Shown here: positions 1 to 64,000 of the stretch, in pieces
How the letters are laid out: every line of letters begins with the position of its first letter
Position numbering within the stretch: position 1 is the first letter of the stretch
Assembly (NCBI RefSeq): GCF_034479555.1
Contig: NZ_CP140151.1
Location: 3,100,001 to 3,164,000 of the forward strand
Length of the DNA stretch: 64,000 nt
Source of the DNA: Chromohalobacter canadensis
GTDB taxonomy: Bacteria > Pseudomonadota > Gammaproteobacteria > Pseudomonadales > Halomonadaceae
Direction of reading: 5' to 3'
The notes under the pieces: model-generated
What the model was told of the DNA's origin: nothing
What the model saw: the letters and a program-made list of their open reading frames with translations, nothing else
Databases searched by the model: none
Made by a program: the position numbers and the translations under genes

Positions 1-1
1 C

Positions 2-205
2 TCGATCAACATGCTGCCGGACTTCTGGCAGGGCGTGTCGATGGTCAATCCCATTCTGTACATGGTCAACGCCTTCCGCTACGGCATTCTCGGGGTCTCG
101 GACATTCCGGTCGGCGGGGCGCTGGTGGCCATCGCGGTGTTCATCGTCGTGTTCTTCGCGCTGGGGATGTGGATGCTCGACCGTGGCAAGGGGATCCGGA
201 GCTGA
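2..205 (+). CDS. ABC-2 type transporter permease, C-terminal end (partial)
   Basis: The reading frame is open from the window edge and ends at 205, so only the last 67 or so residues of the protein are present. They contain a conserved stretch with NPILYMVNAFRYG followed by a hydrophobic membrane helix (VAIAVFIVVFFALGMWML) and a short basic tail. This pattern is typical of the C-terminus of YadH-like ABC-2 permeases, the membrane subunit of an exporter whose ATPase would lie upstream. The exported substrate cannot be told from this fragment. It ends 1 base before the queF start codon, so the two are probably co-transcribed. Confidence 0.75.
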   Translation, partial: SINMLPDFWQGVSMVNPILYMVNAFRYGILGVSDIPVGGALVAIAVFIVVFFALGMWMLDRGKGIRS

Positions 206-206
206 T

Positions 207-1040
207 ATGAGCGAACGTGACGAGACTCTCGAGCATGCGCCGCTAGGGCGCGAGCCGGCGTATCCCGAGCAGTACGACGCCGGCCTGCTGTTCCCCATCC
301 CCCGGCAGGCCAACCGCGCGCCGCTGGGGCTCGACGACGCCGCGCTGCCGTTCGAGGGCGAGGACGAGTGGCACGCCTTCGAGCTCTCCTGGCTCGATGC
401 GAAAGGTAAGCCGATCGTCGCTGTGGCCCGGTTCCGGCTGCCCGCCGACTCGCCCTCGCTGATCGAATCGAAGTCCTGGAAGCTGTATCTCAACAGCTTT
501 AATCAGACGCGCTTCGACAGCCGCGAGGCGGTGGTCGAGACACTCGAGCGTGACCTGGCCCAGGAGGCAGGTGCGCCGGTGACGGTGGCCCTGTTCGGCG
601 TCGAGGACGATGCCCTGACGCCCCGGGCGCTACCCGGCGAGTGCCTGGACGATCTCGACGTGAGCATCGAGCACTACACGCCGACCCCCGAGCTGATCGA
701 AGTCGGCGAAGAGATCGTCGAAGAAACGCTGCACTCGCATCTGCTCAAGTCCAACTGCCCGGTGACCGGCCAACCCGACTGGGGCAGCGTGCTGATTCGC
801 TATCGCGGTCCCCGACTGGAGCGCGAGGCCTTGCTGAAGTACCTGATCTCCTACCGGCAGCATCAGGACTTTCACGAGCACTGCGTCGAGCACCTGTTCG
901 TCGATCTCATGGCGCGGGCCAGGCCAGAGCGGCTGCTGGTCATGGCGCGCTACGTGAGGCGGGGCGGGCTGGATATCAGCCCCTGGCGGGGCACGCCCGG
1001 CGAGCGGCCGCCCACGCCACTCCGGCTGGCGCGCCAGTAA
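207..1040 (+). CDS. queF: NADPH-dependent 7-cyano-7-deazaguanine reductase QueF
   Basis: QueF reduces the nitrile of preQ0 to the amine of preQ1 with NADPH, a late step in making the tRNA wobble base queuosine. The 277-residue product has the long, two-lobed QueF form (E. coli QueF is about 282 residues). It carries the QueF signature ESKSWKLYLNSFNQTRF and the catalytic cysteine in SNCPVTGQPDWG, where the cysteine forms a thioimide with preQ0. A GTG 24 bases upstream is in frame, but the ATG at 207 gives the family-typical N-terminus and sits directly after the stop of the permease gene. The protein is cytoplasmic. Confidence 0.95.
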   Translation: MSERDETLEHAPLGREPAYPEQYDAGLLFPIPRQANRAPLGLDDAALPFEGEDEWHAFELSWLDAKGKPIVAVARFRLPADSPSLIESKSWKLYLNSFNQTRFDSREAVVETLERDLAQEAGAPVTVALFGVEDDALTPRALPGECLDDLDVSIEHYTPTPELIEVGEEIVEETLHSHLLKSNCPVTGQPDWGSVLIRYRGPRLEREALLKYLISYRQHQDFHEHCVEHLFVDLMARARPERLLVMARYVRRGGLDISPWRGTPGERPPTPLRLARQ

Positions 1041-1123
1041 GTGTGAAACCTGACGCCATGCATTGAACGCAGGCGACTTCGGCCGCACATCATTACCCTA
1101 TTCAGACGGCCAAGGAGATGTTC

Positions 1124-1684
1124 ATGGATGCCATGACCTTACTGCACGAGCGCAGCTCGATGGGGAAACTGGCCGCGCCCGCCCCCGATCGCGATCAATT
1201 GGACGCGCTGTACCGCGCCGCCTTGCGTGCGCCCGATCACGATACCCTGACCCCGTGGCGGTTCATCGAGTTCTCAGGGGAAGGGCTCGACCGGCTGGGC
1301 GAGCTGTATGCCAAGGCCGAGCAGCGTCTTAATCCGCACATCGACGATGGCCACCTGGACGCCGCGCGCAAGAAGCCCAAGCGTGCGCCGATGATCATCG
1401 CGGTGATCGCCAAGGTCACGCCTGATCATCCCAAGGTGCCGCGTATCGAACAGCTGCTTTCCGCCGGCTGTGCGGCGCATGGCATCCTGCTTGCGGCACA
1501 GGCGCAAGGTTTGGGCGTCATGTGGCGCACTGGTCACTACGCCTTCGACCCCACCGTGCGTGAAGGCCTCGGCCTTGCCGAAGACGACGAGTTGGTTGGC
1601 TTTCTGTATCTCGGTCAGATGGGCGGGCGCCACAAGCCGCTGCCCGAACGCGATCCGAGTGACTTCGTCGAGCGCTGGTCGTGA
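1124..1684 (+). CDS. Nitroreductase family flavoprotein (YdjA-like)
   Basis: The 186-residue product belongs to the small FMN-dependent nitroreductases of the YdjA type. Visible family features are the N-terminal HERSSMGKL segment (an FMN phosphate-binding region), the APDHDTLTPWRF motif, and GLGVMWRTG near the C-terminus. Such enzymes reduce nitro or quinone substrates with NAD(P)H. The physiological substrate is unknown. An ATG at 1118 touches the AAGGAG ribosome binding site (1112-1117) with no spacer, whereas the in-frame ATG at 1124 has a 6-base spacer and is preferred. The stop overlaps the GTG start of the next gene by 4 bases, which implies translational coupling. Confidence 0.85.
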   Translation: MDAMTLLHERSSMGKLAAPAPDRDQLDALYRAALRAPDHDTLTPWRFIEFSGEGLDRLGELYAKAEQRLNPHIDDGHLDAARKKPKRAPMIIAVIAKVTPDHPKVPRIEQLLSAGCAAHGILLAAQAQGLGVMWRTGHYAFDPTVREGLGLAEDDELVGFLYLGQMGGRHKPLPERDPSDFVERWS

Positions 1685-2190
1685 ACGGTACGCCACGCCG
1701 CCCGGGGGTGATGCATCCCCGCTTGCCGTTGCCCGAGGCGAGCGATGGAGACGATCTCGAGAGCTTTCTCGCCTGGCTGCGTGAGGCGATCCCGCAGGTT
1801 GCGCATTACGGCATTCACTCGCCTGCCTGGGACGCGACGACGCTCCACTGGCAAGTCGCGCTGGATGCCAACCTCAATGACAAAGGTACCGGCTTCGGCG
1901 GCGCGCTCGCCGGCGAAACCACCTTGCTCGGCTGGTGCTGGACGACACTATGGCTACGCGCTCAGGGCAGGGCGCAAGACGTGGTGATCGCCGAAGGCCA
2001 GCAGCGTTTTCTCGCCCCCGTTACCACGGACTATCACATGCAGTGCTTCCCTCTCGAAGCGGACGGCATTGCCCGCCTGGAAGCCTCGCTGGCGGAGAAG
2101 GGGAGAGGGCGCATCAAACTCGTTCAGCGCGTCTACTGCGGCGACACCCTCTGCATGGAAGCTCAGGGCAGCTACGCGGTACTCAAGTGA
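1681..2190 (+). CDS. Hot-dog fold thioesterase-like protein (YiiD C-terminal domain family)
   Basis: This 169-residue protein starts with GTG inside the stop of the nitroreductase gene (GTGA overlap). The central part (LNDKGTGFGGALAGETTLLGWCWTTLW) matches the hot-dog helix region of the domain found at the C-terminus of YiiD, a putative thioesterase domain. No substrate is known for this family. The pairing with a nitroreductase is suggestive only of co-expression. The family call is fairly secure and the catalytic call is not. Confidence 0.7.
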   Translation: MNGTPRRPGVMHPRLPLPEASDGDDLESFLAWLREAIPQVAHYGIHSPAWDATTLHWQVALDANLNDKGTGFGGALAGETTLLGWCWTTLWLRAQGRAQDVVIAEGQQRFLAPVTTDYHMQCFPLEADGIARLEASLAEKGRGRIKLVQRVYCGDTLCMEAQGSYAVLK

Positions 2191-2294
2191 TTCCCCGTCG
2201 AGACGGAAAATCGCTTGCAAAACAGCACTTAGCTCGATAGTATGTGCGCCGTTCTGACGGACATGCAACGCCGCCCGACGGGACGACAATTTGC

Positions 2295-2382
2295 GGAGGG
2301 GTGTCCGAGTGGTCGAAGGAGCGCGCCTGGAAAGCGTGTAAGCCGAAAGGCTTCGAGGGTTCGAATCCCTCCCCCTCCGCCA
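2295..2382 (+). tRNA. tRNA-Ser (anticodon GGA)
   Basis: The sequence folds as a class II tRNA with a long variable arm. The acceptor stem pairs GGAGGGG (2295-2301) with CCCCTCC (2372-2378). The anticodon loop CTGGAAA is flanked by CGCGC and GCGTG, the anticodon GGA is at 2329-2331, and the T arm contains GGTTCGAATCC. A genomically encoded CCA ends at 2382. The anticodon reads UCC and UCU serine codons. The gene borders an AT-rich accessory island, which is of interest because tRNA-Ser genes are frequent integration sites. Confidence 0.97.
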
Positions 2383-2388
2383 GAATTT

Positions 2389-2421
2389 AAAAAAGCCGCT
2401 GAGCCATCAGCGGCTTTTTTT
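2389..2421 (+). terminator. Rho-independent terminator of tRNA-Ser
   Basis: A stem of AGCCGCTGA and TCAGCGGCT with a 4-base loop is flanked by an A-run and followed by seven T residues. It lies 7 bases after the tRNA CCA end. Confidence 0.9.
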
Positions 2422-2783
2422 GTGCCTGCCTTATGGAGGAACCTCCCCGCACTTACTGGGCTCCTGCCCTCTTCTTCGCCATCCCCGTCTGGTCGCATAT
2501 CCGCTCATTTAGGAATGACAGCTACTGTGGCTTTCGGTAGTGTTTCCTAAGTGTTTTGAGTGGTAGGCGGATGTGTGGTCCTTAGCTATTCGGGACTAGC
2601 TCAGAGGTAAGCATCAAGCGCGTGCAACGCGTCGTGGGCGGGGCCTGGCTGTTGATCAGCGATTATTCACGTTATGAAAAGAAATTGTCCAGCTAGAGAG
2701 CATGAAGGACGTGGAAATCTTAGGGTGATGCCAGGTCAGTATTGGACGAGCTTTGTAAGCTCTTGTAGTGATAGGTGACGCTT
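2422..2783. other. Intergenic left border of the AT-rich island
   Basis: No convincing gene lies in these 362 bases. Composition shifts from the GC-rich chromosome to AT-rich sequence by about 2660. A stretch at 2591-2630 resembles a tRNA D-arm (ACTAGCTCAGAGGTAAGC) but has no matching T arm. A 34-codon frame (ATG at 2675, stop at 2776-2778) ends just before the NTPase start and could be a leader peptide, but nothing supports it beyond its position. Presumably the island promoter is here. Confidence 0.5.
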
Positions 2784-4523
2784 ATGGATGGTGGAAAGTA
2801 TCAGCATTATAAAAATATTGTTGCTGAATTTTTGCACGATGAAGACCAGAAGGTTTTGATTATTCATGGAAACTGGGGTGCGGGGAAAACATGCTTTTGG
2901 AAAGATGTTGTACAAAACGATCCTTATTTCCAAGAGAGTTGGTGGCGAAAGTACTCTTATAGCTCTATGTTCGGGCTCACTTCCTTGGGGGAGGTTAAAA
3001 AGGCGATTTCTAGAGATAAAAAGGTTTTATTCAAACCTGGTGCGTTTTTAAAATATCTAAAAAGGCCTGAGAATTCAGTGTTCCATAAGGCCGTTGGTGT
3101 GGTGAAGTTTCTTTGGTACATGGTTGTTTTTTGTTTTTCTTGGCTTTTGAAATATTTCGAGTCCTACCCACCGTTTAGTATAGCTAGCTTTTTCGTGAAT
3201 GATCTTAACTTTCGTTCAATCAAAGGGTCGCTTGTTTGTGTTGATGATTTGGAAAGAAGAGGTGAGGGGCTGGATGTTAAAACTGTTTTTGGGCTGGTTG
3301 ATTATCTAAAAAGTAGTATGGGATGTAAGGCTGTAATAATATCGAATGTATCGAACGATAGCGATGAGTCGGCATTTCGATCTTCGTTTGAGAAGTTGGC
3401 AGATGTGGAGATTGAGTTTTCGTTGAATGTAGATGAGTACTTAGATGAAATTGTTTGCCGCAACTTGGATGAGGATGAGAAGGGTGCGTTTAGAGAGTGC
3501 TTTGAAAATTTGGGAGTGAATAACATTAGGGTTGTTGAGAGGATATTTTTACATTACCAGAAGTTTTCAAGAGTGATTGGCCAAGACCATCCTGCCTTTC
3601 TGCGAAATTCCCTCATTATTTCGTTGACAGTGCACTGCTGGATTAAGTATGCAAGTGACTCACCGCCTTTGGATTTTATTGATAATAAGTACCAAGCCAT
3701 TCGGCTTCCAGATGATAATGGTAACCTGACACCAAAAGAAAAGAATTGGGAGCAACTCATTTCTGAAGTGGGGTTTAGCACTGTGCACCCACCTTTGGAA
3801 CAATGTGTGAGGTTGTCTGTTTTACAAGGGTTCGTAGATTTTGTTTGTCTTGATGAAGCTGTTGTGAAATTAGATGACTTGCATTTTGAGAACAGTCCGG
3901 CCTTGAGAAAAGCATATCAGCTTTATCATCAAGATTTCTATGCTAGAACAGACGATGTTCTCGATCTGTTGTGGGAGGGGGTCACAAAAAATCCAAAGGA
4001 TATCTCTCTCCTTAACTTTAATAATGCGATTATTTTAATAAAGAGGATCGATGAGGAGAGGGACGTTGGTGATGTTGTTGGTAATTTTTTTAGGGAAAAC
4101 CCGAGATTTGCAAAGTCACATGTGATGCTTGATCAAGACATTTCAGCCATGCATTTTATCGATCACTGGGATCAGGATGTCTATGCGGGGTTTGTAAAGT
4201 CTACTCAAGAGTATGTAGATGGTCTTCAGGTACAGGAAGTTATGTTAGGGATTTTTAAAAACGAGTATGAGATAGACTCAAATACCAGCAAAGTGATAGC
4301 AAGCGGTGAGGTGACTGAAATTGTGGATTTGATTAAAGGAATTGAGTCATCTAGCGTAAGAGGTGTAGTGGAAAAGTTTGTTGTGTTTTCTGAACGATTT
4401 GGCCGCCTTCCTTGTGAAAATGGTCTAGAAGCTTCTGAAAAAATAATTTCAGCACTACGATGCATTTTAAATGAGTCAAAGGTTAACAAGGTGAGGGTTG
4501 GCGATCTCCTAGAAGGGAGGTAA
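2784..4523 (+). CDS. KAP-type P-loop NTPase, putative phage-defence protein
   Basis: The 579-residue product has a Walker A motif GNWGAGKT at residues 29-36 and a Walker B/KAP signature CVDDLER with the acidic pair at 154-155. Between them, at about residues 105-125, is a hydrophobic segment (FLWYMVVFCFSWLL). A membrane insert between Walker A and Walker B is the hallmark of KAP NTPases, a family that includes PifA, which makes F-plasmid cells exclude phage T7. A role in phage exclusion is therefore a reasonable inference. The long C-terminal part (residues 250-579) is not recognised. The gene is strikingly AT-rich compared with its neighbours, a sign of horizontal transfer. A GTG at 2775 is an alternative start. 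Confidence 0.75.
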   Translation: MDGGKYQHYKNIVAEFLHDEDQKVLIIHGNWGAGKTCFWKDVVQNDPYFQESWWRKYSYSSMFGLTSLGEVKKAISRDKKVLFKPGAFLKYLKRPENSVFHKAVGVVKFLWYMVVFCFSWLLKYFESYPPFSIASFFVNDLNFRSIKGSLVCVDDLERRGEGLDVKTVFGLVDYLKSSMGCKAVIISNVSNDSDESAFRSSFEKLADVEIEFSLNVDEYLDEIVCRNLDEDEKGAFRECFENLGVNNIRVVERIFLHYQKFSRVIGQDHPAFLRNSLIISLTVHCWIKYASDSPPLDFIDNKYQAIRLPDDNGNLTPKEKNWEQLISEVGFSTVHPPLEQCVRLSVLQGFVDFVCLDEAVVKLDDLHFENSPALRKAYQLYHQDFYARTDDVLDLLWEGVTKNPKDISLLNFNNAIILIKRIDEERDVGDVVGNFFRENPRFAKSHVMLDQDISAMHFIDHWDQDVYAGFVKSTQEYVDGLQVQEVMLGIFKNEYEIDSNTSKVIASGEVTEIVDLIKGIESSSVRGVVEKFVVFSERFGRLPCENGLEASEKIISALRCILNESKVNKVRVGDLLEGR

Positions 4524-4634
4524 GTTTACTAAAATAACTTTCAATATAAAAGATCCTCCTTTTTCATCTTTAAAAACAGCATTAAGAGATGTTAAGTTGT
4601 TTGTGTCTAAGACGTAAGCGAGAAAAGGTTTGTA

Positions 4635-5366
4635 ATGTCTTCAACTAGATGTACGCAGTGCTGGAAAATGGTTAATGCCTCAGCAAGGAAATGCCCTCAT
4701 TGCGGGGTGCATAAATATTTATTTTTGTCTAACCAAGAAGCGCTGATCGAAAAAGACAAAGCTAGACAGGAAGAGAAAGGCATTTCATCGTATATAGTAA
4801 GTGTTCTAGGGGTCCTGGCTCTTGCCTATTGTTCATGGGGATACATAGTTCCTGCAGTACAAGATTTTGAAACGAAAGACATGGTAGCGTTTTTCGACGA
4901 TGGTGACAAGAAAGTAGGTAGCACTGAAAGCGCGGGGATTAGTTCTTCTGACAGCAATTCCCCCAATCCCAATAAACACCCCATAGAAATTGAAGAAAGC
5001 CCTAACTCAGCCCCCTTTAGAAAAGCTGAAATATGTCGAGCAGGTGTGGCCGCTGCAATGGGGAGATCCTACAGCATAACACAGATAGACGGTACGCAGG
5101 GGAGCGTATACTATGTATCTTATACACGCCCTCAAGATGGTAAACAGTGGAGATATCGCTGCAAGATTGACGACAACACTATTATTTGGGCAAGCATAGA
5201 TGGACGATGGAGGACTCACCCACTAGATGGCGTGATTAGGTTCGCGGTGGATGAGAATGTTTTAAAGATCATCGAGGCCTATAAAGATAGGCAGGGTGAG
5301 TTCGGCTCGGGCACAACAACGCTTTTTGAAAAACAAGGTAAAGTAGTCAAAGAAGTTGAGACATAG
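4635..5366 (+). CDS. Zinc-ribbon, single-pass membrane protein of unknown function
   Basis: The 243-residue protein begins with a zinc ribbon (CTQC at residues 6-9 and CPHC about 11 residues later). A charged linker and one membrane helix follow (about residues 50-75, YIVSVLGVLALAYCSWGYIV). Then come a Ser/Asn/Pro-rich spacer and a C-terminal globular domain with FRKAEICRAGVAAAMGRS and a Tyr-rich strand region. The layout suggests a membrane-anchored protein with the zinc ribbon in the cytoplasm and the C-terminal domain outside it. I do not recognise the C-terminal domain with confidence. It shares the low GC of the NTPase gene 111 bases upstream and probably arrived with it. AAAAGG lies 7 bases before the ATG. 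Confidence 0.6.
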   Translation: MSSTRCTQCWKMVNASARKCPHCGVHKYLFLSNQEALIEKDKARQEEKGISSYIVSVLGVLALAYCSWGYIVPAVQDFETKDMVAFFDDGDKKVGSTESAGISSSDSNSPNPNKHPIEIEESPNSAPFRKAEICRAGVAAAMGRSYSITQIDGTQGSVYYVSYTRPQDGKQWRYRCKIDDNTIIWASIDGRWRTHPLDGVIRFAVDENVLKIIEAYKDRQGEFGSGTTTLFEKQGKVVKEVET

Positions 5367-5374
5367 ATACTATT

Positions 5375-5404
5375 AGGGCCCTTCTAACAGGGGCCCTTCC
5401 TTTT
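5375..5404 (+). terminator. Terminator closing the AT-rich island
   Basis: The inverted repeat AGGGCCC (5375-5381) and GGGCCCT (5391-5397), with a 9-base loop, is followed by TCCTTTT. It lies 9 bases after the stop of the zinc-ribbon gene. Confidence 0.65.
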
Positions 5405-5448
5405 CGGCAGTTAAAGCCTATTGTTTTTCACGCTTCCGTTTCATTACT

Positions 5449-5676
5449 CTACTCATCGTCACGATGGGCATCCAAAACCTTAGTGGTGCGGTTACCGATT
5501 ACAATATCGGCTGTTCGAAAAAACGCTCTCTCAGCATCTTCATCTGCCGTGAACTCCGGCACTACATCTCGGGTAGCAAAGGAGGTGTACCCAAGCGAGC
5601 TGATGAAGGGGAGCACGAAAGCCGTCTTGGTAGCTTCCCGTCCAGCTATGCATCGCTGTCCTATTCGGGCGGCCAC
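5449..5676 (-). pseudogene. Remnant of an HsdR-like (type I restriction enzyme R, N-terminal) protein
   Basis: Read on the minus strand, the fragment has AARIGQ, then EATKTAFVLPFISSLGY, then VVPEFTAD. This closely follows the start of proteins with the type I restriction enzyme R N-terminal domain (typically AARI, EATKNALVMPFI, LGY, PEFTAD). Similarity stops after TAD, before the catalytic residues of the nuclease domain, and the frame ends at a TAG after about 26 unrelated codons. The piece is therefore a truncated, almost certainly non-functional relic. It lies next to the KAP NTPase island and suggests a restriction gene was once here. Confidence 0.6.
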
Positions 5677-5677
5677 G

Positions 5678-5705
5678 CCCGGCCGCTGAGTTGGTAGCGG
5701 CCGGG
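5678..5705. terminator. GC-rich hairpin between the island and cytochrome b561
   Basis: A perfect 10-base stem (CCCGGCCGCT and AGCGGCCGGG) encloses an 8-base loop. It has no T-run on either side, so it may be only a weak terminator of the minus-strand cytochrome gene that ends at 5745. Confidence 0.4.
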
Positions 5706-5744
5706 AAGTGGCCCATCAGGGGAGAATAGAGACGGCCACATCGC

Positions 5745-6269
5745 CTAGCGCCCGAGCATCCGGTGTAGCGTGTCGTCACGCCGAATCAACCGGTGATAGC
5801 CAGCCATGACGATATGCCCGGTTACCAGCGCGGATAGGAACCAGGAAAGTGGTGCATGGATTTGGCCGAACGTGGCGGCCCAGGGCACATCGGCGTCGGC
5901 CCAATACGCTGTATCGAATACATATACGCCATAGCCTGACCCCCAAGTGAATGCCATACCCGAGAGCGGCATCAGCAACAGCACCAGATACATCAGCGCG
6001 TGACCCCATATCGCCGCCTTTTGAAGTGAGCCACGGTGCTCTGGTCGGTGCCTGAGTTGCGAGATGGCCCACAGCGTGCGTATGGCCATCAAGGAGAGAA
6101 TGCCGACGCCGATGGTGGTATGCCACTGCACGACAGCCTGACTGTAGACGTTCCCTTCCCAGAAGATATTGAACAGCGAACTGGTCAGCTGAAGGATGAC
6201 CAGAATCGCGATGAGCCAGTGCAGGGATCGCGTGAGGCTGCCGTAGTGGCTGGGTGAGTCACTCAACAT
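5745..6269 (-). CDS. Cytochrome b561 (CybB family)
   Basis: The 174-residue integral membrane protein has four predicted helices and the histidines expected to bind two b hemes: H17 in SLHWLIA, H49 in QWHTTIG, a third near residue 90 in GHALMYLV, and a fourth in VTGHIVMAGYH. This family passes electrons in the inner membrane, oxidising quinol or reducing superoxide in the case of CybB. The size and histidine spacing fit bacterial CybB-type proteins. It is transcribed divergently from the following binding-protein gene. Confidence 0.85.
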   Translation of the reverse strand: MLSDSPSHYGSLTRSLHWLIAILVILQLTSSLFNIFWEGNVYSQAVVQWHTTIGVGILSLMAIRTLWAISQLRHRPEHRGSLQKAAIWGHALMYLVLLLMPLSGMAFTWGSGYGVYVFDTAYWADADVPWAATFGQIHAPLSWFLSALVTGHIVMAGYHRLIRRDDTLHRMLGR

Positions 6270-6464
6270 GACGTAAATCCGTATTAAAAAGAATGTCTTA
6301 TGTTCTCATCTTTGGATTCAAATTTCTTCATCGATGTTCTCTCTCCCCGATGCTTTGTCTAATGTCAGCGATCCGCTTATGCTGAATGTCGGGTTGATAG
6401 CAAAATGAAGGGTCATACCCGCCGATCAATCAACAATTAAGGTCTGCACAAGGAGTCTTCTGCA

Positions 6465-7679
6465 ATGACCGTCAAGAAACCGCTTATCGGTGCTATTTCC
6501 GCGGTGGCCTTGGCCACCAGTCTTTCCGCCCTGGCCGAGCCGCTCAAGATCGGTGTGCTGGTGCCGCTGACCGGCGACCTGCAAAGCTATGGCGAACCCG
6601 CGCTCAAGGCGACGCAACTTGCCGCCAAGGAGATCAATGCCGCCGGCGGCGTGCTCGGTGAAGACGTCGCGATCAGCAGTGGCGACACCCAGACCTCGCC
6701 GCAGCCCGGCGTCGCCGCGGCCCAGAAGCTGGTCAACATCGAGGGCGTCAGCGCGATCATGGGCGCGCTCTCCAGTGGGGTGACCATTCCCGTGGCGCAG
6801 AGCGTTGCCAAGGGCGAACAGATACCGCAGATCAGCAGCGCTTCGACTTCGCCGGTCATTACCTCGCTCGATGACGACGACTTCCTGTTCAGGACCGTGC
6901 CGTCGGACGCCTTCCAGGGCGTAGCGCTCTCCGAGGTGACGCAGGAGAAGGGCTACGACAATGTCAGCATCATCTATATCAACAACGACTACGGCAAAGG
7001 GCTGGCCGAGGCCTTCACCCAGGCTTTCGAAAAGGCGGGGGGTACGGTGTCTGAGACGGTAGCTTACGAGCAAGGTCAGGCAGCCTATCGCGGTGAACTG
7101 CAGCAGGCGGCCAGCGACGATGCGGACGCGCTAGTACTGGTCGGGTACCCGGAGAACGGACAGACCATCCTGCGTCAGTCTCTGGAAGGCGGTTTCTTCC
7201 AGAACTTCGTGTTCACCGACGGTATGAAGGCCCCCGAGCTGGTCGAGAACCTGGGCGCTCAATACCTCGAAGGCTCGGTGGGTACCGTGCCGCAGGCCCG
7301 CGACGATTCACCGGGGGCTCAGCACTTCAGCAGTGCCTATGAGAGCGAATACGGCTCGCTGCCGCCCAAGCCCTATCTGGATACCGCCTACGATGCTTTC
7401 TATCTGCTGTCGCTGGCGGCCCAGGCGGCGGGTTCCACCGATAGCGTGGCGATTCGCGATCAGCTGCGTGCCGTCGCCAATCCGCCGGGCGAGCAGGTCG
7501 GTCCGGGCGAATTCGAGAAGGCCGCCAAGCTGCTCGAGGAAGGCCAGGAGATCGATTACGAAGGTGCTTCCGGCTCGGTCAACTTCGATGACAACGGCGA
7601 CGTACCGGGGACCTTCGGCGAGTGGGCGTTCAAGGACGGTGAAGTGGTGACTAACCGAATCTTCGAACCCACGATGTAA
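6465..7679 (+). CDS. Branched-chain-type ABC transporter periplasmic binding protein
   Basis: The 404-residue precursor begins with a signal peptide (basic MTVKKPLIG, hydrophobic core, cleavage after SALA). It continues as a type I periplasmic binding protein (Leu/Ile/Val-binding family) with LKIGVLVPLTG at the mature N-terminus, AAKEINAAGGVLG, and a TSPVIT ligand-cleft segment. It captures a ligand for an inner-membrane importer. The family covers branched-chain amino acids, urea, amides and aromatic acids, and the ligand here cannot be fixed. The matching permease and ATPase genes lie on the opposite strand at 9289-12625, now separated by an insertion sequence. An AGGAG site precedes the ATG. 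Confidence 0.88.
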   Translation: MTVKKPLIGAISAVALATSLSALAEPLKIGVLVPLTGDLQSYGEPALKATQLAAKEINAAGGVLGEDVAISSGDTQTSPQPGVAAAQKLVNIEGVSAIMGALSSGVTIPVAQSVAKGEQIPQISSASTSPVITSLDDDDFLFRTVPSDAFQGVALSEVTQEKGYDNVSIIYINNDYGKGLAEAFTQAFEKAGGTVSETVAYEQGQAAYRGELQQAASDDADALVLVGYPENGQTILRQSLEGGFFQNFVFTDGMKAPELVENLGAQYLEGSVGTVPQARDDSPGAQHFSSAYESEYGSLPPKPYLDTAYDAFYLLSLAAQAAGSTDSVAIRDQLRAVANPPGEQVGPGEFEKAAKLLEEGQEIDYEGASGSVNFDDNGDVPGTFGEWAFKDGEVVTNRIFEPTM

Positions 7680-7807
7680 TCGCTCGTCAGGCGGTCGGAT
7701 ATCGACTGGCCGACGCGACGATCTTTTCAGCAGTACCCACGCAACGCCCGGCCTAGTGAACTGCACCCCGAAAGTTGGACATCCAATCCAACCTTCGGGG
7801 TGTTTCT

Positions 7808-8347
7808 ATGAAGAACCAGTACAGCGACCAGTTTAAGCTGCAAGTGGTGCAGCAATACCTGAGTGGAGATGTCGGCCTAGAAGTGGTTGCCCATCAGTTG
7901 GGTCTGGACTATTCCATGGTCAGGCGATGGGTGGAGCAGTACCGGCAGCATGGGCCTTTGGGATGGCGCCAAACACGCCGTCACTACAGCCCAGCGTTCA
8001 AGCGTGAGGTGCTGGAAAGGAGGTGGCGCGACGGCTTGTCGATCCGACAGACCGAGATCCTGTTTGATATCCGTGCTGCTGGCGCTATTGGCAGATGGGA
8101 GCGTCAGTACCATAGTGGTGGCCTAACTGCCTTGGAACCGAAACGTACGGGACGCCGCCCGATGCCCCAGAAGCCCCCATCGCCAACGCCTGAGCCTCCC
8201 GCCGATGGTGAGCGCTCCCATGAGGAGTTGCTCGAGGAGCTGGCCTATCTGCGGGCAGAGAATGCCTATCTAAAAAAGCTCGATGCCTTGGCCCGAGAGA
8301 AACGGGCGACGACACGGGGCAAAAAGCCCAAGCCGTCCAAGGGTTAA
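7808..8347 (+). CDS. IS150-group transposase OrfA (helix-turn-helix subunit)
   Basis: The 179-residue protein carries two N-terminal helix-turn-helix segments (MKNQYSDQFKLQVVQQYLSG and a second beginning RRHYSPAFKREVLER). A C-terminal leucine-rich coiled region (EELLEELAYLRAENAYLKKL) follows, as in other IS3-family OrfA proteins that bind the IS ends. The start at 7808 excludes the upstream in-frame TTG at 7775, which lies within the terminal repeat. A slippery heptamer A AAA AAG at 8272-8278 lies in the OrfA frame. Confidence 0.9.
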   Translation: MKNQYSDQFKLQVVQQYLSGDVGLEVVAHQLGLDYSMVRRWVEQYRQHGPLGWRQTRRHYSPAFKREVLERRWRDGLSIRQTEILFDIRAAGAIGRWERQYHSGGLTALEPKRTGRRPMPQKPPSPTPEPPADGERSHEELLEELAYLRAENAYLKKLDALAREKRATTRGKKPKPSKG

Positions 8348-9174
8348 GGCATGAGCACCCCCTAGCGCTGCTGCTGCGTGCGGCATCGCTGCCGCGCAGC
8401 ACGTTCTACTACCAGCTCAAGGCCCTGAGGGCTGACGATCTGTATGCGCCTCTGAAGGCGCGTATCCAGGCGATCTATGATCACCACAAGGGACGCTATG
8501 GCTATCGCCGTATCACCGCTGTGCTGCGCCAGGCAGGCGAGGCGGTCAACCACAAGACCGTCCAGCGGTTGATGCAGCAGCTGGGCTTGAAGTCCCGCGT
8601 TCGCCCCAAACGATATCGAGCTTATCGCGGCGTCGAGGGCTATGCCGCTCCCAATACGCTACAGCGTCGATTTCAAGCCCAAGGGCCGAATCAACGCTGG
8701 GTGACCGACATCACCGAATTCAAGGTCAATGACCAGAAACTCTACCTGTCACCGGTCATGGATCTGTATAACGGCGAAATCATCGCCTTCCAGACTGGGC
8801 CACGACCGGTATTCGGCCTAGTGAAGCATATGCTGAAGAGCGCCTTTGACCGGCTCAGGCCGGATGATCGGCCTCTATTGCACACGGATCAGGGGTGGCA
8901 TTACCGCCACCCTAACTATCGTCGCCTGGTGGCGGAGAAGCGGATACTGCGCAGCATGTCACGGAAAGGGAATTGTCTGGACAATGCCGCTATGGAGAGT
9001 TTTTTCGGCACCCTGAAAGCGGAGTACTTCCATCTGAACCGGTTCGATACCGTTGAGCAGTTGCAGCAAGGCATTGCCGAGTACATCCACTACTACAACC
9101 ATCAGCGGATCAAGCAGAGACTAAAAGGCCTGAGCCCCGTGCAATACAGGACTCAGGCCATGGCCGCCGGTTAA
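8275..9174 (+). CDS. IS150-group transposase catalytic part (OrfB region of OrfAB)
   Basis: This frame is open from the slippery site through 9174 and lacks a good start of its own. It is therefore expected to be made as an OrfAB fusion of about 455 residues after -1 slippage at 8272-8278. It has the IS3-family DDE integrase core: first Asp in WVTDITEF, second Asp in LLHTDQGWHY, and Glu in MESFFGTLK, with the typical HYYNHQRIKQRLKGLSPVQYR at the end. All catalytic residues are intact. Confidence 0.9.
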   Translation, partial: KARCLGPRETGDDTGQKAQAVQGLRHEHPLALLLRAASLPRSTFYYQLKALRADDLYAPLKARIQAIYDHHKGRYGYRRITAVLRQAGEAVNHKTVQRLMQQLGLKSRVRPKRYRAYRGVEGYAAPNTLQRRFQAQGPNQRWVTDITEFKVNDQKLYLSPVMDLYNGEIIAFQTGPRPVFGLVKHMLKSAFDRLRPDDRPLLHTDQGWHYRHPNYRRLVAEKRILRSMSRKGNCLDNAAMESFFGTLKAEYFHLNRFDTVEQLQQGIAEYIHYYNHQRIKQRLKGLSPVQYRTQAMAAG

Positions 9175-9288
9175 GAGAACTAACCGTCCAACGATTGGGG
9201 GTCAGTTCACTAGGCCGGGCGTTGTCGTTACTGTCATGACAGGAAACGTATAGGGTGAAAGCCGTTGGAGCGTCGCCGACGCAGGTGC

Positions 9289-10233
9289 TCAGCGTTTTTT
9301 GGCGATCAGCTTGGGTGGCTTCTCGGGCAGAATCCCCTCGGGCCGAGTGACCAGGATCACCTGCAGCAACACACCGATCAGCAGCACGCGCAGGGCCGCG
9401 CCCTGGGTGGCATGTTCTGAGGGCAGCATCCCGGTGAGTAGCTCGGTTCCCGACCACACGCCCCACACCACGATGGCGCCAAGGATCGCCCCGCGATTGT
9501 TGCCGCTGCCGCCGGCAATCAGCATCACCCAGACCAGAAAGGTGCCGTAGAGCGGCATGAACGCCTCGGGGCTGAGAAAGCCGAAGAAGTGGGCATAGAG
9601 CCCGCCGCCCAGGCCCATGATCGCCGAGCCCAGGACGAACGCCTGCAACCGGAAGCCGGCGATCGACTTGCCGGCCGCGGCGGTGGCCGGCTCATTCTCG
9701 CGAATGGCGCGCAGCACGCGGCCCCAGGGCGAGGCATAGGCGCGTTGGACCAGGAAATACACTCCAGCGACGAACAACGCCACGATCACCAGGTAAACGA
9801 ACGGGTTATCCAGCACGGTGTCGGCGAACGGCCGCTCGATGCCGGCGATGCCGCGTACGCCGTTGGTCAGCCAATCCTCGTTCTTGACGAACAGGCGGAC
9901 CATCTCGGCTATGCCGATCGAGGCGATGGCCAGATAATCAGTGCGCAGGCGCGCGGTGATCAGGCCGACGATCAGCCCAAGCAGCGTCGAGGCGATGACC
10001 GCGCCGGCCAGACCAACCAGGAACGGCATGCCGAAACCGCCCAGATAGGCGGGGCTCGATGGCGTGGTGAGGATCGCGCTGGTATAGGCGCCGACCGCGA
10101 AGAAACCGGCGACACCGATGTTGAACTGGCCGGTGAAGCCCCACTGCATGTTGAGGCCCAGTGCGAGTACGGCGTAGACGCCGGCGAAGGTCAGAAACGA
10201 GATCAGGTACGAGGCGATGCCGGTGAGTTCCAT
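9289..10233 (-). CDS. livM: Branched-chain-type ABC transporter permease LivM
   Basis: The 314-residue protein is one of the two membrane subunits of the importer. It has about eight to ten hydrophobic helices and the LivM-type sequence GFTGQFNIGVAGFFAVGAYTSA, with the EAA-like coupling loop near RLRTDYLAIASIGIAEMVR. It ends with a short lysine-rich tail. The ATG at 10233 overlaps the stop of livH (TGATG). A GTG 3 bases upstream is also possible. It is the last gene of the livGFHM operon and converges on the IS-split palindrome. Confidence 0.9.
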   Translation of the reverse strand: MELTGIASYLISFLTFAGVYAVLALGLNMQWGFTGQFNIGVAGFFAVGAYTSAILTTPSSPAYLGGFGMPFLVGLAGAVIASTLLGLIVGLITARLRTDYLAIASIGIAEMVRLFVKNEDWLTNGVRGIAGIERPFADTVLDNPFVYLVIVALFVAGVYFLVQRAYASPWGRVLRAIRENEPATAAAGKSIAGFRLQAFVLGSAIMGLGGGLYAHFFGFLSPEAFMPLYGTFLVWVMLIAGGSGNNRGAILGAIVVWGVWSGTELLTGMLPSEHATQGAALRVLLIGVLLQVILVTRPEGILPEKPPKLIAKKR

Positions 10234-11102
10234 CACACAGTCCCCTTGAAGATGCCCTGCGGACGCAGAATGAGCATGCCGACCATGATCGCGAAGGCCA
10301 CGGCGGGCTTGTAGGCGGCGGGAATCAGCAGCGTCGACATCTCCATCGACACGCCGATGATCATGCCGCCTGCGATGGCGCCGTAGGGCCGGCCGATGCC
10401 GCCGAGAATCGCCGCGGCGAACACTGGCAGCAGGGTGGTCCAGCCCATCACCGGATGCAGGCGCGTGTCGATACCCAGAAACACGCCGGCCGCACCTGCC
10501 AGCGCACCGCCGATCACCCAGGTGACCATGATCACGCGCTCGGCGGGAATTCCCGATACCAGCGCCAGATCCATGTTATCGGACATCGCGCGCATCGCCT
10601 TGCCCAGCCGGGTACGCGTCAGGAACAGGTGCACGCCGGCGACCAGGCCCAGCGAGATCAGCATGATCCATAGATGATCGGGCTTGAGTCGCATCCCGCC
10701 CAACCAGTCGAGTTGCCACGGAAACTGGATGCCCGAGGCGTACGTCTGGTTGTCAGAGCCCCAGATCAGCTGTACCAGGCTGCGCAGGATCAACGCCATG
10801 CCGAACGAGGCAATCAGCAGAATCACCGGCTGGGTACGGCGAATGCGCCGGTAAAGCACCTGGTCGATGAACACCGCGATCACCGCCATGCCGACCATCG
10901 CCGCGGGCAGCGCCCACCACGAACTCAGTCCGAAGGCCGAGATGAAGGACAGGCCGAGGTAGGCGCCCAAGGTCATGAAATCGCCATGCGCGAAGTGCGC
11001 GAAGCGCAGGATGCCGAAGATCATCGACACGCCGATCGCGCCCATGGTCAGGACGCTGCCCAATACCAGGCCGTAGATGAGAAGTTGCAGGATATCGGTC
11101 AT
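10233..11102 (-). CDS. livH: Branched-chain-type ABC transporter permease LivH
   Basis: The second membrane subunit has 289 residues. It shows the LivH N-terminus (LLIYGLVLGSVLTMGAIGVS), FAHGDFMTLGAYLG, and the cytoplasmic coupling segment AMRAMSDNMDLALVSGIP. LivH and LivM form the heterodimeric channel that accepts ligand from the periplasmic binding protein. The stop overlaps the livM start. The gene follows livF after a 3-base gap. Confidence 0.9.
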   Translation of the reverse strand: MTDILQLLIYGLVLGSVLTMGAIGVSMIFGILRFAHFAHGDFMTLGAYLGLSFISAFGLSSWWALPAAMVGMAVIAVFIDQVLYRRIRRTQPVILLIASFGMALILRSLVQLIWGSDNQTYASGIQFPWQLDWLGGMRLKPDHLWIMLISLGLVAGVHLFLTRTRLGKAMRAMSDNMDLALVSGIPAERVIMVTWVIGGALAGAAGVFLGIDTRLHPVMGWTTLLPVFAAAILGGIGRPYGAIAGGMIIGVSMEMSTLLIPAAYKPAVAFAIMVGMLILRPQGIFKGTV

Positions 11103-11105
11103 GGT

Positions 11106-11813
11106 TCAGCCCCCCAGGAACATTTCGGCGACTTCCGGGTTGGCCAACAGATTGGGGCCGGTGTCTTCGTAGCGGTTGCTACCGGTGGCCAGCACGTAAC
11201 CCCGGTTGGCGATGGACAGTGCCTGCTTGGCATTCTGCTCGACCATCAGCACGCCGATGCCCTGGGCATTTATTTCCTGAATGCGCTCGAAGGTTTCATC
11301 GATCAGCAGCGGCGAGAGGCCGGCGGTGGGTTCGTCGAGCATCAACAACTGCGGGTCGATCATCAGCGCACGGCCCATGGCGACCATCTGGCGCTCGCCG
11401 CCGGACATCAGTCCGGCCTGCTGGCGCCGCCGCTCGGCAAGCTTGGGAAACAGCGTGTAGACCTTGTCGAGACGCCGCGCTAGGTCGCCCTTCATCAGGT
11501 AGGCCCCCATCTCGAGATTCTCGCCCACCGTCAGCGACGGAAAGACGTTCTTCTCTTGGGGCACATAGGCGATGCCGCGGCGGACCATCTGTTCGGGCTT
11601 GGCGTTGGTGATTGTCTCGCCGCGGTAGCGGACCTCGCCTTCGCGGATGTGCAGCAGGCCGAATATCGCCTTCATGGCAGTGGACTTGCCAGCGCCGTTG
11701 GGGCCGACGACGACCACGATCTCATCACTTTCCACGCGCAGGTTGGTGCCCTGAAGGATGTCGGCGCCGCCATAGCCGCCATAGAGGCCCTTGGCTTCGA
11801 GCAGGCTACTCAT
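11106..11813 (-). CDS. livF: ABC transporter ATP-binding protein LivF
   Basis: The 235-residue ATPase has Walker A GPNGAGKST, Q-loop region VPQEKNVFPSLTV, signature MSGGERQM, Walker B LLMLDEPTAGLSP and switch histidine region LMVEQN. The VEQN ending is typical of LivF. It pairs with LivG to power the importer on the cytoplasmic side. The ATG overlaps the livG stop by 4 bases (ATGA). Confidence 0.92.
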   Translation of the reverse strand: MSSLLEAKGLYGGYGGADILQGTNLRVESDEIVVVVGPNGAGKSTAMKAIFGLLHIREGEVRYRGETITNAKPEQMVRRGIAYVPQEKNVFPSLTVGENLEMGAYLMKGDLARRLDKVYTLFPKLAERRRQQAGLMSGGERQMVAMGRALMIDPQLLMLDEPTAGLSPLLIDETFERIQEINAQGIGVLMVEQNAKQALSIANRGYVLATGSNRYEDTGPNLLANPEVAEMFLGG

Positions 11814-12625
11814 GAGGGCTCTCCTTCATCCGTCGAGGGCTGGCGGGCCGTTTCGCCCATCCGGCCGCTGGCGCCACCGCCCAAGTAGGCCTCGCGGACC
11901 TCCTCGTTCTGGCGCAGCGCCTCCATTGAGCCGGAAGCGATGAGCTCGCCATCGGCCATCACATGGACCGGCTCGCAGAGTGCCGAGATCAGGTCCATGT
12001 CGTGCTCGATGACGCAGAAGGTGTAGCCGCGTTCGCGGTTGAGGCGCAGGATCGCTTCGCGGATCTTGCCCAGCAGGGTGCGGTTGACGCCGGCGCCGGG
12101 TTCATCGAGCAGTACCATCTTGGCGTCGGTCATCATCGTGCGGCCCAGATCGAGCAGCTTCTTTTGCCCACCCGAGAGGTTGCCGGCCAGTTCGTCGGCG
12201 ACGTGGGTGATCTCCAGAAACTCGAGCACGTCGTCGACGCGGTCCAGCACCTCGCTGTCCTGCCGCTTGACCTTGTCCCAACGCAGCCAGGTCTTGAACA
12301 GGTTCTCGCCGCTTTGCCCCGGCGGCACCACCATCAGGTTCTCGCGCACCGTCATGCGCGAGAATTCATGCGGAATCTGGAAGGTGCGCACCAGGCCACG
12401 GTGGAAGAGTTTGTGGGGCGGCAGGCCGGTGATGTCGTGGCCGTCGAGCAGCACGCGGCCGCTGGAAGGGGGGAAGAGTCCGGCGACGATATTGAACAGC
12501 GAGCTCTTTCCGGCCCCGTTGGGCCCGATCAAGCCGGTGATGCTGCCCTGCGCTACCTCGAAGGAAACGCCCCGTACCGCCTGCAAGCCGCCGAACGCCT
12601 TGGAGACGTTGTCGATTCGAATCAA
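11810..12625 (-). CDS. livG: ABC transporter ATP-binding protein LivG
   Basis: The 271-residue ATPase has Walker A GPNGAGKSS, signature LSGGQKKL, Walker B MVLLDEPGAGVN and switch FCVIEHDMDL. This combination with a C-terminal VREAYLGGG is typical of LivG. Translation seems to start at a TTG at 12625 (encoding MIRIDNVSKAF) behind a GAGG about 9 bases upstream. No better start is in frame. It is the first gene of livGFHM, so the operon promoter should lie in 12626-12787. Confidence 0.9.
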   Translation of the reverse strand: MIRIDNVSKAFGGLQAVRGVSFEVAQGSITGLIGPNGAGKSSLFNIVAGLFPPSSGRVLLDGHDITGLPPHKLFHRGLVRTFQIPHEFSRMTVRENLMVVPPGQSGENLFKTWLRWDKVKRQDSEVLDRVDDVLEFLEITHVADELAGNLSGGQKKLLDLGRTMMTDAKMVLLDEPGAGVNRTLLGKIREAILRLNRERGYTFCVIEHDMDLISALCEPVHVMADGELIASGSMEALRQNEEVREAYLGGGASGRMGETARQPSTDEGEPS

Positions 12626-12787
12626 GGAAGAATGCCTCGTAAGCGTTTTGTTGTGGTTGTGCGCGCGCGGATCTGGCTATTAGCCGGGCTCCTCTCGCTT
12701 AGTTGAACTTGTTCACGAAATAACACAATTCAGACTATCAGGCGATTGATATCAATGTCATGTTTCTGGGCCTCGTCTGAAAAGCGC

Positions 12788-14542
12788 CTAAAACGCTTCC
12801 CAGTCATCACCCTCGCTGGTTACCGGCGACTTGGTTTTCTCGCTTCGTACCGGTGCCGCGTATCCCGCCGGCTGCGAAGCAGATGGACGGGATGTCGCCG
12901 AGCCCTCGTCCTCGCCGAGCACAAAGCCGTTGATCAACTGGCTCAGACGCTGGGCATGCGCGCGCATGGCATCGGCGCTGCCGGAAGTATGCTGAACCAT
13001 GGCGGCGTTCTGCTGGGTCATGGTGTCCATTTCCGTCACCGCAACATTGACTTGGCTGATGCCATTGCTTTGCTCCCGCGCGCCCGCGCTGATCTCGCCG
13101 ATCACATCGGTGACGCGGGCTACGCTGGTGACAATCTCCTGCATGGTCTCGCCCGCATTGCGTACCAGTTCGGTGCCCGAGCGGGTGTACGTCACGGAGG
13201 TGTCGATCAACTCACGTATCTCCCGCGAGGCCTCGCTGGAGCGGCTGGCGAGGGTGCGTACTTCTTCTGCGACTACGGCAAAGCCGCGGCCGTGCTCGCC
13301 GGCGCGGGCTGCTTCTACCGAGGCGTTGAGTGCCAGGATATTGGTCTGGAAGGCGATTGAGTCGATCATGGTGATGATCTCGCCGATCTTGGTCGCCGAG
13401 TCGTTGATGTCGCTCATGGTTCGCTCGACTTGGCTCATCGATTCTTCGCCGCGGCGCGCTACGTCGGCCGTGGTTTGGGCCAGCTGATTGGCCTGCTGGG
13501 CCGATTCCGCGCTATGCGTGACGGTGGAGGTAATCTCTTCCATCGAGGCCGAGGTTTCCTGCAGATTGGCGGCAGCCTGGTCGGTACGTGTTGCCAATTC
13601 TTCGCTACTGCGGGCGATCTCGTCCGAGGAGTGAGAGACCTGTGCGGTACTGGCGCGCACCTCGCGAAGGGTCTCTTGCATGCGTACCACGAAGGCATTG
13701 AATTGGGTCGCCAGTTCGCCGACCTCGTCGCGACTTTCAATTTCGAGTCGCCGGGTCAGGTCACCCTTGCCTTGGGCGATGTCTCGCATAGCATGAGCGG
13801 TGCGGCGGATGGGCTGGATGGTGCGCCGGGTCAGCCAATAGGCGATGATGGCAACGACGACGAAGATGGCTGCACCGATCAGTACGGTAGCGATCAGAAC
13901 TTTGCGCAGTTCGGCCGCTTGAGTAGCCTCGACAGCGGCCATGGCCGCGTCGATGCCGGTTACATAAGTGCCGGCGCCCAGCATCCAGTTCCACTTGTCG
14001 ATACCGGTAGCGTAGGAATACTTGGCTTCGGTCTCGCCGCTGTCCGGATGCGGCCAGGCGTACTGATAATGACCGCCACCCTGCTTGGCGAGCTCGATCA
14101 TGTCGCTAATCAGCAGATTGCCATGTTTGTCCTGGGTCTCGATGGCGCTCTTGCCGATGCTCTCCGGCTTCAACGGCTGCACCAGGGTGGTCCCCTGATA
14201 GTCGTAGACGAAGACGTAGTTGTTGCCGTCGAAGCGCATGCTGCTGAGGATCGCCTTAGCCCGGGCCTGAGCTTCGGCGTCGTCGGGACCGGCCTCGGCG
14301 ACGATCGGTTCAATGGCAGACTTGGCGGTCTCGATAACGTTCTCTACGGCGGCTTTACGCGATTCGACCAACATGTCGCGCTGCTCGGCCAGGGCGGTGC
14401 GTGACGCCTGGACAAGGTCGTAGGCGACCACCCCGATCAGGGTCATGGTCATAAACAACAGTGGAATGAGTACCAGCAGCAGGACCTTATTCTGCAGGCT
14501 GAGCGAAATACCGCGGTGCGCACCGTGTCTTGTTGTAGCCAT
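12788..14542 (-). CDS. Methyl-accepting chemotaxis protein with periplasmic Cache domain
   Basis: The 584-residue receptor has TM1 (about residues 19-41), a periplasmic single Cache domain (residues 42-213, with [17 protein letters not shown] and [13 protein letters not shown]) and TM2 (215-237). A HAMP linker and a long cytoplasmic signalling coiled coil follow, with the conserved hairpin tip [20 protein letters not shown]. Single Cache domains of this type commonly bind small organic acids. The protein ends in DWEAF, close to the NWETF pentapeptide that tethers CheR and CheB. The start at 14542 follows GGGAG with a 9-base spacer. An ATG at 14578 lacks such a site. Confidence 0.92.
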
Positions 14543-14920
14543 CCAGACGAGCTCCCGTCGACAGAGTGAATGCTTCATGCCATTGTCATATCGGCATATC
14601 TGAGAGCGTCTGGATGCGACTTTGGTTACTGATACTTAAGTCATTCCCCGAAAGATTCATGAAGCGTACGAATTGCATCTCGCCGTCAGGGGGCAGGGGA
14701 GTGGTGGCGCTAGGACATGAGCTGCATGGTATCGATGATTGCCGCCTGGAGTCTGATGCGCTCGACACTCGTCTCGTGCGCAGCGGTGCTACCCAGAAGC
14801 GCTATCCCTCAGGCATATCATGGAAACCACAGCCTTGCTTGCCGTTCTCTTGCTAAGCTGTGTGTCTGTCACCCCGGTTGCTTGCCGGTTGTTTTCTTTT
14901 CCGCGTACAAGGATTTCCTC
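14543..14920. other. Divergent intergenic region between chemoreceptor and aldo/keto reductase
   Basis: These 378 bases hold no convincing gene. On the minus strand GCCGATAT (14588-14595) resembles the sigma-28 -10 element GCCGATAA and lies about 46 bases upstream of the chemoreceptor start. The matching -35 (TCCA on the minus strand, 14611-14614) is poor. No clear element was seen for the plus-strand gene. Confidence 0.4.
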
Positions 14921-15922
14921 ATGTCGAATGTGTTGTCTCTTCTCGAGGAGGTTGCGTCGCCGACCATCGGGCTCGGCTGCATGAATCTGTCCCATGGTTA
15001 CGGGACGCCGGTGCCGGAGGCCGAGGGCGTGCGGGCGTTGCAGGCGGCGTTCGAGATGGGGTATCGGCATTTCGATACCGCGACCCTCTATGGAGCGACG
15101 GCCAACGAGTCGCTGGTGGGCAAGGCGCTCGAGGGGCGGCGCGATCAGTTGCTGCTGGCCAGCAAGGGCGGCATGGCGATCGATCCGGCGCTCGGCCGCA
15201 AGGTGATCGATGGACGCCCCGAGACGCTGCGTCGCCAGTGCGAGGCGAGCTTGCAGCGCCTGCGGACCGACCGGCTGGATCTCTATTACCTGCATCGCAT
15301 GGATCGCCAGGTGCCCATCGAGGAAAGCGTCGGGGCGCTGGGTCGTCTGGTAGAAGAGGGCAAGCTTCGTGCGGTGGGGCTTTCCGAGGTCTCCGCCGAG
15401 ACGCTGCGCCGTGCTCACGCAGAGTACCCGGTGGCAGCGGTGCAGTCGGAATACTCGCTGTGGACGCGCAACCCCGAGATCGCCTTGCTTGCAGCATGCC
15501 GTGAACTGGACACCACGCTGGTGGCGTTCAGCCCGTTGGGCCGAGGCTTTCTCGCGGATGCAGTGCCGGACCCGGCGCACCTGGAAGAAAGCGACATGCG
15601 TCGTGGCATGCCGCGTTTCAGTGCCGAGCATTACCCGCATAACCAGCGCTTGCTGGCGGATTTCACTGCGCTGGCCGATGAGCTGGAGATGACCCCGGGG
15701 CAGTTGGCGCTGGCGTGGGTGACGGCGCAGGGCGCGGATATCGTGCCTATTCCCGGCACGCGTGATGTCGCGCATATGCGCGAAAACCTAGCGGCGGAGA
15801 CGCTGCGGCTGGATGCGGCCTCGCGCGAACAGTTGAATGCGATGATGACACCCGATCAAGTACGTGGCGGACGCTACAGCGAGGCGCAGCAGGCGGATAT
15901 CGATACCGAGGAATTTGCCTGA
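14921..15922 (+). CDS. Aldo/keto reductase
   Basis: The 333-residue NAD(P)H-dependent oxidoreductase has the TIM-barrel AKR features: GLGCMNLSHGYG near the start, the catalytic Asp and Tyr in FDTATLYG, the Lys in LLASKGG, and the His in YYLHRMD. The NADP-binding stretch is PIPGTRDVAHMRENLAA. It resembles the YakC/AKR13-type enzymes that reduce aldehydes and ketones. The substrate is unknown. An upstream in-frame start at 14717 exists, but the ATG at 14921 has AAGGA 7 bases before it and gives the conserved N-terminus. Confidence 0.88.
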   Translation: MSNVLSLLEEVASPTIGLGCMNLSHGYGTPVPEAEGVRALQAAFEMGYRHFDTATLYGATANESLVGKALEGRRDQLLLASKGGMAIDPALGRKVIDGRPETLRRQCEASLQRLRTDRLDLYYLHRMDRQVPIEESVGALGRLVEEGKLRAVGLSEVSAETLRRAHAEYPVAAVQSEYSLWTRNPEIALLAACRELDTTLVAFSPLGRGFLADAVPDPAHLEESDMRRGMPRFSAEHYPHNQRLLADFTALADELEMTPGQLALAWVTAQGADIVPIPGTRDVAHMRENLAAETLRLDAASREQLNAMMTPDQVRGGRYSEAQQADIDTEEFA

Positions 15923-16035
15923 CAGCGAGATGCCCCACGTGGTGCGTTTGGCGCACAGGTCGTGTTGCTGATCTCTGACAGGCAAATCACCGACAACCTC
16001 TTAGAATGAAGGTGCGGCGAAGGATGCGCCGTGCA

Positions 16036-16066
16036 AACTCCCGGCTAGGATGGCCGGGGTTTTTAT
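16036..16066 (+). terminator. Rho-independent terminator
   Basis: CCCGGC (16040-16045) pairs with GCCGGG (16053-16058) across a 7-base loop and is followed by GTTTTTATTTT. It lies about 115 bases downstream of the aldo/keto reductase stop. The stretch 15923-16168 around it shows no gene. Confidence 0.7.
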
Positions 16067-16168
16067 TTTCCTCGCCGTTCCCTGCGTTTCCCCTTTCTCT
16101 CCCGTTTTCATGCTGGCCGTGCGCCTGACGCCGACTGTGTCGGTGCCGCTTTTATCACGACGTTCCTC

Positions 16169-19100
16169 TCATCCTGACGTTCCTTCCATCTCATGCGCCA
16201 GACGCCGGCTGACATCGTTGGGCGAGCCGGTATGTCGTGCCAAAAGATCGTAGGCCACGGGCACGACGAGTAGCGTAAACAGCGTCGCGGCGGCCACGCC
16301 GCTGAAGATGACCGTGCCGATGACGAGCCGCGTCTCGGCGCCGGGGCCGCTGGCGAAGATCAGCGGCACGGCACCGGCCATGGTGGTGACGGCAGTCATC
16401 AGGATCGGACGCAGGCGTGTCACCGAAGCGTCTATCAGGGCATCACGGAAGACGCGGCCCTCGTCGCGCAGCTGGTTGGCGAACTCGACGATGAGAATGC
16501 CGTTCTTGGCGGCCAGCCCTACCAGCATCACCATGCCCACCTGACTGTAGATGTTCAGCGACTGACCGGTCAGCCACAGGCCGAGCAGGGCGCCACTGAT
16601 CGCCAGGGGTACGGTCAACATGATGACCAGCGGATGCACGAAGCTTTCGAACTGCGCCGCGAGCACCAGAAAGACCACCAGCAAGCCCATGATCATCAAA
16701 AAGGTGGTGGCGCCGCTGGATTCCTGATAATCCCGCGAAGGACCCTTGTAGTCGATCATGGCGTCGGCGGGCAGTTCGTCGTCGGCGAGAGCGTTGAGGT
16801 AGCCGAGGGCCTCGCCCATGGAGGTGCCGTCCGTGAGGTTGGCCTCCAGGGTGATCGCGCGCACGCGGTTGAAACGGTTGAGCTCGCTGGCGTCAGCATA
16901 GTTGCTGAGTGTCACCAGACTCGCCAGGGGGATGAGCTCGCCGCTGCGGTCGGAGCGCACCTGGATGTTGTCCAGCGCGCTGGGGCTGCGCTGCGTGTCG
17001 CGCTCGCCCTCGAGGATGACGTCGTATTCCTCGCCGTCGTCGACGTAGCTGGTGACGCTGCGCCCCCCGAGAAGCGTTTGCAGCGTGCGGCCGATGGTGT
17101 CGACGTTCACGCCCAGCGCGGCGGCGCGTTGGTAGTCGATCTCGATGCGCAGTTGCGGCTGGGTCTCCTTGTAGTCGCTATCCAGGGCGGTCAGCCCCGA
17201 GTCCTCGTCCGCGCGAATGCGTTCGAGCAGGCGATCGCGCCAAGTGACCAGCGATTCGTAGGTGCCACCGCCGATGACGAATTGCACCGGTTTTTGAATG
17301 CGCCCCCCAAAGCCTTGCCGCATCACCGGGGCCGCCTCGACGCCGGGCAGGTCCGCGAGACGCTGGCGTACGTCGGCCATGATCGCCCAGGCCGAGCGCC
17401 GCTCGCCCCAATCGGCGAGACTCACCACCACCATGCCATCGTTGAAGTTCTCGATGTTGCCGTAGCCGCGCGGCGCGCGTACCGAGATGTTGCGCAGCTC
17501 GCCCTTGTCGACCATTGGCAGCAGGCGTGCTTCTATCTCGTCCATGTAATCCTGCATGTAGTCGAAAGTGGCGCCTTCGGGGCCGTTGACGAGGATGAAG
17601 AAGTTGCCGCGATCTTCCTGCGGGGTGTACTCGTTGGGCAGTTCGCCGAACAGCCACACGGTGGCGCCGAGCAGCGCGGCGAATGCCACGAGACACCACC
17701 AGCGCCACCGCAAAAGGGTGACCAGTACATAGCGATAAAGGCGCTGCGTAGCGTCGAGCAAGGTATGCACGGCATGGCTGATACGGCTTTCATGCATGCG
17801 GGGGTCAAGCACCTTGGAACACATCATCGGCGCCAGCGACAGCGCCAGCAGGCACGAGATCGCCACGGCGGCGGCCAGGGTCAGCGCGAACTCGGTGAAC
17901 AGCCGGCCGATATCGCCACGCAGAAAGCTCAACGGCACGAACACCGCGATCAATACCAGGGTGGTGGCGATGACGGCGAAGCCGATCTGACGCGTACCGC
18001 GAAATGCGGCAACGAGCGGCGTTTCGCCGTAAAGCTGCATGCGTCGGTGAACGTTCTCGAGCACCACGATGGCATCGTCGACGACCAGGCCGATCGCCAG
18101 CACCAGGGCGAGCAGCGTGAGCAGGTTGAGCGTGAAGCCGAAGGCGTTCAAGGCGATGAAGGTGCCGATGATCGAGATCGGCACGGTGACTGCAGGTATC
18201 AGGGTGGTGCGTATGTTGCCCAGGAACAAAAAGATCACCACGACGACCAGCCCCATGGCGATGAACAGCGTGGCCACGACCTCTTTCAGGGCGCCGGAGA
18301 CGAACACCGAGGAGTCGAAGTTGAGCCGCAATTGCATGCCATCGGGCAGTGTCGATTCCAGGCGCTCCATCTCCGCCTTGACGCCCTGGGAGACCTCCAG
18401 AATGTTGGCGGTGGACTGCTTCATGATGCCCAGGCCGACCATGGGCACGCCGTTGCCGCGAAACAGCGAGCGCTCCTCCACTGAGCCGACCTCGACACGT
18501 GCTACATCGCTCAGCCGCGTGAGATAGCCATCGTTGCCCTGGTCGATGACCAGGTCGCGGAAGTCGTCGTCGGTTTCGAAGCTACGTGGCAGGCGCAAGG
18601 TGAACTGGCGTGAGTCGGATTCCAGAAAGCCGGCGGGCAATTCCACGTTCTCGGCGCGCAGCGCGTCTTCCACATCGGTGGTGGTAAGCTCACGAGCGGC
18701 CAGGGCGTTACGCTCCAGCCATACGCGCATGGCGTATTCCTTGCCGCCGCCGACGCGTACGCGCGACACCCCCGTTTGCGTGGAAAAGCGGTCGACCAGG
18801 TAGCGATTGGCGTAATCGGTCAGTTCGGGCACCGAGTAGCCTTCCGCCGTGAGGCTCAGCCACATGATGACGTCATCGCTGCTGTCGGATTTTTCCACCT
18901 CCGGGGGATCGGCTTCCTCGGGGAGGTTGTCGCTGACCCCGGAGACGCGATCGCGAATGTCGTTGGCCGCCGCTTCGATATCGCGGTCGAGGTTGAAGGT
19001 GATGTCGATTTCCGACTCGCCATCGCTGCTGGTCGACTCGATAAGATCAATGCCTTCGATGCCGGCGATGCGGTCCTCGATCACTTGCGTGATGCGAGTT

Positions 19101-19279
19101 TCCACCACATCCGCCGAGGCGCCGGGGTAGTTCGTTTCGACGCTCACCACCGGCGGGTCGATGGCAGGATATTCCTGCACCGGGAGCCTTTCGAGGGCGA
19201 GGAGGCCAAAGGCGATCAGTAGCAGGGCGAAGACGGTCGCCAGCACCGGGCGCTGAATGGCGGTATCGGAAAGACGCAT
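16169..19279 (-). CDS. RND (HAE1) multidrug efflux pump inner-membrane transporter
   Basis: The 1036-residue protein is a proton-driven RND exporter. It starts with the standard MRLSDTAIQRPVLATVFALLLIAFG helix and has two large periplasmic loops. The proton-relay pair is in helix 4 (GLVVDDAIVVLENVHRRM), and the second half repeats the fold (GLAAKNGILIVEFANQLRDEG). The length is normal for the AcrB/MexF class. It overlaps the adaptor gene by one base (TGATG) and is co-transcribed with it. No outer-membrane channel gene is adjacent, so a TolC-like protein from elsewhere must complete the pump. Substrates are not predictable. Confidence 0.93.
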   Translation of the reverse strand: MRLSDTAIQRPVLATVFALLLIAFGLLALERLPVQEYPAIDPPVVSVETNYPGASADVVETRITQVIEDRIAGIEGIDLIESTSSDGESEIDITFNLDRDIEAAANDIRDRVSGVSDNLPEEADPPEVEKSDSSDDVIMWLSLTAEGYSVPELTDYANRYLVDRFSTQTGVSRVRVGGGKEYAMRVWLERNALAARELTTTDVEDALRAENVELPAGFLESDSRQFTLRLPRSFETDDDFRDLVIDQGNDGYLTRLSDVARVEVGSVEERSLFRGNGVPMVGLGIMKQSTANILEVSQGVKAEMERLESTLPDGMQLRLNFDSSVFVSGALKEVVATLFIAMGLVVVVIFLFLGNIRTTLIPAVTVPISIIGTFIALNAFGFTLNLLTLLALVLAIGLVVDDAIVVLENVHRRMQLYGETPLVAAFRGTRQIGFAVIATTLVLIAVFVPLSFLRGDIGRLFTEFALTLAAAVAISCLLALSLAPMMCSKVLDPRMHESRISHAVHTLLDATQRLYRYVLVTLLRWRWWCLVAFAALLGATVWLFGELPNEYTPQEDRGNFFILVNGPEGATFDYMQDYMDEIEARLLPMVDKGELRNISVRAPRGYGNIENFNDGMVVVSLADWGERRSAWAIMADVRQRLADLPGVEAAPVMRQGFGGRIQKPVQFVIGGGTYESLVTWRDRLLERIRADEDSGLTALDSDYKETQPQLRIEIDYQRAAALGVNVDTIGRTLQTLLGGRSVTSYVDDGEEYDVILEGERDTQRSPSALDNIQVRSDRSGELIPLASLVTLSNYADASELNRFNRVRAITLEANLTDGTSMGEALGYLNALADDELPADAMIDYKGPSRDYQESSGATTFLMIMGLLVVFLVLAAQFESFVHPLVIMLTVPLAISGALLGLWLTGQSLNIYSQVGMVMLVGLAAKNGILIVEFANQLRDEGRVFRDALIDASVTRLRPILMTAVTTMAGAVPLIFASGPGAETRLVIGTVIFSGVAAATLFTLLVVPVAYDLLARHTGSPNDVSRRLAHEMEGTSG

Positions 19280-20397
19280 CAGCCGCTGTCCTCTTCGTCG
19301 CGCGCGGCCTTGAGGATGTCACTGATCTCACGGCTGCCATCGTCGAGCGCCAGTATGTCAACGTGGTCGCCGTCGCGTACCTGGGTGGTGCCGTGGCTGA
19401 CGACCCAGTCGCCCGCTTGCAAGCCGCTGTGTATTTCGACCTCGCCGGCGCGGCGCGCGCCGATCTCTACCCGGCGGCGCTGAATCTGGTTGTCTGCGTC
19501 GCGCGCAATGCGCATCACGTATTGGCGTTCGCCGCTGGGCACAAGTACCGACTCCGGTACCACCAGCGTCTCGCGGGAACGACGCTCCAGGGTCACGATC
19601 ATCAGCATGCCGGGGAGCAGTGTGCGATCGGGGTTGGGCAACTGAGCACGCACGCTGACGCTGCGCGACACGGGGTCGATGCGGGTGCCGATGCTGGTGA
19701 CCTCGCCACGAAAAATCTGTTCGGGATAGCTGGCCGTGGTGGCGCTCAGTGACATGCCGGGCTCAAGCGCGCCGAGAAACGTCGCCGGGACGGTGAAGTC
19801 GAGCTTCATATGGTCGAGCTTATCTAGGGTGATCAGCTCGGTGCCGGGGGTGACCAAGGCGCCGACACTGATGTCCCGCTGGCCCACGGTGCCGGCGAAG
19901 GGCGCGCGTATTCGATGGTCGGCGAGGCTGGATTGTATCTCGTCGATCTGGGCATTGACCTGCGCCAGTTGGGCCTGGGCGTCTTCATATTCGGCGCGGG
20001 TGCCGACGTTGCGATCCTGGAGTTGCCGGGCGCGGCGCACGGCGTTTTCGCGTTCTCGGCGCAAGGCTTGAGCGGCACGCAGTTCGGCCTGTTCTGCGCT
20101 ATCGTGGAGGCGGATCAGCAGGTCGCCTTCCGCGACGCGTTGGCCGTCGTTGAAGCTGAGCTCGGCGATGGTGTCGGTCACGGTGGCGGAAAGCGTCACG
20201 CTCTCGTCGGCACGCAACGTGCCCAGCGCTTCCAGCGGATCGCTCCATTGGGTGGTGGTAACGGGTGCGGCGATGACCGATGTGCGTGTGTCGGTGTCCT
20301 GTGCGTTGGCGCTGCCCAGCATCAATAGGCCAACTAGCGCCACCGCCCAGCGATGTTGGCCATGGGCGGTCACGGCTAGCAGAGAAGGTACGTGCAT
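19279..20397 (-). CDS. RND efflux periplasmic adaptor (membrane fusion protein)
   Basis: The 372-residue adaptor has an N-terminal signal sequence ending in GSANA and a lipoyl/barrel-sandwich domain split by a coiled-coil hairpin (about residues 100-160, with AQALRRERENAVRRARQLQDRN). A beta-barrel and a membrane-proximal domain follow. The family motif IRAPFAGTVGQRDISVGALVTPG is clear. It links the RND transporter at 16169-19279 to an outer-membrane channel. There is no lipobox cysteine, so the protein is likely soluble or anchored by its N-terminus. Confidence 0.9.
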   Translation of the reverse strand: MHVPSLLAVTAHGQHRWAVALVGLLMLGSANAQDTDTRTSVIAAPVTTTQWSDPLEALGTLRADESVTLSATVTDTIAELSFNDGQRVAEGDLLIRLHDSAEQAELRAAQALRRERENAVRRARQLQDRNVGTRAEYEDAQAQLAQVNAQIDEIQSSLADHRIRAPFAGTVGQRDISVGALVTPGTELITLDKLDHMKLDFTVPATFLGALEPGMSLSATTASYPEQIFRGEVTSIGTRIDPVSRSVSVRAQLPNPDRTLLPGMLMIVTLERRSRETLVVPESVLVPSGERQYVMRIARDADNQIQRRRVEIGARRAGEVEIHSGLQAGDWVVSHGTTQVRDGDHVDILALDDGSREISDILKAARDEEDSG

Positions 20398-20670
20398 AGT
20401 GTCTCGTTATTGTCTCGGCTCGTTGATGACGACTGCGGGAGCAGCGCCTGCGTGCGCTGAAATGTTGCTGAATGTCTCTTGTTGTATCCGACCCGGGCGC
20501 TGGATAAAAGGGCGTACTGGCGCATGCGACATCATGCACGCTTTTTTCACGTTTGGGTGAATAGGCCAAGGCTTGCGTTCAACGCGGCACGAGGGACATA
20601 CGCCACCGCGCTCGTCGAGATGTCGCATAACGCTTAGAATGCCACCCTTTGCCTGGAATGAGAGACGACG

Positions 20671-21855
20671 ATGGCGCAGACGTATGACGTAGTGGTGATC
20701 GGCGCCGGCGCAGCGGGGCTGATGTGCGCGTCGACCGCGGGATACGCGGGGCACCGTGTGTTGTTGCTCGATCATGCCAACAAGGCGGGCAAGAAAATTC
20801 TGATGTCCGGTGGAGGGCGCTGCAACTTCACCAACCTGGCGACGGGGCCGGCGAATTTCTTCTCGGCCAATCCGCATTTCTGTATCTCTGCGCTCAAGCG
20901 TTATACGCCAGGCCACTTCGTCGAGCTCGTCGAGCGCCACGCCATCGAGTATGTCGAGAAGGCGCCGGGCCAGCTTTTTTGTGCCGATTCGGCCAAGCAG
21001 GTGGTGGCCATGCTGCTGACCGAATGTGAGTGGGCGGGCGTGGACGTTCGCCTCAAGACCTCCGTCGAGTCACTCGAACGCTATGGCGAGGGCATGCGCC
21101 TGATGACTTCGAGTGGCGTGATCGACGCTGGCACGGTGGTCATCGCCACGGGTGGCTTGTCGATCCCCACCATGGGCGCGACCGGCTTTGGTTATGACGT
21201 GGCGCGTCAGTTCGGGCTGACAGTATCCGAGACGCGGGCCGCGTTGGTGCCGTTCACGCTGACGTCGCAATGGCGTGAGCGTGCGGCGTCGCTGGCGGGC
21301 GTGAGCTGCCCGGTGACGGTCGATATCGGCGAGGGGCGCTATCGTGAGCCGATGTTGTTCACGCATCGCGGCGTCTCGGGACCGGCCATGCTGCAGGCCT
21401 CCAGTCACTGGCAACCGGGCATGGCATTGTCCATCGATTTGCTGCCGGACATCGATGTCGCCGGAGAATTGGCCGAGATGCGCCACGATGCCCCCAAGCG
21501 GCGTGTATCCACGTGGCTGGGAGAGAGACTGCCCAAGCGCTTGGCGCAGGCCTGGTGCGAATGGAACGGTGTGACGGACGCTCCGTTAGGGGCGTTGTCC
21601 AACCGTGAAGTCGCGCGCCTGGAGGGCGAACTAAAACGTTGGCAGCTCAAGCCCGCCGGCACCGAGGGATGGCGTACCGCCGAGGTGACACTGGGCGGCG
21701 TCGATACGCGAGCGATTTCCTCCAAGACCTTCGAGGTGGAAGGCCTGCCCGCCTTGCGTTTCATCGGCGAGGTACTGGATGTCACCGGCCAATTGGGCGG
21801 CTTCAATTTCCAATGGGCCTGGGCGTCGGGTGTGGCCTGTGGGCAGGCGGTCTAA
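20671..21855 (+). CDS. yhiN: NAD(P)/FAD-dependent oxidoreductase, YhiN/HI0933 family
   Basis: The 394-residue flavoprotein opens with the FAD-binding Rossmann motif VVIGAGAAGLMCA and has the family signature AGKKILMSGGGRCNFTN. Near the end are TLGGVDTRAISSKTFE and GEVLDVTGQLGGFNFQWAWASG, the second FAD-contact region. Proteins of this family (BaiN/YhiN) bind FAD tightly, and most have no proven substrate. It is followed by a small gene 26 bases downstream. Confidence 0.9.
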   Translation: MAQTYDVVVIGAGAAGLMCASTAGYAGHRVLLLDHANKAGKKILMSGGGRCNFTNLATGPANFFSANPHFCISALKRYTPGHFVELVERHAIEYVEKAPGQLFCADSAKQVVAMLLTECEWAGVDVRLKTSVESLERYGEGMRLMTSSGVIDAGTVVIATGGLSIPTMGATGFGYDVARQFGLTVSETRAALVPFTLTSQWRERAASLAGVSCPVTVDIGEGRYREPMLFTHRGVSGPAMLQASSHWQPGMALSIDLLPDIDVAGELAEMRHDAPKRRVSTWLGERLPKRLAQAWCEWNGVTDAPLGALSNREVARLEGELKRWQLKPAGTEGWRTAEVTLGGVDTRAISSKTFEVEGLPALRFIGEVLDVTGQLGGFNFQWAWASGVACGQAV

Positions 21856-21881
21856 CCCTGGTAAACGGAAAGGAGACGACG

Positions 21882-22304
21882 ATGTCGCAACATGCCGGAG
21901 GAGGCCTTTTCCGCGCGCTGCTTCATTGGCGCCCGCTGGGGCGTTCAGGGAAGAAGGCTCGACGGCGCTTGCCGGTGATCGTGTGTGGTCTCGATTACGC
22001 TCACTATCGGGTGCTAACGCGGCTCGCTCGCTCGCGTCGTTATATCGCGTTGGCGGCAATCGACGATTATCCATGGCATCACGGGACCCAGGTGGAAGGC
22101 GTCCGGGTTTACTATCCCAGCGAGGTGCCGTCACTGGTGGAGCGTCATGGCGTAGCGGCGGTGGTTTATTGCCACGACGACGATTTGGCCGTCTTCGCCG
22201 ATGAAACGCGTGAACGGTTGGTGACGTTGGGTGTGCCCTATGTACGCCTGTCGCCGGACGACGAGGATATCGAGGCCAAGCTGACGAGCGGGCTGACATA
22301 TTGA
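21882..22304 (+). CDS. Small Rossmann-like (CoA/NAD-binding-like) protein, function unknown
   Basis: The 140-residue product starts at ATG 21882 behind a strong AAAGGAG. After a basic N-terminus it shows a beta-alpha-beta pattern: VIVCGLDYAHYRVLTRLARS, then YIALAAIDDYPWHHGTQVEGVRVYYPSEV, then AAVVYCHDD. This resembles the nucleotide-binding half found in front of sugar dehydratases and in CoA-binding-like domains (vision of the glycine motif, then the D-D at the end of strand 2). No catalytic domain follows. The role is unknown. It is probably in an operon with the upstream flavoprotein. Confidence 0.6.
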   Translation: MSQHAGGGLFRALLHWRPLGRSGKKARRRLPVIVCGLDYAHYRVLTRLARSRRYIALAAIDDYPWHHGTQVEGVRVYYPSEVPSLVERHGVAAVVYCHDDDLAVFADETRERLVTLGVPYVRLSPDDEDIEAKLTSGLTY

Positions 22305-22308
22305 ATAT

Positions 22309-22332
22309 GAAAAAGCCCCCGAGGGGGCTTCA
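22309..22332 (-). terminator. Terminator shared by convergent genes, T-run on the minus strand
   Basis: AAGCCCCC and GGGGGCTT form a tight hairpin. The flanking A-run on its left gives a T-run for minus-strand transcription, so it terminates the yqjDEK operon and may also stop the plus-strand gene ending at 22304. Confidence 0.8.
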
Positions 22333-22347
22333 TGACAATAGCGGGGG

Positions 22348-22638
22348 CTAACGGCGTACGAGGCGGTACAGGGCGCGCGCTCGATTGACCAACAAGAAGG
22401 TCGAGAGGCCGCGACGCATCCAGGCGCGTGTGGCCCGGGGGCGACGTACGCCCTGTGCTGCGAGTAGGCCGAAGCTGCCGATCAGTGGCGCTCGCCACTG
22501 CATCAAGCGTTGCCAGGCATGATCGATGGGTGCCGTGGCCTCGCGCCAGTCATGCAGCGCATGCCCCATATCGAGACGTTGCTGCAGGATGCGAGTCTCG
22601 AGATATTCGAGTTCCGCAGCGCGTTCACGACGATTCAC
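22348..22638 (-). CDS. YqjK-like protein
   Basis: The 96-residue basic protein (MNRRERAAELEYLETRILQQR start) has the helical N-terminus and hydrophobic middle typical of YqjK-like products. It always lies after YqjD and YqjE type genes, as here. It overlaps the preceding holin-like gene by 14 bases. Its function is unknown. A role at the inner membrane in stress or stationary phase is inferred only from its neighbours. Confidence 0.7.
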   Translation of the reverse strand: MNRRERAAELEYLETRILQQRLDMGHALHDWREATAPIDHAWQRLMQWRAPLIGSFGLLAAQGVRRPRATRAWMRRGLSTFLLVNRARALYRLVRR

Positions 22639-23020
22639 GAGAGCCCCCCAGCGCTTGGCGATCTTGTTCCAAATGACTCAAGGTGGACTGCATCAGGCGC
22701 CGGCGTTTGGCGATCCGCTTGGCACCGTACGCAAGGCATGCGGTGATGATGAACAGCACGATCGCACACACACCAATTGCTAGCAGACGATGATCTTCCC
22801 AATACAAGACCACTAGCAATAACAGCAGCATGCCAATGGCGAATGAGAAGGTGATCAGCGCTGCGCCAGCCAACAATAGCAGGCTGAGCATGCGATCACG
22901 TTCGGCTTCCAGCTCGAGCACGGCGAGACGCAAACGCGTCTCGCCTGTGGCGATCATGTTGGAAAGCAGACGTCGCGCCGAGGTGATGACGCGCTCCGCC
23001 GGTCCCTGGCGATCCGCCAT
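22625..23020 (-). CDS. yqjE: YqjE / phage holin superfamily 6 membrane protein
   Basis: The 131-residue protein has an amphipathic N-terminus and two adjacent membrane helices (LSLLLLAGAALITFSFAIGMLLLLLVV and LLAIGVCAIVLFIITACLAYG), with a basic C-terminus. This is the arrangement of the YqjE family annotated as Phage_holin_3_6. It is chromosomal, not a phage remnant. It overlaps yqjD by one base (TAATG). Confidence 0.85.
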   Translation of the reverse strand: MADRQGPAERVITSARRLLSNMIATGETRLRLAVLELEAERDRMLSLLLLAGAALITFSFAIGMLLLLLVVLYWEDHRLLAIGVCAIVLFIITACLAYGAKRIAKRRRLMQSTLSHLEQDRQALGGSRESS

Positions 23021-23352
23021 TAGCGACGCCCGATGAGCAAGCCAATGACGACCCCGACACCAGCGCCGATGCCGATGCTGGTCCAGGGATTGTCACGTAC
23101 GTAACGATCGCAGCAATCCATCTGGTCGCGTGCGCTTTCGTAAAATTTTTCACCGCGCGCCTCAAGCTTGGCGCGAGTTTCGCTGAGATGCTTCTGAGCA
23201 CGCTCGCGTGCCTCGGTGATGTGTCCGCGAGAATCGTCAGCTGTCGCCTTGACCAGTTCTTCAACGGTCTGTGACAGGTGGCGCAGGTCATCCTTGAGCT
23301 GCTCGGTGGAAGCTTCGCTTTCGCGGTGGCCGCCGGTAGGCTGCATGGTCAT
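23020..23352 (-). CDS. yqjD: DUF883 family protein (YqjD/ElaB), ribosome-associated membrane protein
   Basis: The 110-residue protein has a long charged helical region (STEQLKDDLRHLSQTVEELVKATADDSRGHITEARERAQKHL) and a C-terminal membrane helix with the glycine-rich family ending NPWTSIGIGAGVGVVIGLLIGRR. In E. coli, YqjD and ElaB bind ribosomes to the inner membrane in stationary phase. The same role is inferred here. It is the first gene of the three-gene yqjDEK unit. Confidence 0.9.
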   Translation of the reverse strand: MTMQPTGGHRESEASTEQLKDDLRHLSQTVEELVKATADDSRGHITEARERAQKHLSETRAKLEARGEKFYESARDQMDCCDRYVRDNPWTSIGIGAGVGVVIGLLIGRR

Positions 23353-23434
23353 GGTGTCTTCCTCTGACAGGTTAATGGCGTACTCAGCATAGCAGGCAAA
23401 GCCGTTGTATCAACAGCCCTTATGGTCTGCATCG

Positions 23435-24448
23435 TTACTCCAGGCCTGGAATACCGGCCAGGAAGGTGTTGATGCTGAAACCGAGCCCTAGGCGTCGGTT
23501 GATGTGATCGTAATCGATCAGGCTTTCACCATAGCCGTGATAATACTGCACGTAACCGCGAACCTTGCCGAATAGCGGGAACGAGTAGTCCAACTGGGCG
23601 CCATAATGACTCTGGTCGGGGTTGCCACGCATCAATAACGATATCTCCTGATCGCCGAAAGCGCGCACCATGGTGATGTCACCATAGCCGATGTAGTCTT
23701 GAAGGTCGGGGTTGTCGTCGTCTTCCTCGTCCTCGGGGACTCGCCAATGAGGCGCAACGCTGACCGCCCACTCGCCGCGTTGGAATACCATATCGGCATA
23801 GACACGATTCCAGCTACGCGACAGCGGGTCGGAGCGGCCATTCGACTGGTGCGCAAAGCCGATGCGATTGATGGTGTTGGTCCAGCCTAGGGCACTCATG
23901 TCGTTATCGAAGCTTATGAACATTTCGGGTTCGTAATTGGTCTCGCGAAAGGGTGCCGAGGCCTCGGAATTGTAAGCCTGCCACCAACTGCGCTGGGTGT
24001 AAGCGAAGTATAGATCGCCGTTATCATCGAACAGGTCTTCGACCAGGTTGACCTTGAAGCTCAACTGGTACTTGACCTCGGCGCTATCGGCGCTGGCCGC
24101 ATCGCTGACCTGGCGGAAGCGATCTTGATCCGGATTGGCGTTGTAGGCCCACGGCAGCAGGTAGTTGCGCCGATACGTGGTCACGGCCAAAGGGTTACGC
24201 GACGACTCTCGTTCCAGTTCGCGACGTTTGACGGCGCGGGTTTCTAAGTTCTGCGCCTCGCGTTCTGCGGGCGTGGCGTCGTCGGCCAATGTTTCGCGTA
24301 GCTCGTGAAGCTCCGCTTCCAGTGACTGGACGCGCGCCTCAATGGCCTCCCGTTCACTATCGCTCAGGTTGGTGGCGGCCTGCGCAGGGGCGGACAGCAC
24401 GAGCGTGAGCAACACGAGGATCGGCAAGCAGGGGCGTGGTGACTCCAT
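23435..24448 (-). CDS. pldA: Outer-membrane phospholipase A (OMPLA)
   Basis: The 337-residue precursor has a signal peptide (cleavage after PAQA), a short coiled region (about residues 30-80) not usual in E. coli PldA, and the 12-stranded OMPLA barrel. The catalytic triad is intact and correctly spaced: H200 and S202 in FAHQSNG and N214 in RSWNRVY, the same 2- and 14-residue steps as H142/S144/N156 of E. coli. It hydrolyses phospholipids misplaced in the outer leaflet. The ATG at 24448 is chosen over a GTG at 24478. The N-terminal part is antisense to the extended frame of the next gene. Confidence 0.93.
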   Translation of the reverse strand: MESPRPCLPILVLLTLVLSAPAQAATNLSDSEREAIEARVQSLEAELHELRETLADDATPAEREAQNLETRAVKRRELERESSRNPLAVTTYRRNYLLPWAYNANPDQDRFRQVSDAASADSAEVKYQLSFKVNLVEDLFDDNGDLYFAYTQRSWWQAYNSEASAPFRETNYEPEMFISFDNDMSALGWTNTINRIGFAHQSNGRSDPLSRSWNRVYADMVFQRGEWAVSVAPHWRVPEDEEDDDNPDLQDYIGYGDITMVRAFGDQEISLLMRGNPDQSHYGAQLDYSFPLFGKVRGYVQYYHGYGESLIDYDHINRRLGLGFSINTFLAGIPGLE

Positions 24449-24593
24449 GTCATTTAGTACCTTGTCGATGGCTAGCACTGGGCATCATGAATGTTTCTAT
24501 CACGCTGGTGGTAGAACGCAAATATCCGCACGAGATTGCCATGTGCGTGTCACGCACCGACAATCGGCGCAACGTATGGGACGAGGACAGAGC

Positions 24594-27500
24594 ATGTCGT
24601 GTCGACGCTGGCATCATTTCTTCGCTTGGCAATGCTGGCCTGGGCGGCATGGGCGTGCACATGCCAAGTGGCGTGTCACCCATTGTATCGCATGTGTGGC
24701 GCTTTGCCTGCTGTGGGCGGTCGGCGACGCCTCGGCGCAGTCGGCATTACCTGAACACGATGCGCTGACGGCGCGCCTGGACCGGCTTCAATCCGTCGAG
24801 CAACCCGATAGCGACCAGCGCACGGCAATAGACGATACTCGTGCGACGCTGGAGGCGCTGAAAGCGCTCGACTCGGTCGACGGTAAACTCGACGCGCTGG
24901 ATCAGCGTGCGCAGAACGCGCCTCAGGAATCGCAATCCTTGACGCAACAGCTGCAGCGTCTGGAAGAGTCTTCGGCGTCACCGAGTGAGAACGAACTCGG
25001 CGATTTGTCGCTGGACGAGTTGCGCGAGCGCACCGGTGATGCCCTGGAGGAGCTCGAGACGCTGCAAAGCCGTCTGGCGGACGTCAATGCCCAGTTGATC
25101 AGTGCCCAGACCCTTCCCGAACGCGCCCAGACGGCGATCGCCGAAGCTCGAGCACGTGCCGATACGCGTCAGTCGCAACTGGCCGAGCTGGACGACGTCG
25201 AGGAGTCAAACGAGGCGGAACTTGCCAAGCGCGACCGCTATCGGGTCGAACAGGCATTGGCCGAGCGCCGTGCGCAGTGGCATCAGAGCGAGCTTTCTCA
25301 CAACACCCGCCTGCGCGAGTTGGCGATGCAGCAGCGCGACGTGCTGGAAAAGCGCATCGCGCTCCAGGAAAGCCAATTGTCGGCGTTGCAATCCGCGCTG
25401 GACCGAGAGCGGCGTACGCAGTCGGAGAAAACCATCGCCGATGTCGGCCGCGAAGATGCCGAGACCATTGCGGGGCATCCCGTGTTGACCCAGGTGCAGC
25501 AGGTCAATCGCGACCTGAGCAGTGAATTGCTGGAGGTGACCGACCGCGCCAATGACTTGGTTCGCGAGGGTATCGAAACGCGTACCCAGCTTGACCGTGT
25601 GCGCCAGGTCCAGCGCACGCTCAACGAACAGATCGACGCGATTCGTGGCAGTTTGCTGCTATCGCGGATCCTTCGCGAGCAGCGAGAGTCGTTGCCCGAG
25701 GTGGACGCATTGGGCGGGTTGCAGGACGACATCGCCGACCTGCGCCTGCGTCAGTTCGATCTGTCGCAGCAACGCAACGCCTTGCGACGTCCTCAGCAAT
25801 TGGCTGACGAGAGCCTCGCCGAGGCCGATATCGACGACGCCCCGGGGCTGCGAGAGGCGTTGGTCAAGCTGTTCGAGTCGCGCCGGGAGTTGCTTGATCA
25901 GCTCGACGAGGAATACGGCAACCTGCTGACGATTGCCATCAACCAGCAGCTCAATCAGCAGCAGTTACTGAAGATCAGCGACGAGCTGCGCGCGACCATC
26001 GAAGAGCAGCTGTTCTGGGTGGCCAATGGGCGACCACTCGACTGGGCATGGCTGCGGCAGTTTCCACGCACGCTGTGGCAAGGCATGACCCAGGGCGACT
26101 GGCGTTCGACGTTGGTGTCCGCTTGGCAACGCCCTGATGGCGAGGCGTTCGTCATGGTGCCGCTGTTGCTGCTTTCCGGCGGCTTGTTGCTATGGCGGCG
26201 TCGTCTCAAGACGTCACTGCTTCGGCTGCACGAGGAAATCGGACGTCTCAAGCGCGACACCCAGATGCATACGCCCAGGGCGATCGCGCTCAATGCGTTG
26301 CTTGCCGCACATGGTCCCTTGTCGTTGGCGGCCTTGGGTGGGGCGCTCAATCTGGGCGGGCGTGGGTTCGCTGTGGTGCTGGGGGACGCGCTGCTGCAGC
26401 TGGCGCTGGCATGGGGCGTCATCGCCTGGTCGCGACGTTTGCTGGTCGCCGATGGCGTGGCCGCGCGCCACTTTCACTGGTCACCGCAGTACGTGCAGCG
26501 CTTGCGTCGGCTGTTGTTATGGCTGGGCATTGCGCTGATTCCGGTCATCTTGATCAGTAACGTGGCGCCCTATAGCGATGGGCGCCTGGCGGAGCGGCCG
26601 TTGTCGCTGCTGTTGCTGCTGCTGGGGCTGGTGACGATGACCGCAGTCTTGGTGCGTCTGATCCTCGCCCATGTGCCGTTTTTCGGTCTCAAGCTCTTCC
26701 GTCTGCTGCTGGGCTTGGCGCTATCGATCGTGCCTTTGATACTCGCGGGCCTTATTGTCATGGGGTTCGAATACACCGCGCTAAGCTTGGTCGGCCGCTT
26801 CATTACCTCTATCTATATTCTCGGACTGTGGATTCTCGTTGAAGCAGCGGTCGTCCGCGGGTTGGCGGTCGCGGCGCGGCGACTGGCCTATCGGCGCGCG
26901 GTGGCGCGTCGTCGTGCTCAGGCCAAGGAAGACACCGAAAGTGGCCTCGAGGTGGTCGAAGAGCCGCCGTTGGATATGGAGCAGGTCAACCAGCAGTCGC
27001 TGCGCCTGTCCAAGCTGATTCTGTTTCTGGGCTTCACCCTGCTGCTTTACGTGGTGTGGGCGGACTTGCTTGGCGTGTTGTCCTACCTGGACAACGTCAC
27101 TGTGTGGCAGATCGAACGTGGCCAGGGCGAGGCGATGACCACCAGCCCGATCACGGTGGCCGATGTGCTCACGGCGCTGGTGCTGGTCGCGCTGACCTTA
27201 ATGATGGCGCGCAACCTGCCCGGGCTTCTGGAGGTCATGGTGCTTTCGCGCCTGAGCCTCAAGCAGGGTAGTGCCTATGCCATCTCCTCGCTGCTTTCCT
27301 ACACCATCGTGGGGACAGGGGTCGTGGTGTCGCTGGGCACGTTGGGGGTGTCGTGGGACAAGCTGCAATGGCTGGTCGCTGCGCTCGGCGTGGGGTTAGG
27401 CTTCGGGCTACAGGAGATCTTCGCCAACTTCATTTCGGGGTTGATCATCCTGTTCGAGCGCCCCGTGCGTATCGGCGATACCATCACCTTGGGGAATCTG

Positions 27501-28079
27501 CACGGTACGGTCAGTCGTATCCGCATTCGTGCCACCACGGTGACGGATTTCGACCGCAAGGAAATCATCATTCCCAACAAGACCTTCGTCACCGATCAGC
27601 TGATCAACTGGTCGCTTTCCGACAACATTACGCGGGTGGTGCTGACCTATGGCGTGTCGCATGGCTCCGACCTGGAGCAGGTCCACCGCCTGATGCGCCA
27701 GGCCGCCGAGGAAAACCCGCGTGTGCTGCGGGAACCCGAGCCGCAGATATTCTGCCTCGAATACGGTGCGACGGCGTTCAGCTTCGAACTGCGGATCTTC
27801 GTCAACGACCTGATGGATCGCCTTTATGCCAGCGATGAAATCAATCGGCGCCTCGATGGCCTGTTCCACGAACATGGCATCCGTATTGCGTTCAATCAAA
27901 TGGATGTCTGGTTGCACGATGCTTCGGGGCGGCAGGCTTGGGTAAGTTCGCAGCCCCAGGCGGATGCCCCGTTGGGCGGTGAGGTGTCGACACCGAGGCC
28001 GGCGCGACGCGATGGTATCGAGGATGTCGATGTCGGTCGTAGCCCCGGTGGAGACGGTACGGCTAACAGCGATGAATGA
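24594..28079 (+). CDS. mscK: Large mechanosensitive channel, MscK/KefA type
   Basis: The 1161-residue protein matches the size of E. coli MscK. It has a signal sequence, a long periplasmic coiled-coil domain (about residues 50-440), around ten membrane helices, and a C-terminal MscS module. That module is recognised by LGFGLQEIFANFISGLIILFERP, RIGDTITLGNLHGTV and IIIPNKTFVTDQLINWSL. It opens under membrane tension to release solutes during osmotic downshock, of obvious use in a salt-tolerant organism. The reading frame extends upstream into pldA, but the ATG at 24594 with GAGGA 6 bases before it gives a credible signal peptide. Confidence 0.9.
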   Translation: MSCRRWHHFFAWQCWPGRHGRAHAKWRVTHCIACVALCLLWAVGDASAQSALPEHDALTARLDRLQSVEQPDSDQRTAIDDTRATLEALKALDSVDGKLDALDQRAQNAPQESQSLTQQLQRLEESSASPSENELGDLSLDELRERTGDALEELETLQSRLADVNAQLISAQTLPERAQTAIAEARARADTRQSQLAELDDVEESNEAELAKRDRYRVEQALAERRAQWHQSELSHNTRLRELAMQQRDVLEKRIALQESQLSALQSALDRERRTQSEKTIADVGREDAETIAGHPVLTQVQQVNRDLSSELLEVTDRANDLVREGIETRTQLDRVRQVQRTLNEQIDAIRGSLLLSRILREQRESLPEVDALGGLQDDIADLRLRQFDLSQQRNALRRPQQLADESLAEADIDDAPGLREALVKLFESRRELLDQLDEEYGNLLTIAINQQLNQQQLLKISDELRATIEEQLFWVANGRPLDWAWLRQFPRTLWQGMTQGDWRSTLVSAWQRPDGEAFVMVPLLLLSGGLLLWRRRLKTSLLRLHEEIGRLKRDTQMHTPRAIALNALLAAHGPLSLAALGGALNLGGRGFAVVLGDALLQLALAWGVIAWSRRLLVADGVAARHFHWSPQYVQRLRRLLLWLGIALIPVILISNVAPYSDGRLAERPLSLLLLLLGLVTMTAVLVRLILAHVPFFGLKLFRLLLGLALSIVPLILAGLIVMGFEYTALSLVGRFITSIYILGLWILVEAAVVRGLAVAARRLAYRRAVARRRAQAKEDTESGLEVVEEPPLDMEQVNQQSLRLSKLILFLGFTLLLYVVWADLLGVLSYLDNVTVWQIERGQGEAMTTSPITVADVLTALVLVALTLMMARNLPGLLEVMVLSRLSLKQGSAYAISSLLSYTIVGTGVVVSLGTLGVSWDKLQWLVAALGVGLGFGLQEIFANFISGLIILFERPVRIGDTITLGNLHGTVSRIRIRATTVTDFDRKEIIIPNKTFVTDQLINWSLSDNITRVVLTYGVSHGSDLEQVHRLMRQAAEENPRVLREPEPQIFCLEYGATAFSFELRIFVNDLMDRLYASDEINRRLDGLFHEHGIRIAFNQMDVWLHDASGRQAWVSSQPQADAPLGGEVSTPRPARRDGIEDVDVGRSPGGDGTANSDE

Positions 28080-28094
28080 GGGGAGGGGCAGCCG

Positions 28095-28853
28095 TCAGGT
28101 GCCCTTGACCGCATGCAGCAGGAACTCGCGGTTGCCGTCGCCGCCGCGCAGCGGGCTTTCCTGCCAGTGGTGAATCTCGAAGCCGGCGTCGGCGCAACTC
28201 TCGCGAATGCGAGCTTCCACCGCCGCGTAGAGAGCCGGGTCGCGCACGATGCCATGGGCGTCGACTTTGCGTGGGCCGACCTCGAATTGCGGCTTGACCA
28301 ATGAGACCAGGTGCGCGCCGGGGGATAGCACGGCGGCAAGTTGGGGAAGGATCAAGGTCTGTGAGATGAAGGAAACGTCCATGACCGCCACGTGCAGCCC
28401 TTCCGGCGCCAGGGCGGCGAGCCGTTCTTGGGGAAGTGCGCGGGCGTTGACGCCTTCCAGGCAGATAACGCGTTCATCCTCGCGCAGCGACGCGTCGAGC
28501 TGGTCGCGCCCGACTTCGATACCCATAACGCATACGGCGCCGTAGCGCAGAGCACAATCCGTGAACCCTCCGGTGGATTGTCCTACGTCGAGTACCGTCA
28601 TGCCTTCGAGGCGAAGTTCCAGCGTGTCGAGAACGGCCTCCAGCTTGAGACCGGCACGCGAGACGTAGCGCTCCTCCGGGTCTTCGGCGAGTTGGAAACG
28701 GCTGTCGTCGGCGACTTTTTCGCCAGGCTTGGTCAGCGTGCGCGGAGGGTCCGTCGAAACTAGCGTGACTCGCCCATGACGGATAAGACGCTGAGCCCGC
28801 GTGCGTGAGCGTGCCCAGCCCTGGGCGACGAGAAGTTGGTCGAGACGTTGCAT
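28095..28853 (-). CDS. tlyA: TlyA-family rRNA ribose methyltransferase
   Basis: The 252-residue protein has an N-terminal S4 RNA-binding domain (MQRLDQLLVAQGWARSRTRAQRLIRHGRV) and a Rossmann methyltransferase domain with the SAM motif VLDVGQSTGGFTDCAL. FtsJ-like catalytic residues lie in VMDVSFIS and LVKPQFEVG. TlyA enzymes 2'-O-methylate cytidines in rRNA. The frame extends 357 bases further upstream, but the extension is low-complexity shadow sequence and the start at 28853 fits the family. Confidence 0.9.
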   Translation of the reverse strand: MQRLDQLLVAQGWARSRTRAQRLIRHGRVTLVSTDPPRTLTKPGEKVADDSRFQLAEDPEERYVSRAGLKLEAVLDTLELRLEGMTVLDVGQSTGGFTDCALRYGAVCVMGIEVGRDQLDASLREDERVICLEGVNARALPQERLAALAPEGLHVAVMDVSFISQTLILPQLAAVLSPGAHLVSLVKPQFEVGPRKVDAHGIVRDPALYAAVEARIRESCADAGFEIHHWQESPLRGGDGNREFLLHAVKGT

Positions 28854-28935
28854 GCCCACACCGCTGGAGGAGTTGATAAAAAGCGTCGATAAAGCGCTGC
28901 GCAGTATAGCGCGAGGACGCATGACGTTCATGCGT

Positions 28936-30030
28936 TCACGGCCCGCTGTCGCTGAGCCGCGTGTACTCGCGTTGCCAACGCTCGAGCAGCGAGTGGCGCT
29001 TGAGGGTGTCGAGTGTGGCCAGCAGGCTGGGGTCGATGGCAATCGGGTGAATGGCATCCCCGAGGGTCTGGCGTAAGTCACGGGCGGTGCCTTCGCCTTC
29101 GAGTGCGGTGTGTACCGCCCCGAGAGGCGTCTTGTCGCGTATCGCCTGCTGGCCTTGACGACTGAGAAGGTACGCGACGAAGCGCTTGGCGGCCTCCGGA
29201 TGCGGCGCATGCTTGGGGATCAGCACCAGACGCTGCGTCACCAGGGCATAATCGCTGGGAATGACCATTTCCAGTTGCGGGTGATCGGCCACGAAGTCGC
29301 GTGCGTAGGAACCCAACAAGTTATAGCCGACGGCGTAGCGTCCGTCGGCCAGGCCATCGAGCATTTCGCCGGTGGTATCGGCCAGTGCTGCTTCCACGCC
29401 GCCCAAGGCGGCCACCAGTTCCCAGTAGCGCGGTGACATGTGCGCGTCTTCGGTGGCATAGGTATAGCCGGCGCCGCTGCGCCAGGGGTCATACGTCACT
29501 ACGCGGCCTTTGAGACGCTGGCGTTCGTTGGTGAGCAAGCTCAACAAGGCTTCGTGGCTATCCGGTCGCGTGACGCCCTCGAGGGCGTCGCGTCGATAGA
29601 CGATGACTACGGGTTCGAAGGTAAAGCCGAACAATTCGTGGCGCCAGCGGGACGCCTGAGGCCACGCGCGAGCCTCGGCGGTGTCGAGTGACTGAGCCTG
29701 GCCGCGGTTGGCGAGCTGATATTGCCACGGCATCGCCGACGACATGACGACATCGGCCGAGGTGGCGTCCGCGGACATGAAGCGGCGGTACAGTGCCAGT
29801 GTGGTCAGGTTGTGATAGACCAGTTCGATCTCGGGGTGACGCGCCTGGAAATCAGCCAGCAGTGGGGCCATCAAGTCACTGTCCAACGCGCCATGAATTT
29901 CCAGGGGCTGCGCGGGATCCTGAGTGGCAGGGTAACGCAGCACCTGCGGGTCGGCGAGGCTGGCCATCGAGGCCGTGACCCCGGCCCACGCGATCACGGC
30001 CAAGCCGCATAGACGACGCAAGGTGGTCAT
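28936..30030 (-). CDS. Periplasmic solute-binding protein in a two-component operon (PgtC-like)
   Basis: The 364-residue precursor has a signal peptide (MTTLRRLCGLAVIAWAGV, cleavage before DPQVL) and the fold of type II solute-binding proteins: IHGALDSDLMAPLLADFQARHPEIELVYHNL, then SADATSADVVMSSAMPWQYQLANRG, and TYDPWRSGAGYTYATED in the hinge region. It resembles the Fe3+/phosphoglycerate-type group (AfuA, PgtC). There are no permease genes next to it, and it starts inside the stop codon of a histidine kinase gene (ATGA). A sensory role, presenting ligand to the kinase, is therefore more likely than transport. Confidence 0.8.
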   Translation of the reverse strand: MTTLRRLCGLAVIAWAGVTASMASLADPQVLRYPATQDPAQPLEIHGALDSDLMAPLLADFQARHPEIELVYHNLTTLALYRRFMSADATSADVVMSSAMPWQYQLANRGQAQSLDTAEARAWPQASRWRHELFGFTFEPVVIVYRRDALEGVTRPDSHEALLSLLTNERQRLKGRVVTYDPWRSGAGYTYATEDAHMSPRYWELVAALGGVEAALADTTGEMLDGLADGRYAVGYNLLGSYARDFVADHPQLEMVIPSDYALVTQRLVLIPKHAPHPEAAKRFVAYLLSRQGQQAIRDKTPLGAVHTALEGEGTARDLRQTLGDAIHPIAIDPSLLATLDTLKRHSLLERWQREYTRLSDSGP

Positions 30031-31409
30031 GATGTGGCCTCCTCGGTGAAATGCAGGCGCACGCATAAACCCGGTGGCTCGGCATTCGGGCGTGCCGGCA
30101 CCAGGCTGAGCCGTGCTCCATGCGTGCGGGCGATGCCGTCGACGATGGCTAACCCCAGCCCCGAGCCTTGCCCGCCTTCGATACCGCGATGGAATGGACG
30201 GAGTACCAGTAGGCGCTGGCTTTCGGGGATGCCGGGGCCGTCATCTTCGACTTCGAGGCGCGTGGGGGCCTCGCCGACGCGCACCGTGATGCGGGACGCG
30301 CCGTAACGCCTGGCGTTATCGATCAAGTTGGCCAGGGCTTCGGCGAGCTGCCATTCCACTGCATGCTGCATCACCGGATGCGACGGCACTTCCGCGCCCA
30401 GGTCGATGCCGTCACGGTGGCAGTTCGTCCAGGCGTCGCGTACCGCTTGGCGGGCGGTATCGCAGAGGTCGATGGCGACCGCTTCGGGCGTCGCTTCGGG
30501 GTTGTTGAGGCGTGTCAGCGAGAGTAACTGCGACGCCAGACGCGCGGTCTTGTCGGCGCTGCCGCGCATGACCTCCAGGGCGTCGCGCCAGGCGTGTGGA
30601 TCGTCCTGACGCAGGGCCAGCTCGGCACGTGCCGAAAGCCCGGCCAGCGGTGTGCGCAACTGATGAGAGGCGTCGCCGATGAAGCGCTCCTGGTTGGCGC
30701 GCACACGGCGCATGCGCGCCAGCAGGTCGTTGAGGGTTTCGCGCAGCTCGGCCAGTTCACGGGGCATTGCCAGGTCCAGTGGCGCCAGGGTGCGTGGGTC
30801 ACGGGCGCGGATCGCGCGGCGTAAGCGGGTCAGGGGCATCAGTGCCATGCGAATCCCCAGCAGCAGCACACCGATGGCCAGCATGGCCATGGCGACCAGG
30901 CGCAGCATGCTGCCCTGGAACAGCGACTGGGTTAATGCCTCGCGCCCCTCGCGGGTATGCGCGACGCGCACCTCGAATGGCTGACGGTCGCGCCAGCCCT
31001 CGAGCTGAGAGTGGCGAACGCCCAGGCGCAGGCCCATGTCATGCCACTGAATATCGGCGAAGCGCATGTTGCCGGGGGTGTCGTCGAGTGCCGGCAGCTC
31101 GGCATTGCCGCTGATGAAATTACCGTTGGCATCGTAGAGCGCATAAAAGACGCGCTCCTCGACTTGGGATGCCAGCATCTTCAAGGCCGCGGGCGGCAAG
31201 TCCATCCACAGTTGCCCTTGTTGGCGTTTGACTTGCTCGGCGATGGAGAGCGAAGCCGCTTCGAGCAGGCGGTCGAACGCGCGATCGGCGGTATCGCGAG
31301 ACGCCATGTAGGCCTGGGCCAGGACCAGGCTGCCGAGCAGCAACATGGGCACCATCAGCCAGACCAGCAAGCGGCGGTAGAGACTCGGCAAGGTGGCCGG
31401 TTCACTCAC
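30027..31409 (-). CDS. tctE: Sensor histidine kinase, TctE-like
   Basis: The 460-residue kinase has TM1 (about residues 14-34), a periplasmic sensor region (35-165) and TM2 (170-190). A HAMP-type linker follows, then the phosphoacceptor H249 in GDASHQLRTPL, the N box NLIDNARRYG, and the G boxes VEDDGPGIP and GSGLGLAIVDG. A GTG at 31409 overlaps the response regulator stop by 8 bases and is the likely start, as the upstream extension is the regulator's shadow. Homology to TctE and the divergent tctCBA operon suggest it senses a tricarboxylate or related acid. Confidence 0.9.
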   Translation of the reverse strand: MSEPATLPSLYRRLLVWLMVPMLLLGSLVLAQAYMASRDTADRAFDRLLEAASLSIAEQVKRQQGQLWMDLPPAALKMLASQVEERVFYALYDANGNFISGNAELPALDDTPGNMRFADIQWHDMGLRLGVRHSQLEGWRDRQPFEVRVAHTREGREALTQSLFQGSMLRLVAMAMLAIGVLLLGIRMALMPLTRLRRAIRARDPRTLAPLDLAMPRELAELRETLNDLLARMRRVRANQERFIGDASHQLRTPLAGLSARAELALRQDDPHAWRDALEVMRGSADKTARLASQLLSLTRLNNPEATPEAVAIDLCDTARQAVRDAWTNCHRDGIDLGAEVPSHPVMQHAVEWQLAEALANLIDNARRYGASRITVRVGEAPTRLEVEDDGPGIPESQRLLVLRPFHRGIEGGQGSGLGLAIVDGIARTHGARLSLVPARPNAEPPGLCVRLHFTEEATS

Positions 31410-32109
31410 TCTCGCCCTCCAACGTCTCGCTCTCCAACACGTATCCCAGACCGCGCACGGTGCGCAGCGTGAGCGGTGACTCCGCCAGGCGCCGTCGTAG
31501 CCGGTGTATGTAGACCTCGATGGCATTGTCACCCAGCGTTTCCCCGCTGAAGACGTGCGTGAGCAGGTGGCCCTTTTCCACTGGCTCTCCCGCGTGACGC
31601 ATCAGGTAGGCCAAGAGACGCTGCTCTCGGGGTGGCAAGTCGAGAGGGGTGCCACTGAGCGTGAAGCGTTGCGCCAGGCCATCGAAGTGCAGCGGACCGA
31701 CGTGTAACTGAGGGCTGTCGTCGTGTTGGCGTCGGCGCAGCAGGGCGCGGACACGGGCTTCCAGTTCGTCCAGGGCGAAAGGCTTGGCCAGATAGTCATC
31801 GGCGCCGAGGTCGAGCCCCGTGACGCGGTCTTCGATGGCGCCCCGCGCGGTGAGGATCAGCACCGGCGTATCGCGGTCATGGCGGCGCATGGCGTCGAGA
31901 ATTTCCAGGCCACCCCGTCCCGGGAGATTGAGGTCGAGCAAGACGAGTGCATAGCCGTGTCCCGGGGTGGCCAGTCGCGCATGGGCACTGTCGCCTTCCT
32001 CGAGCGTCTCGATGCGGTAGCCGGCCAGGGCCAGCGCGTCGTGCAGCGTACCGGCGAGCAGGGCGTCGTCCTCGACGAGCAGCAAGGTAGGTGTGATGTC
32101 GGGCGTCAT
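31402..32109 (-). CDS. tctD: OmpR/TctD-type response regulator
   Basis: The 235-residue regulator has a receiver domain with acidic pocket EDD (13-15), phosphoacceptor D59 in LLDLNLPG, and K109 in YLAKP. A winged-helix DNA-binding domain follows, ending in IEVYIHRLRRRLAESPLTLRTVRGLGYVL. It is phosphorylated by the kinase encoded just downstream and very probably controls tctCBA, transcribed divergently 780 bases away. Its ATG overlaps the IclR gene stop by 4 bases (ATGA). Confidence 0.92.
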   Translation of the reverse strand: MTPDITPTLLLVEDDALLAGTLHDALALAGYRIETLEEGDSAHARLATPGHGYALVLLDLNLPGRGGLEILDAMRRHDRDTPVLILTARGAIEDRVTGLDLGADDYLAKPFALDELEARVRALLRRRQHDDSPQLHVGPLHFDGLAQRFTLSGTPLDLPPREQRLLAYLMRHAGEPVEKGHLLTHVFSGETLGDNAIEVYIHRLRRRLAESPLTLRTVRGLGYVLESETLEGESE

Positions 32110-32696
32110 AGTGGGTAATCCTGCAGTTCGTGCCGATGCAGCTGCGCCACGGCATCTTGCAACGCGCGACGTGCCTCGCGCGCGGGCAAGCGCCCCTTGG
32201 GACCGGAAAGGCTCAACCAGTAAGCGGTGCCGGGCAGCGCCTGACACAGCATGCGCCCACCGGGGATCGTCAAGGAAGGGACGTCGCCTTGTCGCTGCCA
32301 GCGTTGGCCAGGGCGCAGCGTGTGACGCAGGTCGGTGTCTGGTAGCGCGCTCAGGCGGCACTCGACGTCGTCCCCGGCGAGCGCCAGCAGTGAGGCGGTT
32401 TCGCCGGTTTGCCGACACAAGGCATCGAGCGTAGGCATGACCAGATCGGCGAGCTGACGCGAGGGGGCATGACGCCTGGCCAGGCGAGCCGGCGTCGTGC
32501 CCAGGCGATAGCGTCCGCGCCCGTCGCGTTGTATGTAGTCGTAGCGCTCCAGGGACCCGAGCAAGCGCAACAAGGTGCTCTTGTAGAGGGCCGTCGCGTC
32601 GGCCAGCTCGGCCAAGGATAGACTGTCGCGCGGTGTGTCGAAGGCTTCCATGACCGTCAGCGCGCGCTCGACGGCTTCCACCCGATCCTGCGCCAT
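32106..32696 (-). CDS. Short IclR-family transcriptional regulator
   Basis: The 196-residue protein has the IclR winged-helix domain (AVERALTVMEAFDTPRDSLSLAELADATALYKSTLLRLLGSLERYDYI). The C-terminal ligand-binding domain is only about 120 residues, whereas usual IclR effector domains are about 170. The first part of that domain is recognisable (QLADLVMPTLDALCRQTGETASLLAL), but the end is cut short. It is the first gene of an operon with a two-component system, an unusual combination. The ATG at 32696 is preferred to one at 32738. Confidence 0.82.
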   Translation of the reverse strand: MAQDRVEAVERALTVMEAFDTPRDSLSLAELADATALYKSTLLRLLGSLERYDYIQRDGRGRYRLGTTPARLARRHAPSRQLADLVMPTLDALCRQTGETASLLALAGDDVECRLSALPDTDLRHTLRPGQRWQRQGDVPSLTIPGGRMLCQALPGTAYWLSLSGPKGRLPAREARRALQDAVAQLHRHELQDYPL

Positions 32697-32895
32697 GGCG
32701 GGACTCTCCAGCGATCCGTGCCGCCTCCATGGCGGCATTCAACTTTAGTCGCGAACGGCGTCATTGGCGTTGACGCTCGTTCTCGACATGCCTAGTTTTC
32801 CGCTCAAGGGAACGTTGTTCTGCCTTACAGAACTGTAAGGTAAGTGTCAGGTTGCCCGCAACCCATTTCAATCTCGTGCAAGGGAGATAACAACA
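32697..32895. promoter_or_regulatory. Divergent control region between iclR-tctDE operon and tctCBA
   Basis: Both operons start from this 199-base region, so their promoters and regulator sites must be here. A short inverted match around TTACAGAACTGTAA (32825-32838) is a nearly perfect 14-base palindrome and a reasonable operator candidate for the response regulator or the IclR protein. The assignment is inference only. Confidence 0.5.
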
Positions 32896-33885
32896 ATGGC
32901 TTTAAAGACGCCACTCAAACTCGTCATGGCCGCTGCGCTGACACTGGGCGCCAGTTCCGCCATGGCTTTCGAGCCGGAAGGTAAGGTCGAGTGCATCGCA
33001 CCCTCCGATCCCGGCGGCGGCTGGGACTTCACATGCCGTAGCGTGGGTAATGTGATGGAAGAGCTCGACCTGGTGCCGGGTAGCGTGCAGACCCTCAACA
33101 TGGCTGGCGCTGGCGGCGGTGTCGCTTACGCGCACACGGTCAGCAAGCGTGCCGGCGACGACCAGTTGCTGGTTGCGGCGTCCACGGCGACCACTACACG
33201 GTTGGCGCAAGGGCAGTTTCAGGGCCTGGATGCCGACATGGTTAATTGGGTCGGTGCGCTGGGTGCCGACTACGGCGTCATCGCTGTCTCCAAGGATTCG
33301 CCCTACCAGAACCTCAACGAGCTGATGGATGCCCTCCAGGAAGACCCGCGCTCGGTGAAGTTCGCCGGTGGTAGCGCCAAGGGTGGCTGGGATCACCTCA
33401 AGGTGTTGATCGCGGCGCAGGCGGCGGATGTCGATAATCTGCCCCGGATTCCGTATCTGTCCTACAACAATGGTGGCGAGGCCATGACCCAGGTGGTCGG
33501 CGGTCATGTCGATGCCTTCACGGGCGACATCACCGAAGCCCAGGGCTTCATGGAATCCGGTGATTTGCGCGTGTTGGCCGTGCTCTCCGACGAACGCCTG
33601 CCCGGTGAATTCAGTGATATTCCCACTGCCAAGGAGCAGGGCATCGACGCCGTGGGGCCCAACTGGCGCGGGTTCTACATGCCGGCGGATGTTTCCGACG
33701 AGGCCAAGCAGTACTGGATCGATGCCGTCGATGAGCTCTACGCCAGCGACGAATGGAAGAAGGTCATGAAGAGCAATGGCCTAATGCCGTTCCACGTCAG
33801 CGGTGCCGAGTTCGAGGAATTCGTCCATCAGCAGATTAAGGACATCCAGTCGCTCTCCAAGGAAATCGGGCTGATCAAGCAATGA
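32896..33885 (+). CDS. tctC: Tripartite tricarboxylate transporter binding protein TctC
   Basis: The 329-residue precursor has a signal peptide ending in SSAMA and the TctC/Bug fold. Its ligand loops are APSDPGGGWDFTCRSV and AGGSAKGGWDHLKV, with the family sequence YLSYNNGGEAMTQVVGGHVDAF between. It delivers a carboxylate (citrate or a similar acid in known cases) to TctAB. It is the first gene of tctCBA, and the stop overlaps the tctB start (ATGA). Confidence 0.93.
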   Translation: MALKTPLKLVMAAALTLGASSAMAFEPEGKVECIAPSDPGGGWDFTCRSVGNVMEELDLVPGSVQTLNMAGAGGGVAYAHTVSKRAGDDQLLVAASTATTTRLAQGQFQGLDADMVNWVGALGADYGVIAVSKDSPYQNLNELMDALQEDPRSVKFAGGSAKGGWDHLKVLIAAQAADVDNLPRIPYLSYNNGGEAMTQVVGGHVDAFTGDITEAQGFMESGDLRVLAVLSDERLPGEFSDIPTAKEQGIDAVGPNWRGFYMPADVSDEAKQYWIDAVDELYASDEWKKVMKSNGLMPFHVSGAEFEEFVHQQIKDIQSLSKEIGLIKQ

Positions 33886-34337
33886 CCCAACGCAACGACC
33901 GTATTTGCGGTGTGCTGCTGCTCGTCCTGGCCGTCGCGTACGGCTGGGGCGCCACGCAGTTTCCGGAACCGTTCGGTGGGGCCGAGTCGGTCGGCCCCGA
34001 TACCTTTCCCAAGGTGCTCGCGGTAGTGCTGGCACTGTCCAGTCTCTATCTGATCGTCAAGCCGGATCCGGACAACGCCTGGCCCACGGGCCGTATCGTG
34101 CTGGAACTGGTCATCGCCGTGGCCGTGCTGGTCGCCTATACATTGCTGCTCCAGCCGCTCGGCTTCATTCTCGCGACGCTGCTGGCGGTGGGCACGTTGT
34201 GCTGGCGCATGGGCGCTCCCCCTATGCGTGCCTATGTTACCGGCGCGATCGCCGGCGTGGTGGTCTATCTGTTGTTCACCTATGCCCTCAATCTGGCCTT
34301 GCCATTGGGTGTGCTTAGCGTCCTGGAGGGAAGCTGA
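33882..34337 (+). CDS. tctB: Tripartite tricarboxylate transporter small membrane subunit TctB
   Basis: The 151-residue protein has four predicted membrane helices, with FPEPFGGAESVGPDTFPKVLAV after the first, as is typical of TctB. It is poorly conserved in sequence across the family, so the call rests on its size, topology and position between tctC and tctA, with overlaps at both ends (ATGA and TGATG). Confidence 0.9.
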   Translation: MTQRNDRICGVLLLVLAVAYGWGATQFPEPFGGAESVGPDTFPKVLAVVLALSSLYLIVKPDPDNAWPTGRIVLELVIAVAVLVAYTLLLQPLGFILATLLAVGTLCWRMGAPPMRAYVTGAIAGVVVYLLFTYALNLALPLGVLSVLEGS

Positions 34338-35851
34338 TGGAAACCCTGGGCTATCTGATCGACGGGTTCGGCGTCGCCTTGGCGCCGCACAACCTGATGT
34401 TCGCCTTGATCGGGGCCTTCCTGGGGACCCTGATCGGGGCCTTGCCGGGGCTGGGGCCCGCCAACGGCGTCGCCATCTTGATTCCGCTGGCCTTCACGCT
34501 GGGCCTGCCGCCGGAAACCGCGCTGATCATGCTGACGTCGGTCTATGCCGGTGCCATGTACGGGGGGCGTATCTCTTCGATACTGCTCAACATCCCCGGC
34601 GACGAACCGGCCATGATGACCTGTCTTGACGGCTATCCGATGGCCCAGAAGGGCAAGGCCGCCGAGGCATTGGCGATCTCGGCGATCGCTTCTTTCATGG
34701 GCAGTCTCATCGCCACGATCGGGCTCATCCTGCTGGCGCCACTGTTGGCCAAGTTCGCGTTGACCTTCGGCCCGGCCGAGTATTTCGCGCTATTCGTGCT
34801 GGCCTTCGCCACCCTGGGTGGCATCACCGGCAAGAACCCGATCAAGACGGTGTTGGCCGCGGCCCTGGGCTTGATGATCGCCACGGTAGGCATCGATTCG
34901 ACCGGCACGCAGCGCTACACCTTCGGCGTACTGGAACTCTATGAAGGGATTGACTTCATCATCGCCATCGTCGGCCTGTTCGCGATTTCCGAGCTGCTTT
35001 TCTTCATCGAGAGTCGCGCCGGTGATGGCAAGGGGCCGATGAAGGTCAACAAGCTCACGCTGTCCTTCAAGGAAGTTCGCGAGATCATGCCGTCCAGTAT
35101 CCGTGGCGGTGTCCTCGGCTTCATCGCGGGTGTCCTGCCGGGCGCGGGCGCCTCGCTGGGCAGCTTCATCGGTTATACCCTCGAAAAGAAGGTAGTGGGC
35201 AAGAAAGGCTACTTTGGTGAAGGTGACCCGCGTGGTGTTGCCGGCCCCGAGGCCGGTAACAACGGGGCCTCGAGTGGTGCGCTGGTGCCCATGCTGACGC
35301 TTGGTGTGCCGGGCAGCGGCACGACCGCTGTGCTGCTGGCGCTGTTGATCTCGATGAACATCACCCCCGGGCCGCTGATGTTCACCCAGAACGCCGATAT
35401 CGTCTGGGGTGTGATCGCGGCGCTGTTGATCGGCAACTTCCTGTTGCTGCTGCTCAACATCCCGCTGGTGGGGATCTTCGTCAGGTTGCTCTCGGTACCG
35501 CCCAAGTACCTGCTGCCGATCGTCACTATGGTGGCCTTCGTGGGCATCTACTCGATCAGCAACTCCGCGTTCGATCTGTACTTCATGGTGGCTTTCGGCG
35601 TGTTCGGCTACTTCCTGCGCAAGCTGGAAATTCCCATGGTGCCGATCATACTCGGGTTGTTGCTGGGCCCGGAGATGGAGAAGAACCTGCGACATGCCTT
35701 GGACATCGCCGATGGCGACTGGACCGTGCTATGGAGCAGTGGCCTGGCAATCGGCCTGTGGGTCGTGGCCTTCGTCGGCCTGGTGTTGCCGTATATCGTC
35801 GGCCCGATTCTGCGTCGGCGGATGAATGCTGCGCGGCAAAGCGCCGAGTAA
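34337..35851 (+). CDS. tctA: Tripartite tricarboxylate transporter large membrane subunit TctA
   Basis: The 504-residue permease has about twelve helices and the two TctA signatures GALPGLGPANGVAILIPL and GVLPGAGASLGSFIGYTLEKK, plus PEAGNNGASSGALVPMLTLGVPGSGTTAVLL. It carries out secondary, ion-driven uptake of the acid bound by TctC. It is complete and of normal length. Confidence 0.95.
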   Translation: METLGYLIDGFGVALAPHNLMFALIGAFLGTLIGALPGLGPANGVAILIPLAFTLGLPPETALIMLTSVYAGAMYGGRISSILLNIPGDEPAMMTCLDGYPMAQKGKAAEALAISAIASFMGSLIATIGLILLAPLLAKFALTFGPAEYFALFVLAFATLGGITGKNPIKTVLAAALGLMIATVGIDSTGTQRYTFGVLELYEGIDFIIAIVGLFAISELLFFIESRAGDGKGPMKVNKLTLSFKEVREIMPSSIRGGVLGFIAGVLPGAGASLGSFIGYTLEKKVVGKKGYFGEGDPRGVAGPEAGNNGASSGALVPMLTLGVPGSGTTAVLLALLISMNITPGPLMFTQNADIVWGVIAALLIGNFLLLLLNIPLVGIFVRLLSVPPKYLLPIVTMVAFVGIYSISNSAFDLYFMVAFGVFGYFLRKLEIPMVPIILGLLLGPEMEKNLRHALDIADGDWTVLWSSGLAIGLWVVAFVGLVLPYIVGPILRRRMNAARQSAE

Positions 35852-35888
35852 GTAGTACCCTGCTCGCATGACACGCGAGCACGATGTC

Positions 35889-35923
35889 AGCCGCCCCGGA
35901 TGGTTCTACCTTCCGGGGCGGTT
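35889..35923. terminator. Bidirectional terminator between tctA and the 673-residue protein gene
   Basis: A perfect 10-base stem, CCGCCCCGGA (35891-35900) and TCCGGGGCGG (35912-35921), has an 11-base loop and lies between convergent genes. It is followed by only a weak T-run. Confidence 0.7.
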
Positions 35924-35936
35924 GTCGTTGGAGGAA

Positions 35937-37958
35937 TCAAGACGGCGATGAAAGGGCTTGCAGTTCCGCGGCGGGGACGCGATCGCCTCCCCAACTGCGG
36001 TGCACATAGCCGATCACACGATCGAGCTCGGCCTGGGGGATAGTAGCCAGTTCGCCGTGTTCCAGTGGATCGTAATGGAAGATGTAAAGCCGCGAGGCGA
36101 ACTGTTCGAAAGGCAGCGAGGCTTCGCCGAAGCGTTCGCCGCAACCGGCGGTGCTGACTTTGACGTCGTCGCCCCAGTCTTGGCCGCTGTCGTTGTTAGG
36201 GTTGAAGAAGTAGGCGCGCATTACGTCCTGAGGGTCCAGGTTGACGCGTAGCAGGGTGATGGCGTGCCAGCCGATAAAGCGTGCCGCGCTGTCGGTCACC
36301 GCGATGCCGGCGGGCTGCGGATGGATCAACGGTTGATTGCCGTTGTAATACGGATGGTAGCTGGCATAGAAGTGACGCAGAAAAACGTCGAGTTCATGGA
36401 GTTGGCCGGTTTCCACGTCGACGTTGATGTGAAAGCCGCGGCCGGCCCACCAGCCATGGAATTCCGGATTGACCCAGCGATGGGGGTCTCCCTCGCGGCC
36501 GATGCAGCGCCGGCCCATCTCGGCATAGATACGGTCGAGATGCGGGACCACGATCAGTGATAGCGGGTCCAGATCCAGCGGCAGGGCCGTGGCCACGCCG
36601 GACAGGCTGGCCATCGACGACAGCGGCATACCTTCGAAATGCATGATGATCTCGTCGTCGCGGGCTGCCCAGGCGACCATCTGCAGCAGATAGTCGGGGT
36701 CGTTATAGGCCCACATCGACAGCGCACGCGCCGATTGGCAGGTCGGGTTGTTGCCCTGGCCGACGCCCAGCGGCAGGCCGAGCATGCACAGTACCCCCTC
36801 CAGCAGGCGGGCGCGTGGTGGCACGGCATCGCCATAGGCCATGCGAATGCGCTCCTGCGACCAGGCCGAGATCGGCAGGCCGATCTGGCGCCATAGGGCG
36901 GGCGCGACCGGTTGCTGATAGAGAATGCCGCGCTCGAGCATTAGCGCTAGCCCGTACACCGCCTGGGGCGTTGCGGGAAAGACACTTTCCTCGATGAGCG
37001 CCTGGACCAATTGGCGGTAGCAGAGTAGGCAGTCGCGTCCGGTGGCCGACAGTCCCAACGCCTCGGCCAGCAGATGATCGCCCTGGTCGAGTAGATGGCG
37101 CAGCAACACGGCATGGTAGGCCGAGACCAGCCCGGTATCGTGCATGGCGCGAGCGAAGCCGGTGGCTTCGTATTGGAGTGCGCCGCTGTCCATCGCCTGC
37201 AAGCGCTCGAGATAGACCTCGACACCGGGGTCCTCACGAGATGCCTGGGTCGCCCCGAACAGGCTGCTGACCAGACGGTCGGCGCCTTGGCCGCTGGCGC
37301 CCAAGTCGATGTCGGGATCGGCCTGACAGATTGCGATCTGAGTGATCATGCGTTTGATCGCATCGACCTGAATGGGGCGCTGTTGAAGGATGCGCCAGAT
37401 CTCGTCGATCAGCTGGTCGATCACATGTTCGTAGCCGATAGTCTCGGCCAGATGCACGAACAGGCTGCGAGTCAGCTGTGCCAGGCGGCCCTGGGTCTCG
37501 CGTTCGGCCTCGCTGGGTGCGCTGAACAGGAGATCGAGATTGATCGCCAGTACCTGGGTGAGATAGTGGTGCGCCTGCTCGGCGGAGATCAACGTATGCG
37601 CGTAGCGCCCCATGGCCACTGCCAGTAAGCGCAATTCGCTGAGCGCCTCGAGCACCACGGTGTCGCTCTCGGGGCTCTTAAGCGAATGCACGGTCAGCGA
37701 CGGCACCAGGATCTGCGGCTGGGCCCAGTCGGAGCCGTCGAAGATGCCGGCGGCTTCGATCGATTGGGTCCGCCTCTCGATAGCGGCGCAGCCGCCGGGT
37801 TGCAGCATCACCTTGCGGGCGCCGTCAAAGACCCGACGCAGTTTGCCGGGCTTGGCGAAATCGCGCGCATTGGCGAGGATCTCGACCGCTTCGTCGAGTT
37901 TCGCCAGCGCGGCGTCCAGCTTGGCGTTATCCGGTGTTTGTTCGTCGTGGCTCGTCAC
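35937..37958 (-). CDS. Uncharacterised 673-residue protein with a papain-like catalytic signature
   Basis: I do not recognise this as a named family. The first 380 residues are largely helical with no clear motif. From residue 396 the sequence LGVGQGNNPTCQSARALS places Q401 six residues before C407, the spacing of the oxyanion Gln and nucleophile Cys in papain. GWHAITLLRV supplies H565, and FFNPNNDSGQDWG supplies N586 in the position and context of the papain Asn (N..G.WG). A cysteine peptidase or transglutaminase-like acyltransfer activity is therefore inferred. No signal peptide is seen. It follows the ATP-grasp gene by 33 bases in one transcription unit. Confidence 0.6.
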   Translation of the reverse strand: MTSHDEQTPDNAKLDAALAKLDEAVEILANARDFAKPGKLRRVFDGARKVMLQPGGCAAIERRTQSIEAAGIFDGSDWAQPQILVPSLTVHSLKSPESDTVVLEALSELRLLAVAMGRYAHTLISAEQAHHYLTQVLAINLDLLFSAPSEAERETQGRLAQLTRSLFVHLAETIGYEHVIDQLIDEIWRILQQRPIQVDAIKRMITQIAICQADPDIDLGASGQGADRLVSSLFGATQASREDPGVEVYLERLQAMDSGALQYEATGFARAMHDTGLVSAYHAVLLRHLLDQGDHLLAEALGLSATGRDCLLCYRQLVQALIEESVFPATPQAVYGLALMLERGILYQQPVAPALWRQIGLPISAWSQERIRMAYGDAVPPRARLLEGVLCMLGLPLGVGQGNNPTCQSARALSMWAYNDPDYLLQMVAWAARDDEIIMHFEGMPLSSMASLSGVATALPLDLDPLSLIVVPHLDRIYAEMGRRCIGREGDPHRWVNPEFHGWWAGRGFHINVDVETGQLHELDVFLRHFYASYHPYYNGNQPLIHPQPAGIAVTDSAARFIGWHAITLLRVNLDPQDVMRAYFFNPNNDSGQDWGDDVKVSTAGCGERFGEASLPFEQFASRLYIFHYDPLEHGELATIPQAELDRVIGYVHRSWGGDRVPAAELQALSSPS

Positions 37959-37991
37959 AAGGGCTCCTTTTGCCCAGGAGTACAGGCGCGA

Positions 37992-39215
37992 TTATACATA
38001 GAAGTCGAGATCTTCCTGGTGCTTGAGCAGATCGCGCATGGTGTGCGGATCGTCGCCAAAGAAGTACAAAAGCCCCCAGTGCGTGCCGAAGGCCGTCCGC
38101 TTGGTGACGGTTTCCTCGAGCGGCGAGGTCAATTCATGAGACTCGAAGTAGGGGTGGTCCTCGGTTTCCTCGGGCATCTCCAGGCGGCTTACCACACGGC
38201 GGCGCGGATAGACGCCGAAACAGCCGGCGACGCCCTTGGCATCGACCACTTCACGGGGGAAGAAGTCGGTGATCTCCTGCTCGGTGGTCTTGGGGTCGAA
38301 GGACAGGATCAGGCCCTGATAGGCATTGAAGCCGTAGGCCCGCTCGAGCAACTCGAAGACCTTGAAGCCGGGCGGGCGGTAGGCAACCTCGCCGAAGTAC
38401 ATTTCGCCGTCGCTGGTGACGAAGTATTCCGGATGCACGAAGCCGAAATCGATGTCGAAGGTCTTGATCAGCTTCTCGATCTGGCGGGTGATCGACTCGC
38501 GGTATCTCTCGAGTTCTGGCGTCGCCGGGACGAACACCGAATACCCCAGGGTCACGTATTCGGAGATGTTGAGAAAGCGGATCTTGCCGTTGTGGATCCA
38601 CGCCTCGACGGCGAATTCCCAGCCATCGAGGTGCGATTCCATCAGCACCGGGAATTCTTCCTCGGGGATGGTATCGACCTCGTCCGGCGTGCGGATCACG
38701 CGGTGGCCGAGGCAGCCCGCCTTGTCGAAGGCCTTGAGGTGAATCGGATCGTTGGGATCGCCGTCTAGCTTGAGCAGGGTCTGGTTGACGCGCTTGAGGA
38801 AGCGGATGACGTCTTCCTTGTCGTGGGCTTCCTCGAAGATGCCCACACGGATGCCGCCCAACTGCGCGCGCCGCTTCATCAGCGCCTTGTCGCGCAATAG
38901 CAATGCCTGGCCATAGAGGCGTGGGTTGTCGAGCAATACCGAGTTGATTGCCCCGGCCCACTCCACGGTTTCCTCGTACAGCGGAATGGCGACGTCGACG
39001 CCCATCTCTTGAAGCGTCTCGGCGATTTCCATCGAGCGGTCGTTGAGGCGCTCGAAGTTCCAGGGCACGTAGGGAATATCGTGCTCCTTGCAGTACTCCT
39101 CGGCCCAATCGGGGGCCACGACGACATAGCGTCGATCGAAGTTCTCGGCGGCTTCGACGGCATTCAGGCTCCAGCCCAGTAGCGCGATATGTCCCTTGTC
39201 GGGGGATTTTTCCAT
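37992..39215 (-). CDS. ATP-grasp domain ligase, substrate unknown
   Basis: The 407-residue protein has an N-terminal Rossmann-like pre-ATP-grasp region (HIALLGWSLNAVEAAENFDRRYVVVAP) and a central ATP-grasp fold. Lys contacts lie in LLRDKALMKRRAQLGG and LKAFDKAGCLGHRV, and a metal-binding end is at FGFVHPEYFVTSDGEMYFGEVAYRPPG. The C-terminal portion has ESHELTSPLEE. Such enzymes activate a carboxylate as an acyl phosphate and join it to an amine. The partner, a papain-like protein, follows in the same operon. The start at 39215 has AAGGAG 7 bases upstream. The ATG at 39221 is only 1 base from it. Confidence 0.8.
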   Translation of the reverse strand: MEKSPDKGHIALLGWSLNAVEAAENFDRRYVVVAPDWAEEYCKEHDIPYVPWNFERLNDRSMEIAETLQEMGVDVAIPLYEETVEWAGAINSVLLDNPRLYGQALLLRDKALMKRRAQLGGIRVGIFEEAHDKEDVIRFLKRVNQTLLKLDGDPNDPIHLKAFDKAGCLGHRVIRTPDEVDTIPEEEFPVLMESHLDGWEFAVEAWIHNGKIRFLNISEYVTLGYSVFVPATPELERYRESITRQIEKLIKTFDIDFGFVHPEYFVTSDGEMYFGEVAYRPPGFKVFELLERAYGFNAYQGLILSFDPKTTEQEITDFFPREVVDAKGVAGCFGVYPRRRVVSRLEMPEETEDHPYFESHELTSPLEETVTKRTAFGTHWGLLYFFGDDPHTMRDLLKHQEDLDFYV

Positions 39216-39221
39216 GCTCAT

Positions 39222-39432
39222 GCTCCTTGAGTGCGGGAAAGGGCCGTGTCTTTCTAGCCTAGCCTATAATGCATAGCAGGCGTTGAACTGTTTGATGCCT
39301 TGCCGACCGGCGAACGCGCTGTTATAGTGCAGCGGCGTTCGAGGCAAGTCATTGAAAGCGCCTGGCGTTTTCCTCATCTTCGAACGTTTCGGTGGCGACC
39401 CGTACAAAGCGCTCGTCAACCGGATGCACTGT
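39222..39432. other. Intergenic region between the ATP-grasp gene and 4.5S RNA
   Basis: No gene was found. It contains the 4.5S RNA promoter described separately and presumably the minus-strand promoter of the ATP-grasp operon. A TATAAT lies at 39265-39270 on the plus strand but has no acceptable -35. Confidence 0.45.
39300..39328 (+). promoter_or_regulatory. Sigma-70 type promoter upstream of 4.5S RNA
   Basis: TTGCCG (39300-39305) and TATAGT (39323-39328) are separated by exactly 17 bases, close to the sigma-70 consensus. Transcription would start near 39335, about 100 bases before the mature 4.5S RNA, implying a trimmed leader. Confidence 0.55.
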
Positions 39433-39545
39433 GGTGGCCCCGTCGGTCCTCCCGCAACGCTAAACCGCGAACCCCGCCAGGCCCGGAAGGGAGCAACGGT
39501 AGTGGTGGCTGCGTGTGCCGGGATGTGGCTGGCGGGGCCGCCTCC
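39433..39545 (+). ncRNA. ffs: 4.5S RNA of the signal recognition particle
   Basis: The ends pair (GGTGGCCCCGTC at 39433-39444 with GGCGGGGCCGCC at 39531-39542). The apical region carries the conserved Ffh-binding motif: GCCAGGCCCGGAAGGGAGCA, with the GGAA tetraloop, and TGTGCCGGGATG on the other side. The conserved TCCTCCCGCAACGCTA follows the 5' stem. It works with Ffh to target nascent membrane proteins. The position just upstream of dnaX is the arrangement seen in many gammaproteobacteria. The ends are approximate by a few bases. Confidence 0.92.
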
Positions 39546-39707
39546 ATTTCGTCCCCCGTATTTCTGTTCGGCCCCGATGTCGACTCGCCCCTCGTCGAAG
39601 TTCCCGCTACCCGCTAGAATGGACGCTTTAACGATACTCCCCTCTGTGTCGAGTGCTTAGTGCTGCCAGGTGGGAATCGGCCCGATCTGCAAGGACATCC
39701 CGACGGT

Positions 39708-41651
39708 ATGAGTTACCAGGTTCTGGCCCGCAAATGGCGCCCCCGCACGTTTCACGAACTGGTCGGCCAGGAGCATGTTTCGCGTGCGCTGGTCAACGCG
39801 CTCGACCAAGGGCGTCTGCATCATGCCTATCTGTTTACCGGCACGCGCGGGGTCGGCAAGACGACGCTGGCGCGGATTCTCGCCAAGTGCCTGAACTGCC
39901 GGCAGGGCGTGACCTCAGTGCCGTGCGGTGAATGCGAGACGTGTCGTGAGATCGACGAGGGTCGCTTCGTCGACTTGATCGAAGTCGACGCCGCTTCGCG
40001 TACAAAGGTCGAAGATACCCGCGAGCTGCTCGATAACGTGCAGTACGCGCCGACCCAAGGCCGCTACAAGGTGTACCTCATCGACGAGGTGCACATGCTT
40101 TCTACGCACAGCTTCAATGCGCTGCTCAAGACGCTCGAGGAGCCGCCGCCCCACGTCAAGTTTTTGCTGGCGACCACCGACCCGCAGAAGCTTCCGGTCA
40201 CGGTACTCTCGCGCTGCCTACAGCTCACGCTCAAGAACATGCCGCCGGAGCGCGTGGTCGGGCATCTGACACGTATTCTCGAGGCCGAGTCGGTGGCCTT
40301 CGACGAGCAGGCGCTGTGGCTGCTGGGCAAGGCCGCCGAGGGCTCGATGCGCGATGCCTTGAGTCTGACCGATCAGGCCATTGCTTTCGGGCAGGGCGAG
40401 GTGCGTCATGCCGATGTCGCGGCCATGCTGGGTACACTCGACCATCGTCACTTGTTGGCATTGGCCGAGGCGCTGGCCGAGGTCGATGCCGCGCGGGTGT
40501 TGCAGGAAGTCGCCAGCTTGGCTGAGCAAGGACCGGATTTCGGCGCCATCCTGGACGATCTGGCCGGCGTCTTCCACCGCCTGACCATCGCCCAGATGGT
40601 GCCGGATGCACTGGATAATGGACACGGCGATCGAGATACGTTGTTGCCGCTGGCCGCGCGCTTCACGGCCGAAGATGTACAGCTTTATTATCAGATCGCC
40701 TTGCAGGGGCGGGGCGACATGGACAGCGCACCGGACCCGCGTACCGCGCTGGAGATGACGCTGCTGCGCATGCTGGCGTTCCGGCCCCAGGGTGTACCCA
40801 AGCCGCCGCAGACGCCGTTACCGATTCGCAGTGCGGCGGAAGGCGATACGCCCGCCGCCACGCCGTCGAGCTCTCCCGCGACTGAGTCCGAACCCAGCAA
40901 GCCGGCGCCTGCCGCCGCGCCTTCGCCTAGCGAGTCTTCGCGCCCCGAAACCCAGGCGCCCGTAGCGGATGATGGCAGTGAAGATGTAGCGCACGCGTTA
41001 CCTGAAACCGAATCGCCTGAGACCGAGGTGGCTGAAGTCGAGGCGACCTCGGCAGTGGAAGAGATGCCGCCTCCCGTGGCTGATGCGCCGCCCTGGGCGC
41101 TCGACGAGGCCCCGGCGCCTGCCGCCTCCGAGCCACCTGCGGCCGCGCCGGAGCCCCCGGCGATGGATGTCGCTGCAGAGCCGGTTGAGCCTGATCCCGA
41201 GCCTACGACGCTGGCCCCCGTCGCCGCCATGCCCGATGCGGGCGCTTTCGACCACGCGCGTTGGCTGGCGAGTTTCGAATCGCTGGCGCTGGGTGGGCTG
41301 ACGCGCAACCTGGCGGCGCACTGCATCGTCGAGCACGACGATGGCGAAACGCTGGCGCTGCGGCTGGATCCTTCGCAGGGAGCGATGCTGGCCGATGTGC
41401 ATGTCGAGCGTCTCACCAAGGCCTTGGCCGATCAGGGCATCGAGCGGCGCTTGAATGTCACGGTCGAGGCCCTGCCCGAGGACTTGGACACGCCGCGCTC
41501 GCAAAGCGAACGGCTGGCGCGAGAGCGTCATGCCCAAGCGGTTGAAGCGTTGCGCCGCGACCCGCATATTCAGATGCTAGAACACGATTTCGGCGCCCAC
41601 TTGCTGGAACGCAGTGTGACGCCGACCGACGGCGCCGCTTCCGGTGCGTAG
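39708..41651 (+). CDS. dnaX: DNA polymerase III subunit gamma/tau
   Basis: The 647-residue protein is the clamp-loader ATPase and replisome organiser. It has MSYQVLARKWRPRTFHELVGQEHV, Walker A GTRGVGKTTLARI, a four-cysteine zinc module (CLNCRQGVTSVPCGECETC), Walker B DEVHML and the sensor region VTVLSRCLQL. A long Pro/Ala/Glu-rich linker (about residues 370-515) leads to the tau C-terminal domain that contacts polymerase alpha. No A-rich slippery site like the one that makes gamma in E. coli is apparent. The ATG at 39708 gives the conserved start. Confidence 0.96.
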   Translation: MSYQVLARKWRPRTFHELVGQEHVSRALVNALDQGRLHHAYLFTGTRGVGKTTLARILAKCLNCRQGVTSVPCGECETCREIDEGRFVDLIEVDAASRTKVEDTRELLDNVQYAPTQGRYKVYLIDEVHMLSTHSFNALLKTLEEPPPHVKFLLATTDPQKLPVTVLSRCLQLTLKNMPPERVVGHLTRILEAESVAFDEQALWLLGKAAEGSMRDALSLTDQAIAFGQGEVRHADVAAMLGTLDHRHLLALAEALAEVDAARVLQEVASLAEQGPDFGAILDDLAGVFHRLTIAQMVPDALDNGHGDRDTLLPLAARFTAEDVQLYYQIALQGRGDMDSAPDPRTALEMTLLRMLAFRPQGVPKPPQTPLPIRSAAEGDTPAATPSSSPATESEPSKPAPAAAPSPSESSRPETQAPVADDGSEDVAHALPETESPETEVAEVEATSAVEEMPPPVADAPPWALDEAPAPAASEPPAAAPEPPAMDVAAEPVEPDPEPTTLAPVAAMPDAGAFDHARWLASFESLALGGLTRNLAAHCIVEHDDGETLALRLDPSQGAMLADVHVERLTKALADQGIERRLNVTVEALPEDLDTPRSQSERLARERHAQAVEALRRDPHIQMLEHDFGAHLLERSVTPTDGAASGA

Positions 41652-41690
41652 CGCCGTCGCTGACTTTTCGAACCCCGTGAGGATACGACC

Positions 41691-42017
41691 ATGATGAAGG
41701 GCGGAATGGGCAACATGATGAAACAGGCCCAGGAAATGCAGGAAAAGATGCAGAAGGTCCAGGAGGAAATCGCCGAGACCGAAGTCACGGGCGAGGCCGG
41801 GGCCGGCATGATCAAGGTCACCATGAACGGTCGTCACGACGTGAGTAGCGTGAATATCGACCCCTCGGTGATGGAAGAAGACAAGGAATTGCTCGAGGAC
41901 TTGCTGGCCGCCGCCGTCAACGACGCGGTGCGCAAGGTCGAGACGACATCCAAGGAGCGTATGGAAGAAGTCACCGCGGGGATGAACCTGCCGGCGGACT
42001 TCAAGATGCCGTTCTAA
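41691..42017 (+). CDS. ybaB: YbaB/EbfC nucleoid-associated protein
   Basis: The 108-residue protein has a methionine-rich start ([22 protein letters not shown]) and the family core [25 protein letters not shown]. The dimer binds DNA without strong sequence preference. It sits in the conserved dnaX-ybaB-recR order, with 3 bases between its stop and recR. Confidence 0.95.
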
Positions 42018-42020
42018 GCG

Positions 42021-42632
42021 ATGGCGTTTTCTCCCCTCGTCGATCAACTGCTGGAGACGCTGCGCGTGTTGCCGGGCGTGGGCCCGAAGACCGCGCAGCG
42101 TATGGCTCTGCATCTGCTGGAGCGAGACCGCGATGGCGGCCGTCGGCTTGTCGCCTCATTGGGCGAGGCACTGGAGCAGGTAGGCTATTGTCAGCGTTGC
42201 CGCACGCTGACAGAGACGCCGCTATGCACCATTTGCGAGGATGCACGGCGCGATGAAGGGTTGCTGTGCGTGGTCGAATCGCCGGCTGACATGCTGGCGA
42301 TCGAGCAGGCCGGCGGCTATCGCGGCCACTATTTCGTGCTCCACGGCCATTTGTCGCCACTGGATGGCATCGGCCCCGAAGACATTGGGCTCGATCAGCT
42401 CGATGAACGGCTCGCGAACGGCGCCATCGAGGAATTGATTCTGGCCACCAACCCCACCGTGGAAGGCGAAGCCACCGCGCACTACATCGCTGAGCAATTG
42501 CGTGGCACTGGCGTGCGTCTGTCACGCCTGGCGTACGGTGTGCCCATGGGCGGCGAGCTGGAATACGTGGATGGCGGGACACTGAGTCGCGCTTTCAATG
42601 GCCGTCTGCCGTTCGCGCAAGAATCAAGCTGA
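42021..42632 (+). CDS. recR: Recombination mediator RecR
   Basis: The 203-residue protein has an N-terminal helix-hairpin-helix ([20 protein letters not shown]), a zinc finger (YCQRC..PLCTIC) and a Toprim domain ([15 protein letters not shown]). With RecF and RecO it loads RecA onto gapped DNA. It lies in the standard place after ybaB. Confidence 0.96.
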
Positions 42633-42660
42633 CCCTCATTATCGTCAACAAGGATACGGG

Positions 42661-43788
42661 ATGCCCCCGAGTTTCGAGATTCGCTGGGTGGAAACGCCCA
42701 CCGCGCTGGCCGAGGCGTGCGAGACGCTGGCCGACGCCGATTGGCTAGCGGTGGACACAGAATTTCACCGCGAGTCGACGTTCTTTCCCATCGCGGCCTT
42801 GGTGCAGCTCTATGCCGGCGGCGATGAGGCCTTCCTGATCGATCCGCAAGTCGTGGCGGCCGATAGCGCTCTGCAGGCGCTGCTAGGCCCGCATGGGCCG
42901 CTCAAGTTGCTGCATGCCAGCGGCGAAGACCTGGAGGTGTTGGAGAGCTGGGCGGATGTTGCCGTCGCGCCGATCGTCGATACGCAGGTGGCGCAGAGCC
43001 TGCTGAGCACCCAGGCGTCGCTAGGCTATCAACGGCTGGTCGAGCAGTGGACCGGCGATGTGTTGCCCAAGGAGGAAACGCGCTCGGATTGGCTGCAGCG
43101 TCCGTTGTCCGAATCACAGCTACGATACGCTGCGCTGGACGTGGTCTATCTGCCGCTTGTCTGGCAGGCGCAGCGCGACACGTTGGTGCAGCAGGGGCGC
43201 CTGGCCTGGCTGGAAGAGGAGTGCGCGCGGTTGTGCGAGGCTAATCGTCGTAACCGCGATGCCGATGAACAGTGGTATCGTCGTCATCGCCAGCTGTGGC
43301 GGCTCGAACCGCGTCAGCTGGCGCTTTATCAGGCGCTCACGCGTTGGCGAGAAGGCGAGGTGCGACGCCGCGATCTGCCACGGGGCTGGCTGGCGAGCGA
43401 CAAGGTCCTGTTCGCGATCGCTGTGGAGATGCCGCACAACCGCCATCAGCTCTCGACTATCGAAGGCGTCAGGCCCAAGCTGATCAAGCATGACGGTGAT
43501 GCTTTGCTGGCGATGGTGCAGGCGGCCGTGCACCTCGATGACGAGGCACTGCCGGCACCGCTGCCGCCACCGCATTCATCGGCGTTCAAGACGCGGCTCA
43601 AGGCGCTCAAGACCGTCGTCAACCGCGAGGCCGAACGCTTGGACATCGCCCCCGAGGTGCTGGCCAACCGCCGCGATCTTGAAGCCCTGGTGATGGCGGA
43701 TCTGGACGGTGTGCCGCTGTCGCTGCCCCAGGGCTGGCGTGGCACCTTGCTTGCCGAGGCGTTCACCCAGGCACTGGCCGATCACTGA
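42661..43788 (+). CDS. rnd: Ribonuclease D
   Basis: The 375-residue 3'-5' exoribonuclease trims tRNA precursors. It has the DEDD exonuclease core (WLAVDTEFHRESTFFP, DTQVAQSLL, and YAALDVVYLPLVW) and a C-terminal HRDC domain (ALYQALTRWREGEVRRRDLPRGWLASDKVL). The ATG at 42661 is preceded by AAGGA. An upstream in-frame start lies within recR and is rejected. Confidence 0.94.
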   Translation: MPPSFEIRWVETPTALAEACETLADADWLAVDTEFHRESTFFPIAALVQLYAGGDEAFLIDPQVVAADSALQALLGPHGPLKLLHASGEDLEVLESWADVAVAPIVDTQVAQSLLSTQASLGYQRLVEQWTGDVLPKEETRSDWLQRPLSESQLRYAALDVVYLPLVWQAQRDTLVQQGRLAWLEEECARLCEANRRNRDADEQWYRRHRQLWRLEPRQLALYQALTRWREGEVRRRDLPRGWLASDKVLFAIAVEMPHNRHQLSTIEGVRPKLIKHDGDALLAMVQAAVHLDDEALPAPLPPPHSSAFKTRLKALKTVVNREAERLDIAPEVLANRRDLEALVMADLDGVPLSLPQGWRGTLLAEAFTQALADH

Positions 43789-43800
43789 GAGGCGAAGACG

Positions 43801-44091
43801 ATGTCCAAACGACTCTGTGAAATCTTCAAGAGCCCGCGACGCGATGAGATGTATCTGTATGTGGATCGCGTGCGAGGGCTGGCGGATGTGCCGGAGGCGC
43901 TGCTCGAGCGTTTCGGCACGCCGGTGTCGGTAGCCGTGCTGATGCTCAGTGACGACAAGTCGCTGGCGCGGGCCAAGGCGAGCGACGTGCTGGCCGCCAT
44001 CGCGTCGCAAGGCTTCTACCTGCAGATGCCGCCGGCGCGAGAGGACTACCTGTTGGATTTATACAAGGCGCCTACCGAGGCACGGTACTGA
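43801..44091 (+). CDS. ycgL: YcgL domain protein
   Basis: The 96-residue protein matches the YcgL family (MSKRLCEIFKSPRRDEMYLYVDR start, LPPAREDYLLDLY-type end). It is small and cytoplasmic with no established biochemical role. It is commonly found, as here, next to rnd and ycgN in gammaproteobacteria. Confidence 0.9.
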   Translation: MSKRLCEIFKSPRRDEMYLYVDRVRGLADVPEALLERFGTPVSVAVLMLSDDKSLARAKASDVLAAIASQGFYLQMPPAREDYLLDLYKAPTEARY

Positions 44092-44096
44092 CGACC

Positions 44097-44543
44097 ATGC
44101 GTGAACGTTTCTGGGAACGCTATACCCTCGATGAGCTCGACGATGAAGAGTGGGAAGCCCTCTGCGACGGTTGCGGCTTGTGCTGCCTGCTCAAGCTCGA
44201 AGACGACGAGAGCGGCGATATCGCCACGCTCAACGTCGCCTGCCAGCTGCTGGATATCGATTCCTGCCGTTGCAGTGATTACGAGAACCGCTTCGAGCAC
44301 GTGCCGGGATGTACCAAGCTGACCCGCGACAACCTGGCGACGTTTAGCTGGCTGCCGCCGTCGTGTGCCTATCGTCGGTTGGCCGAGGGGCGCAAGCTCG
44401 CGGCCTGGCATCCGCTGATTGCGGGCGATGCACGGCGGATGCATCGCAAGCAGAAGAGCGTGCGTCACTTCGCGGTGAGCGAGTGCGAGGTGGCCGACGA
44501 GGCGCTCGAGGATCACATCATCGACATCATTCCCTGCCAATGA
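44097..44543 (+). CDS. ycgN: YcgN/UPF0260 cysteine-cluster protein
   Basis: The 148-residue protein has the UPF0260 cysteine pattern: CDGCGLCCLLKLED, then CQLLDIDSCRCSDYENR, then PGCTKL and PPSCAYR. These cysteines probably bind a metal or an Fe-S cluster, but no activity is proven. It follows ycgL by 5 bases and ends the dnaX-to-ycgN run. Confidence 0.9.
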   Translation: MRERFWERYTLDELDDEEWEALCDGCGLCCLLKLEDDESGDIATLNVACQLLDIDSCRCSDYENRFEHVPGCTKLTRDNLATFSWLPPSCAYRRLAEGRKLAAWHPLIAGDARRMHRKQKSVRHFAVSECEVADEALEDHIIDIIPCQ

Positions 44544-44573
44544 CGTTTTCGACGGCGTGGCGCGGAGACTGAT

Positions 44574-44600
44574 ATGAAGGCCCCGATACGGGGCCTTCAT
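44574..44600. terminator. Hairpin between convergent ycgN and oligopeptidase genes
   Basis: A perfect 12-base stem (ATGAAGGCCCCG and CGGGGCCTTCAT) has a 3-base loop. It lacks a T-run but its position between convergent genes fits a bidirectional transcription stop. Confidence 0.6.
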
Positions 44601-44612
44601 CGTTATGGGGCG

Positions 44613-46724
44613 TCAGCCCGGGGGATCAGCGGGCGTCTCGTTATCGGCCAAGCCCAGTGCCCACAGCAGGAAGGCATCCTGACGGGCGTTATCGTGCCAG
44701 GCCTTGAAGCGTCCCGAGGCGCCGCCATGTCCGGCCGCCATGTCAGTGCGCAGGAGGATGGGGCGGCCACCCGCCGGGCGGCGCTGGTCGGCGGGGAGCT
44801 GGGCGGCGAGCTCGGTCAAACGGGCATACAGCTTGGCCGGCTCCCAATAGGGAACGCGTGAGTCGTGCCAGCTGCCTTGCAGGAACAGCGTGGGGTAGGG
44901 TTGCGCGACGAGGTTATCGAGGGGGGAATAGTCGCGAATGCGGCGTTTCGCTTCCGGTTCATTGGGGTTGCCCCATTCGCTGTATTCCGCGGTCGTCAAC
45001 GGCAGGTCGGGATTCTCCATGGTGCGCAGCACATCGACGAATGGCACGTCGAGTACGGCGGCACAGAACGCATCCGGCTCGAGATTGAGGCTGGCGCCTA
45101 CCAGCAGCCCACCGGCGCTGGCGCCATAGGCGGCGATGCGCTTGCTATCCGCGATGCCGTGTTCGACCAGGGCATGACGCGCGGCGAGAAAGTCGCGGAA
45201 GCTGTTTTCCTTGTGTTCCAGCTTGCCGGCGAGATACCAGGGTTCGCCCCGATCGCCGCCGCCGCGCACATGGGCGACGGCGAACGCTACGCCTCGCGAC
45301 AGTAATTCGAGCCGTGCCACGGAAAACCACGGATCGAGCACTTCCCCGTAGGCGCCATAGCCATAGAGCAACGTCGGCAGGGGGCCTTGCTCGATAAGAT
45401 CGCCCCGCACCACGACAGACACCGGAATGCGTTCGCCGTCGTGTGCCTCGGCCCACAGGCGGCGGCACACCAGTTGCTCGGGGGCAAGATCCCCGTGCAC
45501 GGGCTGGGCCTTGAGCAGGCGGCGCGCATCGGTATCGAGATCGTGCTCGATCCAGCGCGGCGGCAGCGTGAACGATTCTTCGTGTAGACGCAGGCGGCGG
45601 GTGTCGAAGTCGGGTGTATCGCCCAGTATCAGGCTGCAAGGTGCTTCGGGCAGCGGCAGACGGCGCTTGATCAGTGTCGCCGTGTCGAGTGTAACCACGC
45701 TGAGATGCACCTGGGCTTCGCGATGGTCGCGCTCGGTGATGACGAGTCCCCAGGCAAAGGCATCGACGCCTTCCAGCGTCAGGTGCTCCTGGTGGTCGAG
45801 CAGTGGTGTCCAGTCGCCTGGCGTGGACTCGGCCGCGATATCGAGCCGGAAGTGCGGTGCGTCCTGGTTATGCAGGATGTAAAAGTGACCGGGGCGATGC
45901 TCGATGCCGTATTCGACGCCTTTGACGCGTTCGCGTACGCAGCGGGGCGGCGTATCGGGCGTTGCCGCCGGAATCAGGTGGCACTCCGACGTGTCTTTGG
46001 AGGCGCTTTCCAGTAACAGCCAGGCGCGTGAACGGGTCTTGCCTACCCCCACCCAGAACTCGCTATCCGCTTCACGGAACAGGCATGCGCTTTCCCCGTT
46101 AACGATATCCAGCCGCCAGATACTGTCCGGGCGCTGCGTGTCGTCGTAACGCGTGAACAGCAAGCTGCGGTTGTCTTCGGCGCAACATAGCTCGGGGCCG
46201 ATGTCGGTCAGCAGGCACCGGGGGGCGCCGTCGGGCAGGACACGCAGGAAGAGATCGAAATTCTCGTCGCCGTTGGTGTCTTCGGTCCATGCCAGCCAGC
46301 TTTCATCGGGGGAGATGGCCATGTCGGCGACTTCCATGAAGTCGTGATGCTGGGCGCGGGCCTGGACATCGAGCACGCATTCACGCTGAGATGCGTCGTG
46401 GTTGGGGTGACGCCACCATATCGGATAGTCGGCGTCGTGGGCGGTCTCGCTCCAATAAGTATGGTGATCGAGCGGCGTGCGCAGGCCGTCGACGGCCAAT
46501 TCGCGACGCGCCAAGTGACCGGCGTAGAGCGTCTCGACGAGCGGCTCGAGGGGCTCGAAACAGGCCGTGGACTCTTCGTTGGCCTGCTCGAGGAAGCCCT
46601 TCACCTCGGGATCGTCGCGATTCTCCAGCCAATGCCAGTGAGGATCGTCCTTGCGTTTGAAGCGTGCGACCGGCGAGAGTTGGGTCGCGTCGTGAAGCGC
46701 AGGGATGTGCGGCTGTGCTTTCAT
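44613..46724 (-). CDS. ptrB: Oligopeptidase B (prolyl oligopeptidase family serine peptidase)
   Basis: The 703-residue enzyme has the N-terminal propeller domain and the C-terminal alpha/beta hydrolase. The nucleophile is in AYGASAGGLLVG, the Asp in GSWHDSRVPYWEPAK and the His in MAAGHGGASGRFKAW. YGYGAYGEVLDPWFS, AVAHVRGGGDRGEPWY and the acidic MENPDLPLTTAEYSEWG are typical of oligopeptidase B, which cleaves short peptides after Arg or Lys. It is cytoplasmic or periplasmic-free, with no signal peptide. Confidence 0.92.
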   Translation of the reverse strand: MKAQPHIPALHDATQLSPVARFKRKDDPHWHWLENRDDPEVKGFLEQANEESTACFEPLEPLVETLYAGHLARRELAVDGLRTPLDHHTYWSETAHDADYPIWWRHPNHDASQRECVLDVQARAQHHDFMEVADMAISPDESWLAWTEDTNGDENFDLFLRVLPDGAPRCLLTDIGPELCCAEDNRSLLFTRYDDTQRPDSIWRLDIVNGESACLFREADSEFWVGVGKTRSRAWLLLESASKDTSECHLIPAATPDTPPRCVRERVKGVEYGIEHRPGHFYILHNQDAPHFRLDIAAESTPGDWTPLLDHQEHLTLEGVDAFAWGLVITERDHREAQVHLSVVTLDTATLIKRRLPLPEAPCSLILGDTPDFDTRRLRLHEESFTLPPRWIEHDLDTDARRLLKAQPVHGDLAPEQLVCRRLWAEAHDGERIPVSVVVRGDLIEQGPLPTLLYGYGAYGEVLDPWFSVARLELLSRGVAFAVAHVRGGGDRGEPWYLAGKLEHKENSFRDFLAARHALVEHGIADSKRIAAYGASAGGLLVGASLNLEPDAFCAAVLDVPFVDVLRTMENPDLPLTTAEYSEWGNPNEPEAKRRIRDYSPLDNLVAQPYPTLFLQGSWHDSRVPYWEPAKLYARLTELAAQLPADQRRPAGGRPILLRTDMAAGHGGASGRFKAWHDNARQDAFLLWALGLADNETPADPPG

Positions 46725-46772
46725 GTGCAGCGGTGTACCATGTCGAAGAAAGGTCGAACGCGAGAGGACGCG

Positions 46773-47228
46773 ATGCTGATTTCCGATTCCTTGCCACAGT
46801 TGTGGCTGAGTTACTTTGTATTATCGCTGCTGGTGCTGGTCACCGGCTACCTCGGGGTGCGCTTTTTACCGAAGCTACCGCGTTGGGTCGTGACCGGTGC
46901 GGTCGCGGGGATGTTATGGGCGGTGGCGCCGTTTACCTCGCCCTTGTTGGAAGACGGTGAACATTATTCCGGCCTCGCGCCGGCCATCGTCGTCGCTGCG
47001 GTGGGCGTCTTGCAGGGCGATGGAGGCCAGATTGCCGTGGCCACGCCGCTGTTGTTAGTCGGCATGGCGATAGGCGGCGTGCTGGGGGCGCTGATGTGGA
47101 TATGGCGCCAGCGTCGCAATAGCGGTGATGATAACGACGCACCACGTGGTGGTGGCAAGCAGCGTAAGTCGCCTAACGGAAATGCGGGGAACGACGACGC
47201 TCGGCGTCGCGAGCCGGTGCTCAACTGA
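46773..47228 (+). CDS. Small membrane protein of unknown function
   Basis: The 151-residue product starts at ATG 46773 behind GAGAGGA. It has about three hydrophobic helices (WLSYFVLSLLVLVTGYLGVRF, VVTGAVAGMLWAVAPFTSP, TPLLLVGMAIGGVLGALMWIW) and a hydrophilic Arg/Asn/Gly-rich tail. No known domain was recognised. It precedes the von Willebrand A gene by 38 bases and is probably co-transcribed with it. Confidence 0.65.
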   Translation: MLISDSLPQLWLSYFVLSLLVLVTGYLGVRFLPKLPRWVVTGAVAGMLWAVAPFTSPLLEDGEHYSGLAPAIVVAAVGVLQGDGGQIAVATPLLLVGMAIGGVLGALMWIWRQRRNSGDDNDAPRGGGKQRKSPNGNAGNDDARRREPVLN

Positions 47229-47266
47229 CATTCTCTGATATCTGCATTACAAAAGAAGGAAGGGGC

Positions 47267-49084
47267 ATGCGAGCGCTTTTCGCGTTGCTGTTGTTGTGCG
47301 TTGGCGGGGGGCTCTCGCCCCTCGTTTGGGCACAGGACTCTGCCGTATCCCAGACGCCGGATGTGCGCATGATTTTCGACGTCTCGGGGAGCATGAAAGC
47401 CAACGATCCCGGCAACCTGAGGGCCTCGGCCCTGCAATTGGCGGCGACCTTGTTGCCCTCGCAGTCGCGTGGTTCGGTGTGGACGTTCGGCTCAAAGGTG
47501 CGCAACCCCTTGCCCGACGGCAAGGTCGACGCCCAATGGCGGCGGCGTGCTCGCTCGCTGGCCCCGCAACTGGTCGACTATCAGCAATTCACGGATATCG
47601 AAGGGGTATTGCGTGATGCCACCGACGCTTCGGGAGGCAAACGCCATGTGGTGCTGTTGACCGATGGCATGGTCGATCTGCCGGGGAGTGGCGAGGAAAA
47701 GCGCACCCGCGATACGGCGTCGCGCGAGACATTGCTGACCTCGCTGGCGCCTGAGCTTGCCTCGCGCGATGTGGTGGTGCATACCATCGCACTATCGCAT
47801 AACGTGGATCGCGAGCTGCTCGAGCGAATATCCCAGACCACAGGGGGCTTGGCGGCGGTGGCCGAAACGCCCGCAGCGTTGCTACGGGCGTTTCTCGATG
47901 TGCTAGAGCGTATCGTGCCCAGCGATCAGTTGCCGCTTGAAAAGGGCAGCTTCGACGTCGATGACGAGGTCGAGGGCTTCAATGCGCTGCTGTTTCACGA
48001 CGAGGACGCGCCCGAGATTACCCTGGTGGGCCCCGACGGGGAGCGTTACACGCGTGATGATCATCCCGATGACATGTTCTGGCAGAGCAACCCACGTTAT
48101 GACCTGATTCGTGTGCCCGAGCCGCAGGAGGGCGAGTGGCATATCGAAGGGCCAGTGGGACGCGATAGCCGTGTGAGCATCGAGTCGCCGCTGCAATTGC
48201 GCAGTGACACGCTGCCGCCAACCTTGTATCTGGGCTTCGACGTGCCGCTCGATGCCTGGCTAGCCCGTGAAGGCGAAATTCTCGAGGGGGATACGTTGCC
48301 GGACGACGTGCGTCTTCGGGGGGAATTGCGCGGGCTCGATGACGAAACGTTGGCCTCGACGTCCTTGAAGGCCGGCGACGATGGGCATTTCACGGGGACG
48401 CTGTCGGCACCCGAGGAGGCAGGCAATGCCCGCTTGGTGCTCAACGCCGATAGCGGCTCATGGCAGCGCGAGCGCGTGCAGGGCGTCAATGTCGTCACCC
48501 CCGTAACCGCGACGCTTAACGACGATGCCACGCAGGTTACGCTGGAAGCGCAGCATCCGCGTTTGAACGTCGACAACACGCAGATCTCGGTGAATCTGTT
48601 GGGCGAAACGCTCGACGTGGTGCCTGATGGCGAGCGGACATGGCAGGTCGCGCTGCCGGAGATCGATCCCGAGCAATCGGTGCCGCTGGATCTCGATGTG
48701 TCGGTGACGCTTGATGAGCGCACCTGGTCCATCGCCTTGCCCGCGCTACGACTCAATCCCGAGGCCCGTATCGGTGTCTCCGGGGCCGATGTCGATGGCG
48801 ATGGACCGCGGGCCGAAGCGTTGCCGGACGACGATAATGCCGCTACCCAAGCGGAGGAAAGTGGCGCGCGCGAAGAGGGCAACTTGACCGCCCTGGCCGG
48901 CGCGCTATGGGGCAAGGCCGGCGACGAGTGGCAGGCGCTGCGACCGCATGTCGAACCCTACGCCAAGCGTCCCACGACGTGGGCGGTGTTCGCCGCGCTG
49001 TTATTGGCGTTGGTGCTCTTGTGGAGGCTGCGTCAGCGCTCCAGACGGCGCCGCCATCGACGCCGGCGCGAACCGCAGGTATAG
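47267..49084 (+). CDS. von Willebrand factor A domain protein (TIGR03503-like)
   Basis: The 605-residue protein has a signal peptide (cleavage before QDSAV) and a vWA domain with the metal site MIFDVSGSMKANDPGNLR (DxSxS), plus TDGMVDLPG. Several beta-rich repeats follow, then one C-terminal membrane helix (WAVFAALLLALVLLW) and a tail of arginines. The order and motifs resemble the TIGR03503 family found near fatty-acid or tRNA genes in marine gammaproteobacteria. It is anchored in the inner membrane with the vWA part in the periplasm. Binding partners are unknown. GAAGGAAGG precedes the ATG. Confidence 0.78.
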   Translation: MRALFALLLLCVGGGLSPLVWAQDSAVSQTPDVRMIFDVSGSMKANDPGNLRASALQLAATLLPSQSRGSVWTFGSKVRNPLPDGKVDAQWRRRARSLAPQLVDYQQFTDIEGVLRDATDASGGKRHVVLLTDGMVDLPGSGEEKRTRDTASRETLLTSLAPELASRDVVVHTIALSHNVDRELLERISQTTGGLAAVAETPAALLRAFLDVLERIVPSDQLPLEKGSFDVDDEVEGFNALLFHDEDAPEITLVGPDGERYTRDDHPDDMFWQSNPRYDLIRVPEPQEGEWHIEGPVGRDSRVSIESPLQLRSDTLPPTLYLGFDVPLDAWLAREGEILEGDTLPDDVRLRGELRGLDDETLASTSLKAGDDGHFTGTLSAPEEAGNARLVLNADSGSWQRERVQGVNVVTPVTATLNDDATQVTLEAQHPRLNVDNTQISVNLLGETLDVVPDGERTWQVALPEIDPEQSVPLDLDVSVTLDERTWSIALPALRLNPEARIGVSGADVDGDGPRAEALPDDDNAATQAEESGAREEGNLTALAGALWGKAGDEWQALRPHVEPYAKRPTTWAVFAALLLALVLLWRLRQRSRRRRHRRRREPQV

Positions 49085-49103
49085 GTCACCGTCAGCAGAT
49101 CCC

Positions 49104-49135
49104 AGAGCCCCGGCAGGATTGCCGGGGCTTTTTTG
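49104..49135 (+). terminator. Rho-independent terminator after the vWA gene
   Basis: AGCCCCGGCA (49106-49115) and TGCCGGGGCT (49120-49129) form a stem with a GGAT loop, followed by a run of T residues. Confidence 0.92.
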
Positions 49136-49416
49136 TCTCCCGAGCCTCGTGAAGATGTGTCGGCGGCCGATATTGAACGTTAGTTTCAATCGTCTGTTTT
49201 AATTCATGCTGACCTGTTATAACGGAAACGACACCGTCCATGATGTTGTCCGATGGATGTCGAACAATGTTTCATCACGCACGTCGAACTGGCTGGTGTA
49301 GTGGCTGGTGTCGCGCTATCTTGCGGAAAGCCTGTGTTTTTTCAGCATGATCCAGGCTTGAGATTCAATAATAAATGTCGGCGCCATTAAGTCGATTCGG
49401 TCAGCGGAGATATAAG
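49136..49416 (+). promoter_or_regulatory. fadD upstream region with a candidate PsrA-like operator
   Basis: These 281 bases hold no gene. The inverted repeat ATTGAA (49172-49177) and TTCAAT (49185-49190) contains GAAC-GTTA-GTTTC, close to the GAAAC-N4-GTTTC pattern of PsrA, a fatty-acid-responsive repressor of beta-oxidation genes. The match is imperfect (one base short on one arm), so this is a candidate only. Confidence 0.35.
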
Positions 49417-51108
49417 ATGAGCCACGCCACCTCGCCGGTCGTTTCCGGTCCGCCTCTCGAAGGAATGGAGAATTTCGCCTCGGTCAACGAGGTGTTCGCC
49501 CATACCTGCGGACGTTTCGCCGACAAGCCGGCATTCACCTGTATGGGGCAAACGCTGAGCTATGCGGAGCTCGAACGCCTCTCGCGGGATTTCGCTGGCT
49601 GGCTCAGCGAGGAAACCGATCTCGTGCCAGGGGACCGCATCGCCATCCAGTTGCCCAATGTGCTGCAATTTCCCGTGGCGATCTTCGGCGCCATACGCGC
49701 CGGGCTGGTGGTGGTCAATACCAATCCGCTGTATACCGAGCGCGAGATGGCGCATCAATTTCAGGATGCCGACGTCAAGGCGATCCTGATTCTCGCCAAC
49801 ATGGCCGACAAGCTCGAGCGAATACTGCCGCGCACGGCGATTCGTCATGTGTTGGTGACCGAGCTCGGCGACATGCATGACTTTCCCAAGCGCACGTTGA
49901 TCAATGCCGTGGTCAAGCACGTCAAGAAGATGGTGCCGCGCTACACATTGCCGGAGGCGACACGTTTTCGCGACGCCCTGACGCGTGGGCGAGGGCAGTC
50001 GAGTGAGGCAGCCATATGTCAGGCCGATGACGTGGCCGTGTTGCAGTACACCGGCGGTACCACCGGCGTGGCCAAGGGCAGCATGCTCACGCATCGCAAC
50101 CTGATCGCCAACATGCTGCAAACGCGCCAGATGATCGCCGGACTGATCGAGGAAGGGCGCGAGACGATCATCGCGCCCTTGCCCGTCTATCATATCTACA
50201 CCTTCACGGTGAATTGCCTGTTCACCATGGTCACCGGCAATCACACTGTGCTGATTCCCAATCCGCGTGATATCGATGGCTTCATCAAGACGTTGCGTAA
50301 GACCGATTACACCGGTTTCGTGGGGCTCAATACGTTGTTCAACGCGCTGTGTCAGCGCGAGGACTTTAGAGCCCTGGATTTCTCGCGTCTCAAGCTGACC
50401 ATTTCCGGTGGTATGGCGCTGACCAAGGCCGCCGCGAAACGTTGGGAAGAGGTCACGGGCTGCGCGATCCTGGAAGGTTATGGCATGACCGAGACCTCGC
50501 CCATCGTATGCGTCAATCCGCCGGACGGTATTCAACTGGGCACCATCGGCAAGCCGGTGCCCGGGACCTCGATCAAGGTGGTCGGCCCCGAAGGCGAAGA
50601 AGTTGCGCGGGGCGAGCCCGGCGAGTTGTGTGTCCAGGGGCCGCAGGTGATGAAGGGCTATTGGAATCGTCCCGAGGATACTGCCAAGACGCTGGACGCC
50701 GAGGGCTGGATTCGCACCGGTGATATCGCCGTGATTCAGGACGACGATTACGTGCGCATCGTCGACCGCAAGAAGGACATGATCATTGTCTCCGGCTTCA
50801 ACGTCTATCCCAACGAGGTCGAAGACGTGGTCGCCACGCACGAGGATGTGATCGAGGTCGCTGCCATCGGGGTGTCCGACGAGGCCACCGGCGAGGCGAT
50901 CAAGCTCTTCGTGGTGAGCCGCAACGAGGCGCTGGATGCCGACACGTTGCGCGCCTGGTGCAAGCAGGAGCTCTCTGCCTACAAGGTGCCCAAGCTCATC
51001 GAGTTTCGCGATGAGCTGCCCAAGACCAACGTCGGCAAGGTGCTGCGCCGCGAGCTCCGCGACGACCAGGGCGACAAAGAATCGGTGCCGGGTGATGGGG
51101 CGACATAG
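49417..51108 (+). CDS. fadD: Long-chain acyl-CoA synthetase FadD
   Basis: The 563-residue AMP-forming enzyme activates long-chain fatty acids to acyl-CoA. It has the P-loop YTGGTTGVAKGSMLTHRNL, the motif EGYGMTETSP, and the C-terminal GWIRTGDIAVIQDDDYVRIVDRKKDMI with NVYPNEVED. E. coli FadD is 561 residues. The ATG at 49417 behind GGAG gives the family N-terminus, and an ATG at 49375 is also in frame. It is cytoplasmic, associated with the membrane. Confidence 0.95.
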   Translation: MSHATSPVVSGPPLEGMENFASVNEVFAHTCGRFADKPAFTCMGQTLSYAELERLSRDFAGWLSEETDLVPGDRIAIQLPNVLQFPVAIFGAIRAGLVVVNTNPLYTEREMAHQFQDADVKAILILANMADKLERILPRTAIRHVLVTELGDMHDFPKRTLINAVVKHVKKMVPRYTLPEATRFRDALTRGRGQSSEAAICQADDVAVLQYTGGTTGVAKGSMLTHRNLIANMLQTRQMIAGLIEEGRETIIAPLPVYHIYTFTVNCLFTMVTGNHTVLIPNPRDIDGFIKTLRKTDYTGFVGLNTLFNALCQREDFRALDFSRLKLTISGGMALTKAAAKRWEEVTGCAILEGYGMTETSPIVCVNPPDGIQLGTIGKPVPGTSIKVVGPEGEEVARGEPGELCVQGPQVMKGYWNRPEDTAKTLDAEGWIRTGDIAVIQDDDYVRIVDRKKDMIIVSGFNVYPNEVEDVVATHEDVIEVAAIGVSDEATGEAIKLFVVSRNEALDADTLRAWCKQELSAYKVPKLIEFRDELPKTNVGKVLRRELRDDQGDKESVPGDGAT

Positions 51109-51190
51109 GCGCGAGGTCGGCCTTGGCGTTACAATTGACGGCTCGCCTTCCCGTGGAGGCGAGCCGTTTTGCTGATTTCATGAGGCGCCC

Positions 51191-54100
51191 TTGAGCACGA
51201 CACCGACGAGCGATTCCCACGATCAATTGGCGCAACTGCGCGCGCAACTCGACGACTGCCTGCTGCGTGATGCTCACGATCAAGGGAGGCGTCTCGACAA
51301 GCTGGCAGGACGCGCGCGCGGCGGCAAGCCCATCGACCGTTCGCTGCGCGAGATCGAGACGCGTCTGGCGCGCTCGCGCGAGGCCTTGGCGGCGCGGCGT
51401 GCCCAGCCGCTGACGCTGAATTATCCCGAGCATCTGCCCGTGGCCGAGCGGCGCGACGATCTGCTGGCAGCGCTCGACGAGCACCAGATCGTCGTGGTGG
51501 CCGGTGAAACCGGCTCGGGCAAGACGACCCAGTTACCCAAGCTGTGCCTCGAGCTGGGACTGGGACGGCGTGGCCTGATCGGCCATACGCAGCCACGGCG
51601 TCTGGCGGCGCGAACCGTCGCCACGCGCCTCGCCGAAGAACTGGAAGTACCGCTGGGGTCGCAGGTCGGCTACCAGGTGCGTTTCACCGACCAGACCGAT
51701 GAGCGCACTCTCGTCAAGCTGATGACCGACGGCATCCTGCTCGCCGAGACGCAGAACGACCCGGACCTGATGCGCTACGAAGCGATCATCATCGACGAGG
51801 CCCACGAGCGCAGCCTCAACATCGACTTCCTGCTCGGTTATCTCAAGCGTCTGACCGAACGACGCCCGGATCTCAAGATCATCATTACGTCGGCGACCAT
51901 TGACGTTGAACGCTTCAGCCAGCACTTCGGGCGTGAAGGAAAACCGGCGCCGGTGGTCGAGGTGTCGGGGCGCACCTACCCGGTGGATGTGTTCTATCGG
52001 CCGCTGGTCCGTGATGCCGACGACGAGGAAGACCGCTCCTTGCAGGAAGGGATTCTGCATGCGGTGGAAGAGATCGAGGCCATCGAGCGCGAACGACGCT
52101 GGTTCAGCGGCCCGCGTGACGTGCTGATCTTTCTGCCCGGCGAGCGGGAAATCCGCGAGACGGCGGATACCTTGCGGCGTGCCGATCTCCGGGGCACCGA
52201 GATCCTGCCGCTCTATGCGCGACTTTCCAATGCCGAGCAGAATCGCGTGTTCCAGTCGCACACCGGGCGTCGCATCGTGCTGGCCACCAACGTCGCTGAA
52301 ACCTCGCTGACCGTGCCGGGCATCCGCTATGTCATCGATCCTGGCCTGGTGCGCATGAGCCGTTACAGCTACCGCGCCAAGGTCCAGCGCCTGCCCATCG
52401 AGCCGGTCAGTCAGGCCAGTGCCGATCAGCGCAAGGGGCGCTGCGGGCGTATCAGCGAGGGCGTGTGTATTCGCCTCTACAGTGAGGAAGATTTCCTGGC
52501 GCGGCCGACTTACACCGAACCCGAGATCCAGCGCACCAATCTGGCCTCGGTGATCTTGTCGATGCTGGCGCTCAAGCTCGGCGATATCGAGGCGTTCCCC
52601 TTCGTCGACGTGCCGGATTCGCGCTTCGTCAAGGACGGTTATCGTCTGCTCTATGAGCTGGGGGCCGTGGGGGCCGTGGGGGCCGACAATCGCTTGAGCG
52701 AGCTGGGGCGGCGTCTGGCACGCTTGCCCATCGACCCACGCCTGGCACGCATGGTGCTGGCCGGCGCCGAGCAGGGCAGCCTGCGCGAAACATTGATCGT
52801 GGTCAGCGCGTTGGCCGCCCAAGACCCGCGTGACCGTCCCGCCGACAAGCGCCAGGCCGCCGACCAGCAACATCGCCAATGGCAGGATTCTGAGTCCGAC
52901 TTCATGGCCTGGCTGAATCTCTGGCATGGCGTCGAACATGCGCGCGAGACCTTGTCCGGCAACCAGCTACGACGTTGGTGCCGTGACAATTATCTGAGTT
53001 ATCTGCGACTACGCGAGTGGCACGATACCTTCCGCCAGCTCAAGCAACTGACCCGCGACATGGGGCTCGAGTCCTCCAGTGCGGTGCTGCCGCCCAAGGA
53101 AGACGCCCCTGCGACGGCGCATCCTCGTGTCGACAGTGAACGCCTGCACAAGGCGTTGCTCTCGGGGTTGCTCTCGCATCTGGGGACGCTGCAGGAAAAT
53201 CGCGAGTATCTGGGTGCGCGCAATCGCAAGTTCATGATTCATCCCGGCTCGGGGCTGGCCAAGAAGACGCCCAAGTGGGTCATGGCCGGCGAGCTGGTGG
53301 AAACCTCGCGACTCTATGCGCGTGACGTGGCGCGCATACAGCCGGCCTGGGTAGAGCCCATGGCCGAGCATCTGATCAAGCGCAGCCATAGCGAGCCGCA
53401 TTGGGAAATGAAGCGCGGTCAGGTCGTCGCCTTCGAGCAGGTCACGCTGTTCGGCCTGCCCATCGTCACTGGGCGGCGCGTCGACTATGCCAAGGTGGCG
53501 CCGGCAGAGGCGCGCGAAATATTCATCCGCCGCGCCCTGGTGGAAGGCGAGTATCGCAGCCAGGCCGATTTCTTCCAGCATAATCGCGCCTTGATCGACG
53601 ACGTCGAGGAACTCGAGGACCGCGCCCGCAAGCGCGATATTCTGGTCGACGAGGAGACGCTGTTCGCTTTCTACGATGCGCGCTTGCCGGCGGATGTCGC
53701 GGGTGCCCGTAGCTTCGAGCGCTGGCGCAAGAAAGCCGAGCGCGAGGCGCCCGATGTGCTCAAGCTCGATCGCGACACGCTGATGGCGCGCGACGCCGAG
53801 GAGATCACGCAGGAAGCCTATCCCGATGTGTTGGTACACAATGGCGTGCGTTACCCGCTCAGCTATCATTTTGCACCCAGGCAACCCGACGACGGTGTGA
53901 CCTTGACGGTGCCGGCGGCGATGCTGTCGCAACTGCCCGAAGGACGCCTCGAATGGCTGGTGCCGGGGCTCTTGCGCGAGAAGTGTATCGCGCTGCTCAA
54001 GACGCTGCCCAAGGCGATTCGCCGCCAGGTGGTGCCGATTCCCGACTGGGTGGATGCCGCCCTGGCAACGCTGGTGCCCGATGAGCGCCCGCTGACCGAG

Positions 54101-55183
54101 GCGCTGGGCGAGTTCCTGCGTCGACGCACCGGCGTGCGCTTGGGGCCCGATGACTGGCATACCGAGGCCCTCGAGGCGCATCTGGTCATGAATCTGCGCG
54201 TGGTCGATCATGACGGCAAGGTGCTTGGTGAAGGGCGTGACTTGGGCGTCCTCAAGCAGCGTTTCGATGAGGCGGCAAGTCAAGGCGCGAAGGCCCTGGC
54301 GGCGAGTGGGCCGACGGCTGAGGCGCTGGACGAGTTGCCGGCACAGGCGATCCCCGAATCGCGTTCCACACAACAGGCGGGGATTCGCGTCGAGGCCTAT
54401 CCGGCATTGGTCGATCAGGGCGAGAGTCTGGCTATTGAATCCTTCGATCATCCAGACAAGGCACACGCGGTGCATCGTCATGGGGTCAAGCGCGCAGCGA
54501 TGCTGCGCCTGCCCGAGCAGGTGCGCTATCTTGCCCGCGAGCTCAAGGGCGTTGACCGCTGTGCGTTGCTGTTCGCCAAGGTGGGGAGTAAGCAACAACT
54601 CGTCGACGACCTGATCGAGGCGGTCTTCCTGCAAGTTGTCGCCGTGGATCCGTTGCCGCGTGATCGCCAGGCCCTGGAGGCGCGCATCGAGGTAACGCGG
54701 GGCGAACTCGTCGCGCATGCCGAATCCCTGGTTGCGACTCTCCAGAAAGCCCTGGAAGGGCATCTGGAAGTGACCAAGGCGCTCAAGGGCAACCTCAATT
54801 TGTCCTTGGCCTTGGTCTACAGTGATTTGAAAGCCCAGATGGGACGTCTGGTGTATCCCGGCTTTATCAGCGACGCCGAGGCCTGGCTCGAGCAGTATCC
54901 GCGCTACATGCAAGCAGCGCTGATCCGGCTCGAAAAGGCGCCGCGTGAACGCAACCGTGACCAGGCCGCGATGCAGCAGGTGCATGAATTCGAGGAGCGC
55001 CTGCATGCGCGCCTCGAGGCCGATCGGCGCGAGGGACGTCGTGACCCACGTTTCATCGAGTTCGGCTGGTGGATCGAGGAGTTGCGGGTGTCGTTGTTCG
55101 CCCAGCAGCTCGGCACCTTGGCGCCGGTCTCGGACAAGCGCCTCGAACGTCGCTGGGCGGAACTGACGGGACGTCAGCAGTGA
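51191..55183 (+). CDS. hrpA: ATP-dependent RNA helicase HrpA
   Basis: The 1330-residue DEAH-box helicase is close in length and sequence to E. coli HrpA. It has motif I GETGSGKTTQ, motif II DEAHERS, SATID, and QRKGRCGRISEG for motif VI. Winged-helix, helicase-associated and DUF3418-like regions then run to the C-terminus (SLFAQQLGTLAPVSDKRLERRW). It acts on stalled ribosomes and on mRNA. No ATG is nearby, and a TTG at 51191 with GAGG upstream is the likely start. A 9-base tandem repeat lies at 52661-52684. Confidence 0.95.
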   Translation: MSTTPTSDSHDQLAQLRAQLDDCLLRDAHDQGRRLDKLAGRARGGKPIDRSLREIETRLARSREALAARRAQPLTLNYPEHLPVAERRDDLLAALDEHQIVVVAGETGSGKTTQLPKLCLELGLGRRGLIGHTQPRRLAARTVATRLAEELEVPLGSQVGYQVRFTDQTDERTLVKLMTDGILLAETQNDPDLMRYEAIIIDEAHERSLNIDFLLGYLKRLTERRPDLKIIITSATIDVERFSQHFGREGKPAPVVEVSGRTYPVDVFYRPLVRDADDEEDRSLQEGILHAVEEIEAIERERRWFSGPRDVLIFLPGEREIRETADTLRRADLRGTEILPLYARLSNAEQNRVFQSHTGRRIVLATNVAETSLTVPGIRYVIDPGLVRMSRYSYRAKVQRLPIEPVSQASADQRKGRCGRISEGVCIRLYSEEDFLARPTYTEPEIQRTNLASVILSMLALKLGDIEAFPFVDVPDSRFVKDGYRLLYELGAVGAVGADNRLSELGRRLARLPIDPRLARMVLAGAEQGSLRETLIVVSALAAQDPRDRPADKRQAADQQHRQWQDSESDFMAWLNLWHGVEHARETLSGNQLRRWCRDNYLSYLRLREWHDTFRQLKQLTRDMGLESSSAVLPPKEDAPATAHPRVDSERLHKALLSGLLSHLGTLQENREYLGARNRKFMIHPGSGLAKKTPKWVMAGELVETSRLYARDVARIQPAWVEPMAEHLIKRSHSEPHWEMKRGQVVAFEQVTLFGLPIVTGRRVDYAKVAPAEAREIFIRRALVEGEYRSQADFFQHNRALIDDVEELEDRARKRDILVDEETLFAFYDARLPADVAGARSFERWRKKAEREAPDVLKLDRDTLMARDAEEITQEAYPDVLVHNGVRYPLSYHFAPRQPDDGVTLTVPAAMLSQLPEGRLEWLVPGLLREKCIALLKTLPKAIRRQVVPIPDWVDAALATLVPDERPLTEALGEFLRRRTGVRLGPDDWHTEALEAHLVMNLRVVDHDGKVLGEGRDLGVLKQRFDEAASQGAKALAASGPTAEALDELPAQAIPESRSTQQAGIRVEAYPALVDQGESLAIESFDHPDKAHAVHRHGVKRAAMLRLPEQVRYLARELKGVDRCALLFAKVGSKQQLVDDLIEAVFLQVVAVDPLPRDRQALEARIEVTRGELVAHAESLVATLQKALEGHLEVTKALKGNLNLSLALVYSDLKAQMGRLVYPGFISDAEAWLEQYPRYMQAALIRLEKAPRERNRDQAAMQQVHEFEERLHARLEADRREGRRDPRFIEFGWWIEELRVSLFAQQLGTLAPVSDKRLERRWAELTGRQQ
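52661..52684 (+). repeat. In-frame 9-base tandem repeat inside hrpA
   Basis: GGGGCCGTG occurs twice and GGGGCCGAC once, head to tail, encoding GAVGAVGAD after an ELGAV-like strand. Confidence 0.8.
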
Positions 55184-55232
55184 CACCGCGCCCTCTAACG
55201 ACCACACGACAAGCGCACCCGGGAGCACGCTC

Positions 55233-56375
55233 ATGACGCATGCGGTCATCACCGGAACGGGACTCTACACGCCCCCCAACGTCATCGACAACGCGACGTT
55301 GGTGGCTTCGTTCAACGCCTGGGTGGACCTTGAGAACGCGCGCCACCACGAGGCGATTCGAGACGGACATCGCGAGCCACTCGAACATTCGAGCAGCGAG
55401 TTCATCGTCAAGGCTTCGGGAATTCATAGCCGCTACGTGGTCGAGGCGGCGGGGATCCTCGACCCCGACCGCATGCGCCCGCAATTGGCACCACGCGCCA
55501 ATGACGAGCTCAGTGTGCAGGCCGAGATGGGCTTGGAAGCGGCGCGCCAGGCGCTGTCCAATGCCGCCGTCACGCCAGATGACTTGGATATGGTGATCGT
55601 CGCGTGCTCCAACCTGCAGCGTGCGTATCCAGCCATCGCCGTGGAGGTGCAGGCGGCATTGGGCGCTGGCGGGTACGCTTTCGACATGAATGTGGCGTGT
55701 TCGAGCGCGACTTTCGCCATCGATCTCGCCAACAATGCGATTCGCGCCGGCAGCGCCAAGCGCGTGCTGGTGGTGAGCCCGGAGATCTGCTCGGCGCATC
55801 TCAATTTCCGCGATCGCGATAGTCATTTCATCTTCGGCGATGCGTGTACGGCGGTGCTGCTGGAGGCCGATGACGTGGCGCGAGCGGAGGAGCGCTTCGA
55901 GGTCATGAGCACGCGCCTGGTGACGCGTTTCTCGAACGCGATTCGCAACAATTTTGGCTTTCTCGACCGGGTGACGGAGCACAGGATCGATGCCGAACCG
56001 GCGTTCGTTGCCGATAAGTTATTCGTGCAGGAAGGTCGTCGGGTCTTCAAGGAGGTGTGTCCGCTGGTGGCCGAGTTGATTGGCGCTCACCTCGAGGCGC
56101 AGAATGTGGTACCTCATGATCTCAAGCGGTTGTGGCTGCATCAGGCCAATCGTCATATGAATGATCTGATCGCCCGGCGCGTGTTGGGGCGCGACCCCGA
56201 TGAAAGCGAAGCGCCGGTGATTCTCGACCGCTATGCCAACACCAGTTCTGCCGGTTCGATCATCGCCTTTCATTTGCATCGCGACAATCTGGCCGTGGGG
56301 GATGTTGGGGTGGTCTGTTCGTTCGGAGCGGGCTACAGTGCGGGCAATATATTATTGCGGAAGGTGAAGGCTTGA
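55233..56375 (+). CDS. Beta-ketoacyl-ACP synthase III (KAS III, long form)
   Basis: The 380-residue enzyme has the KAS III triad: C156 in NVACSSATF, His in LWLHQANRHM and Asn in RYANTSSAG. It is longer than FabH (about 320) and resembles the second KAS III type found in pseudomonads that uses longer acyl-CoA primers. It condenses an acyl-CoA with malonyl-ACP to start fatty-acid synthesis. GGGAG precedes the ATG by 8 bases. The stop overlaps mlaA (TGATG). Confidence 0.9.
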   Translation: MTHAVITGTGLYTPPNVIDNATLVASFNAWVDLENARHHEAIRDGHREPLEHSSSEFIVKASGIHSRYVVEAAGILDPDRMRPQLAPRANDELSVQAEMGLEAARQALSNAAVTPDDLDMVIVACSNLQRAYPAIAVEVQAALGAGGYAFDMNVACSSATFAIDLANNAIRAGSAKRVLVVSPEICSAHLNFRDRDSHFIFGDACTAVLLEADDVARAEERFEVMSTRLVTRFSNAIRNNFGFLDRVTEHRIDAEPAFVADKLFVQEGRRVFKEVCPLVAELIGAHLEAQNVVPHDLKRLWLHQANRHMNDLIARRVLGRDPDESEAPVILDRYANTSSAGSIIAFHLHRDNLAVGDVGVVCSFGAGYSAGNILLRKVKA

Positions 56376-57124
56376 TGAAAATGACCAAGTGGCTGGCCGC
56401 GGCATGCATGGTGGCGGCGGTAAGCGGCTGCGCGACGCAGGGCCAGACGGACGCCAACCCCGACGATCCCTGGGAGGGGTATAACCGTAAAGTGTTCGCT
56501 TTCAACGACACGCTGGATCGCTATGCGTTGAAGCCCGCTGCTCAAGGGTATGACTATGTAACTCCCGAGCCGGTTCAGTCGGGGGTCGGCAATTTCTTCA
56601 GCAACCTGGGTGAGATTGGCACCACGGTCAATAGCGTGTTGCAGTGGAAGTGGGCCAACGCCGGGGTGTCGTCCGGGCGTTTCGTGATCAATTCGATCCT
56701 GGGGATCGGCGGCATTCTCGACCCAGCCTCGCGCATGGGCCTCGTCGAGCGTGAAGAAGATTTTGGTCAGACGTTGGCCACCTGGGGCGTCGGCGAAGGG
56801 CCTTACGTGGTCTTGCCGGTGCTGGGCGGGCGTACGCTGCGCCATACCTCGGGATTACCCGTGGATTGGTATACCGACCCGGTGACCTATGTCGAAGACG
56901 ATTCGGTGCGCTATGGTTTGCGATTCATCGATCTCATCGATACCCGAGCGGGACTCCTTGACCGCGAGGAGCTGATTAGCGGCGATCGTTACAGCTTCAT
57001 TCGTGATGCGTATCTCCAGAACCGGCGCTATGAGGTCAACGACGGTGAAACGGGAAAAGATCCCTTCGCCAGCGGTGATTTCGGCGACGATTTCGAATAC
57101 GACGAAGACGCCTTCGCCGATTGA
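56375..57124 (+). CDS. mlaA: MlaA outer-membrane lipoprotein
   Basis: The 249-residue precursor has a lipoprotein signal (VSGC, acylated C19) followed by the MlaA/VacJ domain DPWEGYNRKVFAFNDTLDRYALKPAAQGYDYVTP. NFFSNLGEIGTTVNSVLQ and a long acidic tail follow. MlaA takes phospholipid from the outer leaflet of the outer membrane and hands it to MlaC and the MlaFEDB complex, not encoded here. The start overlaps the KAS III stop. Confidence 0.95.
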   Translation: MKMTKWLAAACMVAAVSGCATQGQTDANPDDPWEGYNRKVFAFNDTLDRYALKPAAQGYDYVTPEPVQSGVGNFFSNLGEIGTTVNSVLQWKWANAGVSSGRFVINSILGIGGILDPASRMGLVEREEDFGQTLATWGVGEGPYVVLPVLGGRTLRHTSGLPVDWYTDPVTYVEDDSVRYGLRFIDLIDTRAGLLDREELISGDRYSFIRDAYLQNRRYEVNDGETGKDPFASGDFGDDFEYDEDAFAD

Positions 57125-57139
57125 TCCCGAGGCCCCTGC

Positions 57140-58279
57140 ATGGCCAACGCACGTACTCTGATCGGTCTGCTCGACACGCCCGGCGCATCGCGAGATGCGC
57201 TGGCTAGCCTCATTGGAAGCGGGCAGTTTGCCGTATTGGCGACGACGTCCGTAGACGCGTTACCCGACGACGTGGCCTTGGTGGTCGCCCATGTGCGAGC
57301 GGTCGCAAGGGAAGACTGGGCCACGTTGGCCGCGCGTTGGCCGACCATCGTCATCAGTGAGACACGCCTCGATGGCGACCTGCTGCAGGCCGTGGACGCC
57401 GGGTTGGTCGATTATCTGGTCGAGCCGGAATGCCATGGCGATATCTTGCGTCGCTTGATCGCTCGTTCCATCGAGCATCATCGTTTGACCCAGGAGCACG
57501 CCCGCGACCGCCAACGCCTGGCCGAGCTCAACGAAAGCCTGGAGACCCACCTGGCCATGTTGCGTCTCGATCAGCAGGCCGGTTGGCAGATCCAGCGCAA
57601 GTTGCTGCCAGCCAGCCCGATAACACTGCATGGCGTGAGGGCCGATTACTGGCTAGCACCATCTCTTTATCTGTCGGGCGACTTTCTGGATTTTCAGCGT
57701 TGCGATGCACGCTACAGTTTCTTTTATTTCGTCGATGTCTCGGGTCACGGAGCGTCGTCGGCTTTTGTGACCGTGCTGCTCAAGTACCTCAGCAATCGCT
57801 GGCTGACACAGTGGCGGCAACAGGCGGCGGAGACCTTCCCTGCGCGCTGCCTGACGGAGCTCAATCGAGAGCTGTTGGAGACGGGGATCGGCAAACATGC
57901 CACGGTGTTTGCCGGGGTGCTTGACCACGAGCAACGCTATCTCCACTATTCGCTCGGCGCGCAGATGCCGATGCCCTTTTTGCAAGTGGATCGTGAAGTC
58001 AGCGTGCTCGAGGGCGAGGGGCCTCCGGTGGGGTTGTTTCCCCATGTCGAGTTCCCCACCTATGGCTGTACATTGCCGGAACGATTCCGCCTTTGGCTTT
58101 GCTCCGATGGCATCTTGGAGTGCTTGGGCGGCGATACTCTCGATCAGCGTCTTGAGGCACTTAAACATAGGATTGCCTCTTGTGCGTCGGTGGACGCGTT
58201 GAAAGACGGGCTCGTTCTGGGCGATGAATTGCCTGATGATCTCACCATGATGACTTTGAGTGGATTCGACCATGCATGA
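57140..58279 (+). CDS. PP2C-type phosphatase with degenerate receiver domain
   Basis: The 379-residue protein begins with a receiver-like domain (residues 1-115) in which the phosphoacceptor position is not Asp (LVVAHVRAVAR) and the conserved Lys is a Glu (YLVEP). A coiled linker and a SpoIIE-like PP2C domain follow, with GDFLDF, FVDVSGHGASSAFV and the C-terminal LPDDLTMMTLS. PP2C enzymes of this kind dephosphorylate STAS proteins. The next gene encodes a STAS protein and overlaps it by 8 bases. Confidence 0.85.
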   Translation: MANARTLIGLLDTPGASRDALASLIGSGQFAVLATTSVDALPDDVALVVAHVRAVAREDWATLAARWPTIVISETRLDGDLLQAVDAGLVDYLVEPECHGDILRRLIARSIEHHRLTQEHARDRQRLAELNESLETHLAMLRLDQQAGWQIQRKLLPASPITLHGVRADYWLAPSLYLSGDFLDFQRCDARYSFFYFVDVSGHGASSAFVTVLLKYLSNRWLTQWRQQAAETFPARCLTELNRELLETGIGKHATVFAGVLDHEQRYLHYSLGAQMPMPFLQVDREVSVLEGEGPPVGLFPHVEFPTYGCTLPERFRLWLCSDGILECLGGDTLDQRLEALKHRIASCASVDALKDGLVLGDELPDDLTMMTLSGFDHA

Positions 58280-58787
58280 AGGGCGTATTCAGGCGGCGTT
58301 CGACGCCGGTGTGTTCGTGCTCAAGCTCAGTGGTGACGTGCGTCTGACGTTATGCGCGACGCTCGATCAACAGGCGCAGCGTGTGGCCGAGAGCCCAGGC
58401 CTTGTCGCGGTGATGATCGATCTGCGCGAGGCGACGAATGTCGACTCCACGGCGCTGGGCTTTCTGGCCAAAGTGGCGATGGCCGTCCAGGGGCGTCTCG
58501 AACAGCCGCCGACCATCGTCGCTGAACATCCCGACGTACGCCGCATGCTCGACGTCATGGGGTTCTCGCGTTACTTCACCTTGCTGGAAGCACCGTTGAC
58601 CGAGCCGGCGAGTCTCGATGAGTTGCCGCAGGTGAGTGCCGACGAGGATGGCATGCAGCAACGCATCCTCGAGGCACATCGTATCCTCATGCGTATGAGC
58701 GACCATAACCGCGACGAGTTCCAGCCGCTGGTCGACCTGCTCGAAGAGCAGAAATCCGACGAGGATTGCTCCAAGGCGCACCACTGA
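58272..58787 (+). CDS. STAS-domain anti-sigma-factor antagonist-like protein
   Basis: The 171-residue product has a STAS domain (residues 1-110) with the phosphorylatable serine in TNVDSTALGFLAKV, the sequence position used in SpoIIAA-like proteins. About 60 residues of charged helical extension follow, not usual in SpoIIAA. It is the expected substrate of the adjacent PP2C phosphatase. No kinase or sigma-factor gene is adjacent. The ATG at 58272 overlaps the phosphatase stop. Confidence 0.85.
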   Translation: MHEGRIQAAFDAGVFVLKLSGDVRLTLCATLDQQAQRVAESPGLVAVMIDLREATNVDSTALGFLAKVAMAVQGRLEQPPTIVAEHPDVRRMLDVMGFSRYFTLLEAPLTEPASLDELPQVSADEDGMQQRILEAHRILMRMSDHNRDEFQPLVDLLEEQKSDEDCSKAHH

Positions 58788-58830
58788 AAGCCCTTCGAAT
58801 GATGCGCCCGTGCAACGTGGGAGCCTCTTG

Positions 58831-60519
58831 TCATGGGGTGGCGGCAAGTGCTGGAGGGTGCTCTGCCGCCGATGTGACGTCCTCTTGATGAGCCGACAAC
58901 ATGTCGCCCGCTTGATCGTCAGTGTCCTCAAGCACGAACTCGCTTACCGAGGCATGCAGGCGTGTGGTTTCTTCCCCCAACGTGGTAGCGGCGTGTGTGG
59001 CCTGAGTGGCCATGGCGGCATTGCCCTGCGTGAGTTGTTCCAACTGCTCGATCGCCCGGTCGATCTGCTCGATGCCTTGATGCTGTTCTTGGCTGGCGTC
59101 GGCAATCTCGCGCATGAGCTGGGCTGTCTGTTCCACGGAAGCGACTAGCTCGCCAATGGTGGTGCCGGTTTCCTTGACGCGCTGACGACCGGCTTCAACG
59201 TTGCGTCGAGCGTTGTCGGTGAGCGAGCGGATATCGCGTGCGGCGTCGGCGCTTTGGCTGGCGAGGCGTCTGACTTCGTTGGCGACGACAGAAAAACCTC
59301 TGCCATGCTGGCCGGCGCGCGCCGCTTCGACCGACGCATTGAGTGCGAGGAGGTTGGTCTGGAATGCCAGCGAGTCGATCATGGCGACGATATCCTCGAC
59401 CTGACGCGAGTCAGTATGAATGTTGTCCATCGTCGTGGTGACTTGTGATACGGCTACTTGGCCGCGTTCGGCCGAATGCGAGGCAGTGGCAGCCAAGGTG
59501 ACGGCGCGCTCGGCATGTTCGGCATTGCGTCCTACTGTGGCGGTCAGTTGTGCCATGCTGGCGGCTGTCTCTTCCAGGGCAGCCGCTTGTCGCTCGGTTC
59601 TTGCGGACAAGTCGTGGCTATCTTCGGCGATACGCTGGGTATCACGGTGAATCGTCTGACTGCTGGTGCGAACCTCGCCGACGTTGGCGGCGAGGCGCTG
59701 GCGCATGCCATCGAGCGCTTCGAAAAGGCGGCGAACGTCGCGTTGCCCCCGCGTAGTGACAGGGTTGTCCAGGCGCCCTGCGGCAATGCGCTCGAAATGC
59801 TCGATTAGGCCATTGAGCGGCGCTACCACGCGTCGCGTCATGCCCCACATGACAAAGGCAATGGCGATCAGCGAGGCGACAATGGCGGCGCCGATCAAGA
59901 ACCGGAGCGTGTCGGCCATGACGCCGAAGTCGTCGACCAGGGTTGCGCTTTGCTGTTGGCTGGTGGCCATGAAGGCGTCGGCGCTCTGCATGAAGGTGGC
60001 ATTCATGTCGTGCAAGCGTGACTGGCCGGAACGGTAGCCACTGAGATCGCGTGCCGTGTTATCGCCGGAGGCGAGTCGCTCATTGGCTTCTTGAAGTTGC
60101 ATCAATTGCAAGGACATGCCGGTATTGGCCAACGAGTGAAAGCGTTGGCCCAGCGCCTCGAGTTCCGGTGAGGAGGACGTGGGGGCGAGTCCCTCGAAGG
60201 CGTCCTGCGCTCGGGCCATCAAGGCCTCGGCCTCATCGATGACCGGCCCCGGAGGATCGAACGACGGGCGTTCGAGTAGCGATGCGGCACGGTTCATAGC
60301 CAGTTGGGCGCGCAATGTGTCGGCATAAACATCATCGAGTATGGTAGTGCGTTCGGCGTTGAGACGGTCGAGTGTATCGAAGGCTTGTTGACCGACATGC
60401 AACGCATATCCTCCCAATAAGCCGACGGCGATCACCATCAGGCTGAATGCGCCTAGCACCAGCATGCTGATGGCTCGGATTGTCAGCGGCGGTAAACGGC
60501 GAGGCAAAGAAACGCGCAT
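58831..60519 (-). CDS. Methyl-accepting chemotaxis protein, Tar-like four-helix sensor
   Basis: The 562-residue receptor has TM1 (about residues 13-37), a periplasmic four-helix bundle (about 38-190, [11 protein letters not shown] and similar) and TM2 (about 200-222). A HAMP domain and the cytoplasmic signalling domain follow, with the tip [26 protein letters not shown]. The ligand is unknown. No CheR pentapeptide is visible at its C-terminus. On the minus strand GCCGATAA (60665-60672) is a perfect sigma-28 -10, but the TAAA is 19 rather than 15 bases upstream. Confidence 0.9.
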
Positions 60520-60765
60520 GATGGGCAGTTCCTGTATCTTTTTTTGAGATCGAAGAGAGGCAGGCTCGTGATGCTGCCGAGCACTACAATGTGGCTGTCA
60601 TGATGGCGCGGGATTGTTTCGATTTATGGACACACGAACCGATGCCTGGCCCCCAGCGCGACCGTTATCGGCTATGATGAGCGCACTAGCTTTTAGCCTT
60701 CTTCATGATCGAGTACCGAGCTTCCAGGGCGTCGGTGCTTAGACGTACGTTTTTCGGGAGATTTC
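60520..60765. promoter_or_regulatory. Divergent region with sigma-28 -10-like element
   Basis: No gene was found. On the minus strand GCCGATAA at 60672-60665 matches the flagellar sigma factor -10 exactly, in the direction of the chemoreceptor gene. The TAAA -35 is at an unusual distance. Confidence 0.4.
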
Positions 60766-61980
60766 GTGACTCAACTCAATGCGCGGCGATTGGCTTTTTT
60801 GGTGGCGGCCAACACCGCCCTGGCGCCTTTCGCCATCGATGCCTATCTACCCGCCATGCCGACGCTCGCCGAGGCGGTGAATGCCAGCGTGCATCACACC
60901 GAGCTGTCGCTGAGCGTGTTCCTGTTCGGGTTCGCTATCGGGCAGCTGTTATGTGGGCCACTATCGGATCGCTTGGGCCGGCGCCCGGTGCTGTTGAGCG
61001 GTCTGGTCGTGTTCTTGCTCGCCAGCCTAGGGATCATGCAGGTCTCGTCGCTGGAGACGCTTTGGGGGTTGCGGTTCATCCAGGCGCTTGGTGGCGGGGC
61101 ATGCGTGGTCAATTCCGCGGCCATCGTGCGCGATTGCTTCAGCGGGCGCGAGGCCGCCAAGGTGATGTCGACCATGGCGATGATCCTGATGCTGGCGCCG
61201 CTCGTGGCACCCACGGTGGGAAGCGTGTTGCTGGGGCTTTTCAACTGGCAGTCGATCTTTTTGTTCCTGGCCTTGTACGCGGCATTCTTGTTGTTCTTTC
61301 TGGGCACACGGTTGCCTGAGACCCATGGTCGCGATCCCAATGCGCCGTCGCCACGGCAAGTGCTGGGCAACTATGCTAGCGTGCTTCGTCATCGCGAGGC
61401 GATGGGGTATATCTGTGCGGTGTCGATGTCATTCGCGGGCATGTTCGCCTTCATTACTGGCTCACCTTATTTGTACATGGAGCATTACGGATTATCGGTG
61501 GCGGTCTACCCGTTCGTGTTCGGTGCCAACATCCTGGTCATGGCGTCTTCCAACCGGCTCAACATCCACCTGCTGAAAACGCGCACCCCGCAGCAGAATC
61601 TCGTCGTCGGTTTGGGCATCCAGTTGTGTGCCGGCGTAGCCCTGGTAGCGTTGATCCTCTCGGGGATGGATTCGATCTACAGTGTGGCACCGTTGATGGT
61701 GGTGTTCGTGGGCATGCAGGGGCTGATCGCGCCGAACGCGATGTCCTCCATGCTCGATCACTTCCCCAAGATGAGCGCGACGGCGACGGCCTTGCTGGGG
61801 TGTCTGCAATTTTCCAGCGGGGCGTTCGCCGGCATGCTGGTGGGGGCCTTCGAAATCGCCAGTGCCTGGCCAACGGTGTTGACGATGCTGGGTGCCTCGT
61901 TGCTGGGCAATATCGGCGTGCGGGTATTGGCCAGAAGGGCGTTGGGGGCTCAGGAAGAAGGCGCAGTGGCCGAGCGCTAG
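60766..61980 (+). CDS. Bcr/CflA family multidrug efflux MFS transporter
   Basis: The 404-residue transporter has twelve predicted helices and the Bcr/CflA signatures: FAIDAYLPAMPTLAEAV in helix 1 and GQLLCGPLSDRLGRRPVLL in the helix 2-3 loop. RFIQALGGGACVVNSAAIVRD follows. It exports drugs by proton antiport. Its substrates are unknown. Translation starts at GTG 60766 behind CGGGAG. Confidence 0.9.
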   Translation: MTQLNARRLAFLVAANTALAPFAIDAYLPAMPTLAEAVNASVHHTELSLSVFLFGFAIGQLLCGPLSDRLGRRPVLLSGLVVFLLASLGIMQVSSLETLWGLRFIQALGGGACVVNSAAIVRDCFSGREAAKVMSTMAMILMLAPLVAPTVGSVLLGLFNWQSIFLFLALYAAFLLFFLGTRLPETHGRDPNAPSPRQVLGNYASVLRHREAMGYICAVSMSFAGMFAFITGSPYLYMEHYGLSVAVYPFVFGANILVMASSNRLNIHLLKTRTPQQNLVVGLGIQLCAGVALVALILSGMDSIYSVAPLMVVFVGMQGLIAPNAMSSMLDHFPKMSATATALLGCLQFSSGAFAGMLVGAFEIASAWPTVLTMLGASLLGNIGVRVLARRALGAQEEGAVAER

Positions 61981-62027
61981 AAAGGGCGCAATGTATCGGA
62001 GAGCATTGGGGTGATACTCGTCATCTT

Positions 62028-62045
62028 TTGTCATGAAGCTGTCAT
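62028..62045 (+). promoter_or_regulatory. Pho box upstream of pstS
   Basis: Two 7-base direct repeats, TTGTCAT (62028-62034) and CTGTCAT (62039-62045), are separated by GAAG and match the PhoB-binding half-site CTGTCAT-N4-CTGTCAT. A weaker third unit, TCGTCAT, lies at 62018-62024. It is about 60 bases before the pstS ATG, so pstS is expected to be induced by phosphate starvation. Confidence 0.85.
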
Positions 62046-62106
62046 CTTAATTGGGCATCTTAGGTGTCGCGAAGGTTGAACACTCTCATCGACAGGAGTT
62101 ACCCGC

Positions 62107-63132
62107 ATGAACCGTATCCTCAAGACTACCGCGTTAGCCGCTGCCGTGATGAGCGTCGCGGGTGTCGCTCAAGCGCAGGACGACACACGCGAGCAGCTAC
62201 GCATCGTCGGTTCCAGCACCGTCTATCCGTTTGCCAGCTACGTCGTCGAGGAGTTCGGCGCGACCACCGAGTACCCGACGCCGGTCATCGAATCCACAGG
62301 CTCGGGCGGCGGTTTGCGTTTGTTCTGTAATGGGGTCGGATTGGACACGCCGGACATCAGCAATGCCTCGCGTCGGATGAAGCCCTCCGAATTCGAGCGC
62401 TGCCAGGAAAACGGCGTGACCGACATCACCGAAGCGAAAATCGGCTATGACGGGATCGCATTCGCCGAGTCCAACGCCAATGAGCCGGTCAACTTCACGC
62501 GTGAGCAGCTCTTCCTTGCGCTGGCCGCCAAGGTGCCCCAGGACGGTGAACTGGTCGATAACCCCTACACCAAGTGGAGCGACATCGACTCCTCGCTGCC
62601 GGATCGTGAAATCGAAGTGTACGGCCCGCCGACTACTTCGGGTACGCGCGACGCTTTCGAGGAACTGGTGATGGAAGCTGCTTCCGAAGATATGGAGGCT
62701 TACGGCGGTGAAGGTTATACCGATATCCGTCAAGATGGTCCCTATGTCGATGCCGGCGAGAACGATAACCTCATCGTTCAGCGTCTCCAGGAAAACACCA
62801 CCTCATTCGGTATCTTCGGCTATTCCTTCCTCGAAGAGAACGCCGATGTCCTGACGGCTGCGAGTATCGACGGCGTATCGCCTGAGCCTGAAGCCATCAG
62901 CTCCGGTGACTACCCTGTGTCGCGTTCGCTGTTCTTCTACGTCAAGAATCAGCATGCCGACAGCGTGCCGGCCATGTATCCCTACGTCGATTTGTTCATG
63001 GGCGAGCAGATGATCAGCCCGATGGGCTACCTCAAGGGTCTGGGACTGATCCCGCTGCCGGAAGATATGCGTGAACAGCAGCGTAACGATGTCGAGAATC
63101 GCGAGAGCCTTGAACTCAGTGATCTGAAATAA
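62107..63132 (+). CDS. pstS: Phosphate ABC transporter binding protein PstS
   Basis: The 341-residue precursor has a signal peptide (cleavage after AQA) and the phosphate-binding sequences IVGSSTVYPFASYV, ESTGSGGGLRLFC and SRRMKPSEFERC. TSGTRDAFEELV follows. It scavenges phosphate in the periplasm and delivers it to PstC and PstA. The Pho box lies upstream. Confidence 0.95.
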   Translation: MNRILKTTALAAAVMSVAGVAQAQDDTREQLRIVGSSTVYPFASYVVEEFGATTEYPTPVIESTGSGGGLRLFCNGVGLDTPDISNASRRMKPSEFERCQENGVTDITEAKIGYDGIAFAESNANEPVNFTREQLFLALAAKVPQDGELVDNPYTKWSDIDSSLPDREIEVYGPPTTSGTRDAFEELVMEAASEDMEAYGGEGYTDIRQDGPYVDAGENDNLIVQRLQENTTSFGIFGYSFLEENADVLTAASIDGVSPEPEAISSGDYPVSRSLFFYVKNQHADSVPAMYPYVDLFMGEQMISPMGYLKGLGLIPLPEDMREQQRNDVENRESLELSDLK

Positions 63133-63155
63133 GGCCGTACGTGGACCGATGAGAT

Positions 63156-63179
63156 GGCCGGCGGCTTATGCTGCCGGCC
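63156..63179 (+). promoter_or_regulatory. Hairpin between pstS and pstC
   Basis: GGCCGGCGGC pairs with GCTGCCGGCC (one G-U) across a TTAT loop. There is no T-run. It is in the usual position for an element that gives more pstS than pstC transcript. Confidence 0.55.
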
Positions 63180-63247
63180 CATTTGCTTGACGGGCCCTAA
63201 AGGCTTGATGGCTCCCACCGGGAGCAACGTTATCCTGAGAGACCGAC

Positions 63248-64000
63248 ATGCCGACGAATAACGTCTTCCTGCTGTTCTGTGCGGTGCTCTTGGTGCTAGG
63301 GGGAGTCGCTTTCACCCTGAGCCGCGCCAAGGCCGCCCGCGTGCGTGCCACGGGCATGACGATGCACGCACAGCCGGATCAATATGCCTGGTTCGCGGTC
63401 CTCGCTACCGCTGGGCCAGCGCTTCTGGTCAGCGCCCTGGGGGCGTTTGCCCTGTTGCTGATGGGGGCGGAGATCCCCACGATTTATCTCTTGACGGCGA
63501 GCCTGATCATCGCGGTGATCGGCTTGGTCATGGGCTTGAACCAAGTGCGCCCCGACTTCCATGCTCGGCGCGCCATCGAAGGGGTCATTCGCAAGCTGCT
63601 GGCGGCCGCGGCGATGATCTCGATTCTCACCACGCTGGGCATTCTGTTGTCGATCATCACCGAGGCCCTGCGTTTCTTCCAGATGCATAGCTTCTGGGAC
63701 TTCGTGACTGGCACCACCTGGAATCCGGGAGCGAGCTTCCTCGACGCCGCCGGGCGTGGCGATGAGGGTGGCAGTGCCGCGCAGTTCGGGTCGATCCCGC
63801 TGTTTGCCGGCACGTTCATGATTACCTTGATTGCCATGCTGGTGGCGATCCCCTTCGGTCTGGGGGCCGCCATCTACATGGTGGAGTTTGCGCCCCTGCG
63901 CATTCGCAAGGCCGCCAAGCCGGTAATCGAGGTGCTGGCGGGGATCCCCACCGTGGTATACGGCGTCTTCGCGGCCTTGACCGTGGCTCCGCTGGTGGTG
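63248..64000 (+). CDS. pstC: Phosphate ABC transporter permease PstC (partial, runs off the window)
   Basis: The first 251 residues are present, from ATG 63248 to the window end. They contain several membrane helices, an extended N-terminal region typical of the long gammaproteobacterial PstC, and FAGTFMITLIAMLVAIPFGLGAAIYMVEF with the conserved coupling sequence RKAAKPVIEVLAGIPTVVYG. It is the channel-forming subunit of the Pst system. No other start is better. Confidence 0.92.
   Translation, partial: MPTNNVFLLFCAVLLVLGGVAFTLSRAKAARVRATGMTMHAQPDQYAWFAVLATAGPALLVSALGAFALLLMGAEIPTIYLLTASLIIAVIGLVMGLNQVRPDFHARRAIEGVIRKLLAAAAMISILTTLGILLSIITEALRFFQMHSFWDFVTGTTWNPGASFLDAAGRGDEGGSAAQFGSIPLFAGTFMITLIAMLVAIPFGLGAAIYMVEFAPLRIRKAAKPVIEVLAGIPTVVYGVFAALTVAPLVV

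Follow-up and report, generated by a model that had tools for sequence, protein, structure and literature searches.

An ATP-grasp ligase and a papain-like partner protein retained together: a candidate two-enzyme amide-bond system from Chromohalobacter

On the minus strand of the 64,000-nucleotide stretch of Chromohalobacter canadensis DNA analysed here (the window), two adjacent genes code for a predicted ATP-grasp ligase and for a partner protein with a helical-repeat half and a papain-like half. Both genes are either retained or missing in the related bacteria surveyed, and they therefore probably form one biochemical system; that they act in one process, being retained or lost jointly even where they are unlinked, is the best-supported part of our explanation. 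We tentatively propose that ligase and partner constitute a two-enzyme amide-bond system, in which ATP-dependent ligation and thiol-dependent cleavage or transfer would act on the same product or target. The pair is probably undescribed, although an earlier mention in Iyer et al. 2009 is possible.

The ligase gene occupies positions 37992..39215 of the minus strand, from an ATG at 39215 to a stop codon at 37994-37992, and codes for 407 amino acids. A program-made listing of open reading frames begins this frame at an ATG at 39221, but the start at 39215, which an earlier note on this DNA had preferred, is the likelier one because a ribosome-binding site read in the sequence, AAGGAG (39223..39228, minus strand), lies 7 nt ahead of it. 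The partner gene (35937..37958, minus strand; 673 amino acids) begins with a GTG at 37958, 33 nt past the ligase stop codon and on the same strand, forming a two-gene operon; its own AAGGAG, likewise read in the sequence (37964..37969, minus strand), is separated from the start by a 5-nt spacer. Both reading frames lie where the earlier note had placed them.

An AlphaFold2 model of the partner (pLDDT 90.6) combines an ARM/HEAT-like helical half with a papain-like half. Residues 1-371 (36846..37958, minus strand) are predicted to be all helical, in an ARM/HEAT/VHS-like arrangement, and the model together with structural alignments places the papain-like domain at about residues 396-633 (36060..36773, minus strand). 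Over residues 391-640, the mean pLDDT of ten-residue blocks ranged from 77 to 97, with the lowest values for blocks 451-460 (77) and 401-410 (79). Residues 368-633 could be aligned with structures of calpain, staphopain, cathepsin and bleomycin hydrolase, calpain being the nearest structural neighbour of the partner; identity in the alignments to papain-like structures was about 9-14%. In papain numbering, Q19 and C25 are six residues apart. The same spacing separates the predicted oxyanion-hole glutamine of the partner, Q401 (36756..36758), from its predicted nucleophile C407 (36738..36740), the first residue of a helix spanning 407-419. The predicted catalytic histidine H565 (36264..36266) lies on the strand 561-574, and N586 (36201..36203), the predicted third triad residue, directly follows the strand 580-585, all four codons being on the minus strand. 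Residue 396 pairs with residue 14 of cathepsin K and residue 13 of staphopain A, which would set C407 on residues 25 and 24, respectively, if the alignment is gap-free in between.

Conservation points to the same residues. In an alignment of 108 selected rows with 37-100% identity to the window protein (A3; 71 of the 120 listed homologues, the remainder being the window protein and the named loci), Q401, C407 and H565 were invariant, and N586 was Asn in 107 rows and Asp in one. Among the eight cysteines of the partner C407 is the sole conserved one, the other seven reaching at most 38% in this alignment, and 49 of the 59 invariant columns found over residues 1-640 fall in the stretch 396-640, with 10 in residues 1-395. 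A second alignment of 48 rows (A5), which includes six orphan partners of type C and three partners of type B, again showed Q401, C407 and H565 to be invariant and N586 to be Asn in 47 rows and Asp in one. The motifs that the earlier note had singled out around these four residues are present in the protein, and their conservation over 108 rows is far from chance; the invariance that it had proposed to check was found, with the single Asp at N586, and the papain-like core that it had suspected appears in the model and the structural alignments with Cys, His and Asn in order. From the order of these residues, the structural similarity and the conservation, the partner is predicted to have a papain-like fold of clan CA type.

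A homologue search with the partner returned 3115 sequences at E ≤ 0.001 among 7996 scored, and its named close relatives include Chromohalobacter proteins (94%). Comparison with Pfam gave a weak match to DUF2891 (E 0.18), below the cut-off; NCBIfam and PADLOC models gave no match to the window partner and scattered weak matches among the 48 members of A5, and the PDB held no credible sequence match. The Pfam models for C1, C2 calpain, C39, C58, BtrH_N, DUF3335, CHAP and phytochelatin synthase did not match the window partner at E ≤ 1, and none of these eight papain-like families was found in seven homologues; the 11 families listed for A5 (48 members) did not include them either. The earlier note, which had recognised no family in this protein, is upheld by these searches, and by sequence the partner appears to represent a previously unclassified papain-like family, missing from the family libraries that were consulted.

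The ligase scored 24.2 bits (E 2.8e-5) with Pfam ATP-grasp_4 and stayed under the curated threshold of 27. A profile of the ligase compared with the PDB matched the L-amino acid ligase 4wd3, which we take to be RizA, with an E-value of 6.8e-31 (profile positions 43-396, spanning 350 chain residues) and 3vot (BL00235) with an E-value of 1.4e-12 (309 chain residues), and both spans include the Glu pair and the Arg that follows it. Other matches at E ≤ 0.001 were 4dim, 3orq, 30vh and 3ax6; by profile, the closest solved relatives are the L-amino acid ligases, whereas phmmer with the single ligase sequence gave E 0.01 and 0.019 for 4wd3 and 3vot. All 18 rows of a ligase alignment that reaches down to 20% identity share K110, K114, K161, E193, E200, E204, H261, E263, E276 and R280, and by analogy we assume for K110, K114, K161, E263, E276 and R280 the roles of nucleotide lysines and of the metal-binding acidic pair. 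The profile relation over the core and the conserved lysine and acidic residues mark the ligase as a predicted member of the ATP-grasp superfamily. Assignment to the NCBIfam subfamily PRK07206 failed, at 25.8 bits against a cut-off of 302. At least 581 loci were confirmed, of which the best 80 are the named loci. Among these 80, the ones nearest to the ligase are from Chromohalobacter (98-99%), and the C-terminus of the protein reads DFYV in 76 and DFYI in four.

The earlier note had asked whether the two genes constantly occur together, and the survey answers in the affirmative. In all 80 named loci (again the best 80 of at least 581 confirmed, and therefore close relatives) the partner lies directly downstream of the ligase on the same strand; it is split in two pieces in L078 and L094 and cut by a contig end in L037. 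The distance from the ligase stop codon to the first homologous position of the partner has a median of 36 nt and is below 200 nt in 77 of the 78 loci measured. Within a sample of 121 genomes from the window's own family (ligase at E ≤ 1e-30, partner at E ≤ 0.001), the ligase was found in 73 and the partner in 74: 73 had both, none the ligase only, one a partner fragment only and 47 neither. The ligase-less genome, G340, carries a 69-residue partner fragment with a stop. A sample of 101 genomes from the family of Marinobacter similis (E ≤ 1e-30 for both genes) gave the ligase in 67 and the partner in 68, with 67 having both, none the ligase only, one partner fragments only (two fragments in the ligase-less G936) and 33 neither. 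Without G340 and G936 the genome sets of ligase and partner are identical (73 and 67), and the pooled 222 genomes comprise 140 with both genes, none with the ligase only, two with partner fragments only and 80 with neither.

Nine of these genomes contain both genes but have no ligase within 1 kb of any partner: G286, G308 and G324 in the own-family sample and G974, G944, G950, G999, G982 and G1007 in the Marinobacter similis family sample. The two genes share one contig at a distance of more than 1 Mb in G308, G324 and G1007, and in G286 the flanking genes were inspected one after another on either side. For the remaining five genomes, the gene that was checked, ligase or partner, lies at least 1.7 kb from the nearest contig end, which excludes a neighbour hidden by the assembly at such a distance. 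Retention of both genes in these nine genomes despite their separation is stronger evidence for a joint function than adjacency. The family is rare in wider samples: ligase and partner occurred in the same six of 229 genomes sampled across the class, the own genome included, where 14 further genomes had remote ATP-grasps (22-38%) and no partner, and the partner profile was found in nine of 349 genomes of a phylum sample and in two of 246 of an actinobacterial sample, one of the two being the centre of that sample itself.

Four arrangements of the pair were observed, namely ligase-first, partner-first, divergent and convergent, the last in L139. Of the ligases with at least 80% identity to that of the window (type A), all 68 in the own family and 54 of 57 in the Marinobacter similis family had a partner no more than 1 kb away; for type B ligases (76-79%) the corresponding counts were three of 13 and 12 of 36. 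In the own family, the type B pairs (L137, L143 and L144) are all partner-first, and the 12 of the Marinobacter similis family divide into nine divergent and three partner-first. Partners at 51-58% are often solitary, and in both family samples were found only where the genome has a ligase.

The two proteins differ in tempo. Between Chromohalobacter and Streptomyces himastatinicus, identity is 88.6% for the ligase, 71.7% for EF-Tu, 66.9% for RecA and 66.6% for the partner; the ligase changes as slowly as core machinery, yet it is absent from about a third of the genomes in the two family samples (80 of 222 with neither gene). Among 172 four-fold sites in codons of unchanged ligase residues, 45.9% agree, where composition would predict 39.4%, and the synonymous sites of the ligase are near saturation in this comparison. 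The identity of the ligases hence does not stem from recent copying alone and indicates very strong purifying selection. In gene trees of ligase and partner, both drawn midpoint, six rows from actinobacterial records make up a single group, which an Oceanisphaera row joins, among gammaproteobacterial rows; support for this fork is 99/95 in the partner tree and, more weakly, 87/88 for the ligase. The pairwise distances of ligase and partner are correlated, with r 0.88 (630 pairs from 36 rows) and, within type A, r 0.69 (496 pairs), both values still containing the effect of relatedness. From the shared grouping and the correlated distances, ligase and partner seem to have been transferred jointly between phyla.

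The claim of the earlier note that no transporter stands beside the operon did not hold: TctC, TctB and TctA of a tripartite tricarboxylate transporter (32896-35851, plus strand) adjoin it tail to tail. The other neighbours in the window include dnaX and the SRP RNA (39441-39537). TctA was matched in 14 of the 80 named loci (best 80 of at least 581), some of which end early at contig ends, and all 14 are from Chromohalobacter, Halomonas, Modicisalibacter or Halomonadaceae; the transporter is therefore regarded as local synteny, outside the module. Within up to 8 kb on each side, the 80 named loci share no constant third gene, and the commonest neighbour cluster beyond ligase and partner was present in 24 of them.

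In the two-enzyme system that we propose, the ligase would spend ATP to activate a carboxylate, most likely on an amino acid or short peptide, as an acyl phosphate, as its ATP-grasp residues suggest, and would then join this acyl phosphate to an amine. In that same product or target, C407, aided by H565 and N586, would attack an amide and form an acyl-enzyme, while Q401 would line the oxyanion hole, as suggested by the fold and the invariant residues; the acyl group may finally pass to water (erasing or trimming) or to another amine (transfer). The helical-repeat half of the partner may hold the substrate or dock the ligase. The earlier note had likewise suggested that one protein may form an amide bond and the other cut or transfer it, which is supported here. 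The genes, the predicted fold, the conserved residues, the co-retention and the joint movement in the trees are results of computation, from which we go on to infer the chemistry as a whole, the substrate included. A writer/eraser cycle of peptide-type modification is an unlikely form for the system to take. Here the ligase would attach an amino acid or short peptide to a conserved macromolecule, a protein or translation component, and the partner, gripping this target with its helical-repeat half, would remove or transfer it. Such a target would account for a pace of change below that of EF-Tu in a ligase that is dispensable and has moved horizontally.

That same constraint on the ligase would be unusual for a metabolic side branch, and we consider it rather unlikely, if worth serious attention, that the pair forms a metabolite pathway with no eraser cycle, in which the ligase would assemble free amino acids into a short peptide or an amidated metabolite, to be finished by the partner acting as a transpeptidase or acyltransferase. 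The L-amino acid ligases 4wd3 and 3vot as nearest solved relatives by profile are consistent with such a pathway, as are the many named loci from genera that we take to be marine or saline, where small solutes matter, and the existence of papain-like transferases such as BtrH and phytochelatin synthase (excerpts of PMC10318531); the 80 named loci hold no constant third biosynthetic or export gene, however, and a small substrate would probably not call for a helical-repeat half as large as about 370 residues. Alternatively, the pair could be an enzyme and its regulator in place of two steps on one substrate: the partner, as a thiol protease or a scaffold, would regulate the ligase or bring about its maturation, or the ligase would modify the partner. 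Strict co-retention despite variable copy number and gene order would fit this, as would the similarity to calpain, a signalling protease, the faster evolution of the partner (66.6% against 88.6% for the Streptomyces pair) and the DFYV or DFYI end of the ligase in 80 of 80 named loci (best 80 of at least 581), a possible recognition site; the many solitary partner copies, and the concentration of 49 of 59 invariant columns in residues 396-640, as expected of an enzyme with fixed substrate chemistry, make a purely regulatory bond decidedly improbable. An anti-phage or conflict system might account for the sporadic presence of the pair, its apparent transfer between phyla and the UniRef name of one homologue, P0249 ("Zorya protein ZorC EH domain-containing"). 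We regard it as highly unlikely given the ordinary chromosomal surroundings (dnaX, SRP RNA and the tricarboxylate transporter), the extreme constraint on the ligase sequence, which is unlike fast arms-race change, and the lack of a credible PADLOC match among 48 members, where three families were each hit by one member at E 0.015 or worse; P0249 itself matched no Pfam family at E ≤ 1, and membership of Zorya was rejected, as no PADLOC or Pfam match to the ZorC EH domain was found in the 48 members, P0249 among them. Inherited synteny could suffice to explain the one gene order of all 80 named loci (best 80 of at least 581), with the two genes serving unrelated processes, but the genes are unlinked in nine genomes that retain both, none of the 222 has the ligase only, the two ligase-less genomes with partner sequence carry fragments only, and partner-first, divergent and convergent pairs also occur, so that neighbourhood by shared ancestry alone is barely credible.

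A papain-like family absent from the libraries, joined to a slowly evolving and patchily distributed ligase, would point to a so far unrecognised modification or metabolite that Halomonadaceae and relatives of Marinobacter share with some actinomycetes, and hosts that are harmless and culturable (Chromohalobacter, Halomonas and Marinobacter) make the question directly testable.

The closest known kinds are glutathionylspermidine synthetase/amidase (GspSA) and BtrJ/BtrH, and the pair belongs to neither. In GspSA, an ATP-grasp-type ligase makes an amide that a fused papain-like CHAP amidase (Cys/His) hydrolyses, and in butirosin biosynthesis BtrJ and BtrH act as a pair of ATP-grasp ligase and papain-like acyltransferase. 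The present pair shares with GspSA the combination of an ATP-grasp-type ligase and a papain-like enzyme; unlike GspSA, a single polypeptide with GSP synthase and CHAP domains, it consists of two separate genes without such Pfam matches, its ligase falls on the ATP-grasp_4 or L-amino acid ligase side and its papain-like domain comes with a large helical-repeat half, and membership was rejected on these grounds. It resembles BtrJ/BtrH in that a separate ATP-grasp ligase and a papain-like enzyme would serve one pathway, but it has no constant carrier protein or antibiotic cluster and no BtrH_N match, and its partner also occurs apart from the ligase; as no third gene is constant in the 80 named loci, whose flanks were covered for as much as 8 kb either way, this membership failed too. 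For the L-amino acid ligases 4wd3 and 3vot, which are related to the window ligase by profile yet distant in sequence, we know of no partner gene. Iyer et al. 2009 (Mol Biosyst 5:1636) reportedly described amidoligase systems that include DUF3335-type papain-like proteins with ATP-grasp or GNAT ligases. These are likewise predicted pairs of peptide ligase and papain-like protein; unlike the DUF3335-type systems, the 48 partner members have no DUF3335 match. In excerpts, PMC10318531 classifies papain-like families, with "ATP-grasp" occurring there once, in a reference title; the same excerpts name the E. coli CHAP protein 2IO7, list BtrH_N as a papain-like acyltransferase and phytochelatin synthase as a papain-like transferase and mention DUF3335 and GNAT domains in a citing sentence, and related operons appear in an excerpt of PMC2922099. 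Different from calpain, staphopain and cathepsin in its N-terminal half, at about 9-14% identity and without a Pfam peptidase match, the partner is nevertheless predicted to share with these clan CA enzymes the common fold, the Cys-His-Asn order and the oxyanion glutamine.

The C-terminal end of the ligase (window 37995-38006, minus strand) was found to be unusually fixed across the 80 named loci, the best 80 of 581 confirmed, reading DFYV in 76 and DFYI in the remaining 4. At the other end of the protein, the type B ligases (76-79% identical to the window ligase) of L137, L143, L144, L208-L213 and L216 are extended by about 30 residues at the N-terminus, and a DSV(K/R)GTE(T/A)PKDP segment recurs in this extension across those loci; type A ligases (at least 80% identity) lack the extension.

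In the window, an SRP RNA gene (39441-39537, plus strand) separates dnaX from the ligase gene, which runs divergently, and the tripartite tricarboxylate transporter genes tctCBA (32896-35851) converge on the ligase/partner operon. Past tctCBA, at 28936-32106, come the genes of a two-component regulator pair and of a solute-binding protein. The pair was also located in Halomonas sp. PA16-9 at 1212713-1215972 of NZ_CP040452.1, a record filed as plasmid whose size of 1.83 Mb suggests part of a chromosome or a megareplicon. The gene table of this record, itself incomplete, has no entry under the pair match.

Two loci, L078 of Marinobacter similis and L094 of Marinobacter salarius, combine an intact ligase with an adjoining partner split into two overlapping pieces; the gene may be genuinely lost, or the split may be an error of sequencing. 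In G688, the M. salarius genome, two additional partner matches cover nearly the whole profile, one of them with a TAG, and a search of the M. similis genome G687 with the profile found no additional partner matches. Partner fragments in genomes lacking any ligase were found in G340, from the 121-genome sample of the window's own family (contig C78, 32137-32343), and in G936, from the 101-genome M. similis family sample (contig C1, 434849-435443); ligase and partner therefore seem to decay together.

Position 564 of the partner (window protein numbering), immediately before the predicted catalytic histidine, is arginine in all six orphan type C partners compared (L138, L140, L141, L142, L145 and L146); the other 42 rows of the 48-row partner alignment hold W (40), F (1) and A (1). 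This arginine is a possible specificity mark. One partner homologue, P0249, matched neither a Pfam family (up to E 1) nor a Zorya system in PADLOC, which leaves without support its UniRef name, ‘Zorya protein ZorC EH domain-containing’.
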